Below are positions 1 through 53,047 of a stretch of DNA of 53,047 nt, piece by piece. The stretch lies in NCBI GenBank assembly GCA_016929595.1, contig JAFGIN010000087.1, positions 1 to 53,047 on the forward strand. Reading direction: 5' to 3'. The translations under genes and the position numbers were made by a program. The stretch comes from Chitinispirillaceae bacterium. Its GTDB lineage: Bacteria; Fibrobacterota; Chitinivibrionia; Chitinivibrionales; Chitinispirillaceae. Every line of letters begins with the position of its first letter. Within the stretch, counting starts at the first letter, position 1. The notes beneath the pieces are model-generated. The model saw only the letters and a program-made list of their open reading frames with translations. It did not search any database and was not told where the DNA came from.

Positions 1-91
1 CGAAATGACAAGCGTGATTTGCTTAAAACGCGTCGTCTCGACTCCGCTCGACGACCGGAACAGTAATGTTAACGTTGTAGAATTACCACTT

Positions 92-1027
92 TCAAGAAAG
101 AACCTGTCTGCTCCTGTTCTCATCCAAGAACCGGCTTCCCTGAACAATACCATGTTTTTCCATAAAGCTATTGATAAACTGAAGTGATTGGGTTTTCTGT
201 GCGCTCCAGAGAGGGGCTATGAGACCATTCTCCGGTGTTGAATCTGCCATAAGCCGGTGAATAAGCTGCTTCGGGTTCAAATAAGTTAAGAAATTACCAA
301 GACGCCCGGTATATTCCTCAAGTGTAAATACTGCCACCTCACCCTGTTGATACGCTGTTTCCAGTGCTGTACCTTTTATAATCATCAACTGATGAATCTT
401 AACACCATGAAGAGGCAGTGATGCGCACAACCTGGCAGTAGCAACCATCTTTTCTTCTGTTTCTCCCGGAAGTCCTATAATACAGTGTGCTACAGTTTCG
501 ATACCAAGTGCAGCAAGTTTTATAGTTGCATCAATAAAATCTTCAATAGTGTGACTCCGGTTACACAGCGATAACACCTCGTTATCTCCACTCTGTAAGC
601 CAAGTTCTACGCTTAGAAATGTCCGTTGGGAGATCTCCTCAAGGTACCTGTAAATGTCATCTGACAGACAATCCGGACGGGTTCCGATTGCAAGTCCGCA
701 TACACCGGGGATTTTAAGCAGCGGTTCATAAACGCTACGGAGCTTTTCAACAGAGCCATAGGTGTTTGAGAATGGTTGAAGATATGGAATGAAATGTCTG
801 AACCGTTTTCCTGATCTTTCAATAACTCCCGTTACCTGATTTGTTACCTCATCTTCACAAAGAGCGACCGGGCTGAACGATCGGTTATCGCAGAATGTGC
901 AGCCGCTGGAACTTTTTGTCCCATCACGGTTCGGGCAGGAGAATCCACCATTGACAGGTATTTTAAGAACCGGGCTGCCAAATTTATTTTTAAGATATGT
1001 CCGGTAGGAGTTGTATCGATTTATCAT
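92..1027 (-). CDS. TIGR01212-type radical SAM protein (YhcC family)
   Basis: About 311 residues. After a short N-terminal segment it has the YhcC-type cluster motif CPNRDGT...GCTFC, with Cys31, Cys43 and Cys46 as probable ligands of a [4Fe-4S] cluster that cleaves S-adenosylmethionine. Further family signatures are AIGTRPDCL, LSVELGLQS and HCIIGLPGET, which form the SAM barrel. The reaction of this family is not established; homologues are linked to tRNA or sulfur modification only by association. I chose the ATG at 1027 because the longer frame to 1057 runs through a terminator hairpin. No strong ribosome-binding site is visible. The gene is co-oriented with the TPR gene upstream but separated by that hairpin, so it may have its own promoter. 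The family call is secure; the substrate is unknown. Confidence 0.88.
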   Translation of the reverse strand: MINRYNSYRTYLKNKFGSPVLKIPVNGGFSCPNRDGTKSSSGCTFCDNRSFSPVALCEDEVTNQVTGVIERSGKRFRHFIPYLQPFSNTYGSVEKLRSVYEPLLKIPGVCGLAIGTRPDCLSDDIYRYLEEISQRTFLSVELGLQSGDNEVLSLCNRSHTIEDFIDATIKLAALGIETVAHCIIGLPGETEEKMVATARLCASLPLHGVKIHQLMIIKGTALETAYQQGEVAVFTLEEYTGRLGNFLTYLNPKQLIHRLMADSTPENGLIAPLWSAQKTQSLQFINSFMEKHGIVQGSRFLDENRSRQVLS

Positions 1028-1039
1028 ACCATTAACCAT

Positions 1040-1087
1040 AAAGAAAAACGCCCACACTTCAAGACAGTTCTATAGCATGGGCGTTTT
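1040..1087 (-). terminator. Rho-independent terminator after the TPR gene
   Basis: Perfect 10-base arms (AAAACGCCCA at 1045-1054 and TGGGCGTTTT at 1078-1087) enclose a 23-base loop. On the minus strand the stem is followed by a T-rich run, so it would end transcripts of the TPR gene. It sits directly against the radical SAM start. Confidence 0.7.
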
Positions 1088-1161
1088 ACATATTCCGCTC
1101 ACCCTGCGATCCCGATACATCATGAAATGAACGGAAACCCGGTTGAGCCGTGACTGAAAAA

Positions 1162-2226
1162 TTACTTGTTAGCTCTCTTCTTCGCTTCACCTTTAAGATC
1201 AAATACCGGCGCGTCATCATCACTGTTGAGATCATTGAAATCCCCCATGACATCAACCGGTTTAGTGTCTATTCTTTGAACACTCTCTTTTGTCTCACTG
1301 CCGCGAAGCTCCTTTTTAAGGTCACCTGACTGATCTTTCATTGTTAATTTGGCCGTACTGCCGCCGACTGAACCCGCAGGTCCACTGACTTTCCCCTGAA
1401 TCTGATCGATACGTAACTGGATCTTGTCTTTCTGGAGAACATCATCCGTATAGTTCATCGAAGTTTTAAGTACCTCTACTGCCTGGTCTTTTTGCTTTTT
1501 TTCGACAAGTAGCTGTGCATAATTCTCATAGAGCACCGGATTAGTCGGCTGAGCCTTAACAGCAAGCTCGTATTCCTTGAGTGCTTCATCGAGATTTTTC
1601 TCTTTTTTCCAAAGAATATTAGCAAGTTCCCAGTGTGCTTCTCCGTTTGATGGATTGCCCATTGCTGCCTGTTTGAGATACTGCTTTGCTTCTGCGATCT
1701 GCCCGAGTCCCATGTAGCATTTCGACAAATTCATCAGCGCTTCCTGATGAGTTCCATCAATGGCGACAACCTGCTTGAAAATCGCAGCAGCTTTTCCGAA
1801 CTGGTTTGCATTTGCATAAATTGCCCCAAGATTCATTCTGGCCACGATGTTGGTTGGATCAAGATCAACCGCTTTCTGAAGCGCACCGGCAGCATCACTG
1901 CTCTTGCCAAGGTTTTCATAGGCAATCGCAAGATTCGACCACACCTCTGCATTGCGGGAATTAAGCGAAAGCGCTTTTTTCAGCTCTGTCACTGCATTGG
2001 AATATCGTCCCCAACCCAGATACGAAAACCCAAGATTGAACTGTGCCTCAAAATTATCAGGTTCTCTATTAACAACTTTTCTAAAAGCTGTAACCGCTTC
2101 GTTATACGCTCCGTTCCGGATCATTGCCTGACCAGTCAACATCATCTCTTCTACCGATTGCGCCTGAATCTGCACAATGGACCCGAAAGCCAACAAGCAT
2201 CCAAGCACCAATGTCTGGATTTTCAT
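1162..2226 (-). CDS. Exported TPR-repeat protein
   Basis: 354 residues with a signal peptide (MKIQTLVLGCLLAFGSIVQ, cleavage near residue 22, QAQS). About seven tetratricopeptide repeats follow from roughly residue 25 to 265, each showing the A/G-x-Y-x-G-x-Y-x-x-A pattern (for example NLGFSYLGWGRYSNAV and NLAIAYENLGKSSDAA). The C-terminal 90 residues are low-complexity and charged and end in a lysine-rich tail. TPR arrays are protein-interaction scaffolds, so the likely place is the periplasm or outer membrane as part of a complex. No enzymatic domain is visible. The start has a strong GAGGAGG site. It is transcribed alone, ends at a terminator, and its specific partner cannot be told from the sequence. 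Confidence 0.85.
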   Translation of the reverse strand: MKIQTLVLGCLLAFGSIVQIQAQSVEEMMLTGQAMIRNGAYNEAVTAFRKVVNREPDNFEAQFNLGFSYLGWGRYSNAVTELKKALSLNSRNAEVWSNLAIAYENLGKSSDAAGALQKAVDLDPTNIVARMNLGAIYANANQFGKAAAIFKQVVAIDGTHQEALMNLSKCYMGLGQIAEAKQYLKQAAMGNPSNGEAHWELANILWKKEKNLDEALKEYELAVKAQPTNPVLYENYAQLLVEKKQKDQAVEVLKTSMNYTDDVLQKDKIQLRIDQIQGKVSGPAGSVGGSTAKLTMKDQSGDLKKELRGSETKESVQRIDTKPVDVMGDFNDLNSDDDAPVFDLKGEAKKRANK

Positions 2227-2256
2227 AGATCCTCCTCATCAATAGTTTGTAGGTAA

Positions 2257-2740
2257 CCCTGTCCCTGAAATATATGCGAAAATAAGTTCAAATTTTGAGT
2301 TGTTTCAAGCCAATTTTGTTCTTTTCGTAGCATTTTAAATCCCTGATAGGGGAGTACATCAAATATACACTAATGTAATGTAGTGAAATTTTTATTAATT
2401 ATAATAAAAAGTTTAATCATTTAAGTGAGTTTGCACAGGCACATTTATTCCTGTTACAGCTGCACTTCTACATACTTCGTTTCGTGTTTGGGATTGGTGT
2501 AACGCTTATCACTGATCTGCTCAATAATTGTAACTCAAGGTGTGTTTTAACCGTTTTGTAATTAACAAAAGCACAAAAAGGAGGTATGATCACACAGCTA
2601 CTACCAGGTGGGACAGTGACCCATTATTTTGGAATTCAGTTTTATTAAACAATATAACGCTACAGATTTTAAAAAAATATGTTGCCATGTTACTTATTTT
2701 TTTTTAGATTCATGGTATAGTTTAAGAAAACCTTATAAAC
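2257..2740. other. AT-rich intergenic region upstream of ilv leader
   Basis: About 480 bases between the divergent TPR gene and the ilv leader. It is AT-rich with T-runs near 2695-2705. A TATAGT hexamer at 2716-2721 could be the -10 of the ilv promoter, but no convincing -35 at 17 bases is seen. No gene-like frame is present. Confidence 0.4.
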
Positions 2741-2750
2741 GATGTGGATT

Positions 2751-2852
2751 ATGTTCGCCAGACTCATTACTACCAGTAAAAATGTATTGTTCGAAATCCT
2801 GACAGTGGTCGTGGTGGTGGTCGTCGTCTTGTCTGGCAGTACACCGGTTTAG
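2751..2852 (+). CDS. ivbL: Valine-rich leader peptide of the ilvBN operon
   Basis: A 33-codon frame (an in-frame ATG at 2742 would add three codons) that begins MFARLITTSKNVLFEIL, then has eight consecutive valine codons (2805-2828, GTG and GTC mixed) followed by leucine, and ends LSGSTPV at TAG 2850-2852. It lies 29 bases before a textbook terminator and about 90 bases before ilvB. This is the architecture of the enterobacterial ivbL attenuator, whose leader is a similar-length peptide with valine runs. Translation would stall on the valine codons when charged tRNA-Val (and tRNA-Leu) is scarce. The segment ACGACC (2877-2882) is complementary to GGTCGT inside the valine tract, and CACCGG (2842-2847) to CCGGTG in the terminator arm (2887-2892), giving a possible alternative fold. 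The fold is inferred; the reading frame and valine run are directly visible. The ribosome-binding site is weak. Confidence 0.85.
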   Translation: MFARLITTSKNVLFEILTVVVVVVVVLSGSTPV

Positions 2853-2880
2853 GGTTATACAGTAATAAAGAAAGTAACGA

Positions 2881-2915
2881 CCCCTGCCGGTGAAAACCGG
2901 CAGGGGTTTTTTTTT
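2881..2915 (+). terminator. Attenuator terminator of ilvBN
   Basis: An 11-base perfect stem (CCCCTGCCGGT with ACCGGCAGGGG) and a GAAA loop (2881-2906), followed by nine T residues. It stands between the octavaline leader and ilvB, so it is best read as the intrinsic attenuator. Confidence 0.9.
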
Positions 2916-2942
2916 GCATACTCGAAAGGAGACTATCTCATT

Positions 2943-4604
2943 ATGAAATACTCTGGCGCTGAAATTACGATTAAGCTGCTTGAACGACAGGGTATTACTA
3001 CCATTGCGGGAATTCCCGGAGGTGCGAATCTTCCACTCTACCATGCACTTTCAGGGAGCTCGATCAACCACATTCTCAGTCGACACGAGCAGGGAGCAGG
3101 CTTTATCGCTCAGGGAATTGCCCGTTCCACCGGAAAAACTGCCGTTTGTTTCGCTACCTCGGGTCCCGGGGTTGTTAACCTGCTCACTGCGATTGCTGAT
3201 GCGAAACTCGATTCAATTCCAGTTGTTGCCATAACCGGTCAGGTAGCATCATCATTTATCGGTACGGATGCATTCCAGGAAATCGATACGTACGGTTTAT
3301 CACTGCCGATTACAAAACATAATTTCCTGGTACGTTCTGCCGAAGAACTGCTGACTGTTATTCCTGAAGCATTCAGGATTGCAGGATCGGGGAGGCCTGG
3401 CCCTGTTGTCATTGACATACCAAAAGATGTTCAGAATGAGCGGATAGAGATTTCCAGCTGGCCCTTACCGGGAATGCCAGATGCTATCGAACCAATTGAT
3501 GATAGCGTAATCAGAACGGCTGCACAAATGATTAATGATGCTCAACGTCCACTGTTTTACATTGGCGGCGGAGTTATTGTATCAGAGGCTTCATCCCTGC
3601 TGCGTGAAATCATTCACGAATTCAGCATACCTGTTGTGTCAACACTTAACGGCCTTGGTACGATTGCCGATGATGACCCGCTTTATTTCGGGATGCTTGG
3701 CATGCATGGTGCCCGTGCGGCAAACGAGCTTGTTGATTCATGCGACCTTCTTATTGCTCTGGGTGTACGTTTTGATGACCGCGCAACGGGTAAGGTCAGT
3801 GAATTCGCGCCTGATGCAGCTATTGTGCATATCGACATAGACAAGTCTGAATTTAACAAAATAAAGAAAAATCATTGTTCTGTAAGAGGAAATGTCGCTG
3901 AAGCTCTTTCTTTACTTAAGGATCTTCTTGTAAAACAGCAGCGGTCCGGATGGGACGCTGTCGTTAAAGCCGGGGAATCAAAGCTTATAGCAGCGCAGAC
4001 AAAAGAAGGAAATGTTTTGCATCCATCTAATGTGATCCGTTTTGTCAGCTCGATTGCACCAGGCAATACAATAATCACTACTGATGTAGGTCAACATCAG
4101 ATGTGGGTTGCACAGCACTATCCGTTTAAACATCCAAGGACACTTCTGACCTCTGGCGGCCTTGGAACAATGGGATTTGGTCTTCCCAGTGCGATTGGAG
4201 CTGCACTAGCTCACCCGGATCGTACGGTAATCTGCTTTTCCGGGGATGGGTCGATTCTTATGAATATTCAGGAGCTTGCAACGGTTGCTGATTATCAACT
4301 AAATGTCAAGGTTCTGCTTTTTAATAACGGCCATCTTGGTCTGGTACGCCAGCAGCAGGAACTGTTTTACAATAAAACATATATGGCTGTAAAATTTATC
4401 CGTAACCCGGAGTTCGCGGTGATCGCTGCAGGTTTTGGTATAAGGAGCGTAACCATATCTGATCCATCAGGGGTCACAAAAGCACTACCTGAACTCCTGT
4501 TGCAGAACGGTCCTGCATTGATCAATGTTATCATACCGCACGAATACAATGTGTTGCCAATGGTTCCTCCGGGCGCCGCAAACAGAGATACGATTGGAGA
4601 TTAA
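2943..4604 (+). CDS. ilvB: Acetolactate synthase large subunit (IlvB type)
   Basis: 553 residues, normal for AHAS catalytic subunits. It condenses two pyruvates (or pyruvate plus 2-oxobutyrate) to acetohydroxyacids, the first common step of valine, leucine and isoleucine synthesis, using thiamine diphosphate. Seen: N-terminal ThDP domain with the activating Glu49 in SRHEQGAGFIAQG, the conserved GTDAFQE and SGRPGPV segments, the FAD-binding middle domain around residues 190-340, and the C-terminal Mg/ThDP motif GDGSILMNIQEL at about residues 433-445. Start and end (YSGAEI; MVPPGAAN) resemble the enterobacterial IlvB isozyme more than IlvI or IlvG. Start chosen at ATG 2943 with AAAGGAG upstream. 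It overlaps nothing and runs directly into ilvN (2-base gap). Regulation is probably by the attenuator upstream. A 103-residue antisense frame over its 5' end is a shadow. Confidence 0.96.
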   Translation: MKYSGAEITIKLLERQGITTIAGIPGGANLPLYHALSGSSINHILSRHEQGAGFIAQGIARSTGKTAVCFATSGPGVVNLLTAIADAKLDSIPVVAITGQVASSFIGTDAFQEIDTYGLSLPITKHNFLVRSAEELLTVIPEAFRIAGSGRPGPVVIDIPKDVQNERIEISSWPLPGMPDAIEPIDDSVIRTAAQMINDAQRPLFYIGGGVIVSEASSLLREIIHEFSIPVVSTLNGLGTIADDDPLYFGMLGMHGARAANELVDSCDLLIALGVRFDDRATGKVSEFAPDAAIVHIDIDKSEFNKIKKNHCSVRGNVAEALSLLKDLLVKQQRSGWDAVVKAGESKLIAAQTKEGNVLHPSNVIRFVSSIAPGNTIITTDVGQHQMWVAQHYPFKHPRTLLTSGGLGTMGFGLPSAIGAALAHPDRTVICFSGDGSILMNIQELATVADYQLNVKVLLFNNGHLGLVRQQQELFYNKTYMAVKFIRNPEFAVIAAGFGIRSVTISDPSGVTKALPELLLQNGPALINVIIPHEYNVLPMVPPGAANRDTIGD

Positions 4605-4606
4605 CT

Positions 4607-4897
4607 ATGACAAGTGAATTACTGACCATTGAACTCAATGTCGCAAATCATCCCGGGGTCATGTCACATATCACCGGGCTCTTTTCCCGCAGGGGGTTTA
4701 ACCTTGAGGGTATTCTGTGCGGAAGAACGGGAGATGGTGAAAAAAGTATCATCTTTCTTCTTGTAAATGATGGGGAGCAGCTTGAACAGATCGTGCATCA
4801 GCTCGAGAAACTTTATGATGTAGAATCGCTGATTGTACATAAAAAGTTCAATCCGGAGGCGTTTACAGAAATTCGGAGCAGTCTTGGTATTGCGTAA
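4607..4897 (+). CDS. ilvN: Acetolactate synthase small regulatory subunit (IlvN type)
   Basis: 96 residues, the short form typical of enterobacterial IlvN rather than the ~160-residue IlvH. It is a single ACT domain (about residues 6-78) with the signature NHPGVMSHITGLFSRRGFN followed by EGILCG, which binds valine for feedback inhibition and activates the large subunit. The start codon is 2 bases after the ilvB stop, so translation is probably coupled. No obvious terminator follows; the next 460 bases are non-coding and hold a dispersed repeat. Confidence 0.93.
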   Translation: MTSELLTIELNVANHPGVMSHITGLFSRRGFNLEGILCGRTGDGEKSIIFLLVNDGEQLEQIVHQLEKLYDVESLIVHKKFNPEAFTEIRSSLGIA

Positions 4898-5179
4898 AGA
4901 TACGAGCAGCTGATTCCGGATGGAAGTAGAGTACGTGTATAGGTCATGCGGCTCGATTTGTGTCGTGGTGCTGATATGTTTGTGGCACTGAAATAACTCA
5001 CTAAAAGTGGTTGAAAAAGCGGATGTATAATCACAGGTTTATTCCTCTGGCGATTTTTATCCACTTCGGCTTCGCTCAGTGCATCACCCGGTCTTTCTCA
5101 ACTCGACCCATCGACAGGCTCATGGACCACAGGCCCGGCGTACTGCCTGTAAGAGAAGGTGAAAGCAGAAAAACGGAAG
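4898..5179. other. Intergenic region with common short repeats
   Basis: No gene is seen. Around 5060-5135 it contains sequence of the widespread dispersed type (CTTCGGCTTCGCTCAGTG and TCGACAGGCTCATGGACC), similar in style to 25-55 (GACTCCGCTCGACGACC) and 28980-28996 (TTCGGCAGGCTCAGTGCA). Confidence 0.4.
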
Positions 5180-5297
5180 TTTTAAACTCCCCTTCTCTGA
5201 TAGGAGAAGGGTTGGGGGTTGAGGTTAAAATGTGAAGCAAAAGGAGTTAGATTCGGGATTAACAAATAATTAAACTATCCCGTTTAGTGAGTTCTGA
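5180..5297 (+). repeat. Dispersed repeat family R1, copy A
   Basis: Starts with an inverted repeat (CTCCCCTTCTCTGATAGGAG and onward, pairing CCTTCTC with GAGAAGG), continues through a G-rich stretch, and ends in TTTAGTGAGTTCTGA. The same arrangement recurs at 38018-38135 and, for the right half, at 48676-48774, always ending AGTGAGTTCTGA. Confidence 0.75.
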
Positions 5298-5338
5298 TGA
5301 TACGAGCCGTGGTAAAGATGTGTGATTGCGTAATAAAG

Positions 5339-5359
5339 ATACGCCATAGCATGGCGTAT
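5339..5359 (-). terminator. Hairpin terminator after the SEC-C gene
   Basis: Perfect 9-base arms ATACGCCAT and ATGGCGTAT around a 3-base loop, directly after the SEC-C stop codon on the minus strand and followed there by CTTTATTA. Probably an intrinsic terminator with a weak T tract. Confidence 0.6.
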
Positions 5360-5803
5360 TTATAGCAATGCCATGCAGCATTTTTTGAATTTTTTTCCGC
5401 TTCCGCATGGGCATGGATCGTTGCGACCGGTATCGGAGTACTTTTTTACATGTGTTGTACCACGTACTGATCCATCCTCCCGGAAACTTCCTCTATACTC
5501 ATTTACATAGAGGTTTACTACCGGGATCCACTCCTGAGCCTCAGGAATTTTTCCGGAACTGCTCAGAAAGGTATAAAACTCGTTCACCAGATCGCCCACT
5601 CTTTTTTTAGTTTCCAACGAAATATTCAGTTGAGCAACCTTTTTAAAGGCGTTTTCAATTTCTGAAATTCCAGGGTTGATTCCGGTTGTTTCACACCAGA
5701 GCTGAAGCAGCGGTTCGGCCTGTTCTTTTAGTGATGAATCTAAAAAGTAAAAGTATTCCGATGAGAGGTAATCCTGGATATACTCAATAGCAGAAGTTAT
5801 CAT
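5360..5803 (-). CDS. SEC-C motif protein of unknown function
   Basis: About 147 residues. The last 24 residues are a SEC-C zinc motif ([17 protein letters not shown]), with the CxC-x8-CC pattern known from the SecA C-terminus, where it binds zinc and contacts SecB. The preceding 120 residues look helical and have no recognised domain. I prefer the ATG at 5803 because AAAGGA stands six bases before it; the ATG at 5818 has no site. It follows dusB on the same strand by about 60 bases with no clear terminator between, so the two may be co-transcribed. Role unknown; proteins of this kind are often metal- or translocation-linked. Confidence 0.75.
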
Positions 5804-5862
5804 CTGTTTTCCTTTCATACTGTCGGCTACAGGTACATATAATTAATGTATCAAAACGTGTA

Positions 5863-6816
5863 TTATGTTACCGACTCGAGTGCCTGAAGCAGTATCGATC
5901 TCAACTCTTCGGCAGAACTGCATCTGAAAATTGTATTACGCAAAACCGCCGCGTTGGGAACACCTTTACAATACCAGGCGGCGTGTTTTTTCATATCTCT
6001 TCCGGCGACGCTGTCTTTGTAAACTGACCGGTAGCGTTCCAGGTGGTCAAGAGCAACGGTCAGCCGGTATCGGATATCAACTTCCTGTACCGGACGCTCT
6101 GACAAAGCGTCTTTAATCTGTCTGAACAGCCAGGGGTTTCCATACACCCCCCGTCCAATCATGATACAATCACAACCGGTCTGATCAAACATCTCCAGAG
6201 CATCTGATGCAGTACAGATATCACCATTTCCAATAACGGGTATCGAAACAGCTTTTTTCACTTCTGCAATACGTTCCCAGAATGAGTGGCCACTGAACAT
6301 CATCGACTGGGAGCGAGGATGAAGTGTAATTGCAGCGGCTCCGCAATCCTGAGCCATTAGTGCAAATTCAACATCAATCCACTGGAATTTGTGAAGTCCA
6401 CTGCGTATTTTGACAGTAACAGGAGTGGAGACTGCATCAACCATTGATCGTACAATTCTGCCAAAATGGGTTATATCGCGCAGCAGTGATGAACCACCAT
6501 TTTTTTTCACCACCTTCTGTACCGGACAGCCTGCATTGAGATCAATAAAATCGGGGGAAACCTTACTTTCTACAAACGAGGCTGCACGGGCAAGGTGCTC
6601 CGGATTCCCGCCAAAAAGCTGTATACCTGTCGGTCGCTGCACCTCATCGAACATGATCAGCCCGATGGTCGCTTTCGACCCATAAAGAATACCTTCAGCA
6701 CTCACCATCTCAGAGACGACAATATCAGCACCAAATTCCCTACAGATACCTCTGAAGACAGGCTCAGTGATCCCGGCCATTGGTGCAAGCAGTAGACTGT
6801 TCTTTTTAAATTCCAT
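5863..6816 (-). CDS. dusB: tRNA-dihydrouridine synthase (DusB type)
   Basis: 317 residues. FMN-dependent enzyme that reduces uridine to dihydrouridine in tRNA. Seen: FMN-barrel start LLLAPMAGITEPVFR, the active-site block LNAGCPVQKVVKKNGGSSLL with catalytic Cys97, VKIRSG, GNGDI, and the phosphate-binding DCIMIGRGVYGNPWLF. The motif set fits the bacterial Dus family, closest in style to DusB. It is divergent from the PAC2 gene (188-base gap) and transcribed towards the SEC-C gene. In many bacteria dusB precedes fis; here it does not. Confidence 0.93.
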   Translation of the reverse strand: MEFKKNSLLLAPMAGITEPVFRGICREFGADIVVSEMVSAEGILYGSKATIGLIMFDEVQRPTGIQLFGGNPEHLARAASFVESKVSPDFIDLNAGCPVQKVVKKNGGSSLLRDITHFGRIVRSMVDAVSTPVTVKIRSGLHKFQWIDVEFALMAQDCGAAAITLHPRSQSMMFSGHSFWERIAEVKKAVSIPVIGNGDICTASDALEMFDQTGCDCIMIGRGVYGNPWLFRQIKDALSERPVQEVDIRYRLTVALDHLERYRSVYKDSVAGRDMKKHAAWYCKGVPNAAVLRNTIFRCSSAEELRSILLQALESVT

Positions 6817-7004
6817 CGGTACAAAAATAGTTCATTGAAAGTGCCGGGAAAAGTTTCAAACGCTACGGGCTCTACTTTGCGAGACAAATTTCAACGTAAC
6901 ATGTTGATTAATAATTAATTTTGTTTTATTCAAAATATAATGTATCATTCAAATGTATATTTTATCGAAGCGTATGTAATTTCGTAAAAGAGAGGTGCTT
7001 ATAC

Positions 7005-7928
7005 ATGCAGATTTTTGAACAGATCCACTTCGATTCTGCGCCGACATTCCTTGCGGCCTGGCCGGGAATGGGAAATGTTGGACTCATTACCATCGATTAT
7101 CTGCGAAGAAAACTTGATGCGCGTCCTTTTGCACAAATTGACATGACCCCTTATTTTGTTCCTGATTCAATTGTGGTAAAAGATGGAATCGCACAGTTTC
7201 CGGAGCTACCAACAAGTACGTTCTACTTTTCCAAATCTCCCGATTTGATCATTTTTGAAAGCAATGCTCAGATTCCGGGAAGAGAAGGCATTACTGTTAT
7301 CAAGACCATACTTGAACTCATTGAGATGTTTCCAGTCAAAAGGATGTTCACCTTTGCTGCATTTGCGCATGCCATGTCACACGATAAAACATCAGAGATA
7401 CTGATCTCCAGCAATTCTGCAGAACTGCTGGAATCGCTTGAAATTCATGATGCTCATCCCATGCCTGATGGTTATATTGCGGGCCTTAATGGCTTACTCC
7501 TTGGTGTCGCTGCTTCCCGGGATAAAAAGGCAGCATGCCTTCTGGGAACAATCCCCAGCTATGCAACTAATCTCTCATATCCAAAAGCGTCGCTTGCACT
7601 TGTAAATTATGTTTCAAAAATCCTCTCCTTTTCTATCGATACAACTGAGCTTGAAGAGGGTGTTGAAAGTATCGCTCAGCAATTTGCTGTAATCGAAGAA
7701 AGAATCAAGGAGTTTATGCCATCGATCAATAAGGATGAAGATGAGGAAATTGGTGAAATCGATGATGAAAAAATCCCTCACTATGTAATGGAAAAGATCG
7801 AAAAGCTTTTTCATGAAGCTGCTGCAGATCGCTCAAAGGCCTCAGAGCTTAAGAGCGAGTTGGACAGGTGGAAAATTTTTGAGCTCTACGAGGATCGCTT
7901 TCTTGACCTTTTCAGAGAAAAAAAGTAG
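7005..7928 (+). CDS. PAC2 family protein
   Basis: About 307 residues. N-terminal two-thirds match the PAC2 (proteasome assembly chaperone 2-like) fold: FLAAWPGMGNVGLITIDYL at the start, then GREGITVIKTILELI, a region with FTFAAFAHAMSH, and the glycine-rich GYIAGLNGLLLGVAASRDKKAACLLG split across a loop. From about residue 235 an acidic linker (DEDEEIGEIDDEK) leads to a charged helical C-terminal tail, plausibly a coiled coil. I moved the start to ATG 7005, which has AGAGGTG seven bases upstream; the longer frame from 6921 lacks a site and begins in non-conserved sequence. The family is known in archaea and Actinobacteria; its role in bacteria without proteasomes is unknown. It is monocistronic and ends at a hairpin. 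Confidence 0.85.
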   Translation: MQIFEQIHFDSAPTFLAAWPGMGNVGLITIDYLRRKLDARPFAQIDMTPYFVPDSIVVKDGIAQFPELPTSTFYFSKSPDLIIFESNAQIPGREGITVIKTILELIEMFPVKRMFTFAAFAHAMSHDKTSEILISSNSAELLESLEIHDAHPMPDGYIAGLNGLLLGVAASRDKKAACLLGTIPSYATNLSYPKASLALVNYVSKILSFSIDTTELEEGVESIAQQFAVIEERIKEFMPSINKDEDEEIGEIDDEKIPHYVMEKIEKLFHEAAADRSKASELKSELDRWKIFELYEDRFLDLFREKK

Positions 7929-7930
7929 GT

Positions 7931-8057
7931 ATGCAGTGTAACTATTCAGGTACTTAAAATCGCCATAGCGCTCGTATTGGTCCTGAGTACGGGGTCAACA
8001 CGAGCGGTCCCGTAAACGTTGATGGCAATGAGCCCGAATAGTTACTATGCAGTTTTT
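7931..8057 (+). terminator. Long nested hairpin with T tract after the PAC2 gene
   Basis: Outer arms ATGCAGTGTAACTATTCAGG (7931-7950) and CCCGAATAGTTACTATGCAG (8033-8052) pair with few mismatches and are followed by TTTTTTA. Inside is a second hairpin, CGCTCGT with ACGAGCG plus TTGGTCC with GGGTCAA (about 7969-8007). Probably a terminator whose loop carries an inserted palindromic repeat. Confidence 0.55.
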
Positions 8058-8310
8058 TATTTCCGATTGAGCTCCTGGATCAGTGCATAGAGAATCCCGT
8101 ACATCCTATCTATTACTGCAACGCTACAGAATTAAACAAAGTGTGTAAATCCTGCAATAAAGTATAAGACTTAAAACTCAAATTTCGCGAAATTAATAAG
8201 CTCGTCGCTAAACATTCTGATTTTGGTGTTACTATTAAAAGTAGAGTCTCGAAAATTGTGATAGCTATCATTATTTCCAGTTTCCTTTACTACTTATAAT
8301 TGGAGGTATT
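8058..8310. other. Leader region of the secreted CBM-like gene
   Basis: AT-rich non-coding segment of about 250 bases. It presumably holds the promoter of the next gene. I see no convincing operator or structured RNA. Confidence 0.35.
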
Positions 8311-10113
8311 ATGAAGGCTTTTAGATCTATTTTGTTAATTGCAGGTATTCAATTGTTTTTCACTGCATCGGGTACCGTATTGGCAGATCAGATTATCGAT
8401 GATGAATTTGATGACAATGAAAACAACTTTGAATATTACTGGTACTATTTTGATGACAATGCGGGTGTCGGTTACAATGACAGACCTCAATCGGCACCGG
8501 AATCAAAACCATCAGAGATTCTTGTTCCATTTACCGAACGTCCACGTGAGTTCGATGGTGACAAATCAGATACTTTTAAAGTCAAGGAATACGAATTTAA
8601 AACAGAAATTTATGGAAGCAATAGTTTTGCGACCATGCCATTTCTCTTCGGAGATGAATTCGAGGTAGTAAATGGAGGATGGGATATGATGCCATTTGTT
8701 GGAACCGGTACGATGCTTGCCGCTGATGGTAAATCGATTGATCTTTCAGGTGCAACAAAAATCAGATTTAAACTGAAATCCCGGGTAAAAGATCTGTCGG
8801 TCAGATTTAAAATGCAGACTTTTGAGATAGACTCGATCTCCGCTGGTAACGCAGAAGAGCTTGATGCTGAGAATAATAATCCGTTTGGATATTACGGAAA
8901 AAATGTAACCGTTACTACTGGGGGTTTTCAGGAATTTGAAATTAATCTTGATGACGATGGTGGAGATCTCAGTCCTCCGGACTGGGCCACCAAATCTGCT
9001 CTCCCATTCAACCTTAAGAGAGTGACAAAACTTGCATGGGAAGTAAACAAGGGAGACAACTCAACCGTTACAGGCGATACTCTCGATATTGACGCAATTG
9101 AGGTGATTGCCTATACGTACAATTCCCCGCGTCTCTGGAAAAAAACGGTACCGATGACACCGCTTCCTGAAGAAGCGGTTTTGTTTTCAAACTTTGACAA
9201 CAATCCTCCTGCTAAGAATACTTTTGGTAAATATTGGTATGCGTATAATGATGCTTCAGTGGGAGGAAACTCAGCAATTTTATCGGGTGCTGCCCTGAAT
9301 GATCAGACAAATCTTTTAGATTTAAACTGGAAAGCGCAGAGTGGCTCGACAGGTTCGGACACCGGCCTGGAGATACATTATCAGATTGGTGATCCTGTGA
9401 TGCAGGGGCAGATAAAAGTACGTGGGTTCGTCGGGGTTGGATGCAACACCTATGATTCTACTACTGAAAAGTATTGGGATGTAAAAGATGCCGGTATAAA
9501 GAACATATATTTTCACTATATTACTGATGGGGACATACCATATTTAACACTCGAAATAAGTGACATTAATGATGTTGCGGATAAGAGTAATCCAGAAAGA
9601 AAAGACGGGCGTGGAAGTGGCGTTGTCTGGTATAAGAATTTCCCGCATACTTCTGGTAAATGGGTCGTTGTTGAACTGCCACTGGACTCCCTTTATATCA
9701 ACAGTCACTGGAAAGATGCAAAGGATACACCGCTTGATTTGACAAAAATTGCCAAACTCCAGTGGAAAGTACAGGGTGCAGAAGGAAAATCAGGTGCGGT
9801 AGGAATCGATAATGTTTATTTTACCAAAACTGCACTACCTGTTGTTCGCAGGTCACGAATTAATGAAAATAAACTTTTTCAAAAAACATACAGTAACGGA
9901 CAGCTCCGCATTACTGTTTCAAAAAGCATAAAAAAGGGCACAGTTCGTCTTTTCAACAGTAATGGGACTATGATTGCAACCAAAGCTCTTACTAGCACAA
10001 CAATGTTCTCAACTGTTAAAATCTCTTCAGGGTGTTACATTATTAAAATCGATGCTGAGAATGTAAATAGACAGGTAGTGAGGATGCAGTCACCACTATT
10101 TATAGTTAAGTGA
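8311..10113 (+). CDS. Secreted protein with two carbohydrate-binding-like domains and sorting tail
   Basis: 600 residues. Signal peptide to about residue 25 (ending TVLADQ). Two related beta-rich domains follow: one beginning DDEFDDNENNFEYYWYYFDDNAG split by a loop, and another beginning LFSNFDNNPPAKNTFGKYW near residue 292; each has the start FDN...YWY and later a W-containing strand with D/E-rich calcium-type turns (for example DTLDIDAIEVIAY and AVGIDNVYFTK). This resembles CBM11-like or galactose-binding-like jelly rolls seen in secreted proteins of Fibrobacter-type bacteria. The last 80 residues (RITVSKSIKKGTVRLFNSNG ... SSGCYIIKIDAE) form a Por/type IX-like C-terminal sorting domain. No catalytic domain was recognised, so it may bind glycan at the cell surface. 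The start has GGAGG eight bases upstream. CBM family assignment is a guess. Confidence 0.75.
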   Translation: MKAFRSILLIAGIQLFFTASGTVLADQIIDDEFDDNENNFEYYWYYFDDNAGVGYNDRPQSAPESKPSEILVPFTERPREFDGDKSDTFKVKEYEFKTEIYGSNSFATMPFLFGDEFEVVNGGWDMMPFVGTGTMLAADGKSIDLSGATKIRFKLKSRVKDLSVRFKMQTFEIDSISAGNAEELDAENNNPFGYYGKNVTVTTGGFQEFEINLDDDGGDLSPPDWATKSALPFNLKRVTKLAWEVNKGDNSTVTGDTLDIDAIEVIAYTYNSPRLWKKTVPMTPLPEEAVLFSNFDNNPPAKNTFGKYWYAYNDASVGGNSAILSGAALNDQTNLLDLNWKAQSGSTGSDTGLEIHYQIGDPVMQGQIKVRGFVGVGCNTYDSTTEKYWDVKDAGIKNIYFHYITDGDIPYLTLEISDINDVADKSNPERKDGRGSGVVWYKNFPHTSGKWVVVELPLDSLYINSHWKDAKDTPLDLTKIAKLQWKVQGAEGKSGAVGIDNVYFTKTALPVVRRSRINENKLFQKTYSNGQLRITVSKSIKKGTVRLFNSNGTMIATKALTSTTMFSTVKISSGCYIIKIDAENVNRQVVRMQSPLFIVK

Positions 10114-10184
10114 TACTTTTCAGCAATGTTAAACCAGAAACGGTCTCTTCATTAACGCGACCTGCTTCGAAAGGGCGTTTTCTG

Positions 10185-10218
10185 CTCACCCTGATCCCGA
10201 GCCCGGGACCAGGGCGAG
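10185..10218 (-). repeat. GC-rich palindromic hairpin
   Basis: Arms CTCACCCTGATCCCG and CGGGACCAGGGCGAG pair over 15 positions with two A-C mismatches that become G-U pairs on the minus strand. It lies 2 bases beyond the stop of the M48 gene, so it may act in that transcript's 3' end, but there is no T tract. Confidence 0.5.
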
Positions 10219-10220
10219 AT

Positions 10221-11408
10221 TTAATCTGAGTCAGCTTTTCTTTTACTGCGTGAACGAATCAGTTTTTTCCATAATGGTTTTTGGGGGATGCTGTCGTAAC
10301 AGCATTTTTTGATCGTATCCCAGTTTTTACGCTCCACATTGAAGACCGTATCAGGTGCAAACGTTTCAAGGCTTCGCGCTTTTGCAAATCGTTCAGATCG
10401 CTCTTTCTGCAGAGGGTGAGTTGAAAGCAGGTTAAATATCCGGTCCCGTCCTCTGGGAGGCGGAGTAATCCTTGTTAGAAGGGAATCAAGCGGGCCAACC
10501 CGCAGATTTGCACTATGAAGCCGGAGGATTCCCAGAGAATCAGCCTCTCGTTCAAACTGACGGGAGTAGCGGAGTGTGAAGAGAATCGAACTCATTTCAA
10601 GAGTCTGTTCAAGGCCATCAAGAAAATCGAACCCTTCAATCGCAATACCAATAAAGAGAGAGCTCATATAGTATAGCCCGAGACTCTGTAGTATCTGTCG
10701 TACCGAATGGCGCTCTTCTGCATGAGAAATTTCGTGACTTAATACTCCCAGGATTTCATCGGGCCCATTGCTGGAGTCGAGCAATCCACGGAACAGGTAG
10801 ATCGTTCCCCCAGGGATAGAGATCGCATTTTGAGTAGGATCGTCGAGAACTATTACCCGATGTCTGAACCGATCGTCAGGCTTTGACAATTGCCGCATTG
10901 CTTTTTCAAGAAAAGTATCGATAGCGGGAGATTCACAACGCTGGTATATTTGTGCCAGTGATGAATCAATTTTGCTTCCCAGATGAGTGTCATACGATAC
11001 TGGAGTAATTGTGTATGCGCGATGTAACAATAAAAAGAAAAGATAAAAAAAGCAGACAAGAGTGAAAAGAATTACAAGTGTTATCTGCCAGAGTTTAAGA
11101 GCCCATATTTTATGAAATAACCGGACAGGTGCAGATTTTCTTCGTTGGGTTTGCCGTTGCAATTCCTGGTAAATAATTTCATCAGTAAAAAATAGCTGCA
11201 GTTGATTTCCAGATGCTGATCGCTGTTTTAGAATACAGCAGTATCCTGTTGCTGTATTCTGCATAGAATCGATTTCAGAAAACTTCCACTGGTAATGGAT
11301 GTGATCCGTTCCGCTGAGGGCTATGCCCTCAGCAGATAGTCTCATGGTACCATTCTGCGGAGTCGTGCAGTTACCGTCAAACAGCTCTGCAATACACGTT
11401 AATGACAT
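10221..11408 (-). CDS. M48 family zinc metallopeptidase, membrane-anchored
   Basis: About 395 residues. An N-terminal beta-rich region (1-105) of the kind that precedes M48 domains, one strong transmembrane segment (about 107-128, WQITLVILFTLVCFFYLFF), then an M48 catalytic domain with HEISH at about 225-229 and the third-ligand segment FEREADSLG near 286-294. PGGTIYLFRGLLD is the conserved strand before the active site. The start is taken as ATG 11408, one base after the stop of the upstream gene, giving translational coupling; the longer frame from 11489 overlaps that gene by 80 bases. It probably degrades membrane or periplasmic proteins, like BepA and related M48 enzymes. The DUF898-M48 pairing is a recurrent bacterial arrangement. 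Substrate unknown. Confidence 0.87.
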   Translation of the reverse strand: MSLTCIAELFDGNCTTPQNGTMRLSAEGIALSGTDHIHYQWKFSEIDSMQNTATGYCCILKQRSASGNQLQLFFTDEIIYQELQRQTQRRKSAPVRLFHKIWALKLWQITLVILFTLVCFFYLFFLLLHRAYTITPVSYDTHLGSKIDSSLAQIYQRCESPAIDTFLEKAMRQLSKPDDRFRHRVIVLDDPTQNAISIPGGTIYLFRGLLDSSNGPDEILGVLSHEISHAEERHSVRQILQSLGLYYMSSLFIGIAIEGFDFLDGLEQTLEMSSILFTLRYSRQFEREADSLGILRLHSANLRVGPLDSLLTRITPPPRGRDRIFNLLSTHPLQKERSERFAKARSLETFAPDTVFNVERKNWDTIKKCCYDSIPQKPLWKKLIRSRSKRKADSD

Positions 11409-11409
11409 G

Positions 11410-12387
11410 TCACATAATACCAGAAATTGCATCAATGACATCGGCAGCTTCTTCGATTCCACCAGCAAAGGCAGAAGCTTCAGTATCAAATGATGCCGCT
11501 ATAGTTTCGAGTTTTTCCGGAGATGCATCTAATGTTAAATTTGAGAAGAGATATTCATATATACGGTTGATGGCAATTGGAAAGCCAAGGCCAAGTGTAA
11601 ATAAAATTATGAATATGTTAACAATACCAATTTTAAAAAGTCCGCTTCCGGTAATAGTGCTGTTAAACGATTTTCCATCAAGCGACGTTTTTGACATGGT
11701 ATAACGGCTGAGTTCAGCAGAAAACCAGAAGCTATAAACACCAAGTGTAAGCAGTGTAAGAAAAATTCCCTTCAGCCAGATCCAGAAATATTCTTTGTTT
11801 ATACCATCATATCTGAATTTAAGAGTGCCGAAACGGCTGTTGTCAATAAGATATTTGTGCAGTTTGTTCTGAAAAATCGGATTGTAAAAACCAAGAGTTA
11901 CCAAAGTTAAAAGAATACCACTGATCCAGATACTTGAAATTTCTTTGAAACCGCCAGTGAATTTAAACCGGACATTACAATATGATGAACGGCTCAAAAG
12001 ATATTTCCACTTTCCCATGACCACGAATGGTCCCACCCAAAAAATCCCAAATACATATAGAAGAAATAGTAAAACTGAACCAAGAACAGGGGAAAGTTTA
12101 TATATAATGGCGTACGCAATGATAATTGCTGCCAGAATTCCCATGCCTTTAATAAAGCCGATAAACCGTTCTTTGCCTGTAGCATGATAATCAAAGGAAC
12201 GTTTTCCAAATGCCAGATTATTGTAAATGAATTTTGTAATAGCAACTTTTCCCCAGAATGAATAAACACCTAGTGTCACGACTGATAGAAGAAGTGTTTT
12301 GAGATAAAGTTTGAAAAGTGGACCATTACGTTTCTGGAAATGAAATGGTGTTTGCTGTGTTGATGATGTAAGATGCGTCTCCAACAT
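11410..12387 (-). CDS. YjgN/DUF898 family integral membrane protein
   Basis: 325 residues. It shows three internal copies of the DUF898 unit: aromatic-rich helices with the recurrent sequence LLLSVVTLGVYSFWGKV, LLTLVTLGFYNPIFQNK and LLTLLTLGVYSFWFSAEL, each followed by a soluble segment with a basic HATG or RYDG-type turn. About six to eight transmembrane helices are expected. Function is unknown for the family. It is the first gene of a two-gene unit with the M48 peptidase, whose start is one base from this stop, so the two products probably act together in the membrane. The ATG is preceded by AAGGGG. Confidence 0.87.
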   Translation of the reverse strand: MLETHLTSSTQQTPFHFQKRNGPLFKLYLKTLLLSVVTLGVYSFWGKVAITKFIYNNLAFGKRSFDYHATGKERFIGFIKGMGILAAIIIAYAIIYKLSPVLGSVLLFLLYVFGIFWVGPFVVMGKWKYLLSRSSYCNVRFKFTGGFKEISSIWISGILLTLVTLGFYNPIFQNKLHKYLIDNSRFGTLKFRYDGINKEYFWIWLKGIFLTLLTLGVYSFWFSAELSRYTMSKTSLDGKSFNSTITGSGLFKIGIVNIFIILFTLGLGFPIAINRIYEYLFSNLTLDASPEKLETIAASFDTEASAFAGGIEEAADVIDAISGIM

Positions 12388-13302
12388 AAAGGAACCCCTT
12401 TTTTTGGTGAAAAATGATGAAGGACTTTAATCAATCAGTAGCGGCTGGTTGCAGCGAGCTCCCGTTGATTCAATTTATAATATGTGTTAATATAAGATAA
12501 AAAATTGTATATGAGTTATCTTTATACGTTTTTTCAGGAATGTTGAAATCGTCACAAAGATTCTTTCCAACAGTGTGTGTACCATAATGAGTCCACTCTG
12601 AAAAAACTGATAAGTAATAATATTGTTACTCCTGCCTGTCGCGGGGGCTACATGTGCGGCGTATTAAGCGAAATTAAGATATTTTATTTCTGTTCAGGAG
12701 TCAGAATACAGAATCCATCCCGAGCTTGGGATGAATGCCAGCTGGGTAGTAACGATATTTTTAGCCCATCCCGACCACCGTGGGAAGCGGGTCTAAGGTG
12801 TATTTTAGAGTGGACTGAATAATGAATTTTCGCCTGAGCTGCTATTTGAGCCCGAAATGTAGCAACCCCAATCAATAGTGTTGACATTATTCTTCCCATA
12901 CAATATTTTGAGTGCATCAGGCTTCGGAAGTCGGGAAATTCGATCCTGCCATCATAATCCGAAGTCTGAAAAATTCCAGTTTTTAATGGAACTTTTTCGA
13001 ATCATTAAGCTGCTGGGTTCTGAAGTCAGAAACCTGCGATCCCAGTCGTTGTTCCAGCGTACTGCCAATAGAGTCGATGGGCGAGGACAGGATGGGGAAT
13101 TCTGTGATGAACGGGTATTCAGGAGACTATTCTGAGTTTTTCGGGTTCAAGAGTTCAGATTCAATACGAAGTTTAAACATTTAACAACATGGCTGACACT
13201 TGATGCGATAGAGCTAATCTCTATTATATGGCTGTTGACTGGTTACACAGGAGCGGCTCGCATGATTTCCAGCCCATACACACGCATTGCAGGAGGTTTG
13301 TT
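12388..13302. other. Intergenic region with repeats upstream of nrdD
   Basis: About 900 bases without a supported gene. It holds a segment with short inverted ends and 7-base flanking direct repeats (12584-12825), a heptamer run (12693-12713), small palindromes such as CATCCCGAGCTTGGGATG (12716-12733), and the presumed nrdD promoter. Short frames across it follow the palindromes and have no coding character. Confidence 0.5.
12584..12825. mobile_element. Possible MITE-like segment
   Basis: AGTCCACTCT (12590-12599) is inverted as AGAGTGGACT (12807-12816), with matching A/T runs just inside (GAAAAA and TTTTA). ATAATGA occurs on both outer sides (12584-12590 and 12819-12825), like a 7-base target duplication, although three extra bases lie inside the right copy. 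There is no transposase frame. Confidence 0.35.
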
Positions 13303-15426
13303 GTGATTTCAACAATCAGAAAAAGAAATGGTGAACTGGAGTCTTATGACAATTTTAAAATTGTAAGTGCTGTATTTAAAGCGGCACAAGCTACCGGGTG
13401 CGATGATTTTTCAGTATCACTTGAGATTGGAAAAAAAGTAGAGAAATTGATCAGTGAACGTTTTCACCCTAATTCGATTCCGGCCGTTGAGGAGATTCAG
13501 GATCTTGTTGAAAAGGTTCTGATGGAGTCCGGTTTATCGGTTATTGCCAAGACATACATATTGTATCGTGAACAGCATCGCCGCCACAGGGAATCTCAGA
13601 ATCTTGTGGTTGATATTAACAGGACTATGGATGGGTATCTAAGTCGGAAAGACTGGCGTGTTAAAGAAAATGCAAATGTCGGGTATTCACTAGGTGGGTT
13701 GATTCTTCATAACAGCGGGGCGATAACAGCCAACTACTGGCTTGAGAATATTTACAGCCCGAGCATCTCATCTGCTCACCGTAATGGAGATTTTCATATT
13801 CATGATCTCAGCATGTTTTCCGGTTATTGTGCCGGATGGTCTTTACGGCAGCTCATTACTGAAGGGCTGGGTGGCGTCGAAAACAAAATATCTTCAGGAC
13901 CGGCAAAACATCTATCAACGCTTGTTCAGCAGATGGTCAATTTTCTGGGGGTATTGCAGAATGAGTGGGCAGGTGCGCAGGCGTTTTCTTCCTTTGATAC
14001 CTATCTTGCACCTTTTGTTAAGATTGAAAGCCTTTCCTACACCGAAGTCAAACAATGTATTCAGACATTCATTTTCGGTGTCAACACACCGTCCCGGTGG
14101 GGTTCGCAGGCACCATTCACAAACGTAACTATGGACTGGAATGTTCCATCAGATCTTGCAGATCAACCATGTATCGTTGGTGGAGTGCCTCTTGAATTTA
14201 CGTATGCCGAGTGCCAGAAAGAGATGGACATGGTAAACCGGGCTTTCCTTGAAGTATTCATGGAAGGTGATTATCAGGGGCGTGGATTTGCTTATCCGAT
14301 TCCTACCTACAATATTACATCCGATTTTGACTGGGATCACCCCAATTCAGAATTACTTTTTAAGATTACAGGTAAATATGGTACTCCATATTTCCAGAAT
14401 TTTATCAATTCGCAGCTCAATCCCGGTGATGTACGCTCGATGTGTTGCAGACTGCAATTGGATAAACGGGAATTACGCAACCGTGGCGGAGGTCTTTTCG
14501 GGTCTGATGAATTTACCGGTTCCATTGGTGTTGTTACTATCAATTTACCCCGTATCGGATATCTCGCTGCTTCTGAAGAGGAGTTTTTCAGGCAGCTTGA
14601 CTGGCTGATGGATCTTGCGAAAGATTCCCTCGAAACAAAAAGGGCTATGGTAAGCAGATTAATGGATGAAGGACTATTTCCGTATACAAAGCGCTACCTG
14701 CGTCACTGGAATAACCACTTCTCGACAATTGGTATTATCGGTATGAATGAAACAGTTCTTAATTTTATGAGAAAAGATCTTCTGGATGAAGAGGCAAGGA
14801 ATTTCGCTCAGAAGATTCTTGTTCACATGCGCAATCGGTTGATTAGTTATCAGGAGTCTACGGGACATCTTTTTAATCTTGAAGCAACTCCCGGAGAGGG
14901 AACGTCGCATCGACTGGCTAAAATTGACAAGGAGAAGTTTCCGACAATGGTTATTCCCGGCAATGATGCACCTTATTATACTAATTCGTCACAGCTTCCG
15001 GTTGATGCTACAGACGATATGTTCGAGGCGCTCGACCTGCAGCAGGAGCTTCAGGTGCTTTACACTGGGGGAACAGTGTTTCACAGTTTTACAGGGGAAA
15101 GCATTGATGACTTTAAAACCTGTGCAAAACTGGTCAGGAAGATTGCGGAAACTTATAAGATCCCTTATTTCACGTTGTCACCGACGTTTTCGGTATGCAA
15201 GAATCACGGGTATCTCAAAGGTGAGGTGTTTACCTGCCCGCAATGCAATGTTGAAACTGAAGTGTATTCACGCATTGTTGGTTATTATCGTCCGATTAAA
15301 AACTGGAATGAAGGAAAACGTGCTGAATATTTTGATCGTATGGAATTTGTTCAGGAACCAAACGTTACATCAGTTGATAAAACAGAAGACTTCCTGTCGC
15401 CGGAATCTTCTGCTATAAGAGCATGA
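13303..15426 (+). CDS. nrdD: Anaerobic (class III) ribonucleoside-triphosphate reductase
   Basis: About 707 residues starting at GTG 13303, which has a perfect AGGAGG six bases upstream; the frame extends to 13228 but that part is not conserved. It reduces ribonucleoside triphosphates to deoxy forms without oxygen using a glycyl radical. Seen: an N-terminal ATP-cone (about 1-95, ISTIRKRNGELESYDNFKIV), the catalytic ten-stranded barrel with FHIHDLSMFSGYCAGWSL and MCCRLQLDKRELRNRGGG, the C-terminal zinc site (FSVCKNHGYL ... TCPQC), and the glycyl radical loop RIVGYYRP with Gly at about residue 660. The Zn site with C, H and CxxC follows the Thermotoga/archaeal style. No activase nrdG lies next to it in this window, so activation must come from elsewhere. 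It ends in a terminator. Confidence 0.95.
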   Translation: MISTIRKRNGELESYDNFKIVSAVFKAAQATGCDDFSVSLEIGKKVEKLISERFHPNSIPAVEEIQDLVEKVLMESGLSVIAKTYILYREQHRRHRESQNLVVDINRTMDGYLSRKDWRVKENANVGYSLGGLILHNSGAITANYWLENIYSPSISSAHRNGDFHIHDLSMFSGYCAGWSLRQLITEGLGGVENKISSGPAKHLSTLVQQMVNFLGVLQNEWAGAQAFSSFDTYLAPFVKIESLSYTEVKQCIQTFIFGVNTPSRWGSQAPFTNVTMDWNVPSDLADQPCIVGGVPLEFTYAECQKEMDMVNRAFLEVFMEGDYQGRGFAYPIPTYNITSDFDWDHPNSELLFKITGKYGTPYFQNFINSQLNPGDVRSMCCRLQLDKRELRNRGGGLFGSDEFTGSIGVVTINLPRIGYLAASEEEFFRQLDWLMDLAKDSLETKRAMVSRLMDEGLFPYTKRYLRHWNNHFSTIGIIGMNETVLNFMRKDLLDEEARNFAQKILVHMRNRLISYQESTGHLFNLEATPGEGTSHRLAKIDKEKFPTMVIPGNDAPYYTNSSQLPVDATDDMFEALDLQQELQVLYTGGTVFHSFTGESIDDFKTCAKLVRKIAETYKIPYFTLSPTFSVCKNHGYLKGEVFTCPQCNVETEVYSRIVGYYRPIKNWNEGKRAEYFDRMEFVQEPNVTSVDKTEDFLSPESSAIRA

Positions 15427-15430
15427 ATCT

Positions 15431-15474
15431 CTGAACACCGTTGACTTCGGGTCTCTCCAGTCAACGGTGTTCAG
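15431..15474. terminator. Bidirectional terminator between nrdD and the GH65 gene
   Basis: Perfect 16-base arms (CTGAACACCGTTGACT and AGTCAACGGTGTTCAG) with a 12-base loop, followed by GTTGTTT. It lies between convergent genes and can serve both. Confidence 0.8.
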
Positions 15475-15509
15475 GTTGTTTACTAATAGATTTTACTGAA
15501 GATACCATT

Positions 15510-17909
15510 TCAAAGTTCCACCTCCCGTGTTTCTCCCGGAGCAAGAAAAAACGTGGTGTGATCAATATCTATTTTTACTGGCATGAACCGGCTTTTATTG
15601 CTGCTGAGCCTTATCTTCGACGGGGTTATTGTCACGTTTATCCAGTTTTTTCTATATTTGATATAAAATAGTATCGATTTAAGTTCCTTTGGTAACCTTG
15701 GATTGAACCTCAATGTATCTCCCCTGCACTCTATGCCGGAATAACATCTTAGAATAAGGTCGATGGTTCCGGCCATTGCACCAAGGTGGATACCTTCCTG
15801 CGTCGTGCCCCCCTGTACGTCTTTTACATCGCTTTCAAGTGTATCACAAAACAGGTTCCACGACAGGCCGCGCTGTGACCTGGAAAGCACCCAGGCATGA
15901 ACAATTCTGCTGAGCGTTGAACCATGTGATGTGCGCTGAAGATAGTAATCAATATTATTTGGGATTGTTTCATGATCAAATGGATAGCCAAGTCTTTCAA
16001 ACAAAATTCGGATCTGATCAGATGACAGAAGATAAAACAACATGAGTAAATCAGCCTGTTTGGACACTTTATACTCGTTGGTACTGTCACCCTCAGCCTC
16101 TAGAATTCTATCAAGACGTAATATATTGCCGTACTTCTCTCTATAAGCTGCCCAGTCAAAATCTTTAAGGTCACCATAGCCTTCGAATTGGCTGATAATA
16201 TTGCCGTCGTGAAAAGGGATCCGGAGCTTATGCCCTATCTCATTCCATAGTGTCAGTTCCTCATTAGTTAATCCAACATCCTCCCTGATGAAATTGAGGC
16301 GGTCTTCAGGAAGGATCTCCAACATTTCCAGTGCCTGCCAGAAAATCCAGGCAACCATGAAGTTAGTGTAGGCGTTGTTATTGATTCCCGGTTCTTTTGC
16401 TCCAGGGTAACAGTCGTGAAACTCATCAGGACCAATCACGTTGCAAATTTCGTATCGATCAAGGGTCTGATTGTACTGTGCTCTTGATGCCCAGAACCGG
16501 GCGATCTGAATTATCATCTCTGCGCCGTAAAAAGAGATAAAATCCTGATCCGCAGTAATCTGGTAATACTGGAAAATGTTGTATGCTATTGCAATGTTTA
16601 TATGATGTTCAAGATGAGAATAATCCGGTACCCAGCGTCCCGATTTTGGATTAAGATGGACACTCTGTGCCCGCTCCCGCCCATCACTGCCACTTTGCCA
16701 GGGATACATCGCGCCCTGAAATCCAGCAGACTGGGCATCCCACACCGCCCTGTTAAGACGACGAAACCGGTACATCAGAAGTGACCTGGTTATGTCGGGC
16801 GTACGTAGATTAAACAGTGGAAATATAAAAAGTTCATCCCACATGATCAAACCACGATATGCTTCACCATGAAGTCCCCTTGGTGGCACCCCTGCATCAA
16901 GATCAATCGTGTTTGGACTAACCGTTTGCAGCAGATGAAATATGTGAAGATGAATTATCTGCGCTATTGCAGGATTGTCAGTATCAACAGTAATTTTCCA
17001 GTGCTCCCATAAGTGTTTCCACGCCAGAGCATTTCGTTCCAGAAGATGGGAAAATGAGCCTGTATGAGTCAGGATTTCCTGAGATTCACTGAGGTTTTCA
17101 GAAATTGCCGGATCACGGGAATTGAACAGTGAGACAATCTTTTCGATTCGTAGTGCCCGGTCCGGATGCGCATCAATTGTAAATTCGGTCCCGATATATT
17201 CGTTCTCTTTTACAACTTTATACTCCCGCCGGATTGGCTGATTGTCATAAAATACCTCTGTACGTGCGGACTGGGCAATGCGAATATGGGACTGGCTGGT
17301 TATTCCAAGCAACCAGATGATCCCGTTTTCATTGACTCCGTTATCTACTATGTTGATGTGATGCGTTGCAAGCCGGCGGTAACGTTTGACAAGTGTGTTT
17401 TCGACTCTCCCATCCAGAGCAGATCTTACCTGAACCCTGCCGGACCAGTTGTCGGGAAGTATGGTAGTTTCGAGTCCTGCAAGGTGTCGATAGGTCATAT
17501 GGACGAAACGGCGCTGAATCAGCTTTGTTCGCCTGTTTTCAGTGTCGGAGAAGGTCACTGTTCTGCTCAGGCAGCCTTCGTTCAAGTTAAGTTCCTGCAT
17601 GTAGTCATGGATGGTGACTTTCTCCAGATCAAACCATTGACCGTTTTCGATACGGAATGTTAACGACAGCCAGTTGGGAAGGTTGACAATACTTTCATTT
17701 TCAACAGTACGATCGTCAATCTCACTTTTAAGCGTATTATAAAGCCCGGCAGCATACGTTCCTGGATAATGGTTCTCTGATGCAACAGATTCCGGCGCTG
17801 AACCACGTGATGCAAAATAGCCGTTACCAAGAGTGCAGAGCGCTTCCCTCAAAAGTTCCTGTTCTGGTGAGTAGCCTTCATACACAATACGAAACTGATT
17901 GCAGAACAC
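15510..17909 (-). CDS. GH65 disaccharide phosphorylase (maltose/trehalose/kojibiose type)
   Basis: 799 residues. An inverting phosphorylase that splits an alpha-linked glucose disaccharide with phosphate to beta-glucose 1-phosphate and a sugar. Seen: N-terminal beta-sandwich (LREALCTLGNGYFASRGS near the start), helix linker, (alpha/alpha)6 barrel with GLIMWDELFIFPLF and the general-acid segment NVIGPDEFHDCYPG, then the phosphate-binding loop RTSHGSTLSRIVHAW, and a C-terminal beta domain. The phosphate loop favours phosphorylase over hydrolase. The substrate among maltose, trehalose, kojibiose or nigerose cannot be told. The start is GTG with GGAGG eleven bases upstream. It is monocistronic; a LacI-type regulator and GT4 enzyme lie 6-8 kb away and may belong to the same alpha-glucan theme. 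Confidence 0.92.
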   Translation of the reverse strand: MFCNQFRIVYEGYSPEQELLREALCTLGNGYFASRGSAPESVASENHYPGTYAAGLYNTLKSEIDDRTVENESIVNLPNWLSLTFRIENGQWFDLEKVTIHDYMQELNLNEGCLSRTVTFSDTENRRTKLIQRRFVHMTYRHLAGLETTILPDNWSGRVQVRSALDGRVENTLVKRYRRLATHHINIVDNGVNENGIIWLLGITSQSHIRIAQSARTEVFYDNQPIRREYKVVKENEYIGTEFTIDAHPDRALRIEKIVSLFNSRDPAISENLSESQEILTHTGSFSHLLERNALAWKHLWEHWKITVDTDNPAIAQIIHLHIFHLLQTVSPNTIDLDAGVPPRGLHGEAYRGLIMWDELFIFPLFNLRTPDITRSLLMYRFRRLNRAVWDAQSAGFQGAMYPWQSGSDGRERAQSVHLNPKSGRWVPDYSHLEHHINIAIAYNIFQYYQITADQDFISFYGAEMIIQIARFWASRAQYNQTLDRYEICNVIGPDEFHDCYPGAKEPGINNNAYTNFMVAWIFWQALEMLEILPEDRLNFIREDVGLTNEELTLWNEIGHKLRIPFHDGNIISQFEGYGDLKDFDWAAYREKYGNILRLDRILEAEGDSTNEYKVSKQADLLMLFYLLSSDQIRILFERLGYPFDHETIPNNIDYYLQRTSHGSTLSRIVHAWVLSRSQRGLSWNLFCDTLESDVKDVQGGTTQEGIHLGAMAGTIDLILRCYSGIECRGDTLRFNPRLPKELKSILFYIKYRKNWINVTITPSKIRLSSNKSRFMPVKIDIDHTTFFLAPGETREVEL

Positions 17910-18073
17910 AGTTTTCAGACCCTCCTTTATGACTTGTTACAGAACTGAATTATATAATGCAAATGTGAGACCAGATTTTTATACAACCCGCTGAAAATGC
18001 AGGTATGATTGTTGAACTGTGTTTCTAAACTCAAATAAGATTTGTTCGTTACAACATTAACAAGGGGAATCTT

Positions 18074-18529
18074 ATGGTTACAGGTAACACAGTAAAACTG
18101 CACAGAATTCTCAAAGCAAAACCTGAGCGGGTCTATCGTGCATTTCTTGACCCCGAAGCGATAGTAAAGTGGTTGCCTCCTTATGGGTTTATTGGCAAGA
18201 TGCATCACAGCAATGCACACGTTGATGGTGTTTACCGGATGTCATTTACTAATTTCAGTACAGGTAGAACGGAATCTTTCACTGGCGTCTATCGGGAACT
18301 CAGACCCAATGAACTGATCCGGTATACAGATCGTTTTGATGATCCGGGAATGCCCGGTGAAACTCAAACGACGGTCAGCCTCAAAGAAGTTATGGGCGCA
18401 ACAGAGCTTTCAATCACTCAGGAGGGTATTCCAGGTGCAATTCCAGTCGAATACTGCTATATAGGATGGCAGGAATCATTAACATTGCTTGCACTACTGG
18501 TCGAACCTGAAATTCCAGATTCTCAATAG
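18074..18529 (+). CDS. SRPBCC (AHSA1/START-like) domain protein
   Basis: 151 residues, one domain of the Bet v1/START fold. It begins KLHRILKAKPERVYRAFLD, followed by PEAIVKWLPPYGFIG, GVYRMSFTNFSTG and the C-terminal IGWQESLTLLALLVEPE helix, the usual pattern of the AHSA1-like family. These proteins bind hydrophobic ligands in a deep cavity; a chaperone-activator role is known only for eukaryotic Aha1. The start has AAGGGGAA eight bases upstream. It stands alone between divergent GH65 and the next exported protein gene. Ligand unknown. Confidence 0.85.
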   Translation: MVTGNTVKLHRILKAKPERVYRAFLDPEAIVKWLPPYGFIGKMHHSNAHVDGVYRMSFTNFSTGRTESFTGVYRELRPNELIRYTDRFDDPGMPGETQTTVSLKEVMGATELSITQEGIPGAIPVEYCYIGWQESLTLLALLVEPEIPDSQ

Positions 18530-18694
18530 ATTATTACCTTACTGGTAGTTTGAAATGTGCAATCTATTTCCTGCTGTGTACGACTGAAAACATGCTGATA
18601 GTCAATGTTCAGTTCTCGCGGGGCTATTTTTATTCTGATAGCATTACAGAATTAATGTATACTTAAAGTATTGTTTTAATGAGTTGAGCTATAT

Positions 18695-20461
18695 ATGAAA
18701 TTCACAAATTCAGTTGTTACTGCGTGTTATGGGGTTGCATCCTTTTTTTCCTTAACCTTTGCTGTGCCGGTTTCCCTTCCGGTACTGAGGGCAACATTTC
18801 CAGCAAGCTGGGATGAAAACTGGTTCGGGTCTGTTGCTGTGTATGACCTTGATAATGACGGCACTATGGAGATAATAGCTGGTCGGCACAGCGTTTTGTA
18901 TGTCTGGGACAACAAAGGAAAAAAGCTCTGGCGTGCACCTGTTGGGGAAAATGCCTCTTCGGCCAACGACCACGGTTCGTCCCGTCAGTATGCAGCACCG
19001 GTAGTCGGTGATCTTGACAATGATGGTAACGGTGAAGTAGCCATCGCTTACTCTAATAAAGTAGCTGTTTACGATCACACTGGAAAAATGTTAACCGGGT
19101 GGCCGCAGACCTTTCCGGGTTCCGATGGAGAGATACGATCGATAGCGGGTATTGACCTCGATCGTAACGGTACGATTGAGATTCTTGCTGTAAAAACATC
19201 CAAAGGCCCTGTTACCGTTGCATGGGAGATCAGTGGCAAGGTCCTCTCCGGATGGCCACAGGTAAAAGGGTGCGAGAAGTGCAATGATTTTGGGGGGTAT
19301 AATCAAAATATCGGTGCTGTGGATCTTGATGGTGATTCGATTCCTGAAGTGATCAGTACGTATGACATCTGTCATATCGGAATAATGCATGCCGATGGCA
19401 CACCCTTTAAAGCGGATTCCATGTTCAGCGGATCCTGGGCCTCAGGTGTTCCGATGTTTCATAAAATAGACCTTGCAAAACAGGGTTGGGGTGCGGACGA
19501 TAATGATCGGGATGAATTTACCGATTCACCACCCTCTTTTGGTGATATCGATGGTGACGGACTACCGGAGCTTATCATGTATTCAGATCATGAAAAAGCC
19601 GGTGAATATGTAAATCGGGGTAATTGCCTCTGGGTATTGAACCCGGATATGACGCGTGTCAAGGGGTTCGAAACGCCGCTCTGTTCAGGCATGCCACTTT
19701 ACACGGGGTATGAAAGCAATATCGTTCAGGTTGCACCAGCGCCGGCTGTCGCCAATATTATCGATGATAAAAGGCCCGAGATTATATCCCCTTCCTACGA
19801 TGGATTTTTGAGATGCTTCTCTCCTGATGCAAAAATTCTGTGGGAGTATAATTTTGATAACGGAAAAGGGCCGTTCATTGGTGCAAGTGGTGCTGTGGTC
19901 GGCGATTTAAATGGTGATTCCATTCCGGAAATTGTATTTACAACGTATTCTGTCGGGCAGGATATTTCAAATCTGGTAATTGTTGACAACAAGGGTGTCC
20001 TGCTACACAAAGTTCCAATTGCAAAACGGGGAAGCATGAGTCCGCCCTGTCTTGCAGATATCGATGGTGATCACAAGGTTGAGATTATCCTTTCTCTTAA
20101 AGATGTACTGGGTGGCGGGGTAGGAGGAGTACAGGTCTGGGAAGTTACTTCTTCAACATCTGATAACTGTCTTCCATGGCCCACCGGGAGAGGAAACAAC
20201 CTGCGAAATGGACATTGCTCAGCAAATGGAAGTAGCACTGCATCAATCCGTCCCGAAAACAGGCGAATGGATTGTTTTAAATCGAGTGCTTCAGTAGAGA
20301 TTTACAATTTAAAAGGACAACTGATTGCTTCGCGAAAAGACCAGTCACAACGCAACGGGCAGCCTCAGAGGACATTCCGGAAAATCCCGTCAGGAGTTTA
20401 CCTGCATAAAATCGTGGATAAGAATTCCCAGAACACAAAACTGCTGATTTCAAACAAATAG
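18695..20461 (+). CDS. Secreted FG-GAP/VCBS propeller protein with sorting tail
   Basis: 588 residues. Signal peptide (about residues 1-30). At least seven repeats carry calcium-loop motifs: YDLDNDGTMEI, GDLDNDGNGEV, IDLDRNGTIEI, VDLDGDSIPEV, GDIDGDGLPEL, GDLNGDSIPEI and ADIDGDHKVEI. These are FG-GAP/VCBS blades that would form a seven-bladed beta propeller. Residues from about 520 form a sorting-type tail (VEIYNLKGQLIAS ... IPSGVYLHKI). Such proteins are cell-surface or extracellular adhesins or scaffold parts. No catalytic site was seen. It has its own upstream region. Confidence 0.87.
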   Translation: MKFTNSVVTACYGVASFFSLTFAVPVSLPVLRATFPASWDENWFGSVAVYDLDNDGTMEIIAGRHSVLYVWDNKGKKLWRAPVGENASSANDHGSSRQYAAPVVGDLDNDGNGEVAIAYSNKVAVYDHTGKMLTGWPQTFPGSDGEIRSIAGIDLDRNGTIEILAVKTSKGPVTVAWEISGKVLSGWPQVKGCEKCNDFGGYNQNIGAVDLDGDSIPEVISTYDICHIGIMHADGTPFKADSMFSGSWASGVPMFHKIDLAKQGWGADDNDRDEFTDSPPSFGDIDGDGLPELIMYSDHEKAGEYVNRGNCLWVLNPDMTRVKGFETPLCSGMPLYTGYESNIVQVAPAPAVANIIDDKRPEIISPSYDGFLRCFSPDAKILWEYNFDNGKGPFIGASGAVVGDLNGDSIPEIVFTTYSVGQDISNLVIVDNKGVLLHKVPIAKRGSMSPPCLADIDGDHKVEIILSLKDVLGGGVGGVQVWEVTSSTSDNCLPWPTGRGNNLRNGHCSANGSSTASIRPENRRMDCFKSSASVEIYNLKGQLIASRKDQSQRNGQPQRTFRKIPSGVYLHKIVDKNSQNTKLLISNK

Positions 20462-20541
20462 GCCTTCGGTACCATTCTGTACTTATACGTTTAAACCATT
20501 TACCTAAGGCTCCATACATGGTTCGACTGCAATGTAACCCT

Positions 20542-20720
20542 CTATATGACATACTTTACCTCATTGAGATTCAGTGTAAACCCGGGAATTTCATTAAGTA
20601 TTTCAGCACCTAACAGACGAAATGGTGTTTGAAATCCTGGCTGCAAAGAGTTTTTGAGCGTTTCAATTACATTAATGTTCCTGTAAAACCAGTTGCACCA
20701 TAAAGCAGGATTTTTTCCAA
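20542..20720 (-). pseudogene. Remnant of a saccharopine-dehydrogenase-like oxidoreductase
   Basis: Read on the minus strand, 20720-20670 begins LEKILLYGATGFTG, the Rossmann start of this family. After a frame change it continues as NVIETLKNSLQPGFQTPFRL and LGAEILNEIPG to a stop at 20542-20544. PGFQTP...GAE...E.PG is the characteristic C-terminal end of the same family. So the first ~14 codons are joined to the last ~45 and the roughly 300-residue middle is missing: an internal-deletion remnant with a frameshift. Start codon would be TTG. Identification rests on family signatures read by eye. Confidence 0.6.
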
Positions 20721-20883
20721 AATGGCAGCCTCGCAGGTTACTATAGAGTAAATAAGTTATGATCTTCGTTAAACGCCTGGTACAGTAAAACTATTACAAC
20801 TTTTTTCCACTTCTTTTAGTGTAAGTTATTATGTATTATAGAGAAATAAACCCGACCTGAAAAAAATAGTATGGAGAACAACA
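20721..20883. other. Upstream region of the M64 peptidase unit
   Basis: AT-rich 160 bases, no gene. It likely contains the promoter of the M64 unit. Confidence 0.3.
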
Positions 20884-21375
20884 ATGCATAAGCGGTTACT
20901 GATTCATTGCATAACATTCATTATGGTTGCATTAATTCCCACCTTACCAGCAACTGAAACAAAAAAAAGGTCTAAAGTTATTTTTATATATGTAAGTTAT
21001 GAAAAAGAGAAACTAACTCTTATAAAAACAAATCTTGTAGCGGGCTCGGTGAAGAAAAAGCGGAACAATGGTGCTGTTGCTGCAGGTATGTATTGTGAGA
21101 TACATGATAACAGGGGTGATTCAATGTTCAGCCAGTTCATTCAATGCAGAGAGCAGATTCATTATGATTATATTGACCAGAATGGAAAATTAACCGGAGG
21201 CGTTGCTGAATCTCCAAATGGAGTGTTTGCTGTAAGGGCACCATACAATAAGGCCATGAAATCGATTTCCTTTTATTCAATTAAAAAAAAGAATAAATGC
21301 AAACTAAACAAAAAGCGCACTATAAGCAAAGATTCGCTTATTGCAACGTTTTCCCTTGAAATTGAGGAAAAATAG
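20884..21375 (+). CDS. Small exported protein coupled to M64 peptidase
   Basis: 163 residues. Signal peptide about 1-22 (FIMVALIPTLPATET). The mature part is basic (KKRSKVIFIYVSYEKEKLTL, many lysines near the C-terminus) and beta-rich, with GMYCEIHDNRGDSMFSQFIQ and FAVRAPYNKAMKSISFY. The latter pattern, a tag followed by 'F.VR.P......ISFY', is typical of beta-sandwich accessory domains. No family was recognised. Its stop TAG overlaps the next gene's GTG start by one base (TAGTG), so they are translationally coupled and probably work together. Possible roles are an inhibitor, activator or substrate-binding partner of the peptidase; none is shown by sequence. Confidence 0.75.
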   Translation: MHKRLLIHCITFIMVALIPTLPATETKKRSKVIFIYVSYEKEKLTLIKTNLVAGSVKKKRNNGAVAAGMYCEIHDNRGDSMFSQFIQCREQIHYDYIDQNGKLTGGVAESPNGVFAVRAPYNKAMKSISFYSIKKKNKCKLNKKRTISKDSLIATFSLEIEEK

Positions 21376-22787
21376 TGTTGGCTTTTCGCAAGGTGTTCCT
21401 CTTTTCAATTATATCGGCCAGATTACTTTTTAGTGAAGGATCTTTATTTTTTGTTCAAGGAGATTCTGCCGATAGTGATCTTCTGAATATAGTGTTTCTT
21501 GCTGAAGGGTACACTGTGCAGCAGGAGTCTGACTTCTGTAATGATGTTGCTGAAATAACCACTTATATGTTCAGCCAGATTCCATACAAGCAATATGCTT
21601 CATTTTTTAATGTCTGGGGTATCTATGTTTCATCTATGGATTCCGGTGCCGATCATCCTCTTCAAAACAGTTATAAAGATACCTATTTTGGGGCAACATT
21701 CGGTACTTCTACTCCACGTCTGGTTACGTTTAGTAACAGCGTAAAAGCCATTGAACTGTTAGCTGAACATGTACCTGATTATGATCTCGTTTGTTTGCTG
21801 GTAAATGATCAGGAATATGGCGGTTCAGGGGGGATGTTTGCCGTTGTAACATTAAACAGCAGCGTTCTTCCAATGCTGCTTCATGAAATTGGCCATACAT
21901 TTGCCGGTCTGGCTGATGAATACGAAACTTCGTATTCTATACCACCGATGGAAAAATTGAATGTTACTGCTGTAACAATCCGGGATGATATCAAATGGAA
22001 TGATTGGATTGCAACCTCAACACCCATTCCAACTCCGAAAATAAGCAGTAATGCGGGTGTCGTAGGTCTTTTCGAGGGGGCTATGTATCAGCCAACCGGG
22101 TGGTACCGTCCAAAGCTGCAATGTCGCATGCGTTCTCTTGATACACCATTCTGTGAAGTGTGTCTTGAGGCGCATGTTTTTCAGATTTACCTGCAAATGT
22201 CTCCAATAAAAAACTATTCACCTCAGACAACTACCATCGTCTGCAGCGGCAATCCATTGTCATTTACTGTTGAAACACGTTCGCCTGTCCCTAATACATT
22301 ACAGATCTTCTGGATGCAGGATAACAGGATTATTGCACAGGGAACTAAAACAGTGTCACTTAACAAAACACAAATGAATGAACCAGGATTTTCAATTAAG
22401 GCTATAGTGCGCGATACCACATCACTTGTTCGCAATGCGGATATGCTTGATGCAATAGAGGATTTTGTACAGTGGGATGTAATTGTGAAAAGCACTGTTG
22501 CTCAACCCAAAAATAATCTCGATGGTATGAAGCTTATTGCTGCACATGATGAGCAGTCAATTATTCTGAAGGTACCTGTCGGGTACCCGGGTGCTTTATT
22601 TATGGAGATGTTTACATTTAAAGGACAGCGAATATACTCCCGGAGATTGGATATAAATGTTTATCATGGTACTATGGGTAATTACCGAATTCCAGTTTCC
22701 GGAATGAAATCCGGTGCCTATATAGTTAAGGTGAGTAGTCCCCTGCATACAGAAGAAAAATGTTTGAAATTTATTAAAATGCATTAA
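21375..22787 (+). CDS. M64 (IgA peptidase-like) metallopeptidase with sorting tail
   Basis: 470 residues, GTG start. N-terminal signal-like segment (LAFRKVFLFSIISARLLF). M64 core: NIVFLAEGYT near 38, LVNDQEYGGSGGMFAVV, the zinc motif HEIGHTFAGLADEYE (residues 170-184, two His plus Asp), and the family's later block RCRM-type QCRMRSLDTPFCEVC. Known family members cleave immunoglobulin A or other glycoproteins; in environmental bacteria the target is unknown. A beta domain follows (about 275-370), then a sorting tail (LFMEMFTFKGQRIYS ... SGMKSGAYIVKVSS). Coupled to the upstream 163-residue gene by a one-base overlap. Confidence 0.88.
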   Translation: MLAFRKVFLFSIISARLLFSEGSLFFVQGDSADSDLLNIVFLAEGYTVQQESDFCNDVAEITTYMFSQIPYKQYASFFNVWGIYVSSMDSGADHPLQNSYKDTYFGATFGTSTPRLVTFSNSVKAIELLAEHVPDYDLVCLLVNDQEYGGSGGMFAVVTLNSSVLPMLLHEIGHTFAGLADEYETSYSIPPMEKLNVTAVTIRDDIKWNDWIATSTPIPTPKISSNAGVVGLFEGAMYQPTGWYRPKLQCRMRSLDTPFCEVCLEAHVFQIYLQMSPIKNYSPQTTTIVCSGNPLSFTVETRSPVPNTLQIFWMQDNRIIAQGTKTVSLNKTQMNEPGFSIKAIVRDTTSLVRNADMLDAIEDFVQWDVIVKSTVAQPKNNLDGMKLIAAHDEQSIILKVPVGYPGALFMEMFTFKGQRIYSRRLDINVYHGTMGNYRIPVSGMKSGAYIVKVSSPLHTEEKCLKFIKMH

Positions 22788-22910
22788 TGCTACCAGGATG
22801 TATCCTTTGATTTCGTAATATTACTATCTGTAAGAGGTTTATCGATCGAAAATTGGCGTTATTCTTGCAGTAACATCTCTTTATAATAGAGGCTACAAGG
22901 AGGTGCCGAT

Positions 22911-23756
22911 ATGATCACAAAAATAGCGATAGTACTGAGCATTCTCTGTTTTTCGCTTCAGGCACAGGATACATCATCCTATCCTGATTCTTCGCAATAT
23001 CCGGGCGCGTCATCAGATCAGGACACCTTTGACTATCAGGACACATCAACAAGTCCTGACACATCGCAATATCCGGATACTTCAGTTAATCCCGACACAC
23101 TGCAGGATGAGGGGACTTCAACATATCCGGAGACCATACTTGATGAAGAAAATTCATCCTATCCGGAACCAGCCCAGTATCCTGAAGACACTGCATATCC
23201 CGAGTCTCCGGAGACAACTGAAGAACTCAATAGCAGTTCAGAAATTGAGGAGGTTCAGGGTGATACGATTATAGTCAAAGACTATGTTGGATTGGATGGT
23301 GCTGAAAATCCCTACAGTGCTCCATCTGGTGTAGTACTGGGAGTTGGTGTCGGTGTTTTTTACAATCTTAGTGAAGACAATCCTGCTTATCAGGCTTTTT
23401 TCTCAAGGGTATGGGGATTAGGAGACTATTTCGCCGTCAATCTGATCGGTGAAGGGGCAACGGATTTCGATGAATCCTGGTATGTTGACGGTAATTTGAG
23501 ATTTGATTTATACCCGCTTCCGGCGTATACGATCATTTCACCCTATTTTGGTGTAGGAGCAGGTATCGGATGGGGAACAGTTGACGATGAAGACGAGGAG
23601 GCGCTTGGTGTAAATCTGGTCGGTACAGTCGGTTTTCGCCTCTTTAAAGATCTGCCGGTTGGATTAACATTTGAAGCAAATGTGGACTGGTTACTCAACC
23701 ATGTTGTTGATGGAAATCCTGTTGTACTGATGGGGAGAGTAGGAATAGCCTTCTGA
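22911..23756 (+). CDS. Outer-membrane-like protein with Ser/Thr/Pro/Asp repeats
   Basis: 281 residues. Signal peptide 1-18 (ends SLQAQD). Residues 20-110 are a degenerate repeat based on about 5-7-residue units such as QYPDTS, TSPDTS, NPDT and TYPET, rich in Asp/Glu and Tyr-Pro. From about residue 135 the rest looks like a beta-barrel (GVVLGVGVGVFYNLS, FFSRVWGLGDYFAVNLIG, YFGVGAGIGWGTV, GTVGFRLFKDLPVGLTFEAN) ending in aromatic RVGIAF, the outer-membrane C-terminal signature. The acidic repeat is probably a periplasmic or surface linker. The ATG has GGAGG eight bases upstream and a strong terminator follows. Function unknown. Confidence 0.8.
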   Translation: MITKIAIVLSILCFSLQAQDTSSYPDSSQYPGASSDQDTFDYQDTSTSPDTSQYPDTSVNPDTLQDEGTSTYPETILDEENSSYPEPAQYPEDTAYPESPETTEELNSSSEIEEVQGDTIIVKDYVGLDGAENPYSAPSGVVLGVGVGVFYNLSEDNPAYQAFFSRVWGLGDYFAVNLIGEGATDFDESWYVDGNLRFDLYPLPAYTIISPYFGVGAGIGWGTVDDEDEEALGVNLVGTVGFRLFKDLPVGLTFEANVDWLLNHVVDGNPVVLMGRVGIAF

Positions 23757-23821
23757 TCCGGTGATTGCGATTGCCGGCTTTCAGAAAATATTGTTACCTT
23801 CATTCTCAAAGTAACTGTGTG

Positions 23822-23854
23822 GCATGGTCCCCCCCAGGACCATGCTCTTTTTAT
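23822..23854 (+). terminator. Rho-independent terminator
   Basis: Stem GCATGGTCC with GGACCATGC, loop CCCCCA, then TCTTTTTATT. It follows the beta-barrel gene by 65 bases. Confidence 0.88.
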
Positions 23855-23887
23855 TGCACACAGCTGAACACTATATATTTGACACGC

Positions 23888-25054
23888 TCAATTTAAAGCT
23901 GACTGATAGACACCTTCAGTATAGGCAGCGACAGTGTCCCAGTTATATCTGTCCTCAACCGCAACACGTCCATTGCGTCCGAGTGCGCGACAATGATCAT
24001 GATCCGCCAGAAGGGAACCGATACCGTGTGCAAGACCGTCAGGGTTTGCATCAACAAGAAATCCGTTTACATCATGCCATACATATTCCCGGGGACCGCC
24101 CGAAGTGGTAGCGACGACCGGCTTACCTGCAGCCCACGCTTCAAGAGCTACTATTCCAAACGGTTCATTACGACTGGGAACAGCCACGATGTCAATAGAT
24201 CGAAGTACTTCGCAGTATTCATTTCTTGTGAAATTGTCAAGGAAACGGATTGCATGCGTGACTCCAAGTTCATGAGCCCGATGTACGACAGCATCTTTTT
24301 CCGGTCCCTCCCCTGAAATAATAAATTTTGCAGCAGGGAAATAACCCAGCACCTTGGGAACAGCTTCAACAAGAAGGTCCATGCCTTTCTGTATACTCAT
24401 TCGCCCCGCTGCAAAAATGACAGGGTCCATTGGCGCGATATCATAACGCGCCTTTACAGGGCCAGGTTCAAGGAAACCGTTGAAATGATGATATGATACG
24501 CCATTGGGTACGACATGGATTTTCCAGTGCGGTACCTGATAAAAACGTTGCAGTTCACTTGCAAGAAAACCGCTGACTGAAACAATCGTTTTAGCATGAT
24601 AACATGCTGCTGCTTCTGTATCTCTGACCCATTTTGCAAAACCATCATACAACGTATTTCCATCACGACCGTATTCTGTTGAGTGCATTGTTAAGATACC
24701 GGGTGTTCCAAAACCGTCGCTTATGTATTTCAGTACGTTGCCGGTCAACCAGTCATGAGCATGCACCAGTTCAAATTTCCCTATCAGAGAGGTTACTTCA
24801 TGAAAACGGTGGGCCATTGCCTGACACATCCAGTCCATGCTCTGTACAAAATTATCACTGATACCGTGATCGATACGGTGATAGTGAACGCCATCGAGTC
24901 GATCATACGTACTCTGCCATGACTTACGTCGTGTAAATACGTGAATTTCATGTCCCCGACGTTCCAGACCTGCGGCAAGCTCTGAAACGTGAACTCCCAA
25001 CCCGCCAATACTGATCGAGTGTAATGATTCCCATGAGAAAAGTGCTACCCGCAT
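23888..25054 (-). CDS. GT4 family glycosyltransferase
   Basis: 388 residues with the GT-B fold: N-terminal half begins VALFSWESLHSISIGGLGVHV (ADP/UDP-sugar acceptor-side glycine loop, GGLGVHV), VHAHDWLTG, and the C-terminal half has FAAGRMSIQKGMDLLVEAV, FIISGEGPEKD and the donor-binding EPFGIVALEAWAAGKPVV. This is close to the glycogen-synthase-like GT4 enzymes of archaea and some bacteria (about 400 residues), which elongate alpha-glucans, but GT4 acceptors cannot be read from sequence alone. The ATG has GGAGG eight bases upstream. It is downstream of and co-oriented with a LacI regulator 447 bases away. Confidence 0.88.
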   Translation of the reverse strand: MRVALFSWESLHSISIGGLGVHVSELAAGLERRGHEIHVFTRRKSWQSTYDRLDGVHYHRIDHGISDNFVQSMDWMCQAMAHRFHEVTSLIGKFELVHAHDWLTGNVLKYISDGFGTPGILTMHSTEYGRDGNTLYDGFAKWVRDTEAAACYHAKTIVSVSGFLASELQRFYQVPHWKIHVVPNGVSYHHFNGFLEPGPVKARYDIAPMDPVIFAAGRMSIQKGMDLLVEAVPKVLGYFPAAKFIISGEGPEKDAVVHRAHELGVTHAIRFLDNFTRNEYCEVLRSIDIVAVPSRNEPFGIVALEAWAAGKPVVATTSGGPREYVWHDVNGFLVDANPDGLAHGIGSLLADHDHCRALGRNGRVAVEDRYNWDTVAAYTEGVYQSALN

Positions 25055-25501
25055 GATAGCCTCCTTCTTTGCTTAGTGTTTATAGGGAGAAATGAAAGGA
25101 TAAATGTAAAGCGATTTTGTGACAGGCCCTTATCCGTGCTTACTCTATTGCGGCTTTCAGGTTACTGTTTCCAAAAAAGAATGAATTCAATGAAGCTAAA
25201 AGTGTGCCGAATGCTAGATTGTGAATATGTTTTCTACAATCTTTTAAAAAATTCAACCATCTTAACTGCAGCAGAAATGGCATGCAATCTCTTTTTGGGC
25301 AATCCCTGCTTAAAATACAGATATCGTTAAAAAAAGGTGAATTTTAGAAAGGCAAAGCTGGATAGCATTCCAGACACGTAAATTGATCGTTTTAAGTGAA
25401 AAACCATTAATCTGTGATCAATTTTGAGAAACGAGAATGCAGATTGAACAATGTATGGGCGATTTCAATCTGCGGGATAATCAGCATGTATGCAATGCCT
25501 G
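25055..25501. other. Intergenic region between GT4 and LacI genes
   Basis: 447 bases. A small plus-strand frame, 25190-25330 (46 residues from ATG 25190, or 49 from the in-frame ATG 25181; it contains CRMLDCEYVFYNLL and ACNLFLGNPC, four cysteines), is notable but has no ribosome-binding site. A hairpin at 25439-25473 follows the LacI gene. The GT4 promoter must lie here; I could not find a clear LacI-type operator. Confidence 0.35.
25439..25473 (-). terminator. Hairpin downstream of the LacI gene
   Basis: Arms GCAGATTGAA and TTCAATCTGC, perfect over 10 bases, 15-base loop. On the minus strand only weak T content follows, so terminator status is tentative. Confidence 0.45.
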
Positions 25502-26497
25502 TTATGCGGACTCTCTAATAATAAACTTGGTAGGAAGTTCCTTATGTTTAATACCCGCCTCCCGCCCCTCTATCTTATCAACAATCATATTAATTGCGTA
25601 ATCACCCATTTCCAGTTTTGGCTGACGGACTGTAGTAAGGGAGGGTTCAACAACTTCAGCTGCAGGAAGGTCATCGTAGCCGACAACACAGAGGTCCTCA
25701 GGGATACGCACACCTTCCTTTTTAGCCTCTTTGATAATACCTATCGCTACCATATCACCAGCCGGGCAGAATGCAGCAGTAATCCGGGGGTTCATCTCCT
25801 TTATTTTCGGGAAGGTGCCAATACCACTTCGCATGGTGTCGTCATCAACCTCGAATACAAGGTCGGCTCTGAATTCAATATCGTGTTGCTGCAATGAACG
25901 CTTATACCCTTCAAGCCGCTCCTGCATTGGCAGTCCTGATTTACTGCTTGTGATGCAGGCAATGACACGATGCCCTTTGTTAACAAGGTAATCAGTCGCA
26001 TCGGATGCGCCCTGCTCATTGTTTACATATACAGAATCGAGATTTTCGCATTTCCGGGCAACAACTATACTTGGAACACTCTCTTCACGGAATATGTTCA
26101 GTTCCTCTTCGGTAACAGTTGCACTGATAAGAATCACACCGTCGATACGCCGTTCTCTGGCAAGTCGTTGAAACAGTTGTGATTCACTTTCCTTTTGTCC
26201 CACAGTATCAAAGAGCTGCACCGTGTAGTCGATGTCGCGATTGGTACTTTTAATGCCCTGAAGAATTCTGACAATAAATGATGATGCCAGGTTGGGAACG
26301 ATAACTCCTATAGCATTTGATTTCTTTGTCGCAAGACCGCGGGCAATAACATTGGGGTAATAGTTAAGCTCTTTTGCTATTTTGAGTACTTTTTTCCGAG
26401 TAGCTTCAGAGATATTAGGTTTGTTATTAATTACCATTGAAACTGTAGCTGACGTTACGCCTGCTCGTTCAGCGATGTCTTTGAGTGTTACGGTCAT
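25502..26497 (-). CDS. LacI family transcriptional regulator
   Basis: 331 residues. N-terminal helix-turn-helix VTLKDIAERAGVTSATVSMV with hinge helix (YYPNVIARGLATKKSN), then a periplasmic-binding-protein-like sensor domain (IGVIVPNLASSFI, DGVILISAT, GYDDLPAAEVVEPSLTTVRQP). It binds a palindromic operator and probably responds to a sugar. Ordinary length for the family. Context suggests control of the GT4 gene and perhaps other alpha-glucan genes, but no operator was identified. The gene is minus strand with a short 30-base gap to the DUF5683 gene upstream, which could place it in the same transcript. Confidence 0.9.
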   Translation of the reverse strand: MTVTLKDIAERAGVTSATVSMVINNKPNISEATRKKVLKIAKELNYYPNVIARGLATKKSNAIGVIVPNLASSFIVRILQGIKSTNRDIDYTVQLFDTVGQKESESQLFQRLARERRIDGVILISATVTEEELNIFREESVPSIVVARKCENLDSVYVNNEQGASDATDYLVNKGHRVIACITSSKSGLPMQERLEGYKRSLQQHDIEFRADLVFEVDDDTMRSGIGTFPKIKEMNPRITAAFCPAGDMVAIGIIKEAKKEGVRIPEDLCVVGYDDLPAAEVVEPSLTTVRQPKLEMGDYAINMIVDKIEGREAGIKHKELPTKFIIRESA

Positions 26498-26527
26498 TTC
26501 CCACCAACCTCCGAAGAAAAAAAATAA

Positions 26528-27421
26528 CTAGAAATTTAATCTCAAATTCAGCCCTGCACCGTTTTCTGATGGTACAAGATCGGGTTCAATTTTCATTTGC
26601 TCCTGATAGTCATGTAAATGTGCATCAACAACAGCATCAAGTATTCCGATCACATATACAAATATCGAATACCAGATAAATGAGTTTCTCTGTTTAAGTT
26701 CAGCACGTCTTCTGCTATCCCAATCGGAGCTTGAGAGCGCTTTGATAGAACTGGGTGTAATTGTAGTATCCGATACCCGTCGATAGTTTGATTCAGCAAG
26801 ACGCATCATCCTGTCTTTATTGTAAGCGATTACACCCAGTTGCACTTGTCCCATCATAAACAGACCGGCTTTGGAGTAAGATCCGTTATATATCTGTCCA
26901 AGGCCAAGTCCGGGAATCAGTGCAAGACCAAGTGCCATCGTTGGATTCCGCTGTTTATTATCCTTTAAAAGACCTGTCAGTTCAAATGCATCTAAGAGAT
27001 TATACAAATAAATTCCACCTGCCAATGTTAGATAATTATATCTTTTAAGCTCGGCATCCATGGTCTGAAATTTTTTCACGTGAGCGTCTTCCAGTATTCT
27101 TGCCTTAGAAATGCCTGTGTCCAGTGCAGAAGAAACAAGAACCTTATGATATTCCCCGACCCTTGATTGAGCTATCTGATCCCAGCCTATAGCAGCAGAG
27201 ACCGCAATCGCTTCAAGTGCAAGAAACGTTCCCGCTTTTAAATACTTACGACTTAAGAGCTGCCCAGCCCCTGGAATAATCGCCGAAGAGAGAAGAAGCG
27301 TCTTCGGATTTATTGATGGCTTTGATTCCGGAGTACTGGTTGTATCACTGATTGCTTCCATAGAAAAAGCTATAATTGTGACACAAATAATTAATATACC
27401 CTTATAACTTGAATATTTCAT
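26528..27421 (-). CDS. DUF5683-like membrane protein
   Basis: 297 residues. Signal peptide (1-24), then the recurring LLLSSAIIPGAGQLLSRKYLKAGTF split over strand and helix, a Pro-Gly-Ala-Gly motif characteristic of DUF5683. A second hydrophobic block repeats it as LALIPGLGLGQIYNGSYSKAG, and two further transmembrane segments follow (LEAIAVSAAIGW; SFIWYSIFVYVIGILDAVV). Family function is unknown; members sit in the envelope of FCB bacteria. The AIIPGAGQ/ALIPGLGLGQ pair suggests an internal duplication. It precedes the LacI gene on the same strand. Confidence 0.8.
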   Translation of the reverse strand: MKYSSYKGILIICVTIIAFSMEAISDTTSTPESKPSINPKTLLLSSAIIPGAGQLLSRKYLKAGTFLALEAIAVSAAIGWDQIAQSRVGEYHKVLVSSALDTGISKARILEDAHVKKFQTMDAELKRYNYLTLAGGIYLYNLLDAFELTGLLKDNKQRNPTMALGLALIPGLGLGQIYNGSYSKAGLFMMGQVQLGVIAYNKDRMMRLAESNYRRVSDTTITPSSIKALSSSDWDSRRRAELKQRNSFIWYSIFVYVIGILDAVVDAHLHDYQEQMKIEPDLVPSENGAGLNLRLNF

Positions 27422-27564
27422 ATTAAATTTAATCCCTTAAACTAAAATAATATTAATTTTTAAACATTGGTATCATGAGTTTGCTGAAAGTATGTTTAAT
27501 TCAAAATCATAAACCTCCTCATATCCGGAAAAATACAGGATGAGAGTTCAAGGAACTGGTTGCA

Positions 27565-28173
27565 ATGCTTGAAACACTTAAACCTCTCTATAACAAAACG
27601 CTTAAACCTCTGGCACTTTTTCTGGCAAGACTGGGATTGCATCCAAATCATCTTACTGTTGCAGGGGTTCTGTTCTTTGCAGCAGCAGCGGTACTGTGTG
27701 TATACGATTACTGGAAATTCTCATTGCTGTTTGTTATTGCGGGTGGAATTTTTGATGGGCTTGATGGTGTTGTTGCACGTGAGACCGGGCAAAGTTCTGT
27801 TTTCGGTTCCATATTGGATTCAAGCTGTGATCGTATCACTGAGATTGTCCTGCTTCTGGGCATCATGGTTTATTTTCTTTTGGAAACTCCGGTCAACAAT
27901 ATCGGAGTAATCCTCTGTTTTTGTGCTGTGAGTGCATCATTGATGGTCAGCTATGTAAAGGCCCGATGCGAAGGGGCATCAGTCCAGTGCAAAGGAGGCA
28001 TCCTTCAAAGACCCGAGCGTATCATACTGCTTTCGGCAGGGTTATTGATGGGAGCACATGTGATGAGATGGATACTGGGTATTATAGCCGTACTGGGGCT
28101 ATTCACCAGTATTCAACGATTACACGAAGCCGCGATTTATTGCAGAAAGCAATCTCCCGGTTCAGAAAATTGA
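27565..28173 (+). CDS. CDP-alcohol phosphatidyltransferase
   Basis: 202 residues with about five transmembrane helices. Carries the complete family active-site motif DGLDGVVARETGQSSVFGSI then LDSSCDR: D-G-x2-A-R-x8-G-x3-D-x3-D. It joins a CDP-linked lipid or polyol to an alcohol acceptor (phosphatidylglycerol-phosphate, cardiolipin, phosphatidylinositol-phosphate and similar). The acceptor is not clear. Start at ATG 27565 with AAGGA ten bases upstream. Its 3' end overlaps the convergent 28162-28515 gene by 12 bases. A second member of the family is at 33437. Confidence 0.9.
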   Translation: MLETLKPLYNKTLKPLALFLARLGLHPNHLTVAGVLFFAAAAVLCVYDYWKFSLLFVIAGGIFDGLDGVVARETGQSSVFGSILDSSCDRITEIVLLLGIMVYFLLETPVNNIGVILCFCAVSASLMVSYVKARCEGASVQCKGGILQRPERIILLSAGLLMGAHVMRWILGIIAVLGLFTSIQRLHEAAIYCRKQSPGSEN

Positions 28174-28515
28174 CCTACGCTCGTTTTCTCCGACATCTTC
28201 CTGTTCTGTGCTGATATTTGACCACTGAGGGTGTTCACTGTTACAATAAGCAAATAACGGTTTCTCATTTCTGAGAAGATCGATATACGTATCAAGCATT
28301 GTAACAGGTATGAACAGTACTCCAAGCTTTTTTGATTCATCATAGTGCGCATCAGGAATTTTATCATAATCAACGAAATTGATCATCAACTGGTATTCAC
28401 CACCGTAGCAGCCGATGATTGCGACAATTTTAGCATCCATATTTGTCTGAATACTGAGAAGGTCTGCACCAAGTGTGACCTGATATTTTTCAATCTGGAA
28501 CCGTACTGTACCCAT
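28162..28515 (-). CDS. Conserved-looking hypothetical protein
   Basis: 117 residues. Preceded by a good GGGGAG site, so it is probably real. It has a beta-rich start (GTVRFQIEKYQVTLGADLLS) and a hydrophobic strand IVAIIGCYGGEYQLMINFVD, but no recognised domain, transmembrane helix or signal peptide. The C-terminal 25 residues are polar (EHPQWSNISTEQEDVGENE). It overlaps the convergent phosphatidyltransferase at the 3' end by 12 bases. Function not assigned. Confidence 0.6.
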   Translation of the reverse strand: MGTVRFQIEKYQVTLGADLLSIQTNMDAKIVAIIGCYGGEYQLMINFVDYDKIPDAHYDESKKLGVLFIPVTMLDTYIDLLRNEKPLFAYCNSEHPQWSNISTEQEDVGENERRSIF

Positions 28516-28561
28516 TTGAAAGCTCCCCTGTGTATTGTTTCAAAAATTATGCAAAATTTAC

Positions 28562-28770
28562 TACTCCGGGAAAATATATAATTTGTACCTGGTTGATATA
28601 GCGAAGTTACGATATTCCCTGGAATTTCTGCGCGAAAAACATCCGGGAGTGAAAATGGTCTGTTGCGCGACTTCGGTCTGGCCGACAGAACCCCTGACTC
28701 TCCAGGTGAAAATATTGTCGATTTAGAAAAATCAGCAGGAACCAATGATGTTACTACTTTGAATATTTAA
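28562..28770 (+). pseudogene. Frameshifted gene remnant, unidentified
   Basis: Frame 1 reads LVDIAKLRYSLEFLREKHPG, and after a shift near 28657 frame 2 reads ENGLLRDFGLADRTPDSPGE with continuing NIVDLEKSAGTND to a stop at 28768-28770. The two pieces look coding and join at one frameshift, but no start codon or upstream part is present. I did not recognise the family. Weak call. Confidence 0.3.
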
Positions 28771-28860
28771 AAATCTAATTCGTGTGTTGTTTTTTTTAGT
28801 AAAGAATGTAGATTAATTGCGACGGAAAAGTGTTTCGGATATAGCCGGATACATTCTGAA

Positions 28861-28996
28861 AACTCCCTCTGTGGAGGGGTGGCAGGCTCTGCCTGACGGG
28901 GTGGTCCAACCGCCCCGCGGGTCCTCCCTGAATATACTTCGACAAACATTGCGCAGCTTCCGTCCTCGGGATGACACGTTCGGCAGGCTCAGTGCA
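28861..28996. repeat. Composite of common dispersed repeats
   Basis: Contains CCCTCTGTGGAGGGGTGGCA, then TGCCTGACGGGGTGGTCC, then, at 28908-28935, a 28-base block related to the reverse complement of the 66-base repeat (copies at 37244 and 41987), and finally TTCGGCAGGCTCAGTGCA. No gene; overlapping short frames merely read through the repeats. Confidence 0.6.
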
Positions 28997-29075
28997 CCGC
29001 ACAATCGAAAAGCTGCACCTCCGATATAAAGGCATTTAGCCCGGTAATATTTTTATGTTTATAAAAAGCAGTTTT

Positions 29076-31841
29076 TTATCTGGGATTTTCAGCTGAATTC
29101 ACCTTTGATTTTCTGGTAATTCTGTATATCAATTTGAAAATCTCACTTACAATCATTACACTTGATGCTATTGCAAATAGAATAAGGCCCTCTTTAAACG
29201 ATACTGGTTGTGTGCCAAGGACTTTCTGCATAAAAGGGATATACATTGATACGAGGTGAATACCAAGAGCACCTGATACGCCCAGAAGAAGAATGATGTT
29301 CGATTGAAGAGATAAACGAAAAACAGAAATCGTTTCCGATCTGCAGTTAAACGTATGATAATTTTCCAAAAAAACCATAAGCAGCAACAGATGATTGCGG
29401 GCATCAGGAATGGATACCCCATTATTTATCTGCCACAACCAGACCAGAAAACAGACTGTTGCCATTGTTAGGCCGATCATTACCGTTTCCTGAATCATCA
29501 GAGCATTGAAAATTCCTTCATTTGGTTTACGGGGTGGATGATTCATTACACCGGGTTCACCCTTTTCGAACGCTATTCCGATGTGTTGAATTCCGTTGGT
29601 GACAAGGTTAAGCCAGAGGAGCTGGACTGCAAGCAGTGGAATCGGAAGGTCTACAGTTACCGCAGCAAGAAACAATAGCACTTCACCTGCCCCTGTCGAA
29701 ACGAGAAGATAGATTACTTTACGCAGGTTCTGATATGCTATGCGTCCCTGTTTGATACCTTCAACAATTGATGCAAAATTATCATCGGTGATTATAATCG
29801 AACTCGTATCCTTTGCGACATCGTTACCTGAACCCATTGCAATACCGAGGTTCGCCTTTCGTAACGCCGGAGCATCATTTACACCATCACCGGTAACTGC
29901 AACGAACTCTCCTGCTGCAACAAGAGAACTGACAATATCCAGCTTCTGAAGCGGATTGATACGAGCAAAAACTCTGCCTGAGCTGATTTTTTTGTAAAGG
30001 ATATCTTTCGGTCCCTCTTTTAAAGCATGGAGTTCTCTGCCGGTAATCAGTTCCGATTCATTTTCAGCCAATCCCAGTTGTCGTGCAATAACAAGAGCCG
30101 TTCCCGGATGATCACCGGTTATCATCCCGACACGGATACCGGCTTTCTGACTCTGCTCGATCGCCATCTTTGCTTCAGCGCGCAGCGGGTCAATAAATCC
30201 GGCAAAACCAAGAAAGGTCAGGTCATGAATATCCTCTTCAGAGGGAGTTTCTCTACCATCAGGAGAATACGTACCGGTCGCAACAGCTATTACTCTGAAT
30301 CCCTCTCCGGTAAGTTTCGTTTCCATATCTCTGACAAGGGATATATCGAGTGGTTCCGTATTTACACTGTCAGTAGACGACTTGCAGTATGAAAGCACTT
30401 TTTCAGCTGCACCTTTCAAGGCAATAGTAGTTCTGCCATTTCTGTCTTTATAAAAAACGACTGCATATTGCCGGTCTGATTCGTAGGGTATCTCTCCGGT
30501 AACGGTTATCTGATTACGGACAGTTTCAGGGGTAATTCCAGCTTTATAGCCGAAAGCCAGAAATGCAATATCGACAGGATCACCCTTCTTTTCCCACGCA
30601 GTGCCCTTACGGATAAGAGATGCTTCATTGCAGATAATACACTGTTTTGTAAATAGCTCAAGCAGCTCCGAACGAAAGGCCGATTTTGTGTCAAACCGTT
30701 CAAATTGGATAGTCCCTTCACCGGAATAGCCTTCACCACTGACATCTGCAGGATGAGTGCTGTTTTTTTCAAAAAGAATGATTTTCCTGACAGTCTGTAT
30801 ATTTGAAGTAAGTGTCCCGGTCTTATCACTTGCGATATAGGTGCAACTGCCAAGGCCTTCAACTGCGAACAGCTTCCGTATTATTACTTTGTGCTTTACC
30901 ATCCTGTTGACACCAACTGTCAATGCAACGGTAACGGCAACAGGAAGTCCCTCCGGAATAGCCGATACGGCAAGTGCAACCGTTAGAAGAATAACATCAG
31001 GAAGTGAAATTCCTCTGAAATAAGCAATTAGCGCTAAAAGTACAGCAACTGCAACTATGGCATAGCTCAGTTTTGTAACAAAGGTACCCATTCTTTTAAC
31101 AAGGGGCAATTCCTCCGCTTCAGTCTGGGTTACCGCTATAGTTATTTTTCCAAGTTGCGTATTTTTTCCAGTTGAGGTAACAACCGCTTCAGCTCTTCCG
31201 GAAATGACAGCGGTTCCTCCAAATACCATATTTATCTGATCACCGGTTTCAACATCTGTTTCTTTGATAGGTGTAGTATTTTTAAATACCGGTGTTGATT
31301 CACCGGTTAAAATTGATTCATCAATACTGAGATTCGCGGCTTTACTAATACGCGCATCAGCACTAACCCGCATACCCGATTCCAGAATCAGAATATCCCC
31401 TGGCACGACAGTCGTTGCGTCAACCTGGTGCACACCATTGTTACGTTTAACAGTTGCGAGTGGCTCGATCATTTTCTGAAGCTCTTCAGCGCTTTTTTCA
31501 GCCTTGTACTCCTGTATGGTTCCGATGATGGTATTAATGACTACAACTATCAGTATAAAAAAAGCATCGGTGAAATCTCGCATCCCAAGAGACATGACAC
31601 TGGCAGCAATAAGAATGTAAATAAGTGGACTTTTAAGCTGTCTTAAGATTATGCCTGGAAGTGTTGATTTTTTCCGGGTCGGAAGCGAGTTATTCCCATA
31701 AATTGACAACCGTTTTGAAACTTCTTCTTCAGTAAGTCCGCTAGAGTTAGTCCTGAGTTTTTGCCGGACACTCTCAATGTCATACTGATACCAGTTGATC
31801 TGTTCTTCAGGAGAATCGATCGGTCGCGATTTGTTTTTCAT
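29076..31841 (-). CDS. P-type cation ATPase (P2-type)
   Basis: About 921 residues. Membrane pump with ten expected transmembrane helices. Seen: N-terminal cation-ATPase domain, actuator motif TGES, TM4 motif AIPEGLP, phosphorylation site DKTGTLTSN, hinge and P domain MITGDHPGTA and VTGDGVNDAPAL. AIPEGLP and sequence layout place it in the P2A-like group (calcium-type). The TM6 ion-site segment reads NLVTNG where calcium pumps have NLVTDG, so the ion may not be calcium. Start is ATG 31841, or TTG 31850 three codons earlier (the longer form starts MLRMKNK). It is downstream of hsp20 (85-base gap with a GACTTATG/CATAAGTC hairpin but no T tract), so they may be co-transcribed under stress. Confidence 0.92.
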   Translation of the reverse strand: MKNKSRPIDSPEEQINWYQYDIESVRQKLRTNSSGLTEEEVSKRLSIYGNNSLPTRKKSTLPGIILRQLKSPLIYILIAASVMSLGMRDFTDAFFILIVVVINTIIGTIQEYKAEKSAEELQKMIEPLATVKRNNGVHQVDATTVVPGDILILESGMRVSADARISKAANLSIDESILTGESTPVFKNTTPIKETDVETGDQINMVFGGTAVISGRAEAVVTSTGKNTQLGKITIAVTQTEAEELPLVKRMGTFVTKLSYAIVAVAVLLALIAYFRGISLPDVILLTVALAVSAIPEGLPVAVTVALTVGVNRMVKHKVIIRKLFAVEGLGSCTYIASDKTGTLTSNIQTVRKIILFEKNSTHPADVSGEGYSGEGTIQFERFDTKSAFRSELLELFTKQCIICNEASLIRKGTAWEKKGDPVDIAFLAFGYKAGITPETVRNQITVTGEIPYESDRQYAVVFYKDRNGRTTIALKGAAEKVLSYCKSSTDSVNTEPLDISLVRDMETKLTGEGFRVIAVATGTYSPDGRETPSEEDIHDLTFLGFAGFIDPLRAEAKMAIEQSQKAGIRVGMITGDHPGTALVIARQLGLAENESELITGRELHALKEGPKDILYKKISSGRVFARINPLQKLDIVSSLVAAGEFVAVTGDGVNDAPALRKANLGIAMGSGNDVAKDTSSIIITDDNFASIVEGIKQGRIAYQNLRKVIYLLVSTGAGEVLLFLAAVTVDLPIPLLAVQLLWLNLVTNGIQHIGIAFEKGEPGVMNHPPRKPNEGIFNALMIQETVMIGLTMATVCFLVWLWQINNGVSIPDARNHLLLLMVFLENYHTFNCRSETISVFRLSLQSNIILLLGVSGALGIHLVSMYIPFMQKVLGTQPVSFKEGLILFAIASSVMIVSEIFKLIYRITRKSKVNSAENPR

Positions 31842-31935
31842 ACGCAGCAACTTTCATATAACATAACCCCCGACTTATGCACGACAGGAGGATTCATAAA
31901 TCCACTCTGATTTTGTACATAAGTCAGGTAGAGTG

Positions 31936-32373
31936 TTATTTTATCTCTATAGAAGTGACCTTCTTTTTCGGCTCACCGATTTTGGTGAGCGAAAGTTCGA
32001 GAACCCCATCACGGTATTGAGCATCAATGGTGTCTTTGCTGACATTGTCGGGTAGTGTAAACGTCCTTGAAAAAGCGCCACAAATCCTTTCGGAATAGCA
32101 ACTGTTACTATCCTCCTTTTTAAGAACATTCTTTCGTTCACCACTTATTGTCAGAGTATCACTTTCGAGAGAGATACTGATATCCTCCTTTTTCATTCCC
32201 GGAAGATCCGCTTTGATAATGAACCGCTCTTTTTCCTCTGTAATATCGACCCGCGGCCAGGTTTTACCTGAGAGCAGTTTGTCAGGCAGGAGTGGTTCAT
32301 TAAAAAAGTCATCGAGCATGGTTCTGAATGCAAGAAATGGATTCGTACTATTTCTTAATGATGGTAATGGCAT
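31936..32373 (-). CDS. Small heat-shock protein (Hsp20/alpha-crystallin)
   Basis: 145 residues. Alpha-crystallin domain from about residue 40: PRVDITEEKERFIIKADLPG, DISISLESDTLTISGER, CGAFSRTFTLPDNV, YRDGVLELSLTK, then the short C-terminal KKKVTSIEIK with an I-x-I end. A holdase chaperone that binds unfolding proteins. N-terminal MPLPSLRNSTNPFLAF is usual for the bacterial family. GGAG precedes the ATG and a good promoter lies 76 bases upstream. Confidence 0.95.
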   Translation of the reverse strand: MPLPSLRNSTNPFLAFRTMLDDFFNEPLLPDKLLSGKTWPRVDITEEKERFIIKADLPGMKKEDISISLESDTLTISGERKNVLKKEDSNSCYSERICGAFSRTFTLPDNVSKDTIDAQYRDGVLELSLTKIGEPKKKVTSIEIK

Positions 32374-32448
32374 ATGTTTCTCCTGATAAAGTTGAAGAAA
32401 ATACGCAATAACGCCTCCAGGTAAAGAATAATGGTGATAATTTTATCA

Positions 32449-32478
32449 ATTATACCATTTTGCGACTTTGTCTGTAAA
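32449..32478 (-). promoter_or_regulatory. Sigma-70-type promoter of hsp20
   Basis: On the minus strand TTTACA (32473-32478) and TATAAT (32449-32454) are separated by 18 bases. The -10 is perfect, the -35 has one mismatch to TTGACA. It lies 76 bases before the hsp20 start. An IR around the -10 (ATAATTGATAAAATTAT) is AT-rich and may just be chance. Confidence 0.7.
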
Positions 32479-32652
32479 ATCTGTAAGGCGGTTTCTGTAA
32501 TTTTAGAAATGGATTACTAGTTAATAAAGCAAACTGTGTGCCTTATCAGCAGTATTTTCGAAGGTAAAATATGAGAAGACCATGGCAGGATAATGTATTT
32601 TAGAAACGCTACTAATCTTCTTACTTTTAAACCATGATTCTTCGAGTAAAAT

Positions 32653-33270
32653 ATGAAAAGATTGTTTATATCATCATCATTCGCAGATGTGTTCAGGCTC
32701 TTTCCCGATTTTGCAAGAACAGAAGTAAAAGGTAAAAAGGTCACATTTATTCCTACGGCAAGTATACCAGAGAAAATAGCTTTTTATGTGGCTTCAGGGA
32801 AAAAAGCACTCGAAAAACTTGGGTTGTCTGTTGACGTACTGGACATTTCAAAAACAGCACGTAAAGAGATCGCAAGTAAATTACAGAGCAATGATTATAT
32901 ATATGTAACCGGTGGCAACACATTTTTTTTGCTCCAGGAATTGAAAAGAACCGGCACTGACAAAATTATTGCAGAACAGATTAATACCGGGAAAATATAC
33001 ATCGGTGAATCTGCAGGTTCAGCGGTTCTTTCACCCGATGTTGAATATGTAAAGGAGATGGATGATTATAGAAAAGCACCTGAGCTCAACGAGCTGTCTG
33101 CATTGTCAATAGTTAATTTTTATACGCTCCCGCACCATTCAAATTTTCCCTTTAAAAAAACTGTTGAAAAGATTATCGCACAGTATGGATCAAAATTGAA
33201 ATTAGTGCCAATAAGTAATTCTCAGGTTATAACGGTTAATGGAAAACAATTTGAAATCAGGGAGAAGTAG
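32653..33270 (+). CDS. Peptidase E-like (S51) protein
   Basis: 205 residues with the class I glutamine-amidotransferase-like fold. The nucleophile elbow is GESAGS with Ser120, and the family's GGNTFFLLQEL (87-97) precedes it. The family is that of aspartyl dipeptidase PepE and cyanophycinase. The catalytic triad is Ser120, a later His (LPHHSNFP near 157) and an acidic residue. Cytosolic, probably a dipeptidase for N-terminal Asp; cyanophycinase function is less likely given the length. No strong ribosome-binding site is seen. It is a single gene. Confidence 0.85.
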   Translation: MKRLFISSSFADVFRLFPDFARTEVKGKKVTFIPTASIPEKIAFYVASGKKALEKLGLSVDVLDISKTARKEIASKLQSNDYIYVTGGNTFFLLQELKRTGTDKIIAEQINTGKIYIGESAGSAVLSPDVEYVKEMDDYRKAPELNELSALSIVNFYTLPHHSNFPFKKTVEKIIAQYGSKLKLVPISNSQVITVNGKQFEIREK

Positions 33271-33436
33271 ATTGTAAATAGTAAAAAAATTTACTGCAGC
33301 ATTTATGATGAAACATATTTTTCCCTGTTAAAACGATGCCCGTCTTTGTATTTTCTCCATTACTGTTACATTTAAAATTAGAAGCCACAAAAGATCTTCA
33401 ATTTTCGTTAAAATGGCTGTTTAAGGAGTTCCGCTC

Positions 33437-34033
33437 ATGAATATCGCTACAATGGTTACACTTTCCAGAGTTTTTATCGCCCCTTTTTTCGCTTACTCAT
33501 TCATGTATGGATATAACCACCAGAGTCCAACGTTTATCTGGATTGCGGTGATTCTGGCAGGTTTGATAGAACTGTCTGATCTGCTTGATGGGACCATTGC
33601 GCGCGCCAGAAAAGAGGTCACTGATTTTGGAAAAGTGGGTGATCCGGTCGCCGACAGCGTTTCCCGTCAGACCGTCTTTCTCTCTTTCCTGCTTTCCGGA
33701 ATCATTCCCTTATGGCTTTATCTGGTATTTTTTTATCGTGATGCATTTATGCAGTTACTTCGAATAATTTGTGCATCAAGTGGTGTCGTTCTGGCTGCAC
33801 GAAAATCGGGCAAGCTCAAAGCGGTTCTTCAGGGAATAGCCACCTTCGGTGTTCTGCTTGTCGTACTTCTTAAATTTTATTCTCCATCCACTATCCCGGA
33901 TTCGATTGCCGGGTTTCATCCAGGTTTCTGGGTTATGTTATTTCCTGCTCTTTACACGTTGTTGTCAGTTATCGATTATATAATTCCCAATCGCACATTG
34001 ATCGTGAACATGATGAAAAAAAAGGATAGTTAA
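33437..34033 (+). CDS. CDP-alcohol phosphatidyltransferase (PgsA-like)
   Basis: 198 residues, several transmembrane helices. Starts MNIATMVTLSRVFIAPFFAY, resembling PgsA. The active site is complete: DGTIARARKEVTDFGKVGDP then VADSVSR, matching D-G-x2-A-R-x8-G-x3-D-x3-D. It would make phosphatidylglycerol phosphate or a similar lipid. ATG preceded by AAGGAG. The 3' end is 9 bases from the convergent protease gene. It is more PgsA-like than the paralogue at 27565, but this is from the N-terminal sequence only. Confidence 0.88.
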   Translation: MNIATMVTLSRVFIAPFFAYSFMYGYNHQSPTFIWIAVILAGLIELSDLLDGTIARARKEVTDFGKVGDPVADSVSRQTVFLSFLLSGIIPLWLYLVFFYRDAFMQLLRIICASSGVVLAARKSGKLKAVLQGIATFGVLLVVLLKFYSPSTIPDSIAGFHPGFWVMLFPALYTLLSVIDYIIPNRTLIVNMMKKKDS

Positions 34034-34042
34034 TTCGATTGT

Positions 34043-35176
34043 TCAATTTGTAATCGGGAGTAATACCGTTTTTCTGCTCCTTCCGGCACAGACAGAAAGA
34101 ATGTAATTACCAGGCGGCAGACCGGTGCTTCTGCATTGCGTTTCATACTGTCCTTTCTGATGAAACCCGCTAAGTATCGTTCGAAACAACCTGCCCTGTA
34201 ATGAGTGTAAACTGATCGTTACCACTGATGGATCAGCAACGGTATAGGACAACAGTAGTTTACCCTTACCAGAGCGCGCCATAAAACCCGGAGATGTCTT
34301 CCTGGTACCGGCCACAGATGTTCTGGTTTCAGTCGTAAAATGCCATTCTGGTGAGCAGATACCGGAAAAATCGGCGGTATCGACTTTACAGACTCTCCAG
34401 AAGTACGTGGTTGATGGGAAAAATCCGTCCAGATGAACAGATGTATCATTAGTAATTACGGTGTCTATCTGAAGTGGGTCAAACGATTGAGTTTTTGAAC
34501 ACTGGAACCGGTATGAGGCTGCCGGCAGACTTCGCCACGTAAAGAGAAACGCGCGCGACTGATTAACAGAACTGTCGGGTGGCGAAACTAATTCAACAGC
34601 TTCATGAACAGGGTTTGTCAAGATGACGTTCGTACCCTGCCAGGAGTGTTTGCTATTTGATTTAACCCAGCTGTAAGATCCAATTTTAAAGCCTTCGCCC
34701 GGCCAGGGATTCATGTAATACATGGTGGAATCGACGATTCCATGCCCCACAACAAAATGTCCTCCGCTTGGAACGAGTGCAAAGCGGATAATAAAAGGCC
34801 TTCCCTCTCCAAGTTCCTGTTTTACTTTTTCAATCGTTAAAGAACCACCCGAACCCTTGCTCTCAATATTCCACTGCTTCAAAATGTCCTGGATACTGCC
34901 CGGAAAACCGAAATTGTAGTTCCAGTAATTGCACTTACCTCCGGGTTTCCCACAGCAGCTTTCCGTTCCGAAATCATGCCATGTCGCATTGGTGCGGGCA
35001 TAATCAGCAATCGTACACTGAGTCACTGTTTTTCCGTAATAGGTTAGTAAACAGGCACTTGTCGCAGCCCAGCACCATTCTGACTGCTCCTGTATCACCT
35101 CAGACACCTGCAGTACTTGTCCATATGTAAACGAATTCAGTAAAAAAACTGCGGTGAATAATGCCATGCGTTTCAT
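34043..35176 (-). CDS. Secreted papain-like cysteine protease (AvrRpt2/C70 type) with Fn3 and sorting tail
   Basis: About 377 residues starting at ATG 35176 (GAGG seven bases upstream; the frame also has an ATG two codons earlier without a site). Signal peptide 1-19 (ends TYGQ). Papain-like catalytic domain with Cys35 in QSEWCWAATSACLL, His140 in SGGHFVVGHG and Asn156 in YYMNPWPG, a full triad in C70-like spacing, plus a Cys-rich loop (SCCGKPGGKC). Then a fibronectin-III-like domain (about 205-285, VNQSRAFLFTWRSLP, STTYFWRVCKVDT) and a Por/type IX-like sorting tail (LLLSYTVADPSVVTISL ... LPPGNYILSV). Gene pair with the 210-residue protein upstream. AvrRpt2 is a plant-pathogen effector activated inside plant cells; the role here is unknown. 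Confidence 0.85.
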   Translation of the reverse strand: MKRMALFTAVFLLNSFTYGQVLQVSEVIQEQSEWCWAATSACLLTYYGKTVTQCTIADYARTNATWHDFGTESCCGKPGGKCNYWNYNFGFPGSIQDILKQWNIESKGSGGSLTIEKVKQELGEGRPFIIRFALVPSGGHFVVGHGIVDSTMYYMNPWPGEGFKIGSYSWVKSNSKHSWQGTNVILTNPVHEAVELVSPPDSSVNQSRAFLFTWRSLPAASYRFQCSKTQSFDPLQIDTVITNDTSVHLDGFFPSTTYFWRVCKVDTADFSGICSPEWHFTTETRTSVAGTRKTSPGFMARSGKGKLLLSYTVADPSVVTISLHSLQGRLFRTILSGFHQKGQYETQCRSTGLPPGNYILSVCAGRSRKTVLLPITN

Positions 35177-35194
35177 GACCATTCCTCTTTCCTA

Positions 35195-35827
35195 TTACTT
35201 ATTCCCGGTATTTTGCTCTTTATAGGCTTTTAATAGCTCAGTCATTACTGTATTCTGCGACAGCATCCGTGACTGGTTATGACCGGAAAATAGAGTGGCC
35301 GATTTCAATGGAATACAATCAGCATTGCTTATATCTGCACTTTTACAATTAATTAACATGATATCACATCGGAATTGATTCACTCTCAAAAGTGCTCTAT
35401 GGCACATTTGAAACGACTTGGCTGTCTGATCAAGCTCCTGCGCAAGTGCAGCCCCGCCCAGCTCGACTGTTTTCAGAGCCCCATCAATAACCGCTACTGT
35501 AAGCAGTGAGCGCATAGCTCTATTCACCATTACAGGAATACGCCACTCATCAAGAGCAACCGGAGAAAGATTATCGACACTACTGTTTGAATCAAATTCT
35601 ATCACATACATCCGTAAGGGTGTTCCCGGTTGTGCCTCTTTGAATTCATTTCGATTGGAAAACCCATATTTCGATTCAAAACCCGGTGGTATTTTTTCAA
35701 GAAAACCCTGTAGTGATGAGTTGGCAATGCCACAGAGAGAATCATCAGAGATCTCCTGAACACCTGCAGCCTCGATCAGATTTATACACAGCAGGACCGG
35801 GTAAATAAATAATCGTACAATTAACAT
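35195..35827 (-). CDS. Secreted partner protein of the papain-like protease
   Basis: 210 residues. Signal peptide 1-21 (FIYPVLLCINLIEAAG). Mature part has a beta-rich core ('SPVALDEWRIPVMVNRAMRS', 'LLTVAVIDGALKTVELGG') resembling a family of secreted domains that sit beside papain-like proteases; I do not have a name for it. Several cysteines (C32, later FRCDIMLINC). Eighteen bases separate its stop from the protease ATG, so the pair is one operon. It may be an inhibitor, chaperone or targeting partner; none is proven. A good GGAGAA site precedes the start. Confidence 0.72.
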   Translation of the reverse strand: MLIVRLFIYPVLLCINLIEAAGVQEISDDSLCGIANSSLQGFLEKIPPGFESKYGFSNRNEFKEAQPGTPLRMYVIEFDSNSSVDNLSPVALDEWRIPVMVNRAMRSLLTVAVIDGALKTVELGGAALAQELDQTAKSFQMCHRALLRVNQFRCDIMLINCKSADISNADCIPLKSATLFSGHNQSRMLSQNTVMTELLKAYKEQNTGNK

Positions 35828-36089
35828 AATTTCTCCATGATATGCAGGTAAACAAATGTGATCATCTATTTATTTAATCTACTATTTTTTCCCCTATCCG
35901 GTAGTTGCATTTTAACATTTTTAAATAAATAATTGGATACTTCTTAGTAATTAGCATTCAGAATACAAAATGCAGAATTCAGTAGAAAAGACGACTACGG
36001 ATGCATTTCCTATTCTGTGTACATTATAATTTTTGATCTCATACAATTGCTAATTATAATAAATATGAGCCAAAAAAGTGATCAGCATT

Positions 36090-36923
36090 ATGATTCGCTC
36101 CTACTATCAATCAGAGAAAATTCTCAAAACTGTATATCACAAAGTAAAAGATGAGCATGGTCCCCAGGGACATGAATATATCCAGACACACTGGAAACGC
36201 TATATTCATCTTATCATGAGAATGCCTCACATTACTGAACAGAGCCGGGTTCTCGAAATCGGAGCATCAATATTATCGAACGTAATTAAAAGCACCTGGA
36301 ACCCTTCCATGGTGACTGTTTATCATGAACTTGAGCCTGAATGGCAAAATCGATGTAATCGTGCCGGAATTCAAGCACACGCGGTGGAACTGCTTCGGGA
36401 TCCTCTCCCTGTTCCTGATAACGCATTCGATCTGATTCTCTTTAGTGAAGTGCTTGAACATTTTCCTGTTGACCCGCATTATTTCATACATCAATGCCTG
36501 TTGAAATTAAAACCGGAGGGACAGATGATGCTGTCTGTACCCAATTTTGCAACATCACAAAAGAGAATACAGCTTCTTCTGGGCCGCAATCCCCAGGATC
36601 AAATGAATAAAAAATATATCTATTATGCGCACCACAGGGAACCGGTCATGAGTGAGTGCATCCAAATGGTAGAGGGGTGTGGCGGCATTGTTAATTCTTA
36701 CGAATGGACCGACTATGATAGTGAACCCGGATTTGTCAGTGCGGCATACTACATACTACGCTGCGTAAAGCACCGGATGATTCACCGGATACTGCATCAA
36801 CTGATTCCGTCATGCAGGAGCTATCTCTTTTTAAGTGTCCGGCGTTCTGACAGTTTCAAGTACGATACAACGCTCTCAACTCCTCCTCTTTCAACATCTG
36901 ATGAATACAGGAGGTTTGATTAA
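36090..36923 (+). CDS. SAM-dependent methyltransferase
   Basis: 277 residues from ATG 36090 (a GTG at 36078 is in frame and cannot be excluded). Class I methyltransferase: motif I VLEIGASILSNVI (a modified GxG-type loop), acidic strand VTVYHELEPEWQN, motif FDLILFSEVLEHFPVD (post II) and LKPEGQMMLSVPNF. This is the methyltransferase type 11 pattern. The C-terminal 60 residues are basic and end in a Ser/Thr-rich tail. The acceptor is unknown. It stands alone between the 36-kb intergenic regions. Confidence 0.82.
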   Translation: MIRSYYQSEKILKTVYHKVKDEHGPQGHEYIQTHWKRYIHLIMRMPHITEQSRVLEIGASILSNVIKSTWNPSMVTVYHELEPEWQNRCNRAGIQAHAVELLRDPLPVPDNAFDLILFSEVLEHFPVDPHYFIHQCLLKLKPEGQMMLSVPNFATSQKRIQLLLGRNPQDQMNKKYIYYAHHREPVMSECIQMVEGCGGIVNSYEWTDYDSEPGFVSAAYYILRCVKHRMIHRILHQLIPSCRSYLFLSVRRSDSFKYDTTLSTPPLSTSDEYRRFD

Positions 36924-37004
36924 CAAGATTAAATTACCGGATTAATGCCGAAGAAGAAATTTTTCAGCAACTATTTTTTGTAAAACATCGCGAATTTATC
37001 GATG

Positions 37005-37032
37005 TCGGGTTCGGTATCGGTATCGGGATCGA
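37005..37032 (+). repeat. TCGG(G/T)(T/A) hexamer repeat
   Basis: Units TCGGGT, TCGGTA, TCGGTA, TCGGGA in tandem. A common short tandem repeat type with possible slippage origin. Confidence 0.6.
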
Positions 37033-37243
37033 AGCTTACTAAAAAAATAGATAGTTCAACACGGGAATGTTCTGTTAGCAATCAATTGTCTATTCAGAAA
37101 CCTTTTTTAACATCCCGGCGACCCCGTATACAGGTAATGCTCACATCTTCTCCATCGAAATGTAAACTCCATGACATTACATAAAGATCGCTTGCCATTA
37201 CTGATTCTTTCTATAAAGATACTATGGGGCTAAAGGCTTTTGG

Positions 37244-37309
37244 TGGGGTACCCCCCGGGCAACGATGTGTCAAGGACGCAACCATATTCAGGGGGGACCC
37301 GCGAGGCGG
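37244..37309 (+). repeat. 66-base GC-rich repeat, copy 1
   Basis: Arms GGGTACCCCCC (37246-37256) and GGGGGGACCC (37291-37300) can form a 10-base-pair stem with one bulged A, around a 34-base loop (GGGCAACGATGTGTCAAGGA and onward). A second small stem CCGC-GAG-GCGG follows (37299-37309). 63 of 66 bases equal copy 2 at 41987; the differences are all in the loop. Confidence 0.85.
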
Positions 37310-37674
37310 CTGGTTGTATGTCATATCTGTCAAAGCTCACTATATGTGATAATAAGTCGAATACATAATCGCAGGTTCAATTAACCTACTTTACATATAA
37401 ACATCATCCCCGTCCGTTGGCTTCGTCTCTACTAAGCTTAGCTTCGTGGCCTCCTGCCAGAGCTGATCATAGGACACACTTGACTCCGTCTTATTTAGGT
37501 GTGAAAAAAAATTAGGGGAATGTATTAGTCCAATTCAGATTAGTTTGAAGGTTATTTCGAAAATGGCCTGTAGGGCCCTTTAATTATTGTAGTTAAAAAA
37601 TGTTAGTCCAAAATCCTCTTATTCCCTGTAGGGGAATCATTATATGAAGCCAGGAGTTTTTACACAGTTGTATT

Positions 37675-37820
37675 CAGTCTTCCCAAGTTGACGATGTGTT
37701 CCGATACATAAAGAACCAGGAAGAACACCACAAAAATCAACCTTTAAACAGGAATATATCCTGTTGCTGGAAAAATTTGAGATTGAATATGATGAAAAAT
37801 ATTTGTTTACGTTTTTCTAA
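37675..37820 (+). pseudogene. IS200/RAYT-like transposase C-terminal remnant
   Basis: 37675-37734 reads QSSQVDDVFRYIKNQEEHHK; after a frame change near 37734, 37734-37820 reads KSTFKQEYILLLEKFEIEYD and then EKYLFTFF to a stop. 'I.NQ.EHH' then 'F..E....L.....IEYDE.YL' is the C-terminal end of Y1-transposase (IS200/REP-associated tyrosine transposase) proteins. The N-terminal catalytic HUH domain is absent. Palindromic segments flank it: GGCCTGTAGGGCC near 37564, ATTCCCTGTAGGGGAAT near 37620-37637, and TTTCCCCTCCAGGGAAA near 37849. Confidence 0.72.
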
Positions 37821-38017
37821 AAAGCCGCACGGTTTTCATTAATAATGTTTCCCCTCCAGGGAAATAGATATGTCGTTTAACTCTTTTGCTACAATAATAA
37901 ATGCTCTACAAGCATTTATTCATTACAATAGCATCGTAGCCAAAATACTGATTCCTCACAATGCCGGAGTCAAGTATGGGTAAAGACCAGCTGCCAGAGA
38001 AGGGTGAATAAACAGAG

Positions 38018-38135
38018 TTTTAAACTCCCCATCTCTGATAGGAGAAGGGGTTGGGGGGGTGAGGAAAAAAATGCGCAAAAGAAGTGAAACCTGAGATTAA
38101 CAGACAATCAAACAATCCTGTTTAGTGAGTTCTGA
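38018..38135 (+). repeat. Dispersed repeat family R1, copy B
   Basis: Same architecture as 5180-5297: TTTTAAACTCCCC, the CTCTGATAGGAGAAGGGG hairpin, a G-rich run, AAAATGCG, then TTTAGTGAGTTCTGA. Confidence 0.75.
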
Positions 38136-38364
38136 TCAGTATCCCCGTATTCTCCGGATTTTTGTAAAAGGAGATATCTCTTTACTGTCATTTTAAAGCT
38201 GATTTCATCACAAGGGTATTTTTCCATCCCGAGACCCGACCGTAAGGGAGGGCTTCTTCACATACCCTGCCTCAGTCATTATCACCGGATAATATCAAAT
38301 TGCTTTTTAAAAACAAAAGTTCCTTACCACATTTTGTGTTAAAATAGGCTTCTTCTCATTTCAA

Positions 38365-38862
38365 TTATTGGTGCTTCACTTCTGCTGTATACTGTTCCTG
38401 CTCGAGCCACCCATTATTTGATGAAAACTCAAGGACTTCTCTGAACGGAAAATCAGAATTATTTTCCATAAACATGACTATCCTTTCCTTTTCATCTTTC
38501 CCGGTCTTAATCAATGAATCTTTATGCCTCATAACATCAATAAGGCCGCAACGCCATAATCTCAGCGGTGCGATCTTGTTAAAAATTGATGCTATCTGCA
38601 AACCGGCCAGATCCGTATCACCCCAGTGAAACCGTTCAATCGTGGGATTGTGTGTCGTAATCAATTTAAATAATGTATACACTGCTGCATTCGGGAAGCC
38701 TTTCGTGTAGATCATAATGTCCTGGTGTTTCTGTCGTATCAGATTGGCAAAGGGACTTTTGATTTCACATAAATATACAGAGTAATCATCCGGGATTTTG
38801 ATTCGATCAACATTTGGCAGACTTGTTCCTTTATGAGCAAAAAATTGAAACTTGCATTTGTT
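38365..38862 (-). pseudogene. Truncated Wadjet JetD-like (DUF2220) protein, C-terminal remnant
   Basis: The open stretch on the minus strand runs from 38862 (preceded in frame by TAA at 38863-38865) to a stop at 38365, about 165 codons, with no start codon until ATG 38715. It reads YLCEIKSPFANLIRQ, then YTKGFPNAAVYTLFKL, FHWGDTDLAGLQIASIF and NNGWLEQEQ. ENxxSF, GD.D.AGL and WLEQE are the toprim-type signature of the JetD/DUF2220 C-terminal nuclease-like domain of Wadjet plasmid-defence systems. The N-terminal half and the other Wadjet genes (JetA, JetB, JetC) are absent, so it is a decayed fragment lying against the end of pspF. Confidence 0.7.
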
Positions 38863-38874
38863 TTATCGAAAACA

Positions 38875-39894
38875 CTAAACAGGTCCATACTTTCTGTACA
38901 ACCGTCTGAACTGATCATAAGTCAGCCCAAGAAGTGATGCTGCCTTTTTCTGGTTGTAATGTGCTTTGATAAGCGAGGCATGAAGATACCTTTTTTCCAG
39001 ATCTGTTTTTGCTTTTTCAAGAGGAACCGAAAGATCAACCTGATCGCTCCGCCCTGAGCAGACCGCTGTTTTGTCCTCGACGGAAGGTTCTTTCACAGAG
39101 ATGTGTTCCTCAGAAGAGAACGGGTTAAACACGATATGGTCGATCATTGAAGAATCACTGCGGTAAACCGAGCGTTCCACAACATTTTTACATTCGCGAA
39201 TATTGCCAGGCCAGGGATACTCCAGCAGAGCTTCACTGGCAGAGCTGCTGAATTGCGGAATATCACTTCTGCCCAGCTGCATCGCCATATGTGCTGCAAA
39301 ATGATTCGCAAGCAGCAGGATATCGTTTTTTCGTTCCCGCAGCGGCGGCAGAGTCAGCACTTCAAAGCTGAGACGGTCAAGCAGATCGTGCATGAATTTT
39401 CCTTCAGTACATAACGCAGGCAGATCGGCGTTGGTGGCCGCAATGATGCGAACATCAACTGAACGGGAACTGCTGCTCCCCACCGGATCAAAAACTCCGT
39501 ATTCGATTACCCGCAGTATCTTTCTTTGAACTTCACAAGGCATATTCCCGATCTCATCCAGAAAAAGTGTCCCTCTGTCAGCAAGCTCAAATCGTCCCAG
39601 CCGTTTTCCTGCGGCACCGGTAAATGCACCCGGTTCATGACCAAAGAGCTCCGATTCAACAAGATTCTGTGGAAATGTTGCGCAGTTGAGCGCTATGAAG
39701 GCTTCTTTCCAGCGTTTTGAAAGGTAATGCAGTCGTGATGCGGCAAGCTCCTTACCGCAACCCCGTTCACCGATGATCAGCACTGGACGATCAACGCGAG
39801 CCAGTTTTGACAGTTTCTCCTGAAATGCCAGAAAAGCTTCAGAGCTCCCTATTACTTCACCTCTTGAATGTCTGTCAGCTTCCATTTCAACCAC
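38875..39894 (-). CDS. pspF: PspF, sigma-54 activator of the phage shock operon
   Basis: 339 residues. AAA+ domain from the start (no receiver), as in PspF: Walker A GERGCGKE (42-49), the sigma-54-contacting GAFTGA (89-94), Walker B LFLDEIG, arginine-finger region GNIRECKNVV, and a Fis-type helix-turn-helix at the C-terminus (YNQKKAASLLGLTYDQFRR). It hydrolyses ATP to open the sigma-54 promoter of pspA and is held inactive by PspA. It is divergent to pspA; the shared intergenic region holds a sigma-54 promoter. The 3' end touches the JetD remnant. Longer linker between AAA+ and HTH than in E. coli (about 50 residues of charged sequence). Confidence 0.93.
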   Translation of the reverse strand: MVEMEADRHSRGEVIGSSEAFLAFQEKLSKLARVDRPVLIIGERGCGKELAASRLHYLSKRWKEAFIALNCATFPQNLVESELFGHEPGAFTGAAGKRLGRFELADRGTLFLDEIGNMPCEVQRKILRVIEYGVFDPVGSSSSRSVDVRIIAATNADLPALCTEGKFMHDLLDRLSFEVLTLPPLRERKNDILLLANHFAAHMAMQLGRSDIPQFSSSASEALLEYPWPGNIRECKNVVERSVYRSDSSMIDHIVFNPFSSEEHISVKEPSVEDKTAVCSGRSDQVDLSVPLEKAKTDLEKRYLHASLIKAHYNQKKAASLLGLTYDQFRRLYRKYGPV

Positions 39895-39916
39895 CTTTTG
39901 GTTTATTTTGCGACTA

Positions 39917-39953
39917 TTTGGCTTAAAATATACATTGTGTCACACATGCCAAA
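39917..39953 (+). promoter_or_regulatory. Possible PspF upstream activator site
   Basis: TTTGGC (39917-39922) and GCCAAA (39948-39953) form an interrupted inverted repeat about 50-80 bases before the sigma-54 promoter, where PspF sites are expected. Sequence support is weak. Confidence 0.35.
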
Positions 39954-39998
39954 ATTTAATCTTAATAAAAATCAATTACTTACAGACTTCATTTATTC

Positions 39999-40014
39999 TG
40001 GCACGCATTCTGCA
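39999..40014 (+). promoter_or_regulatory. Sigma-54 promoter of pspA
   Basis: TGGCACGCATTCTGCA: the -24 GG (40000-40001) and -12 GC (40012-40013) are separated by exactly 10 bases, and it lies 41 bases before the pspA start next to a divergent pspF. Together this is strong evidence. Confidence 0.9.
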
Positions 40015-40054
40015 TAATAAAATCGCATATCAACCATTTAGCAGGAGTAACAAA

Positions 40055-40720
40055 ATGAGTATTTTCAGTAGATTCAAAGACATTGTCAGCGCCAATATCA
40101 ATGCAATGTTAGACAAAGCAGAGGATCCACGCAAGATGATCCGTATGATGATCCAGGAGATGGAAGAGACTCTGATTGAATTAAAATCAGGATGTGCCGG
40201 AACCCTTGCCGATACAAAACGATGTCAGCGTGACCTTCACGAAGTTAATACAACGATAGACATGTGGCAAAACCGGGCAAAACTTGCAGTCGACAAAGGA
40301 CGGGAAGATCTGGCCAGAGAAGCTTTACTGGAGAAACAAAATGGGCAGAAACGTGCTGAAAGCCTGCACAATGAGTTACATCGTTTAAAAGATCTGGTCA
40401 GCCAGGCACAGGATAATATCCTGAAACTCGAGGGCAAAATAGAAAGTGCAAGAGAAAAACAGCGTCTTCTGGAACAGCGGTTTCGCACAGCACAGAACCG
40501 GATTCGCGCTGAGCAGAATGTGCGCCGCGCAAAGAGCACCGAAACGATTATCAGATTTGAAGAGTATGAACATAAAATAGATCGCATGGAGGCTCAGGCT
40601 GGATTGATCAATCCAACTGTACGTGGAAGAGATACACAGCTTGAAGAGCAGTTTGCAATGCTTGAACATGATAAGTCAATAGAAGAGGAGCTCGAGGAAT
40701 TGCGGAAAGGAAAGAAGTAA
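40055..40720 (+). CDS. pspA: Phage shock protein A
   Basis: 221 residues from ATG 40055, with AGGAG upstream; the frame extends to 39908 but over the promoter. Long coiled coil throughout with the PspA/IM30 start MSIFSRFKDIVSANINAMLD followed by KAEDPRKMIRMMIQEMEE. It is an ESCRT-III-like membrane-remodelling protein that protects the inner membrane and inhibits PspF. Close to the usual 222-residue length. Start of a four-gene operon pspA-B-B-C. Confidence 0.96.
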   Translation: MSIFSRFKDIVSANINAMLDKAEDPRKMIRMMIQEMEETLIELKSGCAGTLADTKRCQRDLHEVNTTIDMWQNRAKLAVDKGREDLAREALLEKQNGQKRAESLHNELHRLKDLVSQAQDNILKLEGKIESAREKQRLLEQRFRTAQNRIRAEQNVRRAKSTETIIRFEEYEHKIDRMEAQAGLINPTVRGRDTQLEEQFAMLEHDKSIEEELEELRKGKK

Positions 40721-40780
40721 TTTCCAATATATCCAGCCAGTTTTTTTCACCACTGAAAGCAGGAAAGGAGCCTCACGACT

Positions 40781-41011
40781 ATGAGTGTCGTGTTTATAAT
40801 CATGTTTGCCGTCGTGGCAATTGTAGCTATAGAAAAATTCTCTGAAATTTATCAGACCCGATTGAAATTGCGCCAGAAGGATTCATTTATTCATGATGCA
40901 AGCGAACTGAACAGGATCAACCGTATGGAAGAACGAATCGCCAATCTTGAAGCGATAATTATCAAATCTGAACGAGAAAAAAAGTTTAAAGATCTCGAAA
41001 AGGACACCTGA
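40781..41011 (+). CDS. pspB: PspB-like membrane protein, first copy
   Basis: 76 residues: one N-terminal transmembrane helix (VVFIIMFAVVAIVAI), then an amphipathic coiled-coil tail with RMEERIANLEAIIIKSE, which matches the RMRERIQALE region of enteric PspB. It senses envelope stress with PspC and recruits PspA. AGGAGG lies upstream. A second PspB-like gene follows within 50 bases. Confidence 0.82.
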   Translation: MSVVFIIMFAVVAIVAIEKFSEIYQTRLKLRQKDSFIHDASELNRINRMEERIANLEAIIIKSEREKKFKDLEKDT

Positions 41012-41060
41012 TCGATGCATCTGATCCCGTGCTGGCCGTTTTTTTGATAAAGGAGGTCTC

Positions 41061-41300
41061 TTGTACGATATAATCATTGTTGCCTTAGTATTTGGATCAC
41101 TCACCGTCTGTGTACTGTTTGTATGTCTTGTCCTGATGATGAACATGTTTCGTAAGAAAAGTATCAGTAAAGTATCCGGACATGAAGAAGCACTGATGGT
41201 ACAGGAGATGTACAACGGACTCAACCGTATGGAGAGCCGTATCGAGGCTCTTGAAACAATTTTACTGGACAGGGAAAAAAACAACCATGAACAGGTATAG
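41061..41300 (+). CDS. pspB: PspB-like membrane protein, second copy
   Basis: 79 residues starting with TTG and AAAGGAGG upstream. Long transmembrane helix (IIIVALVFGSLTVCVLFVCL) followed by a tail with RMESRIEALETILLDRE, the same coiled-coil signature as the first PspB. Its 3' end overlaps pspC by 14 bases. The two PspB copies differ in the linker and are not a recent duplication. Such tandem PspB proteins are unusual. Confidence 0.8.
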   Translation: MYDIIIVALVFGSLTVCVLFVCLVLMMNMFRKKSISKVSGHEEALMVQEMYNGLNRMESRIEALETILLDREKNNHEQV

Positions 41301-41670
41301 ATACGAAGCATATAAAAAACTCTACCGCTCACGCAGCGGTATGATTCTTGGAGTCTGTAAAGGGTTTGCAACGTTTACAGGAATTAACGTGCTCTGGGTC
41401 CGGATTCTTACTATCGTTATTTTCATTTTCAGTGGATTCTGGCCGCTGATTCCGGTCTATTGTATCTGTGCACTTCTTATAAAACCGGAGCCGGCAGTCG
41501 ATGTGACATCTGATGACGAATCGGAATTTTACGAATCCTATGTTTCATCACGTACGCTTGCACTCCAGCGTCTCAAAAAACATTTTGACAACCTTGATCG
41601 CCGCATACAGCGTATGGAAGATGTCGTCACCCGACGGGATTACACCTGGGAAGAGAAAATGAAAGAGTAA
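41287..41670 (+). CDS. pspC: PspC domain protein
   Basis: About 127 residues from ATG 41287; the earlier in-frame ATG at 41251 lies deep in the preceding gene. The PspC domain is YRSRSGMILGVCKGFATFTG then INVLWVRILTIVIFIFSG, with two membrane segments, and a coiled-coil C-terminus (LQRLKKHFDNLDRRIQRMED). Together with PspB it forms the membrane stress sensor. Last clear gene of the operon. Confidence 0.92.
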   Translation: MNRYRYEAYKKLYRSRSGMILGVCKGFATFTGINVLWVRILTIVIFIFSGFWPLIPVYCICALLIKPEPAVDVTSDDESEFYESYVSSRTLALQRLKKHFDNLDRRIQRMEDVVTRRDYTWEEKMKE

Positions 41671-41780
41671 ATCGGGAAAGAAGGCCAATGCAAGCGATGT
41701 TACTATTGTACTCAATTCCTGGACAGCTTGATTTTTGGAAATACAATTTGTATCTCCCATTGCCTGGAGGAGTACATAAA

Positions 41781-41977
41781 ATGGTAGTGACTGTGTTTAC
41801 CTGACTACCCTCGGGATCAGTTCCCTGCTATCATTGAGCATTGCCGGGGCAGATGGTATCACCCTTTGGGGGCATTACTCCGTATGGCGTTTTATTATAG
41901 TAAATGTCTTAATCTCCTTCAGGAATAGTCCGGATGTGAACATTATAAACAGTACTGCAATTCATGACCGAAACTAA
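41781..41977 (+). pseudogene. Possible broken small membrane-protein gene
   Basis: GGAGGAG (41766-41772) and ATG 41781 begin MVVTVFT then a stop; in the shifted frame an open stretch, LTTLGISSLLSLSIAGADGI followed by TLWGHYSVWRFIIV, runs to TAA 41975-41977. A good ribosome-binding site, a signal-like start and a continuous second frame suggest a small exported or membrane protein gene broken by one frameshift. Its stop lies 9 bases before the 66-base repeat. Low confidence. Confidence 0.3.
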
Positions 41978-41986
41978 GCATTTTGA

Positions 41987-42052
41987 TGGGGTACCCCCCG
42001 GGCAACGATATGTCAAGGACGCAACCCTACTCAGGGGGGACCCGCGAGGCGG
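41987..42052 (+). repeat. 66-base GC-rich repeat, copy 2
   Basis: Same stem (GGGTACCCCCC and GGGGGGACCC), same 34-base loop with three substitutions, and the same CCGC-GAG-GCGG small hairpin as copy 1. Confidence 0.85.
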
Positions 42053-42359
42053 TTGTGGAATGTTTAATAGCACTTACCCGTTGCGGAGCTGGAATACTGC
42101 GGGTATAACAGTGGACTTCGTATACTACGGATTGTGATTACTTACGAGATACGAGGTGCTCACTTACCGTACATGCATCTACTGAAAACAGTGCGGTAAC
42201 GTGCTTTGCTCAGGCGATGTGCAATGACAATCATACTTCCACTGAGTATCCTATAAGATTTGTAAGGTGAGGCTAAACTGCGATAATGAAAAGTATCCTC
42301 CATCTTTAAAATCTCACTTCTTTTTCAACCAAAACTAAAGTCATCTATATGTGCTTAAA

Positions 42360-42887
42360 CTATTCATTCATATCTGTTTTTTTAATTCTTGTAAATATAG
42401 AATCTATTACATTTGGTACTTCTCGTTTCGACATTGGATAATCGTGAAATTCTCCTTGATGTGCTACGTATTCACCCAATATCACACGTTTTTTATTAGT
42501 GGTATTTAAAAATTCTATTCTCAGGTATTTCAAATATTTTGTAAAATCCCATTGCCAATAATCCTCATAAGTAACCAATATGTCAGCAGAGTCCGGAATG
42601 CTTGCAATATCACCCAAAGAAACCATATACCCTAATTTTTCTAAATGCTCTTTTATATATAAAGCAGTTTCACCATAGGCTTCAATTTCTTTTTGACCAT
42701 ACGTTTCTCCTTCAAAACCTTTTGAGAATCTTGTTCCATACAGTACTTTTTTGGATGTCTCTTTTGAATTCACATAGAATATAGGTCTCTTTTCAAAACT
42801 GATTTGATCTCCTGTTACATAAATTTTACCAGCACATGAAATAAATAATAATGATATAAAAATGGTGTTCTTAAATTGAAATCTCAT
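42360..42887 (-). CDS. Lipoprotein of unknown function
   Basis: About 175 residues from ATG 42887, preceded by GAAAGG. Lipobox LLFISCAG (Cys at about residue 19). The rest is mixed alpha/beta (TALYIKEHLEKLGYMVSLGD, DILVTYEDYWQWDFTKYLKY, RIEFLNTTNKKRVILGEYV). The sequence resembles outer-membrane-linked lipoproteins of DUF4136 style, where tyrosine-tryptophan strands follow a D..V.Y.DYW motif, but I cannot assign it. It is 56 bases downstream of a barrel-like protein gene on the same strand, so the two are probably an operon. Confidence 0.7.
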   Translation of the reverse strand: MRFQFKNTIFISLLFISCAGKIYVTGDQISFEKRPIFYVNSKETSKKVLYGTRFSKGFEGETYGQKEIEAYGETALYIKEHLEKLGYMVSLGDIASIPDSADILVTYEDYWQWDFTKYLKYLRIEFLNTTNKKRVILGEYVAHQGEFHDYPMSKREVPNVIDSIFTRIKKTDMNE

Positions 42888-42943
42888 AAAGATTACCTTT
42901 CTCGTCACAGCTTGTTCGATCGATTATTTTTTGCCCTGTCTTT

Positions 42944-44206
42944 TTATTTTCTGATTTCGAACACACGCTTACGTCCAAAACCCATCATTTGTATTCCCAA
43001 TTTACAATATATACTTATATTGCCTAATCCTGTTTGCAGTTTTTTGAAATCTTGAAGAATTAATCCCATGTCAAACCTGAATCCTAAAAGGGATAAATCA
43101 TTGAATCCATTGTAAAATTCGTCATTTATTGATGGTCTGATCTGGTAATCGAAGCTAGTTCCAAGCTGCAACCCATAGAGCGTCTTAATATCGGGATCAA
43201 CATTTAATTTCTTTTTTGTTGAGTCAGAGAGAAATGATGAAAATATCGATAGTCCAGTATATGGAGTGAAATGCATTTTTTCACCAATGTGGAATAGATA
43301 TCCGGTTCCAAACATCCAATTCATGTTAGTAAGTAGAGTCTTTCCTGGAATTGTATCTTTACCTGCAATCAACTCGTTATTTATCTCTTGTGACATTACC
43401 ATGAAACCTATTTTAATAGGTATATACTTCACATAGACATCTAAATTGCAGGATACATTTACCCGATCGTTTAGTAACTTTGCAGTTTTTTTATCAAAAA
43501 ATTGATATGTAGCGCCGGCTCCCAATACCATGCCATTTCCTGATTGCTTATAATTGAAGTAATAATTGTAAAAAATCAATTTGAAGAAGGGAGAATCCTG
43601 ATATTTGAGAAGATATTCTTTAGCCTTTGAGTTTCTATCATCTCTCCATCTTTCAATTTTCTTTGGGAAAAGGATTTCAAAAAAATCCCACATATATGCT
43701 TGCTCGGGTTTTTGCTTTTTAAGCTGGGATAGTTTTAAGTCATATGAAAGTCGCAGGAATTTTGACAGGTCTTCATTTTCTGGAACAGGAGAAGGATTAC
43801 TGGAACAATTTTCACCATATAATCGTCGCGAATATAATGCGGTCCTAAATTCAGGATAGTAATAGTTCGGATAATTTTTATCTACTTCTGGCGTATCTGC
43901 TAACTGAAAGGCAGCAATGTATAATGAGTCTTTTTTCAGTAGAGTCCAGTTTTCCTTTATTACTTCAAGATAAAATCTCTCTGCAGGGCTTATCCATTCA
44001 AGATTTGGACTATTTATACTATCACAGAAGTTTACAATAACTTGTACACTATCAAAATCTTTCTGTTTTATTAAATCAATCACTTTACTTCTTGAAGCAT
44101 TTGTTAATCGTACTCTTTCGAAGTCATAGTTTAAAAGCATGTCTTTAACATCTGCAAATGAACATACTGCTAACAAAAAAATTGCATACAAACTATTAGT
44201 AATCAC
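42944..44206 (-). CDS. Outer-membrane-like protein, function unknown
   Basis: 420 residues, GTG start with GGAG six bases upstream. Signal peptide 1-18 (ends SFADVK). The first ~200 residues look helical (QKDFDSVQVIVNFCDSINS, FLRLSYDLKLSQLKK), the last 200 are beta-rich with alternating aromatic strands (MVLGAGATYQFFDK, VSCNLDVYVKYIPIKIGFMV, FGTGYLFHIGEKMHFTPYTG, YGLQLGTSFDYQI), typical of an outer-membrane barrel. No family recognised. Operon with the lipoprotein gene downstream. Confidence 0.65.
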   Translation of the reverse strand: MITNSLYAIFLLAVCSFADVKDMLLNYDFERVRLTNASRSKVIDLIKQKDFDSVQVIVNFCDSINSPNLEWISPAERFYLEVIKENWTLLKKDSLYIAAFQLADTPEVDKNYPNYYYPEFRTALYSRRLYGENCSSNPSPVPENEDLSKFLRLSYDLKLSQLKKQKPEQAYMWDFFEILFPKKIERWRDDRNSKAKEYLLKYQDSPFFKLIFYNYYFNYKQSGNGMVLGAGATYQFFDKKTAKLLNDRVNVSCNLDVYVKYIPIKIGFMVMSQEINNELIAGKDTIPGKTLLTNMNWMFGTGYLFHIGEKMHFTPYTGLSIFSSFLSDSTKKKLNVDPDIKTLYGLQLGTSFDYQIRPSINDEFYNGFNDLSLLGFRFDMGLILQDFKKLQTGLGNISIYCKLGIQMMGFGRKRVFEIRK

Positions 44207-44604
44207 TGTTTTCTCCTTGCTTTTGCTTTTTTATTTCGCCTATAAAGGACGATCCTTCATATCGATCGATTCTTTTCTATTTGAATTTATGCCTGATTGC
44301 AACCAGCAATTCGCAATTGCACCGCTTTATCCACGGCCTCTATTTGTATTCTACCAGTACCAAAATAACAACCGCACCTGCTGGATTTCTACAAATTTAT
44401 TAAAATTTAGCAATTTTCCAGGACAATGAAGGTGTGAGGAGTGAGGAGTGAGAAGTGAGAAGTGAGAAGTGAGGATTCAGGAGTCAGGAATCAGAATAAG
44501 GGAAAAAGTAAAGAAAACGGTCGATCATTGCATCATAAATAAAAATGTGTTCTTTAGAAGCCTTTTTCTACTGAATTCTGACTCCTGAGTAGAATCAAAT
44601 TTTC
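44207..44604. other. Intergenic region with heptamer repeats
   Basis: Nearly 400 bases with no gene. Holds tandem heptamers at 44434-44496 and their inverted partner CTGAATTCTGACTCCTGA at 44571-44588, which could fold into a long hairpin downstream of trpF. Confidence 0.5.
44434..44496 (+). repeat. Tandem heptamer repeat
   Basis: Nine 7-base units: GTGAGGA twice, GTGAGAA three times, GTGAGGA, TTCAGGA, GTCAGGA, ATCAGAA. Related heptamers occur at 12693-12713, 35954-35981 and, inverted, 44571-44588. Confidence 0.8.
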
Positions 44605-45228
44605 TTACCTTTTCCAGTTCCTTACCAGACGAATGACATCACGAATTTTATGCGGATTTTTTATTCCCGGTTTGATCTCGACTCCGGAGTTGATATCCAC
44701 ACCGTAGGGCTGAACCGCAGAAAGAGCATCTTCTAAATTCGATGGACCCAGACCTCCGGCCAGAATAATATGTTCATTACGTAAACAGGCTTTTTTTGCG
44801 ATATTCCAGTCAAACGCCTTACCTGTTCCACCGCTCATACCTGTGCTCCACGTATCCAGTAAAATTCCTGATACCGCATAAGTATCGATAATGGAGATAT
44901 CGGTTTTATCATTGACCGATATGGCTTTTACCACCGGAAGAGGAACTTTTGCACAGAATTCGGGAGACTCCGATCCGTGAAGCTGTACGGTATCGATATT
45001 TGCAATTCGACATATTTCTACTATCTTCTCAATCGTCTCATCGACAAAAACTCCCACTCGTGAAACAAAGGGAGGAAGCTCTCTCACAATCTCCGCTGCA
45101 GATTGAGCCTCGATGTATCGCGGGCTTTTCTTTACAAAAATAAAGCCCAGCGCGTCTACGCCAAGATGCGCTGCAGTTTTTGCATCTTCAGTACGGGTAA
45201 TCCCGCAGATCTTGATTCTTATATTCAT
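44605..45228 (-). CDS. trpF: Phosphoribosylanthranilate isomerase
   Basis: 207 residues from ATG 45228 (AGGGGAT ten bases upstream; the frame opens 7 codons earlier inside trpC). TIM barrel with catalytic Cys in IKICGITR, QLHGSES, ILLDT and LAGGLGPSN. It isomerises N-(5'-phosphoribosyl)anthranilate to CdRP. The gene is 5 bases after the trpC stop. In order: trpE, trpG, trpC, trpF. No trpD, A or B is present in the window. Confidence 0.93.
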   Translation of the reverse strand: MNIRIKICGITRTEDAKTAAHLGVDALGFIFVKKSPRYIEAQSAAEIVRELPPFVSRVGVFVDETIEKIVEICRIANIDTVQLHGSESPEFCAKVPLPVVKAISVNDKTDISIIDTYAVSGILLDTWSTGMSGGTGKAFDWNIAKKACLRNEHIILAGGLGPSNLEDALSAVQPYGVDINSGVEIKPGIKNPHKIRDVIRLVRNWKR

Positions 45229-45233
45229 AATGG

Positions 45234-46007
45234 TTAAGATCCCCTGCATCGAAGCTCTTCGATAAGCTCCTGCGGAGTGTCACGACGCATCAGCGATTCA
45301 CCTACCAATAGCGCCCGTATCCCTGCATTACGAAGCCTGCAGGCCTGCTCACCATTTTTTATTCCACTTTCGGAAACCACCGTAACCTCACGCGGTATAT
45401 ACCTGATTATTTCAAACGTTGTATCGATCGACGTAACAAACGTATCGAGATTCCTGTTGTTTATTCCAATAAGCGCCGGCTCGAGCTTCATAACTCTGTC
45501 AAGTTCCTGGGGTGTGTGTATCTCAACCAGTGGCTGTATCGAGTAATCGGACGCCATCTCATAGAGATCACGCAACTGACTATCATCGAGAATAGCAGCG
45601 ATAAGAAGCATCGCGTCAGCCTGCATCGCCGCAGTCTGTTCCACCTGAATCGCATCGATGATAAAATCTTTCCTGAGAACCGGAATAGTTGTTTTAGCAC
45701 GTACATCCTGAAGATAGCTGTAGTGACCCTGGAAAAATTTCTCATCAGTAAGGACAGAGATCGCTGATGCTCCTCCGGATTCATACTGAGCGGCAATCTC
45801 TACAGGGTTAAAATACTCTCTTATCAACCCCTTTGAGGGTGAGGCCTTTTTCACTTCGGCAATAATTGCAAGCTGCGGCAATTTGTCAAGAGCCTTTAAA
45901 AAATCCCTCTTACCGGACAATGATTCATTGCGTGGAAATCCTCTCTTCCTGAGATCATCGATTTCGATTTTTTTCTGTTCGACTATTTTTGTAAGTACCG
46001 AATGCAT
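45234..46007 (-). CDS. trpC: Indole-3-glycerol phosphate synthase
   Basis: 257 residues. TIM barrel with IIAEVKKASPSKG (catalytic Lys), LRKDFI, NNRNLDTF and SESGI. It decarboxylates and closes CdRP to indole-3-glycerol phosphate. Start ATG 46007. It is monofunctional (the trpF domain is separate). It follows trpG by 7 bases. Confidence 0.95.
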   Translation of the reverse strand: MHSVLTKIVEQKKIEIDDLRKRGFPRNESLSGKRDFLKALDKLPQLAIIAEVKKASPSKGLIREYFNPVEIAAQYESGGASAISVLTDEKFFQGHYSYLQDVRAKTTIPVLRKDFIIDAIQVEQTAAMQADAMLLIAAILDDSQLRDLYEMASDYSIQPLVEIHTPQELDRVMKLEPALIGINNRNLDTFVTSIDTTFEIIRYIPREVTVVSESGIKNGEQACRLRNAGIRALLVGESLMRRDTPQELIEELRCRGS

Positions 46008-46014
46008 ATGTTTT

Positions 46015-46587
46015 TTACTTTGTTAAAGAAAGAAAAGTACCCAGAAGTATCTTGCCTTTTTCTGTAAGGATAGATTCCGGATGAAACTGGACACCGTAAA
46101 TGGGATACTCCCTGTGGCGCACCCCCATAATCAGCTTATCTTCTGTCTCTGCTGTTATCTCCAGACAATCAGGACACGAGGAGCGCTCGATAATAAGACT
46201 ATGATAGCGCGTTGCAGTAAAAGGCAGGGGCATATCCCTGAAAACTCCTTGCTGGTTATGGATGATATCTGATACTTTACCATGCATAAGATAGGGCGCC
46301 CGGATTACATTGCCGCCAAATGCAAAGCCGATCGATTGATGCCCCAGACAGACACCAAGTATCGGGATATCTTTGCCAAGCTGCCGTATAACATCAACCG
46401 AAATTCCCGCTTCTCTGGGCGTGCAGGGTCCCGGAGAAATGATAATAGAATCCGGTTTCAAATCCTTTATCTCCTGTATAGAAATGGCATTGTTACGAAA
46501 TACCTGAATCTGCTCATCAGCTATTTCGCCCAGGTACTGTACAAGATTATATGTAAAGGAATCATAGTTATCGATCATTAAAATCAT
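46015..46587 (-). CDS. trpG: Anthranilate synthase glutamine amidotransferase component
   Basis: About 190 residues from ATG 46587 ([20 protein letters not shown]). Class I amidotransferase with Cys in GVCLGHQ, His in the C-terminal FHPES, and the family-specific RYHSL. It supplies ammonia to TrpE. The open frame begins earlier (46683) but that part overlaps trpE. The coding gap to trpE is 19 bases. Some TrpG proteins also serve folate synthesis (PabA); the trp context favours trpG. Confidence 0.93.
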
Positions 46588-46606
46588 ACTGTACTTCTTT
46601 TTATGG

Positions 46607-48082
46607 TTAACGTTTTTTATCCATTTGTGAGGCCTTTTCGATTGCTGAAAACAGCGCACTTGCCTTATGAACTGTCTCATCATACTCTTTGGAAGGCACG
46701 GAGTCAGCTACAACTCCGGCACCGGCCTGTACACTGGCAATGCCGTTGTTGTAAACAATAGTGCGAATGACAATACATGTATTCATGTTCCCTTTGAAAT
46801 CGAAATAGCCAAGAGCTCCTCCGTAAAGCCCTCTTTTTACGATCTCAACTTCATCAATAATTTCCATTGCCCTGATTTTAGGCGCACCACTGAGTGTTCC
46901 GGCAGGAAAGCATGAGTAAAGCGCATCGAACAGGTCTTTGTCGGAACGCAATGTTCCTTTCACATTACTTACAATATGAATGACATGTGAATACTTTTCC
47001 GTATGCATCATATCTTCAACGCGTACAGATCCATACTCACTGACCCGGCCGATATCATTCCGACCAAGATCTACAAGCATCACGTGTTCTGCCCGCTCTT
47101 TGGGATCATTTGTCAATTCCTTTATCAGGCGCTCATCTTCTTCATCATTTATACCTCTGCGGATAGTGCCTGCGATCGGACGACATTCAAGCACACCATC
47201 ATTGAGACGCACCAGCATCTCCGGAGATGCACCAATTATCGACGTTGCGCCGGCAGAAAAATAATACATGTACGGTGATGGGTTGACAAAACGAAGTATG
47301 CGGTAGAGGTCGAACGGGTCGGCATCAACTTCAACAGAAAAACGCTGTGATGGAACAACCTGGAAAATGTCCCCCGCCCTTATATACTCCTTACACTTCT
47401 CAACAGCAGCTTCATATGCTTCACGTGAAGTGTTGGATACCGGTTTACCTTTTGTCGAAACTGAAATAGGTTTGTGCTTCGTGGGACGATTCATCGCATC
47501 TTCCATCCGATCGATTTCTTCACAAGCCAGGTTGTAGCCAGTGTCAGGATCAGGAGTCTGATCGAGGATAACATTACTTATAAGAATGATGTGATGATCC
47601 CTGTTATCAAAAACAACCAGGTTTTTGTAAAACCCGAAAAAGATATCATCCAGCGCATCCTTTTTTGGATTTTTATCCGGTATGTTCTCCCACAAACGTA
47701 TTGAATCATAAGTAAAGAACCCGATCGCCCCTCCACAGAATTGCGGCTGACCGGCAATGGTCGGGCATTTGTATTTTTTAAGTTCCTCCCGCAGAGCACC
47801 AATCGGATCTCTGTTTCCTGACCTGGTCATAGAACCGGAAATAGACCACTCACTTCCCCTTGTTGAGAACGTACAGAACGGCTCCGCCCCAAGTATGGAG
47901 TAGCGCGCAACTGATTCCACCCCCGAAACACTTTCCAGCAGAAAGCTGTTCTTTTTCCCGTTGAACAGTTTCATCCATACCGAAACGGGAGTCTCCGTAT
48001 CCGCCAGAATAGTTTTATATACCGGAATCGCCGTATAGTGCTGCTGCAATAACTCTTTTACTTCATCTAACGAAGGTTCCAT
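46607..48082 (-). CDS. trpE: Anthranilate synthase component I
   Basis: 491 residues. Chorismate-binding fold: SFLLESVSG near residue 47 (tryptophan feedback site), the C-terminal [48 protein letters not shown] split across strands, [16 protein letters not shown] and GAGVVADS. It makes anthranilate from chorismate with TrpG. Start ATG 48082. The upstream 900 bases have no leader peptide with tandem Trp codons, so attenuation of the classic type is not evident. Confidence 0.95.
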
Positions 48083-48302
48083 TTCAAAATGCCTTCCGCT
48101 TTTTATATGGTTGTTTTCGATCTGCAGGGTACTAGAACCGGGAAATACGTATTACTTTGATCGTTTTGTAAGGACTTTTATCAGCTAATCAAATAATGCT
48201 CATCTAACCAATTCTACCTTTAGAATATAAATAGAGAGAGGACGATTCAGCAAACCACATGGCAGTTACTTATTTATGGTTTTTTTAAGAGTTTTTAGTT
48301 TT
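48083..48302. other. Region upstream of trpE
   Basis: 220 bases, AT-rich. A TACTAGAACC half-site resembling a TrpR operator lies near 48130, but the other half is missing. No leader peptide with Trp codons. Confidence 0.35.
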
Positions 48303-48548
48303 TATGGACCGCAAAAGCGGGAAGTGGGGGTACGTGGCGATTTTTTTACGTCGAAAGAGTGGTGTCCCCGCACTTTGATGCCAAAGACGTCGTCGGATTG
48401 AGTTATTCTCGTGTTGTCCACTGGAAAAGACATAATACCTCTTTCAGAAAATTATGACTTTTATATACAATCGTTTTCAACTGTAAGATTAGAACTCATT
48501 TAAAATGGGAACCAAGCAGATGTAAATCGCAAGTTCATTTCCATCGTT

Positions 48549-48613
48549 TTTATAAACCTCATCCCCCAACCCCTTCTCCTATCTCTCCTATCAGAGAAAG
48601 GGAGTTTAAAAAC
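48549..48613 (-). repeat. R1-type G/C-rich hairpin in reverse orientation
   Basis: ACCTCATCCCCCAACCCCTT, then CTCCTATCAGAGAAAGGGAG. This is the left part of the R1 repeat inverted. It lies within the 674-base element. Confidence 0.6.
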
Positions 48614-48675
48614 ATCTCTTTTTCTGAATTCTCCCTTATCTGGAATTTCTTTGCATAAAGCTTCGAGTGCAGGCA

Positions 48676-48774
48676 GGAGAAGGAAGGGGCGGGGGTGATG
48701 TTAAAATGCGAAGTATAAGGAGTTAAATGTGTGATCTAACAAACGCACAAACCATCAACTATAGTGAGTTCTGA
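48676..48774 (+). repeat. Dispersed repeat family R1, right part, copy C
   Basis: GGGCGGGGGTGATGTTAAAA, then GCGAAGTATAAGGAGTTAAA and, after a diverged stretch, TATAGTGAGTTCTGA. Shares the right half of copies A (5180) and B (38018). Confidence 0.7.
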
Positions 48775-48776
48775 AC

Positions 48777-48983
48777 ATGTCCACATCAGTAAACCTGATT
48801 CGTACGATCAGGTTCAATGTAAAGATTCTAGTAACTTGCGAACCAGTGGGGGAAGGCGAAATTACTGCAGATGGACACCAATCCGGCGACACCTTCTGCT
48901 TCAAAGTGTGGGATCACAAGACTCACGACGGCGTAATACTCTGCCAAACCCACACTTCCCGCTTTTGCGGTCCATATATATAA
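48777..48983 (+). CDS. Possible small protein, or read-through of the repeat end
   Basis: 68 codons from ATG 48777 to a stop at 48981. It contains VKILVTCEPVGEGEITADGH and a Cys/His-rich end with TSRFCGPYI. The DNA of its last ~25 codons is the right inverted repeat, and the left inverted repeat, read on the other strand, encodes a related TPTSRFCGP. So either this is a small gene of which the left end is a decayed inverted copy, or coding appearance is accidental. No ribosome-binding site. Low confidence. Confidence 0.25.
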   Translation: MSTSVNLIRTIRFNVKILVTCEPVGEGEITADGHQSGDTFCFKVWDHKTHDGVILCQTHTSRFCGPYI

Positions 48984-49005
48984 AACAGGAGAAAGGAGAA
49001 AAGAA

Positions 49006-50169
49006 TCAGGCGCGAAGTGCTTCATCCATAGTAAACAGTTGATTTTCAGAGTCTGCAACGAGAAACAGTGTATTTCTATAGGGTTGAACACAGTCTCGTC
49101 CGTGCCATACACGTAAAGGAGAGACTAGAATGCAGCCGCGTGACCCATCAAAGCGGAAGATATCCTTTTCCTGCAATTCGTTATACGATCCGGGAAGGCG
49201 CAACCGTTTTTTGCTGAGGGTACGAAAAAGACAATGTTTTGCAGGTGCACACGATTGACGTACTGCAACGGCAATATCGCTCATTACGTGTCGGGCATTG
49301 ATTTCGATTACTGGTGCAAGTTTCAGTTCATTTTTTTCCCGGTACACTATTGAATCAAATCCCAGAGTTCCAAAATAGCCGGTTTTCACTACTTCAAGAG
49401 CTGCGTCTTGCACTTTTTCTTCCAGCTTATCTTTCCATTGATCTAATACAGGATCGTGAGGAGCCAGATAAATTCCGTGAAAGGTACCCTTACTGTTTGT
49501 CATCGCGCGACAATGCCTGAACATCGAAATGTTTCCACTCCGGTTAATTGTGCAGACAGAAGAGAAATCGTATACCTTTTCACACCAGGGTTCAACTGCA
49601 GCGCCACCGTGCTGAAACATACAATTGAGAGATGCCTTCTTCAGATCATCATCTGTGTTGATGTGGTAGAACCCGAATCCGGAGTTCCCGAAATCCGGCT
49701 TGATTACAACCGGGAAACGGGAGCGTAATCTGCTGCAGGAGCTGATAACCTGTTCGACATTTGAACAATATGCACTGTCAGGAATGCCTGTTGAATATCT
49801 TTGAGCGATGTCATTACAGAATTTTCTGGAATTTACCATCTTTACACATTCAGTTGATGGCGCTGCGCACTTCGCTCCCAGTTTCGAGAGCCGCTCTATT
49901 GAAATCTGATTCCATCCCCAGGCAACACCCTCCATACCGTTACAATCATCTCCTTGATAGTAAGGTGTAGCGGTCATGATATCGTATCGCTTCAGATAAC
50001 TCCAGTACGATTCGTCAATAGCTACATCAAGAAGAATACGATCTGAAAAGTTACCCAGAGGAGCAAAAAGAACGGTCATTTCTGATGCCGGTCTCTGCAG
50101 CGAAGAAACGATATTGTCGCCTAACTCGAGGTCAAACAGTGCGTTAAAATAGTACAGCTTATTTTTCAA
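49006..50169 (-). CDS. ATP-grasp domain protein
   Basis: 387 residues, TTG start overlapping the upstream kinase stop (TTGA). ATP-grasp fold: RFPVVIKPDFGNSGFGFYHI (ATP-binding lysine and glycine loop, about residues 156-176) and the metal-binding EINARHVMSDIAVAVRQ (about 310-326). The N-terminal part (about 1-150) has no recognised domain; it includes WGWNQISIERLSKLGAKCAAP, reminiscent of preATP-grasp regions of peptide-ligase-like enzymes. It would ligate an acid to an amine, but the substrates are not evident. It is downstream of and coupled to the histidine kinase, an uncommon pairing. Confidence 0.8.
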   Translation of the reverse strand: MKNKLYYFNALFDLELGDNIVSSLQRPASEMTVLFAPLGNFSDRILLDVAIDESYWSYLKRYDIMTATPYYQGDDCNGMEGVAWGWNQISIERLSKLGAKCAAPSTECVKMVNSRKFCNDIAQRYSTGIPDSAYCSNVEQVISSCSRLRSRFPVVIKPDFGNSGFGFYHINTDDDLKKASLNCMFQHGGAAVEPWCEKVYDFSSVCTINRSGNISMFRHCRAMTNSKGTFHGIYLAPHDPVLDQWKDKLEEKVQDAALEVVKTGYFGTLGFDSIVYREKNELKLAPVIEINARHVMSDIAVAVRQSCAPAKHCLFRTLSKKRLRLPGSYNELQEKDIFRFDGSRGCILVSPLRVWHGRDCVQPYRNTLFLVADSENQLFTMDEALRA

Positions 50170-52835
50170 TCCAAGTTCTTTCGGATAATAGCAATCAATT
50201 CGTCAGAATCGAAAGGTTTCTTCATAAATGCAACAGCGCCATTTTTTAATGTGTCATGCATCTCTTTGTCAATGGAATACCCGGAGGTAATAATTACTTT
50301 TACCAGTGGATTGATTTTTTTTAATGCAGCAAAACACTCCCGTCCGCTGAGATTCGGCATTGAAATGTCAAGAATAATCAAATCGCATTTATTATAATTG
50401 CGACCATACCACTCTACAGCTTCGTCACCATCGTTACATTCATATGCTTCATATCCGACAATATTCAAGGTTTCCCGCATCATCTCCCTGAGAAGCTCGA
50501 CATCATCAACAATTAATATTTTCCCTTTAGCCGGTCCTGTTTTCCCGGAAACCGGTTCATTTGGAGTCACTGCTGCAGGCATTGCTGAAACAGGTAAATA
50601 AACAGTGAAGATCGTACCTTTGCCGGGTCCGCTTTCGACGTCAATGCAGCCGTTATGATGTTTTACCGTTCCGTAAACACTTGCCAATCCAAGCCCTGTT
50701 CCTTTTCCCTGCTCTTTGGTTGTATAGAATGGTTCGAAAATCCGTGCACGCGTTTCATCATTCATACCGACCCCATTGTCCTGCACGGTAATTTTAAGAA
50801 ACATCCCCGGCTGGACTGCATGTCCGAAATTTCTGATTGCTTCTGAGGTGATCATGATCTGTTGAGTTTTAAAGGTAATCTCACCGCCTGATGGCAGCGC
50901 ATCACGTGCATTGACAGCAAGATTGAGCAGTGCGCTGTGCAGTTGTGACCTGTCTCCGGAAACTATCGGCTGCTCTGCCACCAAGCTATGATTGAGAATG
51001 ATTTTTTTATCTATTGTATGTTCAAGCAGGCCGATCATCTCTTCAATTATCTGGTGTACATTAACTGTCTCGACTCTGAAATTTCCTTTACGGGCAAATG
51101 CAAGAAGCTGTGCAACCCGGCCACTTGCCTGAGAAGTGGCATTTAGTATTTTTTTCACCATCACTGCAGATTCCGGACGTTCTGTTTCGAGTTGCTTGTA
51201 AAGTAACTGCGCAAATCCTGAAATTCCTCCCAGCAAGTTGTTAAAATCGTGTGCAATACCACCCGCCAATCGTCCGATTGCTTCCATTTTCTGTGCCTGA
51301 TGAAGCTCAGCCTTAAGTGTTTCAGCTTCAGCTTCAGCCTTTTTACGCTGCGACAAATCCCGTATTACTCCCAGCGACAACTCTTCCCCACCAATTTTTA
51401 TCTGATGAGCCGACAACTCTACAGGTAAAGAGGATCCGTCCTTTCTCCGGAGTATCACATCATTTACCGGTAGTGGTCCTGGATTAGAAGCGGATTCCAG
51501 ACTCAACCCAAGCTGATTTACTGTTTTCCCGAGGATCTCACTTTTAAAGAGCCCGGAAATACGCAATGCTTCACGGTTTGCATCAATCAGAGTTCCTTCG
51601 CTTTTGGCAATATACATGCCATCCGGAGCATTCTCGAAAATAATTCTGAAGCGCTCCTGGGAATCTCTCAATTCACGGGCAGCTCTTTTATGATCCAAAA
51701 CCTCCTGTGTTAAAAGTATATTTGTTTTCTGAAGCTCCATGGTTGCACGGACAACCTCTGTTTCCAGCACCTGCTTTGCTTCACGGAGTGATTCTGTACG
51801 CATCTTCTGCAGTGAAATGTCATGCGCAACGCAAACGATTCCTGAATTTTTTATCAGAGCTATCGATAATGTCACCGGGATCTTTACCGTTTGTGAAAAG
51901 GAAAGGACTGTTTCTATGGTGTTTGATGGTGTATCCCGTACCAGATTTAAAATAGTATGTTGCGGCGAGTCATTATCTGCAATGAGCGCATTAAAATCAA
52001 GACCTTTGAGTTTTTCCTCCGGACAGTCAAGCATTACGACGGCGGCATTGTTGACAGAAACAATTCGTCCCCGGAGATCAAGCAGAAAAAGCAGATCATT
52101 CATCGCAGAAATAATCCGTCCCGCCGCGATAAAGGGGGTGATATTTAAAAGCTGATACCGGTAAACTGCGTAGACCAGACCCAACGCCCAGAAAAGCGCT
52201 GCAATATCCGCAGTCGGAATGGAATGTTCAGGGGAAAAGATAGGAAAAATTATATTGATGATTGTGCCGGTAGTCAGTGATAAAAATCCTGCGATCAGCA
52301 TAATGGCTGACTGGCGTCTAAAAATAACATTGTCACTTTTTACCATTGCAGAAAAGAGAAAAATAGCCCCCGTTATTATAAAACTCAGGTAATAAATTAC
52401 AAACAGATACATCCAGCGGGTTCTTGACCAGACAGAAAACCATCCCCAGGTTCTTGGTTCATGACCACTGATGAGCGCATGATTGGCAATTTGTTGAAAG
52501 CTGAGAACCAGTGGAATTGTCAGGGCAAGTATAATAAAGAATTTTAAAAAGCGAATGTAAGGCTTTCCTACATACAGCCAGGCAAACCATAAAAAAAACA
52601 GATTGAACCAGATCCAGCCTGTAGATCCTATCTGCTCAAAAAAAACAGCTGTTTCAAGTGATACTGCCGGGTGATGAACCACGGCCATGCCACTGCTCCA
52701 TATAAAAAAACATACCAGTACACCAGCACAGGTAAGATGTAGTGGTGATCGGGGATCTTTAACGATTATAACGACCGATAGCGTGGCATAAATGACCGCT
52801 ATCGTAAAATGAATATAGGATAGGATAAATTCCAT
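50166..52835 (-). CDS. Hybrid sensor histidine kinase/response regulator
   Basis: 889 residues. N-terminal seven-transmembrane sensor of the HisKA_7TM type (about 1-225, MEFILSYIHFTIAVIYATLS onwards), then two PAS domains (about 240-345 and 390-505; the second reads FRIIFENAPDGMYIAKSEGT), dimerisation/phosphoacceptor helix with His529 (LAGGIAHDFNNLLGGISGFA), HATPase with N-box LLNLAVNARDALP, DNGVGM and KGTGLGLASVYG, then a C-terminal receiver with Asp near 822 (LIILDISMPN) and KK(P) Lys (FMKKPF). It autophosphorylates on His and passes phosphate to its own receiver. The output partner is not in the window. It forms a unit with the ATP-grasp gene. Confidence 0.95.
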   Translation of the reverse strand: MEFILSYIHFTIAVIYATLSVVIIVKDPRSPLHLTCAGVLVCFFIWSSGMAVVHHPAVSLETAVFFEQIGSTGWIWFNLFFLWFAWLYVGKPYIRFLKFFIILALTIPLVLSFQQIANHALISGHEPRTWGWFSVWSRTRWMYLFVIYYLSFIITGAIFLFSAMVKSDNVIFRRQSAIMLIAGFLSLTTGTIINIIFPIFSPEHSIPTADIAALFWALGLVYAVYRYQLLNITPFIAAGRIISAMNDLLFLLDLRGRIVSVNNAAVVMLDCPEEKLKGLDFNALIADNDSPQHTILNLVRDTPSNTIETVLSFSQTVKIPVTLSIALIKNSGIVCVAHDISLQKMRTESLREAKQVLETEVVRATMELQKTNILLTQEVLDHKRAARELRDSQERFRIIFENAPDGMYIAKSEGTLIDANREALRISGLFKSEILGKTVNQLGLSLESASNPGPLPVNDVILRRKDGSSLPVELSAHQIKIGGEELSLGVIRDLSQRKKAEAEAETLKAELHQAQKMEAIGRLAGGIAHDFNNLLGGISGFAQLLYKQLETERPESAVMVKKILNATSQASGRVAQLLAFARKGNFRVETVNVHQIIEEMIGLLEHTIDKKIILNHSLVAEQPIVSGDRSQLHSALLNLAVNARDALPSGGEITFKTQQIMITSEAIRNFGHAVQPGMFLKITVQDNGVGMNDETRARIFEPFYTTKEQGKGTGLGLASVYGTVKHHNGCIDVESGPGKGTIFTVYLPVSAMPAAVTPNEPVSGKTGPAKGKILIVDDVELLREMMRETLNIVGYEAYECNDGDEAVEWYGRNYNKCDLIILDISMPNLSGRECFAALKKINPLVKVIITSGYSIDKEMHDTLKNGAVAFMKKPFDSDELIAIIRKNLD

Positions 52836-53047
52836 GATAATCAGGTACGTCTCAACTCACAACAGATTATTTCACGAACCGGAAGTATTTCCGTCCAAAC
52901 AGATACAGCGATCTCTGTTGAAGTGTACCATGCCTTGATCGTAATTGTCCAATGTAAAAAAGTTATACTACAAACGGCTGAAATGTTAAACATTTGTGCT
53001 AATTGCAAACATCGCATATTCCGCGGCCCCTATCCCATCCTTCCCCC
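52836..53047. other. Window edge upstream of the kinase
   Basis: Short region without a recognised gene or clear promoter. Confidence 0.3.

Follow-up and report, generated by a model that had tools for sequence, protein, structure and literature searches.

Anatomy of the element upstream of trpE

The element described here is located, within the window (the whole stretch of 53,047 nucleotides that was analysed), between trpE (46607-48082) and an open reading frame (49006-50169) showing a weak match to the ATP-grasp family. Since it lies 221 bp upstream of the trpE start codon, it may occupy the trpE leader region. Its two ends are formed by a 24-base tip, TATGGACCGCAAAAGCGGGAAGTG, present in exactly inverted form at 48303-48326 and 48953-48976, with a TA at both outer extremities (48303-48304 and 48975-48976). 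The preliminary description of this DNA had reported perfect inverted ends, TA at their tips and, within both arms, a CCGC-AAAA-GCGG hairpin; all three are indeed there. The surrounding inverted pair, 48294-48331 / 48948-48985, is 38 nt long and 87% complementary. Exactly two sites in the window match a 21-base core of the tip with up to 3 mismatches, and two or more such sites were found in 0 of 100 shuffles, so that the inverted pair is not a product of chance. The arms had also been described as diverged beyond 24 bases: the exact match does end there, but the arms are still 75% identical over about 107 bp, and the 24-base tips are the best-conserved portion of a repeat of about 100 bp, here called repeat A. 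The features of the element are the following:

48303-48402, plus strand: left terminal A repeat of the AAGTGGGGG subtype, its head facing outward (match to the A covariance model at 9.9e-30, this copy being one of the training members of the model)
48309-48320, plus strand: terminal hairpin CCGC-AAAA-GCGG of the left arm, read from the sequence; the stem covaries across copies
48322-48375, plus strand: second stem-loop of the left arm, AAGTGGGG...CCGCACTT, with one unpaired position
48403-48490, no strand: left interior of the A-A element, unalignable with the interiors of other units
48491-48772, no strand: nested R1 repeat, 282 bp, with imperfect inverted ends AGAACTCA...TGAGTTCT
48773-48876, no strand: right interior of the A-A element, unalignable with the interiors of other units
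48877-48976, minus strand: right terminal A repeat of the AAGTGTGGG subtype, its head facing outward (match to the A covariance model at 4.5e-32, this copy also being a training member)
48904-48957, minus strand: second stem-loop of the right arm, AAGTGTGG...CCACACTT
48959-48970, minus strand: terminal hairpin CCGC-AAAA-GCGG of the right arm, read from the sequence; the stem covaries across copies

As previously stated, no transposase is contained within the element: the 68-aa ORF at 48777-48983, which includes the right arm, has no Pfam or NCBIfam match. A coding reading of this ORF was rejected, because its 18 protein matches in the same genome (itself included) track the DNA repeat, 8 of the 18 show an internal stop, and no family is matched. 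The Rfam scan of the window produced no matches at gathering scores, and a relaxed search of 48200-49100 a single chance-level one (17.2 bits, the gathering score being 61.7), outside the element.

The R1 sequence noticed earlier inside the element corresponds to the 282-bp block listed above. By subtracting it, the 674 bp of the window unit turn into 392 bp, similar to the 350, 383 and 421 bp of the other units from the same genome. The proposed nested insertion is thus supported, and R1 very probably inserted into the interior of an A-A element. R1 is a second dispersed repeat, with a palindromic core rich in CCCC/GGGG, and partial copies of it exist. Other pieces are found in the window near 5158-5298 and 37994-38138, and a 228-bp relative lies on contig C12 (L003:1510-1737).

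Fold, genomic setting and distribution of repeat A

In the 6.6-Mb source genome, 34 matches to A were found at E<1e-8 by using a covariance model built from 12 aligned copies, including both window copies. Three sets derived from these matches are used below. The set of 36 copies also comprises C156:13360 (2.6e-7) and C223:32916 (2.8e-4), which complete pairs; the set of 35, used for hairpin, pseudoknot and TA counts, is made of the 34 and C223:32916; the set of 40 placements, used for gene context, is made of the 34 and six weaker copies, with pair members counted separately. Matches up to E=10 are 63; those not counted in the 36 include antisense readings, loop-expanded copies and additional weak ones.

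The consensus of A starts with TATGGAC, continues with the terminal hairpin and a second, long stem-loop, and ends about TCGCCGGA; conservation among 12 close copies fades near +100. Each A is composed of a 4-bp hairpin and a longer second stem, and the two stems were evaluated on 31 matches aligned to the model. Two-sided changes were seen in 9 of the 13 modelled pairs, the paired cells were 95.7% (87.2% after shuffling) and the covariation score was 0.249 (0.098 after shuffling); none of 500 shuffles reached any of these values, in an alignment which, being fitted to the structure, favours the fold. Further pair types, one of the five covariation measures, were equalled by 10 of the 500 shuffles. 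By shifting the partner by 1-3 columns, pairing drops to 36-57%. In 10 of the 31 matches, the second stem is open at its outermost pair.

The terminal stems were also read without any alignment in the 35 copies: 13 are CCGC/GCGG, 8 CTGC/GCAG, 4 CGCC/GGCG and 3 TCGC/GCGA, with one T-G intermediate. Leaving out the degenerate L110 and five copies with an extended head, misread by the simple scan, the hairpin is perfectly paired in 28 of 29 copies, by four stem sequences. The fold of A is under selection, its stems being kept by compensatory changes. Conserved yet switching stems suggest recognition of the folded strand. A pseudoknot between the second loop and the tail seemed plausible on inspection, and was discarded after testing: the mean pairing of each loop with its own tail was 15.1, against 15.8 (sd 0.44) for swapped ones, and 277 of 300 swaps were at least as good.

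Some copies depart from the consensus. Five of them (L092, L096, L097, L105 and L106) form a subgroup with about 30 extra bases in the head, which could form a further hairpin; a longer common tail, whose differences look by eye synonymous in one frame, is found in some of these and in L094. In L031, L033, L043, L046 and L048 (contigs C60, C143, C157, C157 and C90, respectively), tandem arrays are found where the loop of the second stem is expected; the array units within A are often 7 bases long, such as GAATTAT or GGGTGAA, and are followed in several cases by the 3' half of A. A minisatellite within a MITE is reported from Porphyromonas (PMC4596501).

Repeat A is intergenic. None of the 40 placements falls within a convincing gene; the only ORFs overlapped, by 5 of them, are short (110 aa or less). 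The neighbouring genes are in tandem in 16 cases, convergent in 9 and divergent in 7, the remaining 8 contexts being unassigned. In the tandem contexts A is oriented as the genes in 6 cases and opposite to them in 10, and this lack of a consistent orientation argues against a simple terminator role. No gene family is shared among the neighbours of A, beyond one pair at 33% identity.

A covariance search of the phylum with a second model (E<=0.001) detected A in 3 of 167 genomes: the source genome, G014, which is of the same family and has 3 copies, and G032, which is of the same order and has 1. Three of these four foreign copies (two in G014 and the one in G032) belong to the training set of this second model; the remaining G014 copy lies outside it. 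The model from the source genome alone, which had first revealed A in G014 and G032 and contained none of their copies, matches 4 of 41 genomes at E<=0.01, among them G014 (two places, 1.2e-4 and 4.9e-4) and G032 (6.4e-5); the fourth, G029 at E=0.01, was taken as chance. A was not found in G007, a congener of the carrier G014, and its distribution across the phylum is patchy. A search for the exact tip pattern in genome_contigs (257 Gb) gave one match, in a Polyangia MAG, where about 2 are expected by chance from 19 fixed bases, and none in viral contigs. No description of repeat A was recognised in the portion of the literature that was covered.

Paired units and solo copies

Six pairs of A lie close together among the 36 copies, all of them inverted and none direct. 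The close pairs expected are 0.13 under random placement, and 0.5 if placement is confined to intergenic DNA, assumed to be 13% of the genome; the largest numbers observed in 5000 random runs were 3 and 4, respectively. Four pairs face head-out, with TA at both tips: the window unit (674 bp, contig C155) and those on contigs C156 (383 bp), C90 (350 bp) and C2 (421 bp). Compared together with its flanks, the left window copy is 85% identical to that of C90 and 82% identical to that of C156. Two inverted pairs, on C88 (L121) and C223 (L110), face head-in, the reverse of the usual unit. C110 carries what looks like a shortened unit: it measures 140 bp, its second end is truncated and neither tip has TA.

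Between C156 and C90, homology (69% over 382 bp) runs through both ends and the interior, so that the A-A pair is a unit at these two loci. Two copies of G014 align similarly, over 271 bp at 78%, and one of them is a head-out pair of 279 bp. The window interior does not align with the interiors of other units. When the two 100-base ends of each unit were aligned with each other, the alignment succeeded for the window (score 46.0) and C2 (16.5); the scores of C156 and C90 (-1.5 and -6.0) were no better than those of shuffled sequences (-6.1 and -6.4, sd 4.1). The ends of these two units, which are of different subtypes, are recognised as A by the covariance model only, and their lack of resemblance by plain alignment slightly lowers our confidence in the reading as a mobile element.

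Solo copies are 23 of the 36, and a filter-free covariance search found no partner for them at E<=0.001. Near the solo copy of C27 there is a weak head-out candidate partner (8.9 bits, E=2.0), and three solo copies lie, on their tail side, less than about 400 bp from a contig end, where a partner could be missing. Single ends within a longer gene family had been indicated in the preliminary description as evidence against its reading: single ends do occur, but they are structured repeats lying between genes rather than pieces of a gene family. Related solo copies have an identical head and lose similarity at differing tail lengths: at about +101 for L069/L071, between +129 and +140 for L094/L098 (78% identical), at +155 for L103/L104 (91%) and at +158 for L097/L105 (93%). 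Either independent truncation or one-ended spread would produce such variable tails; a plain two-ended transposon does not predict them, nor the predominance of solo copies. A TA stands before the head in 28 of 35 copies, compared with a background of 7.9%, and its presence there and at the tips is consistent with insertion at TA and duplication of the TA target. The empty sites that the preliminary description had suggested looking for were not seen, and the relatives searched included no genome listed under the same genus.

Possible mobilisation and relation to known repeats

Enzymes possibly responsible for the spread of A were searched by family. In the source genome, which is 95% complete, no match to PF13358 (DDE_3) was found at E<=0.001. 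TA flanks by themselves do not define the IS630/mariner family, and the assignment to it made in the preliminary description is therefore unsupported, while the MITE-like character (a gene-less element with inverted ends and TA at its tips) had been largely well judged. Matches to Y1_Tnp are 4 in the source genome and 14 in G014 and G032 together (two of the 14 overlap). An A-like end was found at none of these 18 loci, fetched with flanks of up to about 1.5 kb, some of which ended at contig ends. An inverted repeat lies on both sides of the Y1_Tnp match at 8 of the 18 loci, seven of them in G014 and G032, and these repeats differ in sequence from A. The flanking inverted repeats of these seven (L136, L138, L140-L142, L144 and L145), of which TTGGGGACGGGGTCAAAAATTA is an example, resemble published TIRtrons. 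Of 77 ORFs neighbouring A, 71 were scanned, with no transposase among the matches listed (25 of 74 Pfam families, in a draft assembly), and in the draft source genome no gene was found to lie between two A ends. An attC site, an IS200/IS605 end and a ribozyme were weighed informally, by their general features, and not retained; 0 of the 18 fetched Y1_Tnp loci carry A.

The locus is probably best explained by a non-autonomous miniature mobile element of the REPIN/MITE kind, with structured ends, moved in trans and hosting a nested R1. Two structured A repeats of about 100 bp, inverted and with TA at their outer tips, would constitute one non-coding element, copied in trans by an enzyme encoded elsewhere, and possibly lost by now. 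Recognition in folded, single-stranded form has been proposed for the ends of REPIN/REP and of IS200/IS605, and the enzyme may have recognised those of A in the same way. R1 would have arrived after the A-A element was formed, and solo copies may be truncated or partnerless remnants, or one-ended products.

Alternatively, the A repeat of about 100 bp could be a functional and mobile unit by itself, i.e. a dispersed structured RNA or a REP-like intergenic signal, inverted pairs being secondary. This is suggested by the prevalence of solo copies, by conservation fading at about +100 among the 12 close copies, by the only 101 bp or so in common between L069 and L071, and by a terminal hairpin perfectly paired in nearly all copies in spite of four stem sequences. 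It is nevertheless an unlikely explanation: homology extends over both ends and the interior for C156/C90 and over 271 bp for the two G014 copies, all four head-out pairs of the source genome have TA at both outer tips, orientation to genes is not consistent, and no Rfam family reaches its gathering score in the window.

If the A-A pair is a mobile element, as we favour, two specific origins may be considered. A MITE inserted at TA by a DDE transposase of IS630/Tc1-mariner type would account for the TA found at both tips of the four head-out pairs and before 28 of 35 heads, and is made very improbable by the lack of PF13358 matches in a genome 95% complete, by the single end of most counted copies and by the compensated tip hairpins, which we would not expect in ends read as duplex DNA. 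It is equally doubtful that A represents the TIRs of a TIRtron, moved by a RAYT-like Y1 transposase (TIRYT). TIRs are described as moderately abundant families of single, dimeric or grouped elements, some with a GGGGWSAS motif (PMC3733652); some A copies read, by eye, GGGGACAC or GGGGTCAC on the reverse strand, and flanking inverted repeats are present at 8 of the 18 Y1_Tnp loci. Those repeats, however, have other sequences, and an A-like end is absent from all 18 loci of the three genomes, which also leaves the link through the motif unsupported.

A more radical reading, quite unlikely in our opinion, is that the ends are recognised by shape and not by sequence, that a single end is enough to spread, and that no known RAYT, IS200 or DDE partner is involved. 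Behind it is the observation that paired changes have taken the terminal stem through at least four sequences, with the fold and the TA flank constant; if true, A would be either a mobile structured RNA or a single-strand transposition system of a new sort. Under the favoured explanation, A seems to represent a new family within a well-known class of genomic hitchhikers devoid of genes, with hairpin ends unusually well preserved, and adds a lineage-restricted family to the miniature elements. As its ends show compensatory hairpin evolution, A offers a natural test of whether the small repeats of bacteria are recognised in folded, single-stranded form, and its pairs, its solo copies with fixed head and variable tail and its nested repeat could reveal how such elements spread and decay without an enzyme of their own.

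Several known systems share features with A. Like the TIRs of TIRtrons/TIRYTs, as described in PMC3733652, its ends are long and partly self-complementary, occur singly and as dimers, and have in some copies a GGGG-type motif; unlike them, they were found to flank no Y1/RAYT gene at the loci inspected in the three genomes. For REPINs, inverted REP doublets have been proposed as the replicating unit, and singlets as remnants (PMC3116915). A is likewise a palindromic, extragenic repeat, with inverted doublets as the apparent unit and singlets also present. The proportions differ: in the SBW25 genome 61% of REPs are reported to be in doublets and 18% singlets (PMC3116915), whereas A singlets outnumber doublets, the over-representation of inverted doublets being common to both. 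A also differs from REPINs in having ends of about 100 bp with two stem-loops, in place of short REPs, and TA at the tips. By eye, it has neither the GTAG tag nor a CGTC beside the terminal palindrome, its conserved head being TATGGAC; where CGTC is found, in many copies, it lies within the second loop. Moreover, no RAYT is flanked by A, the 4 Y1_Tnp matches of the source genome having no A-like end in the fetched flanks.

The A-A element is short, non-coding and delimited by terminal inverted repeats (in C156 and C90, alike by the covariance model only), and, as in MITEs in general, multiple dispersed copies exist, of A and, at C156 and C90, of the whole homologous unit. In contrast with bacterial MITEs, most counted copies of A have one end only, and no parent IS was found. 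The element resembles those described in bacteria, such as NEMIS, ERIC, RUP and Nezha, in being small, non-coding, intergenic, foldable and delimited by inverted ends (PMC3733652), and is distinguished from them by terminal repeats of about 100 bp, compared with the 15-30 bp given in the same source, and by the compensated hairpins that these repeats contain.
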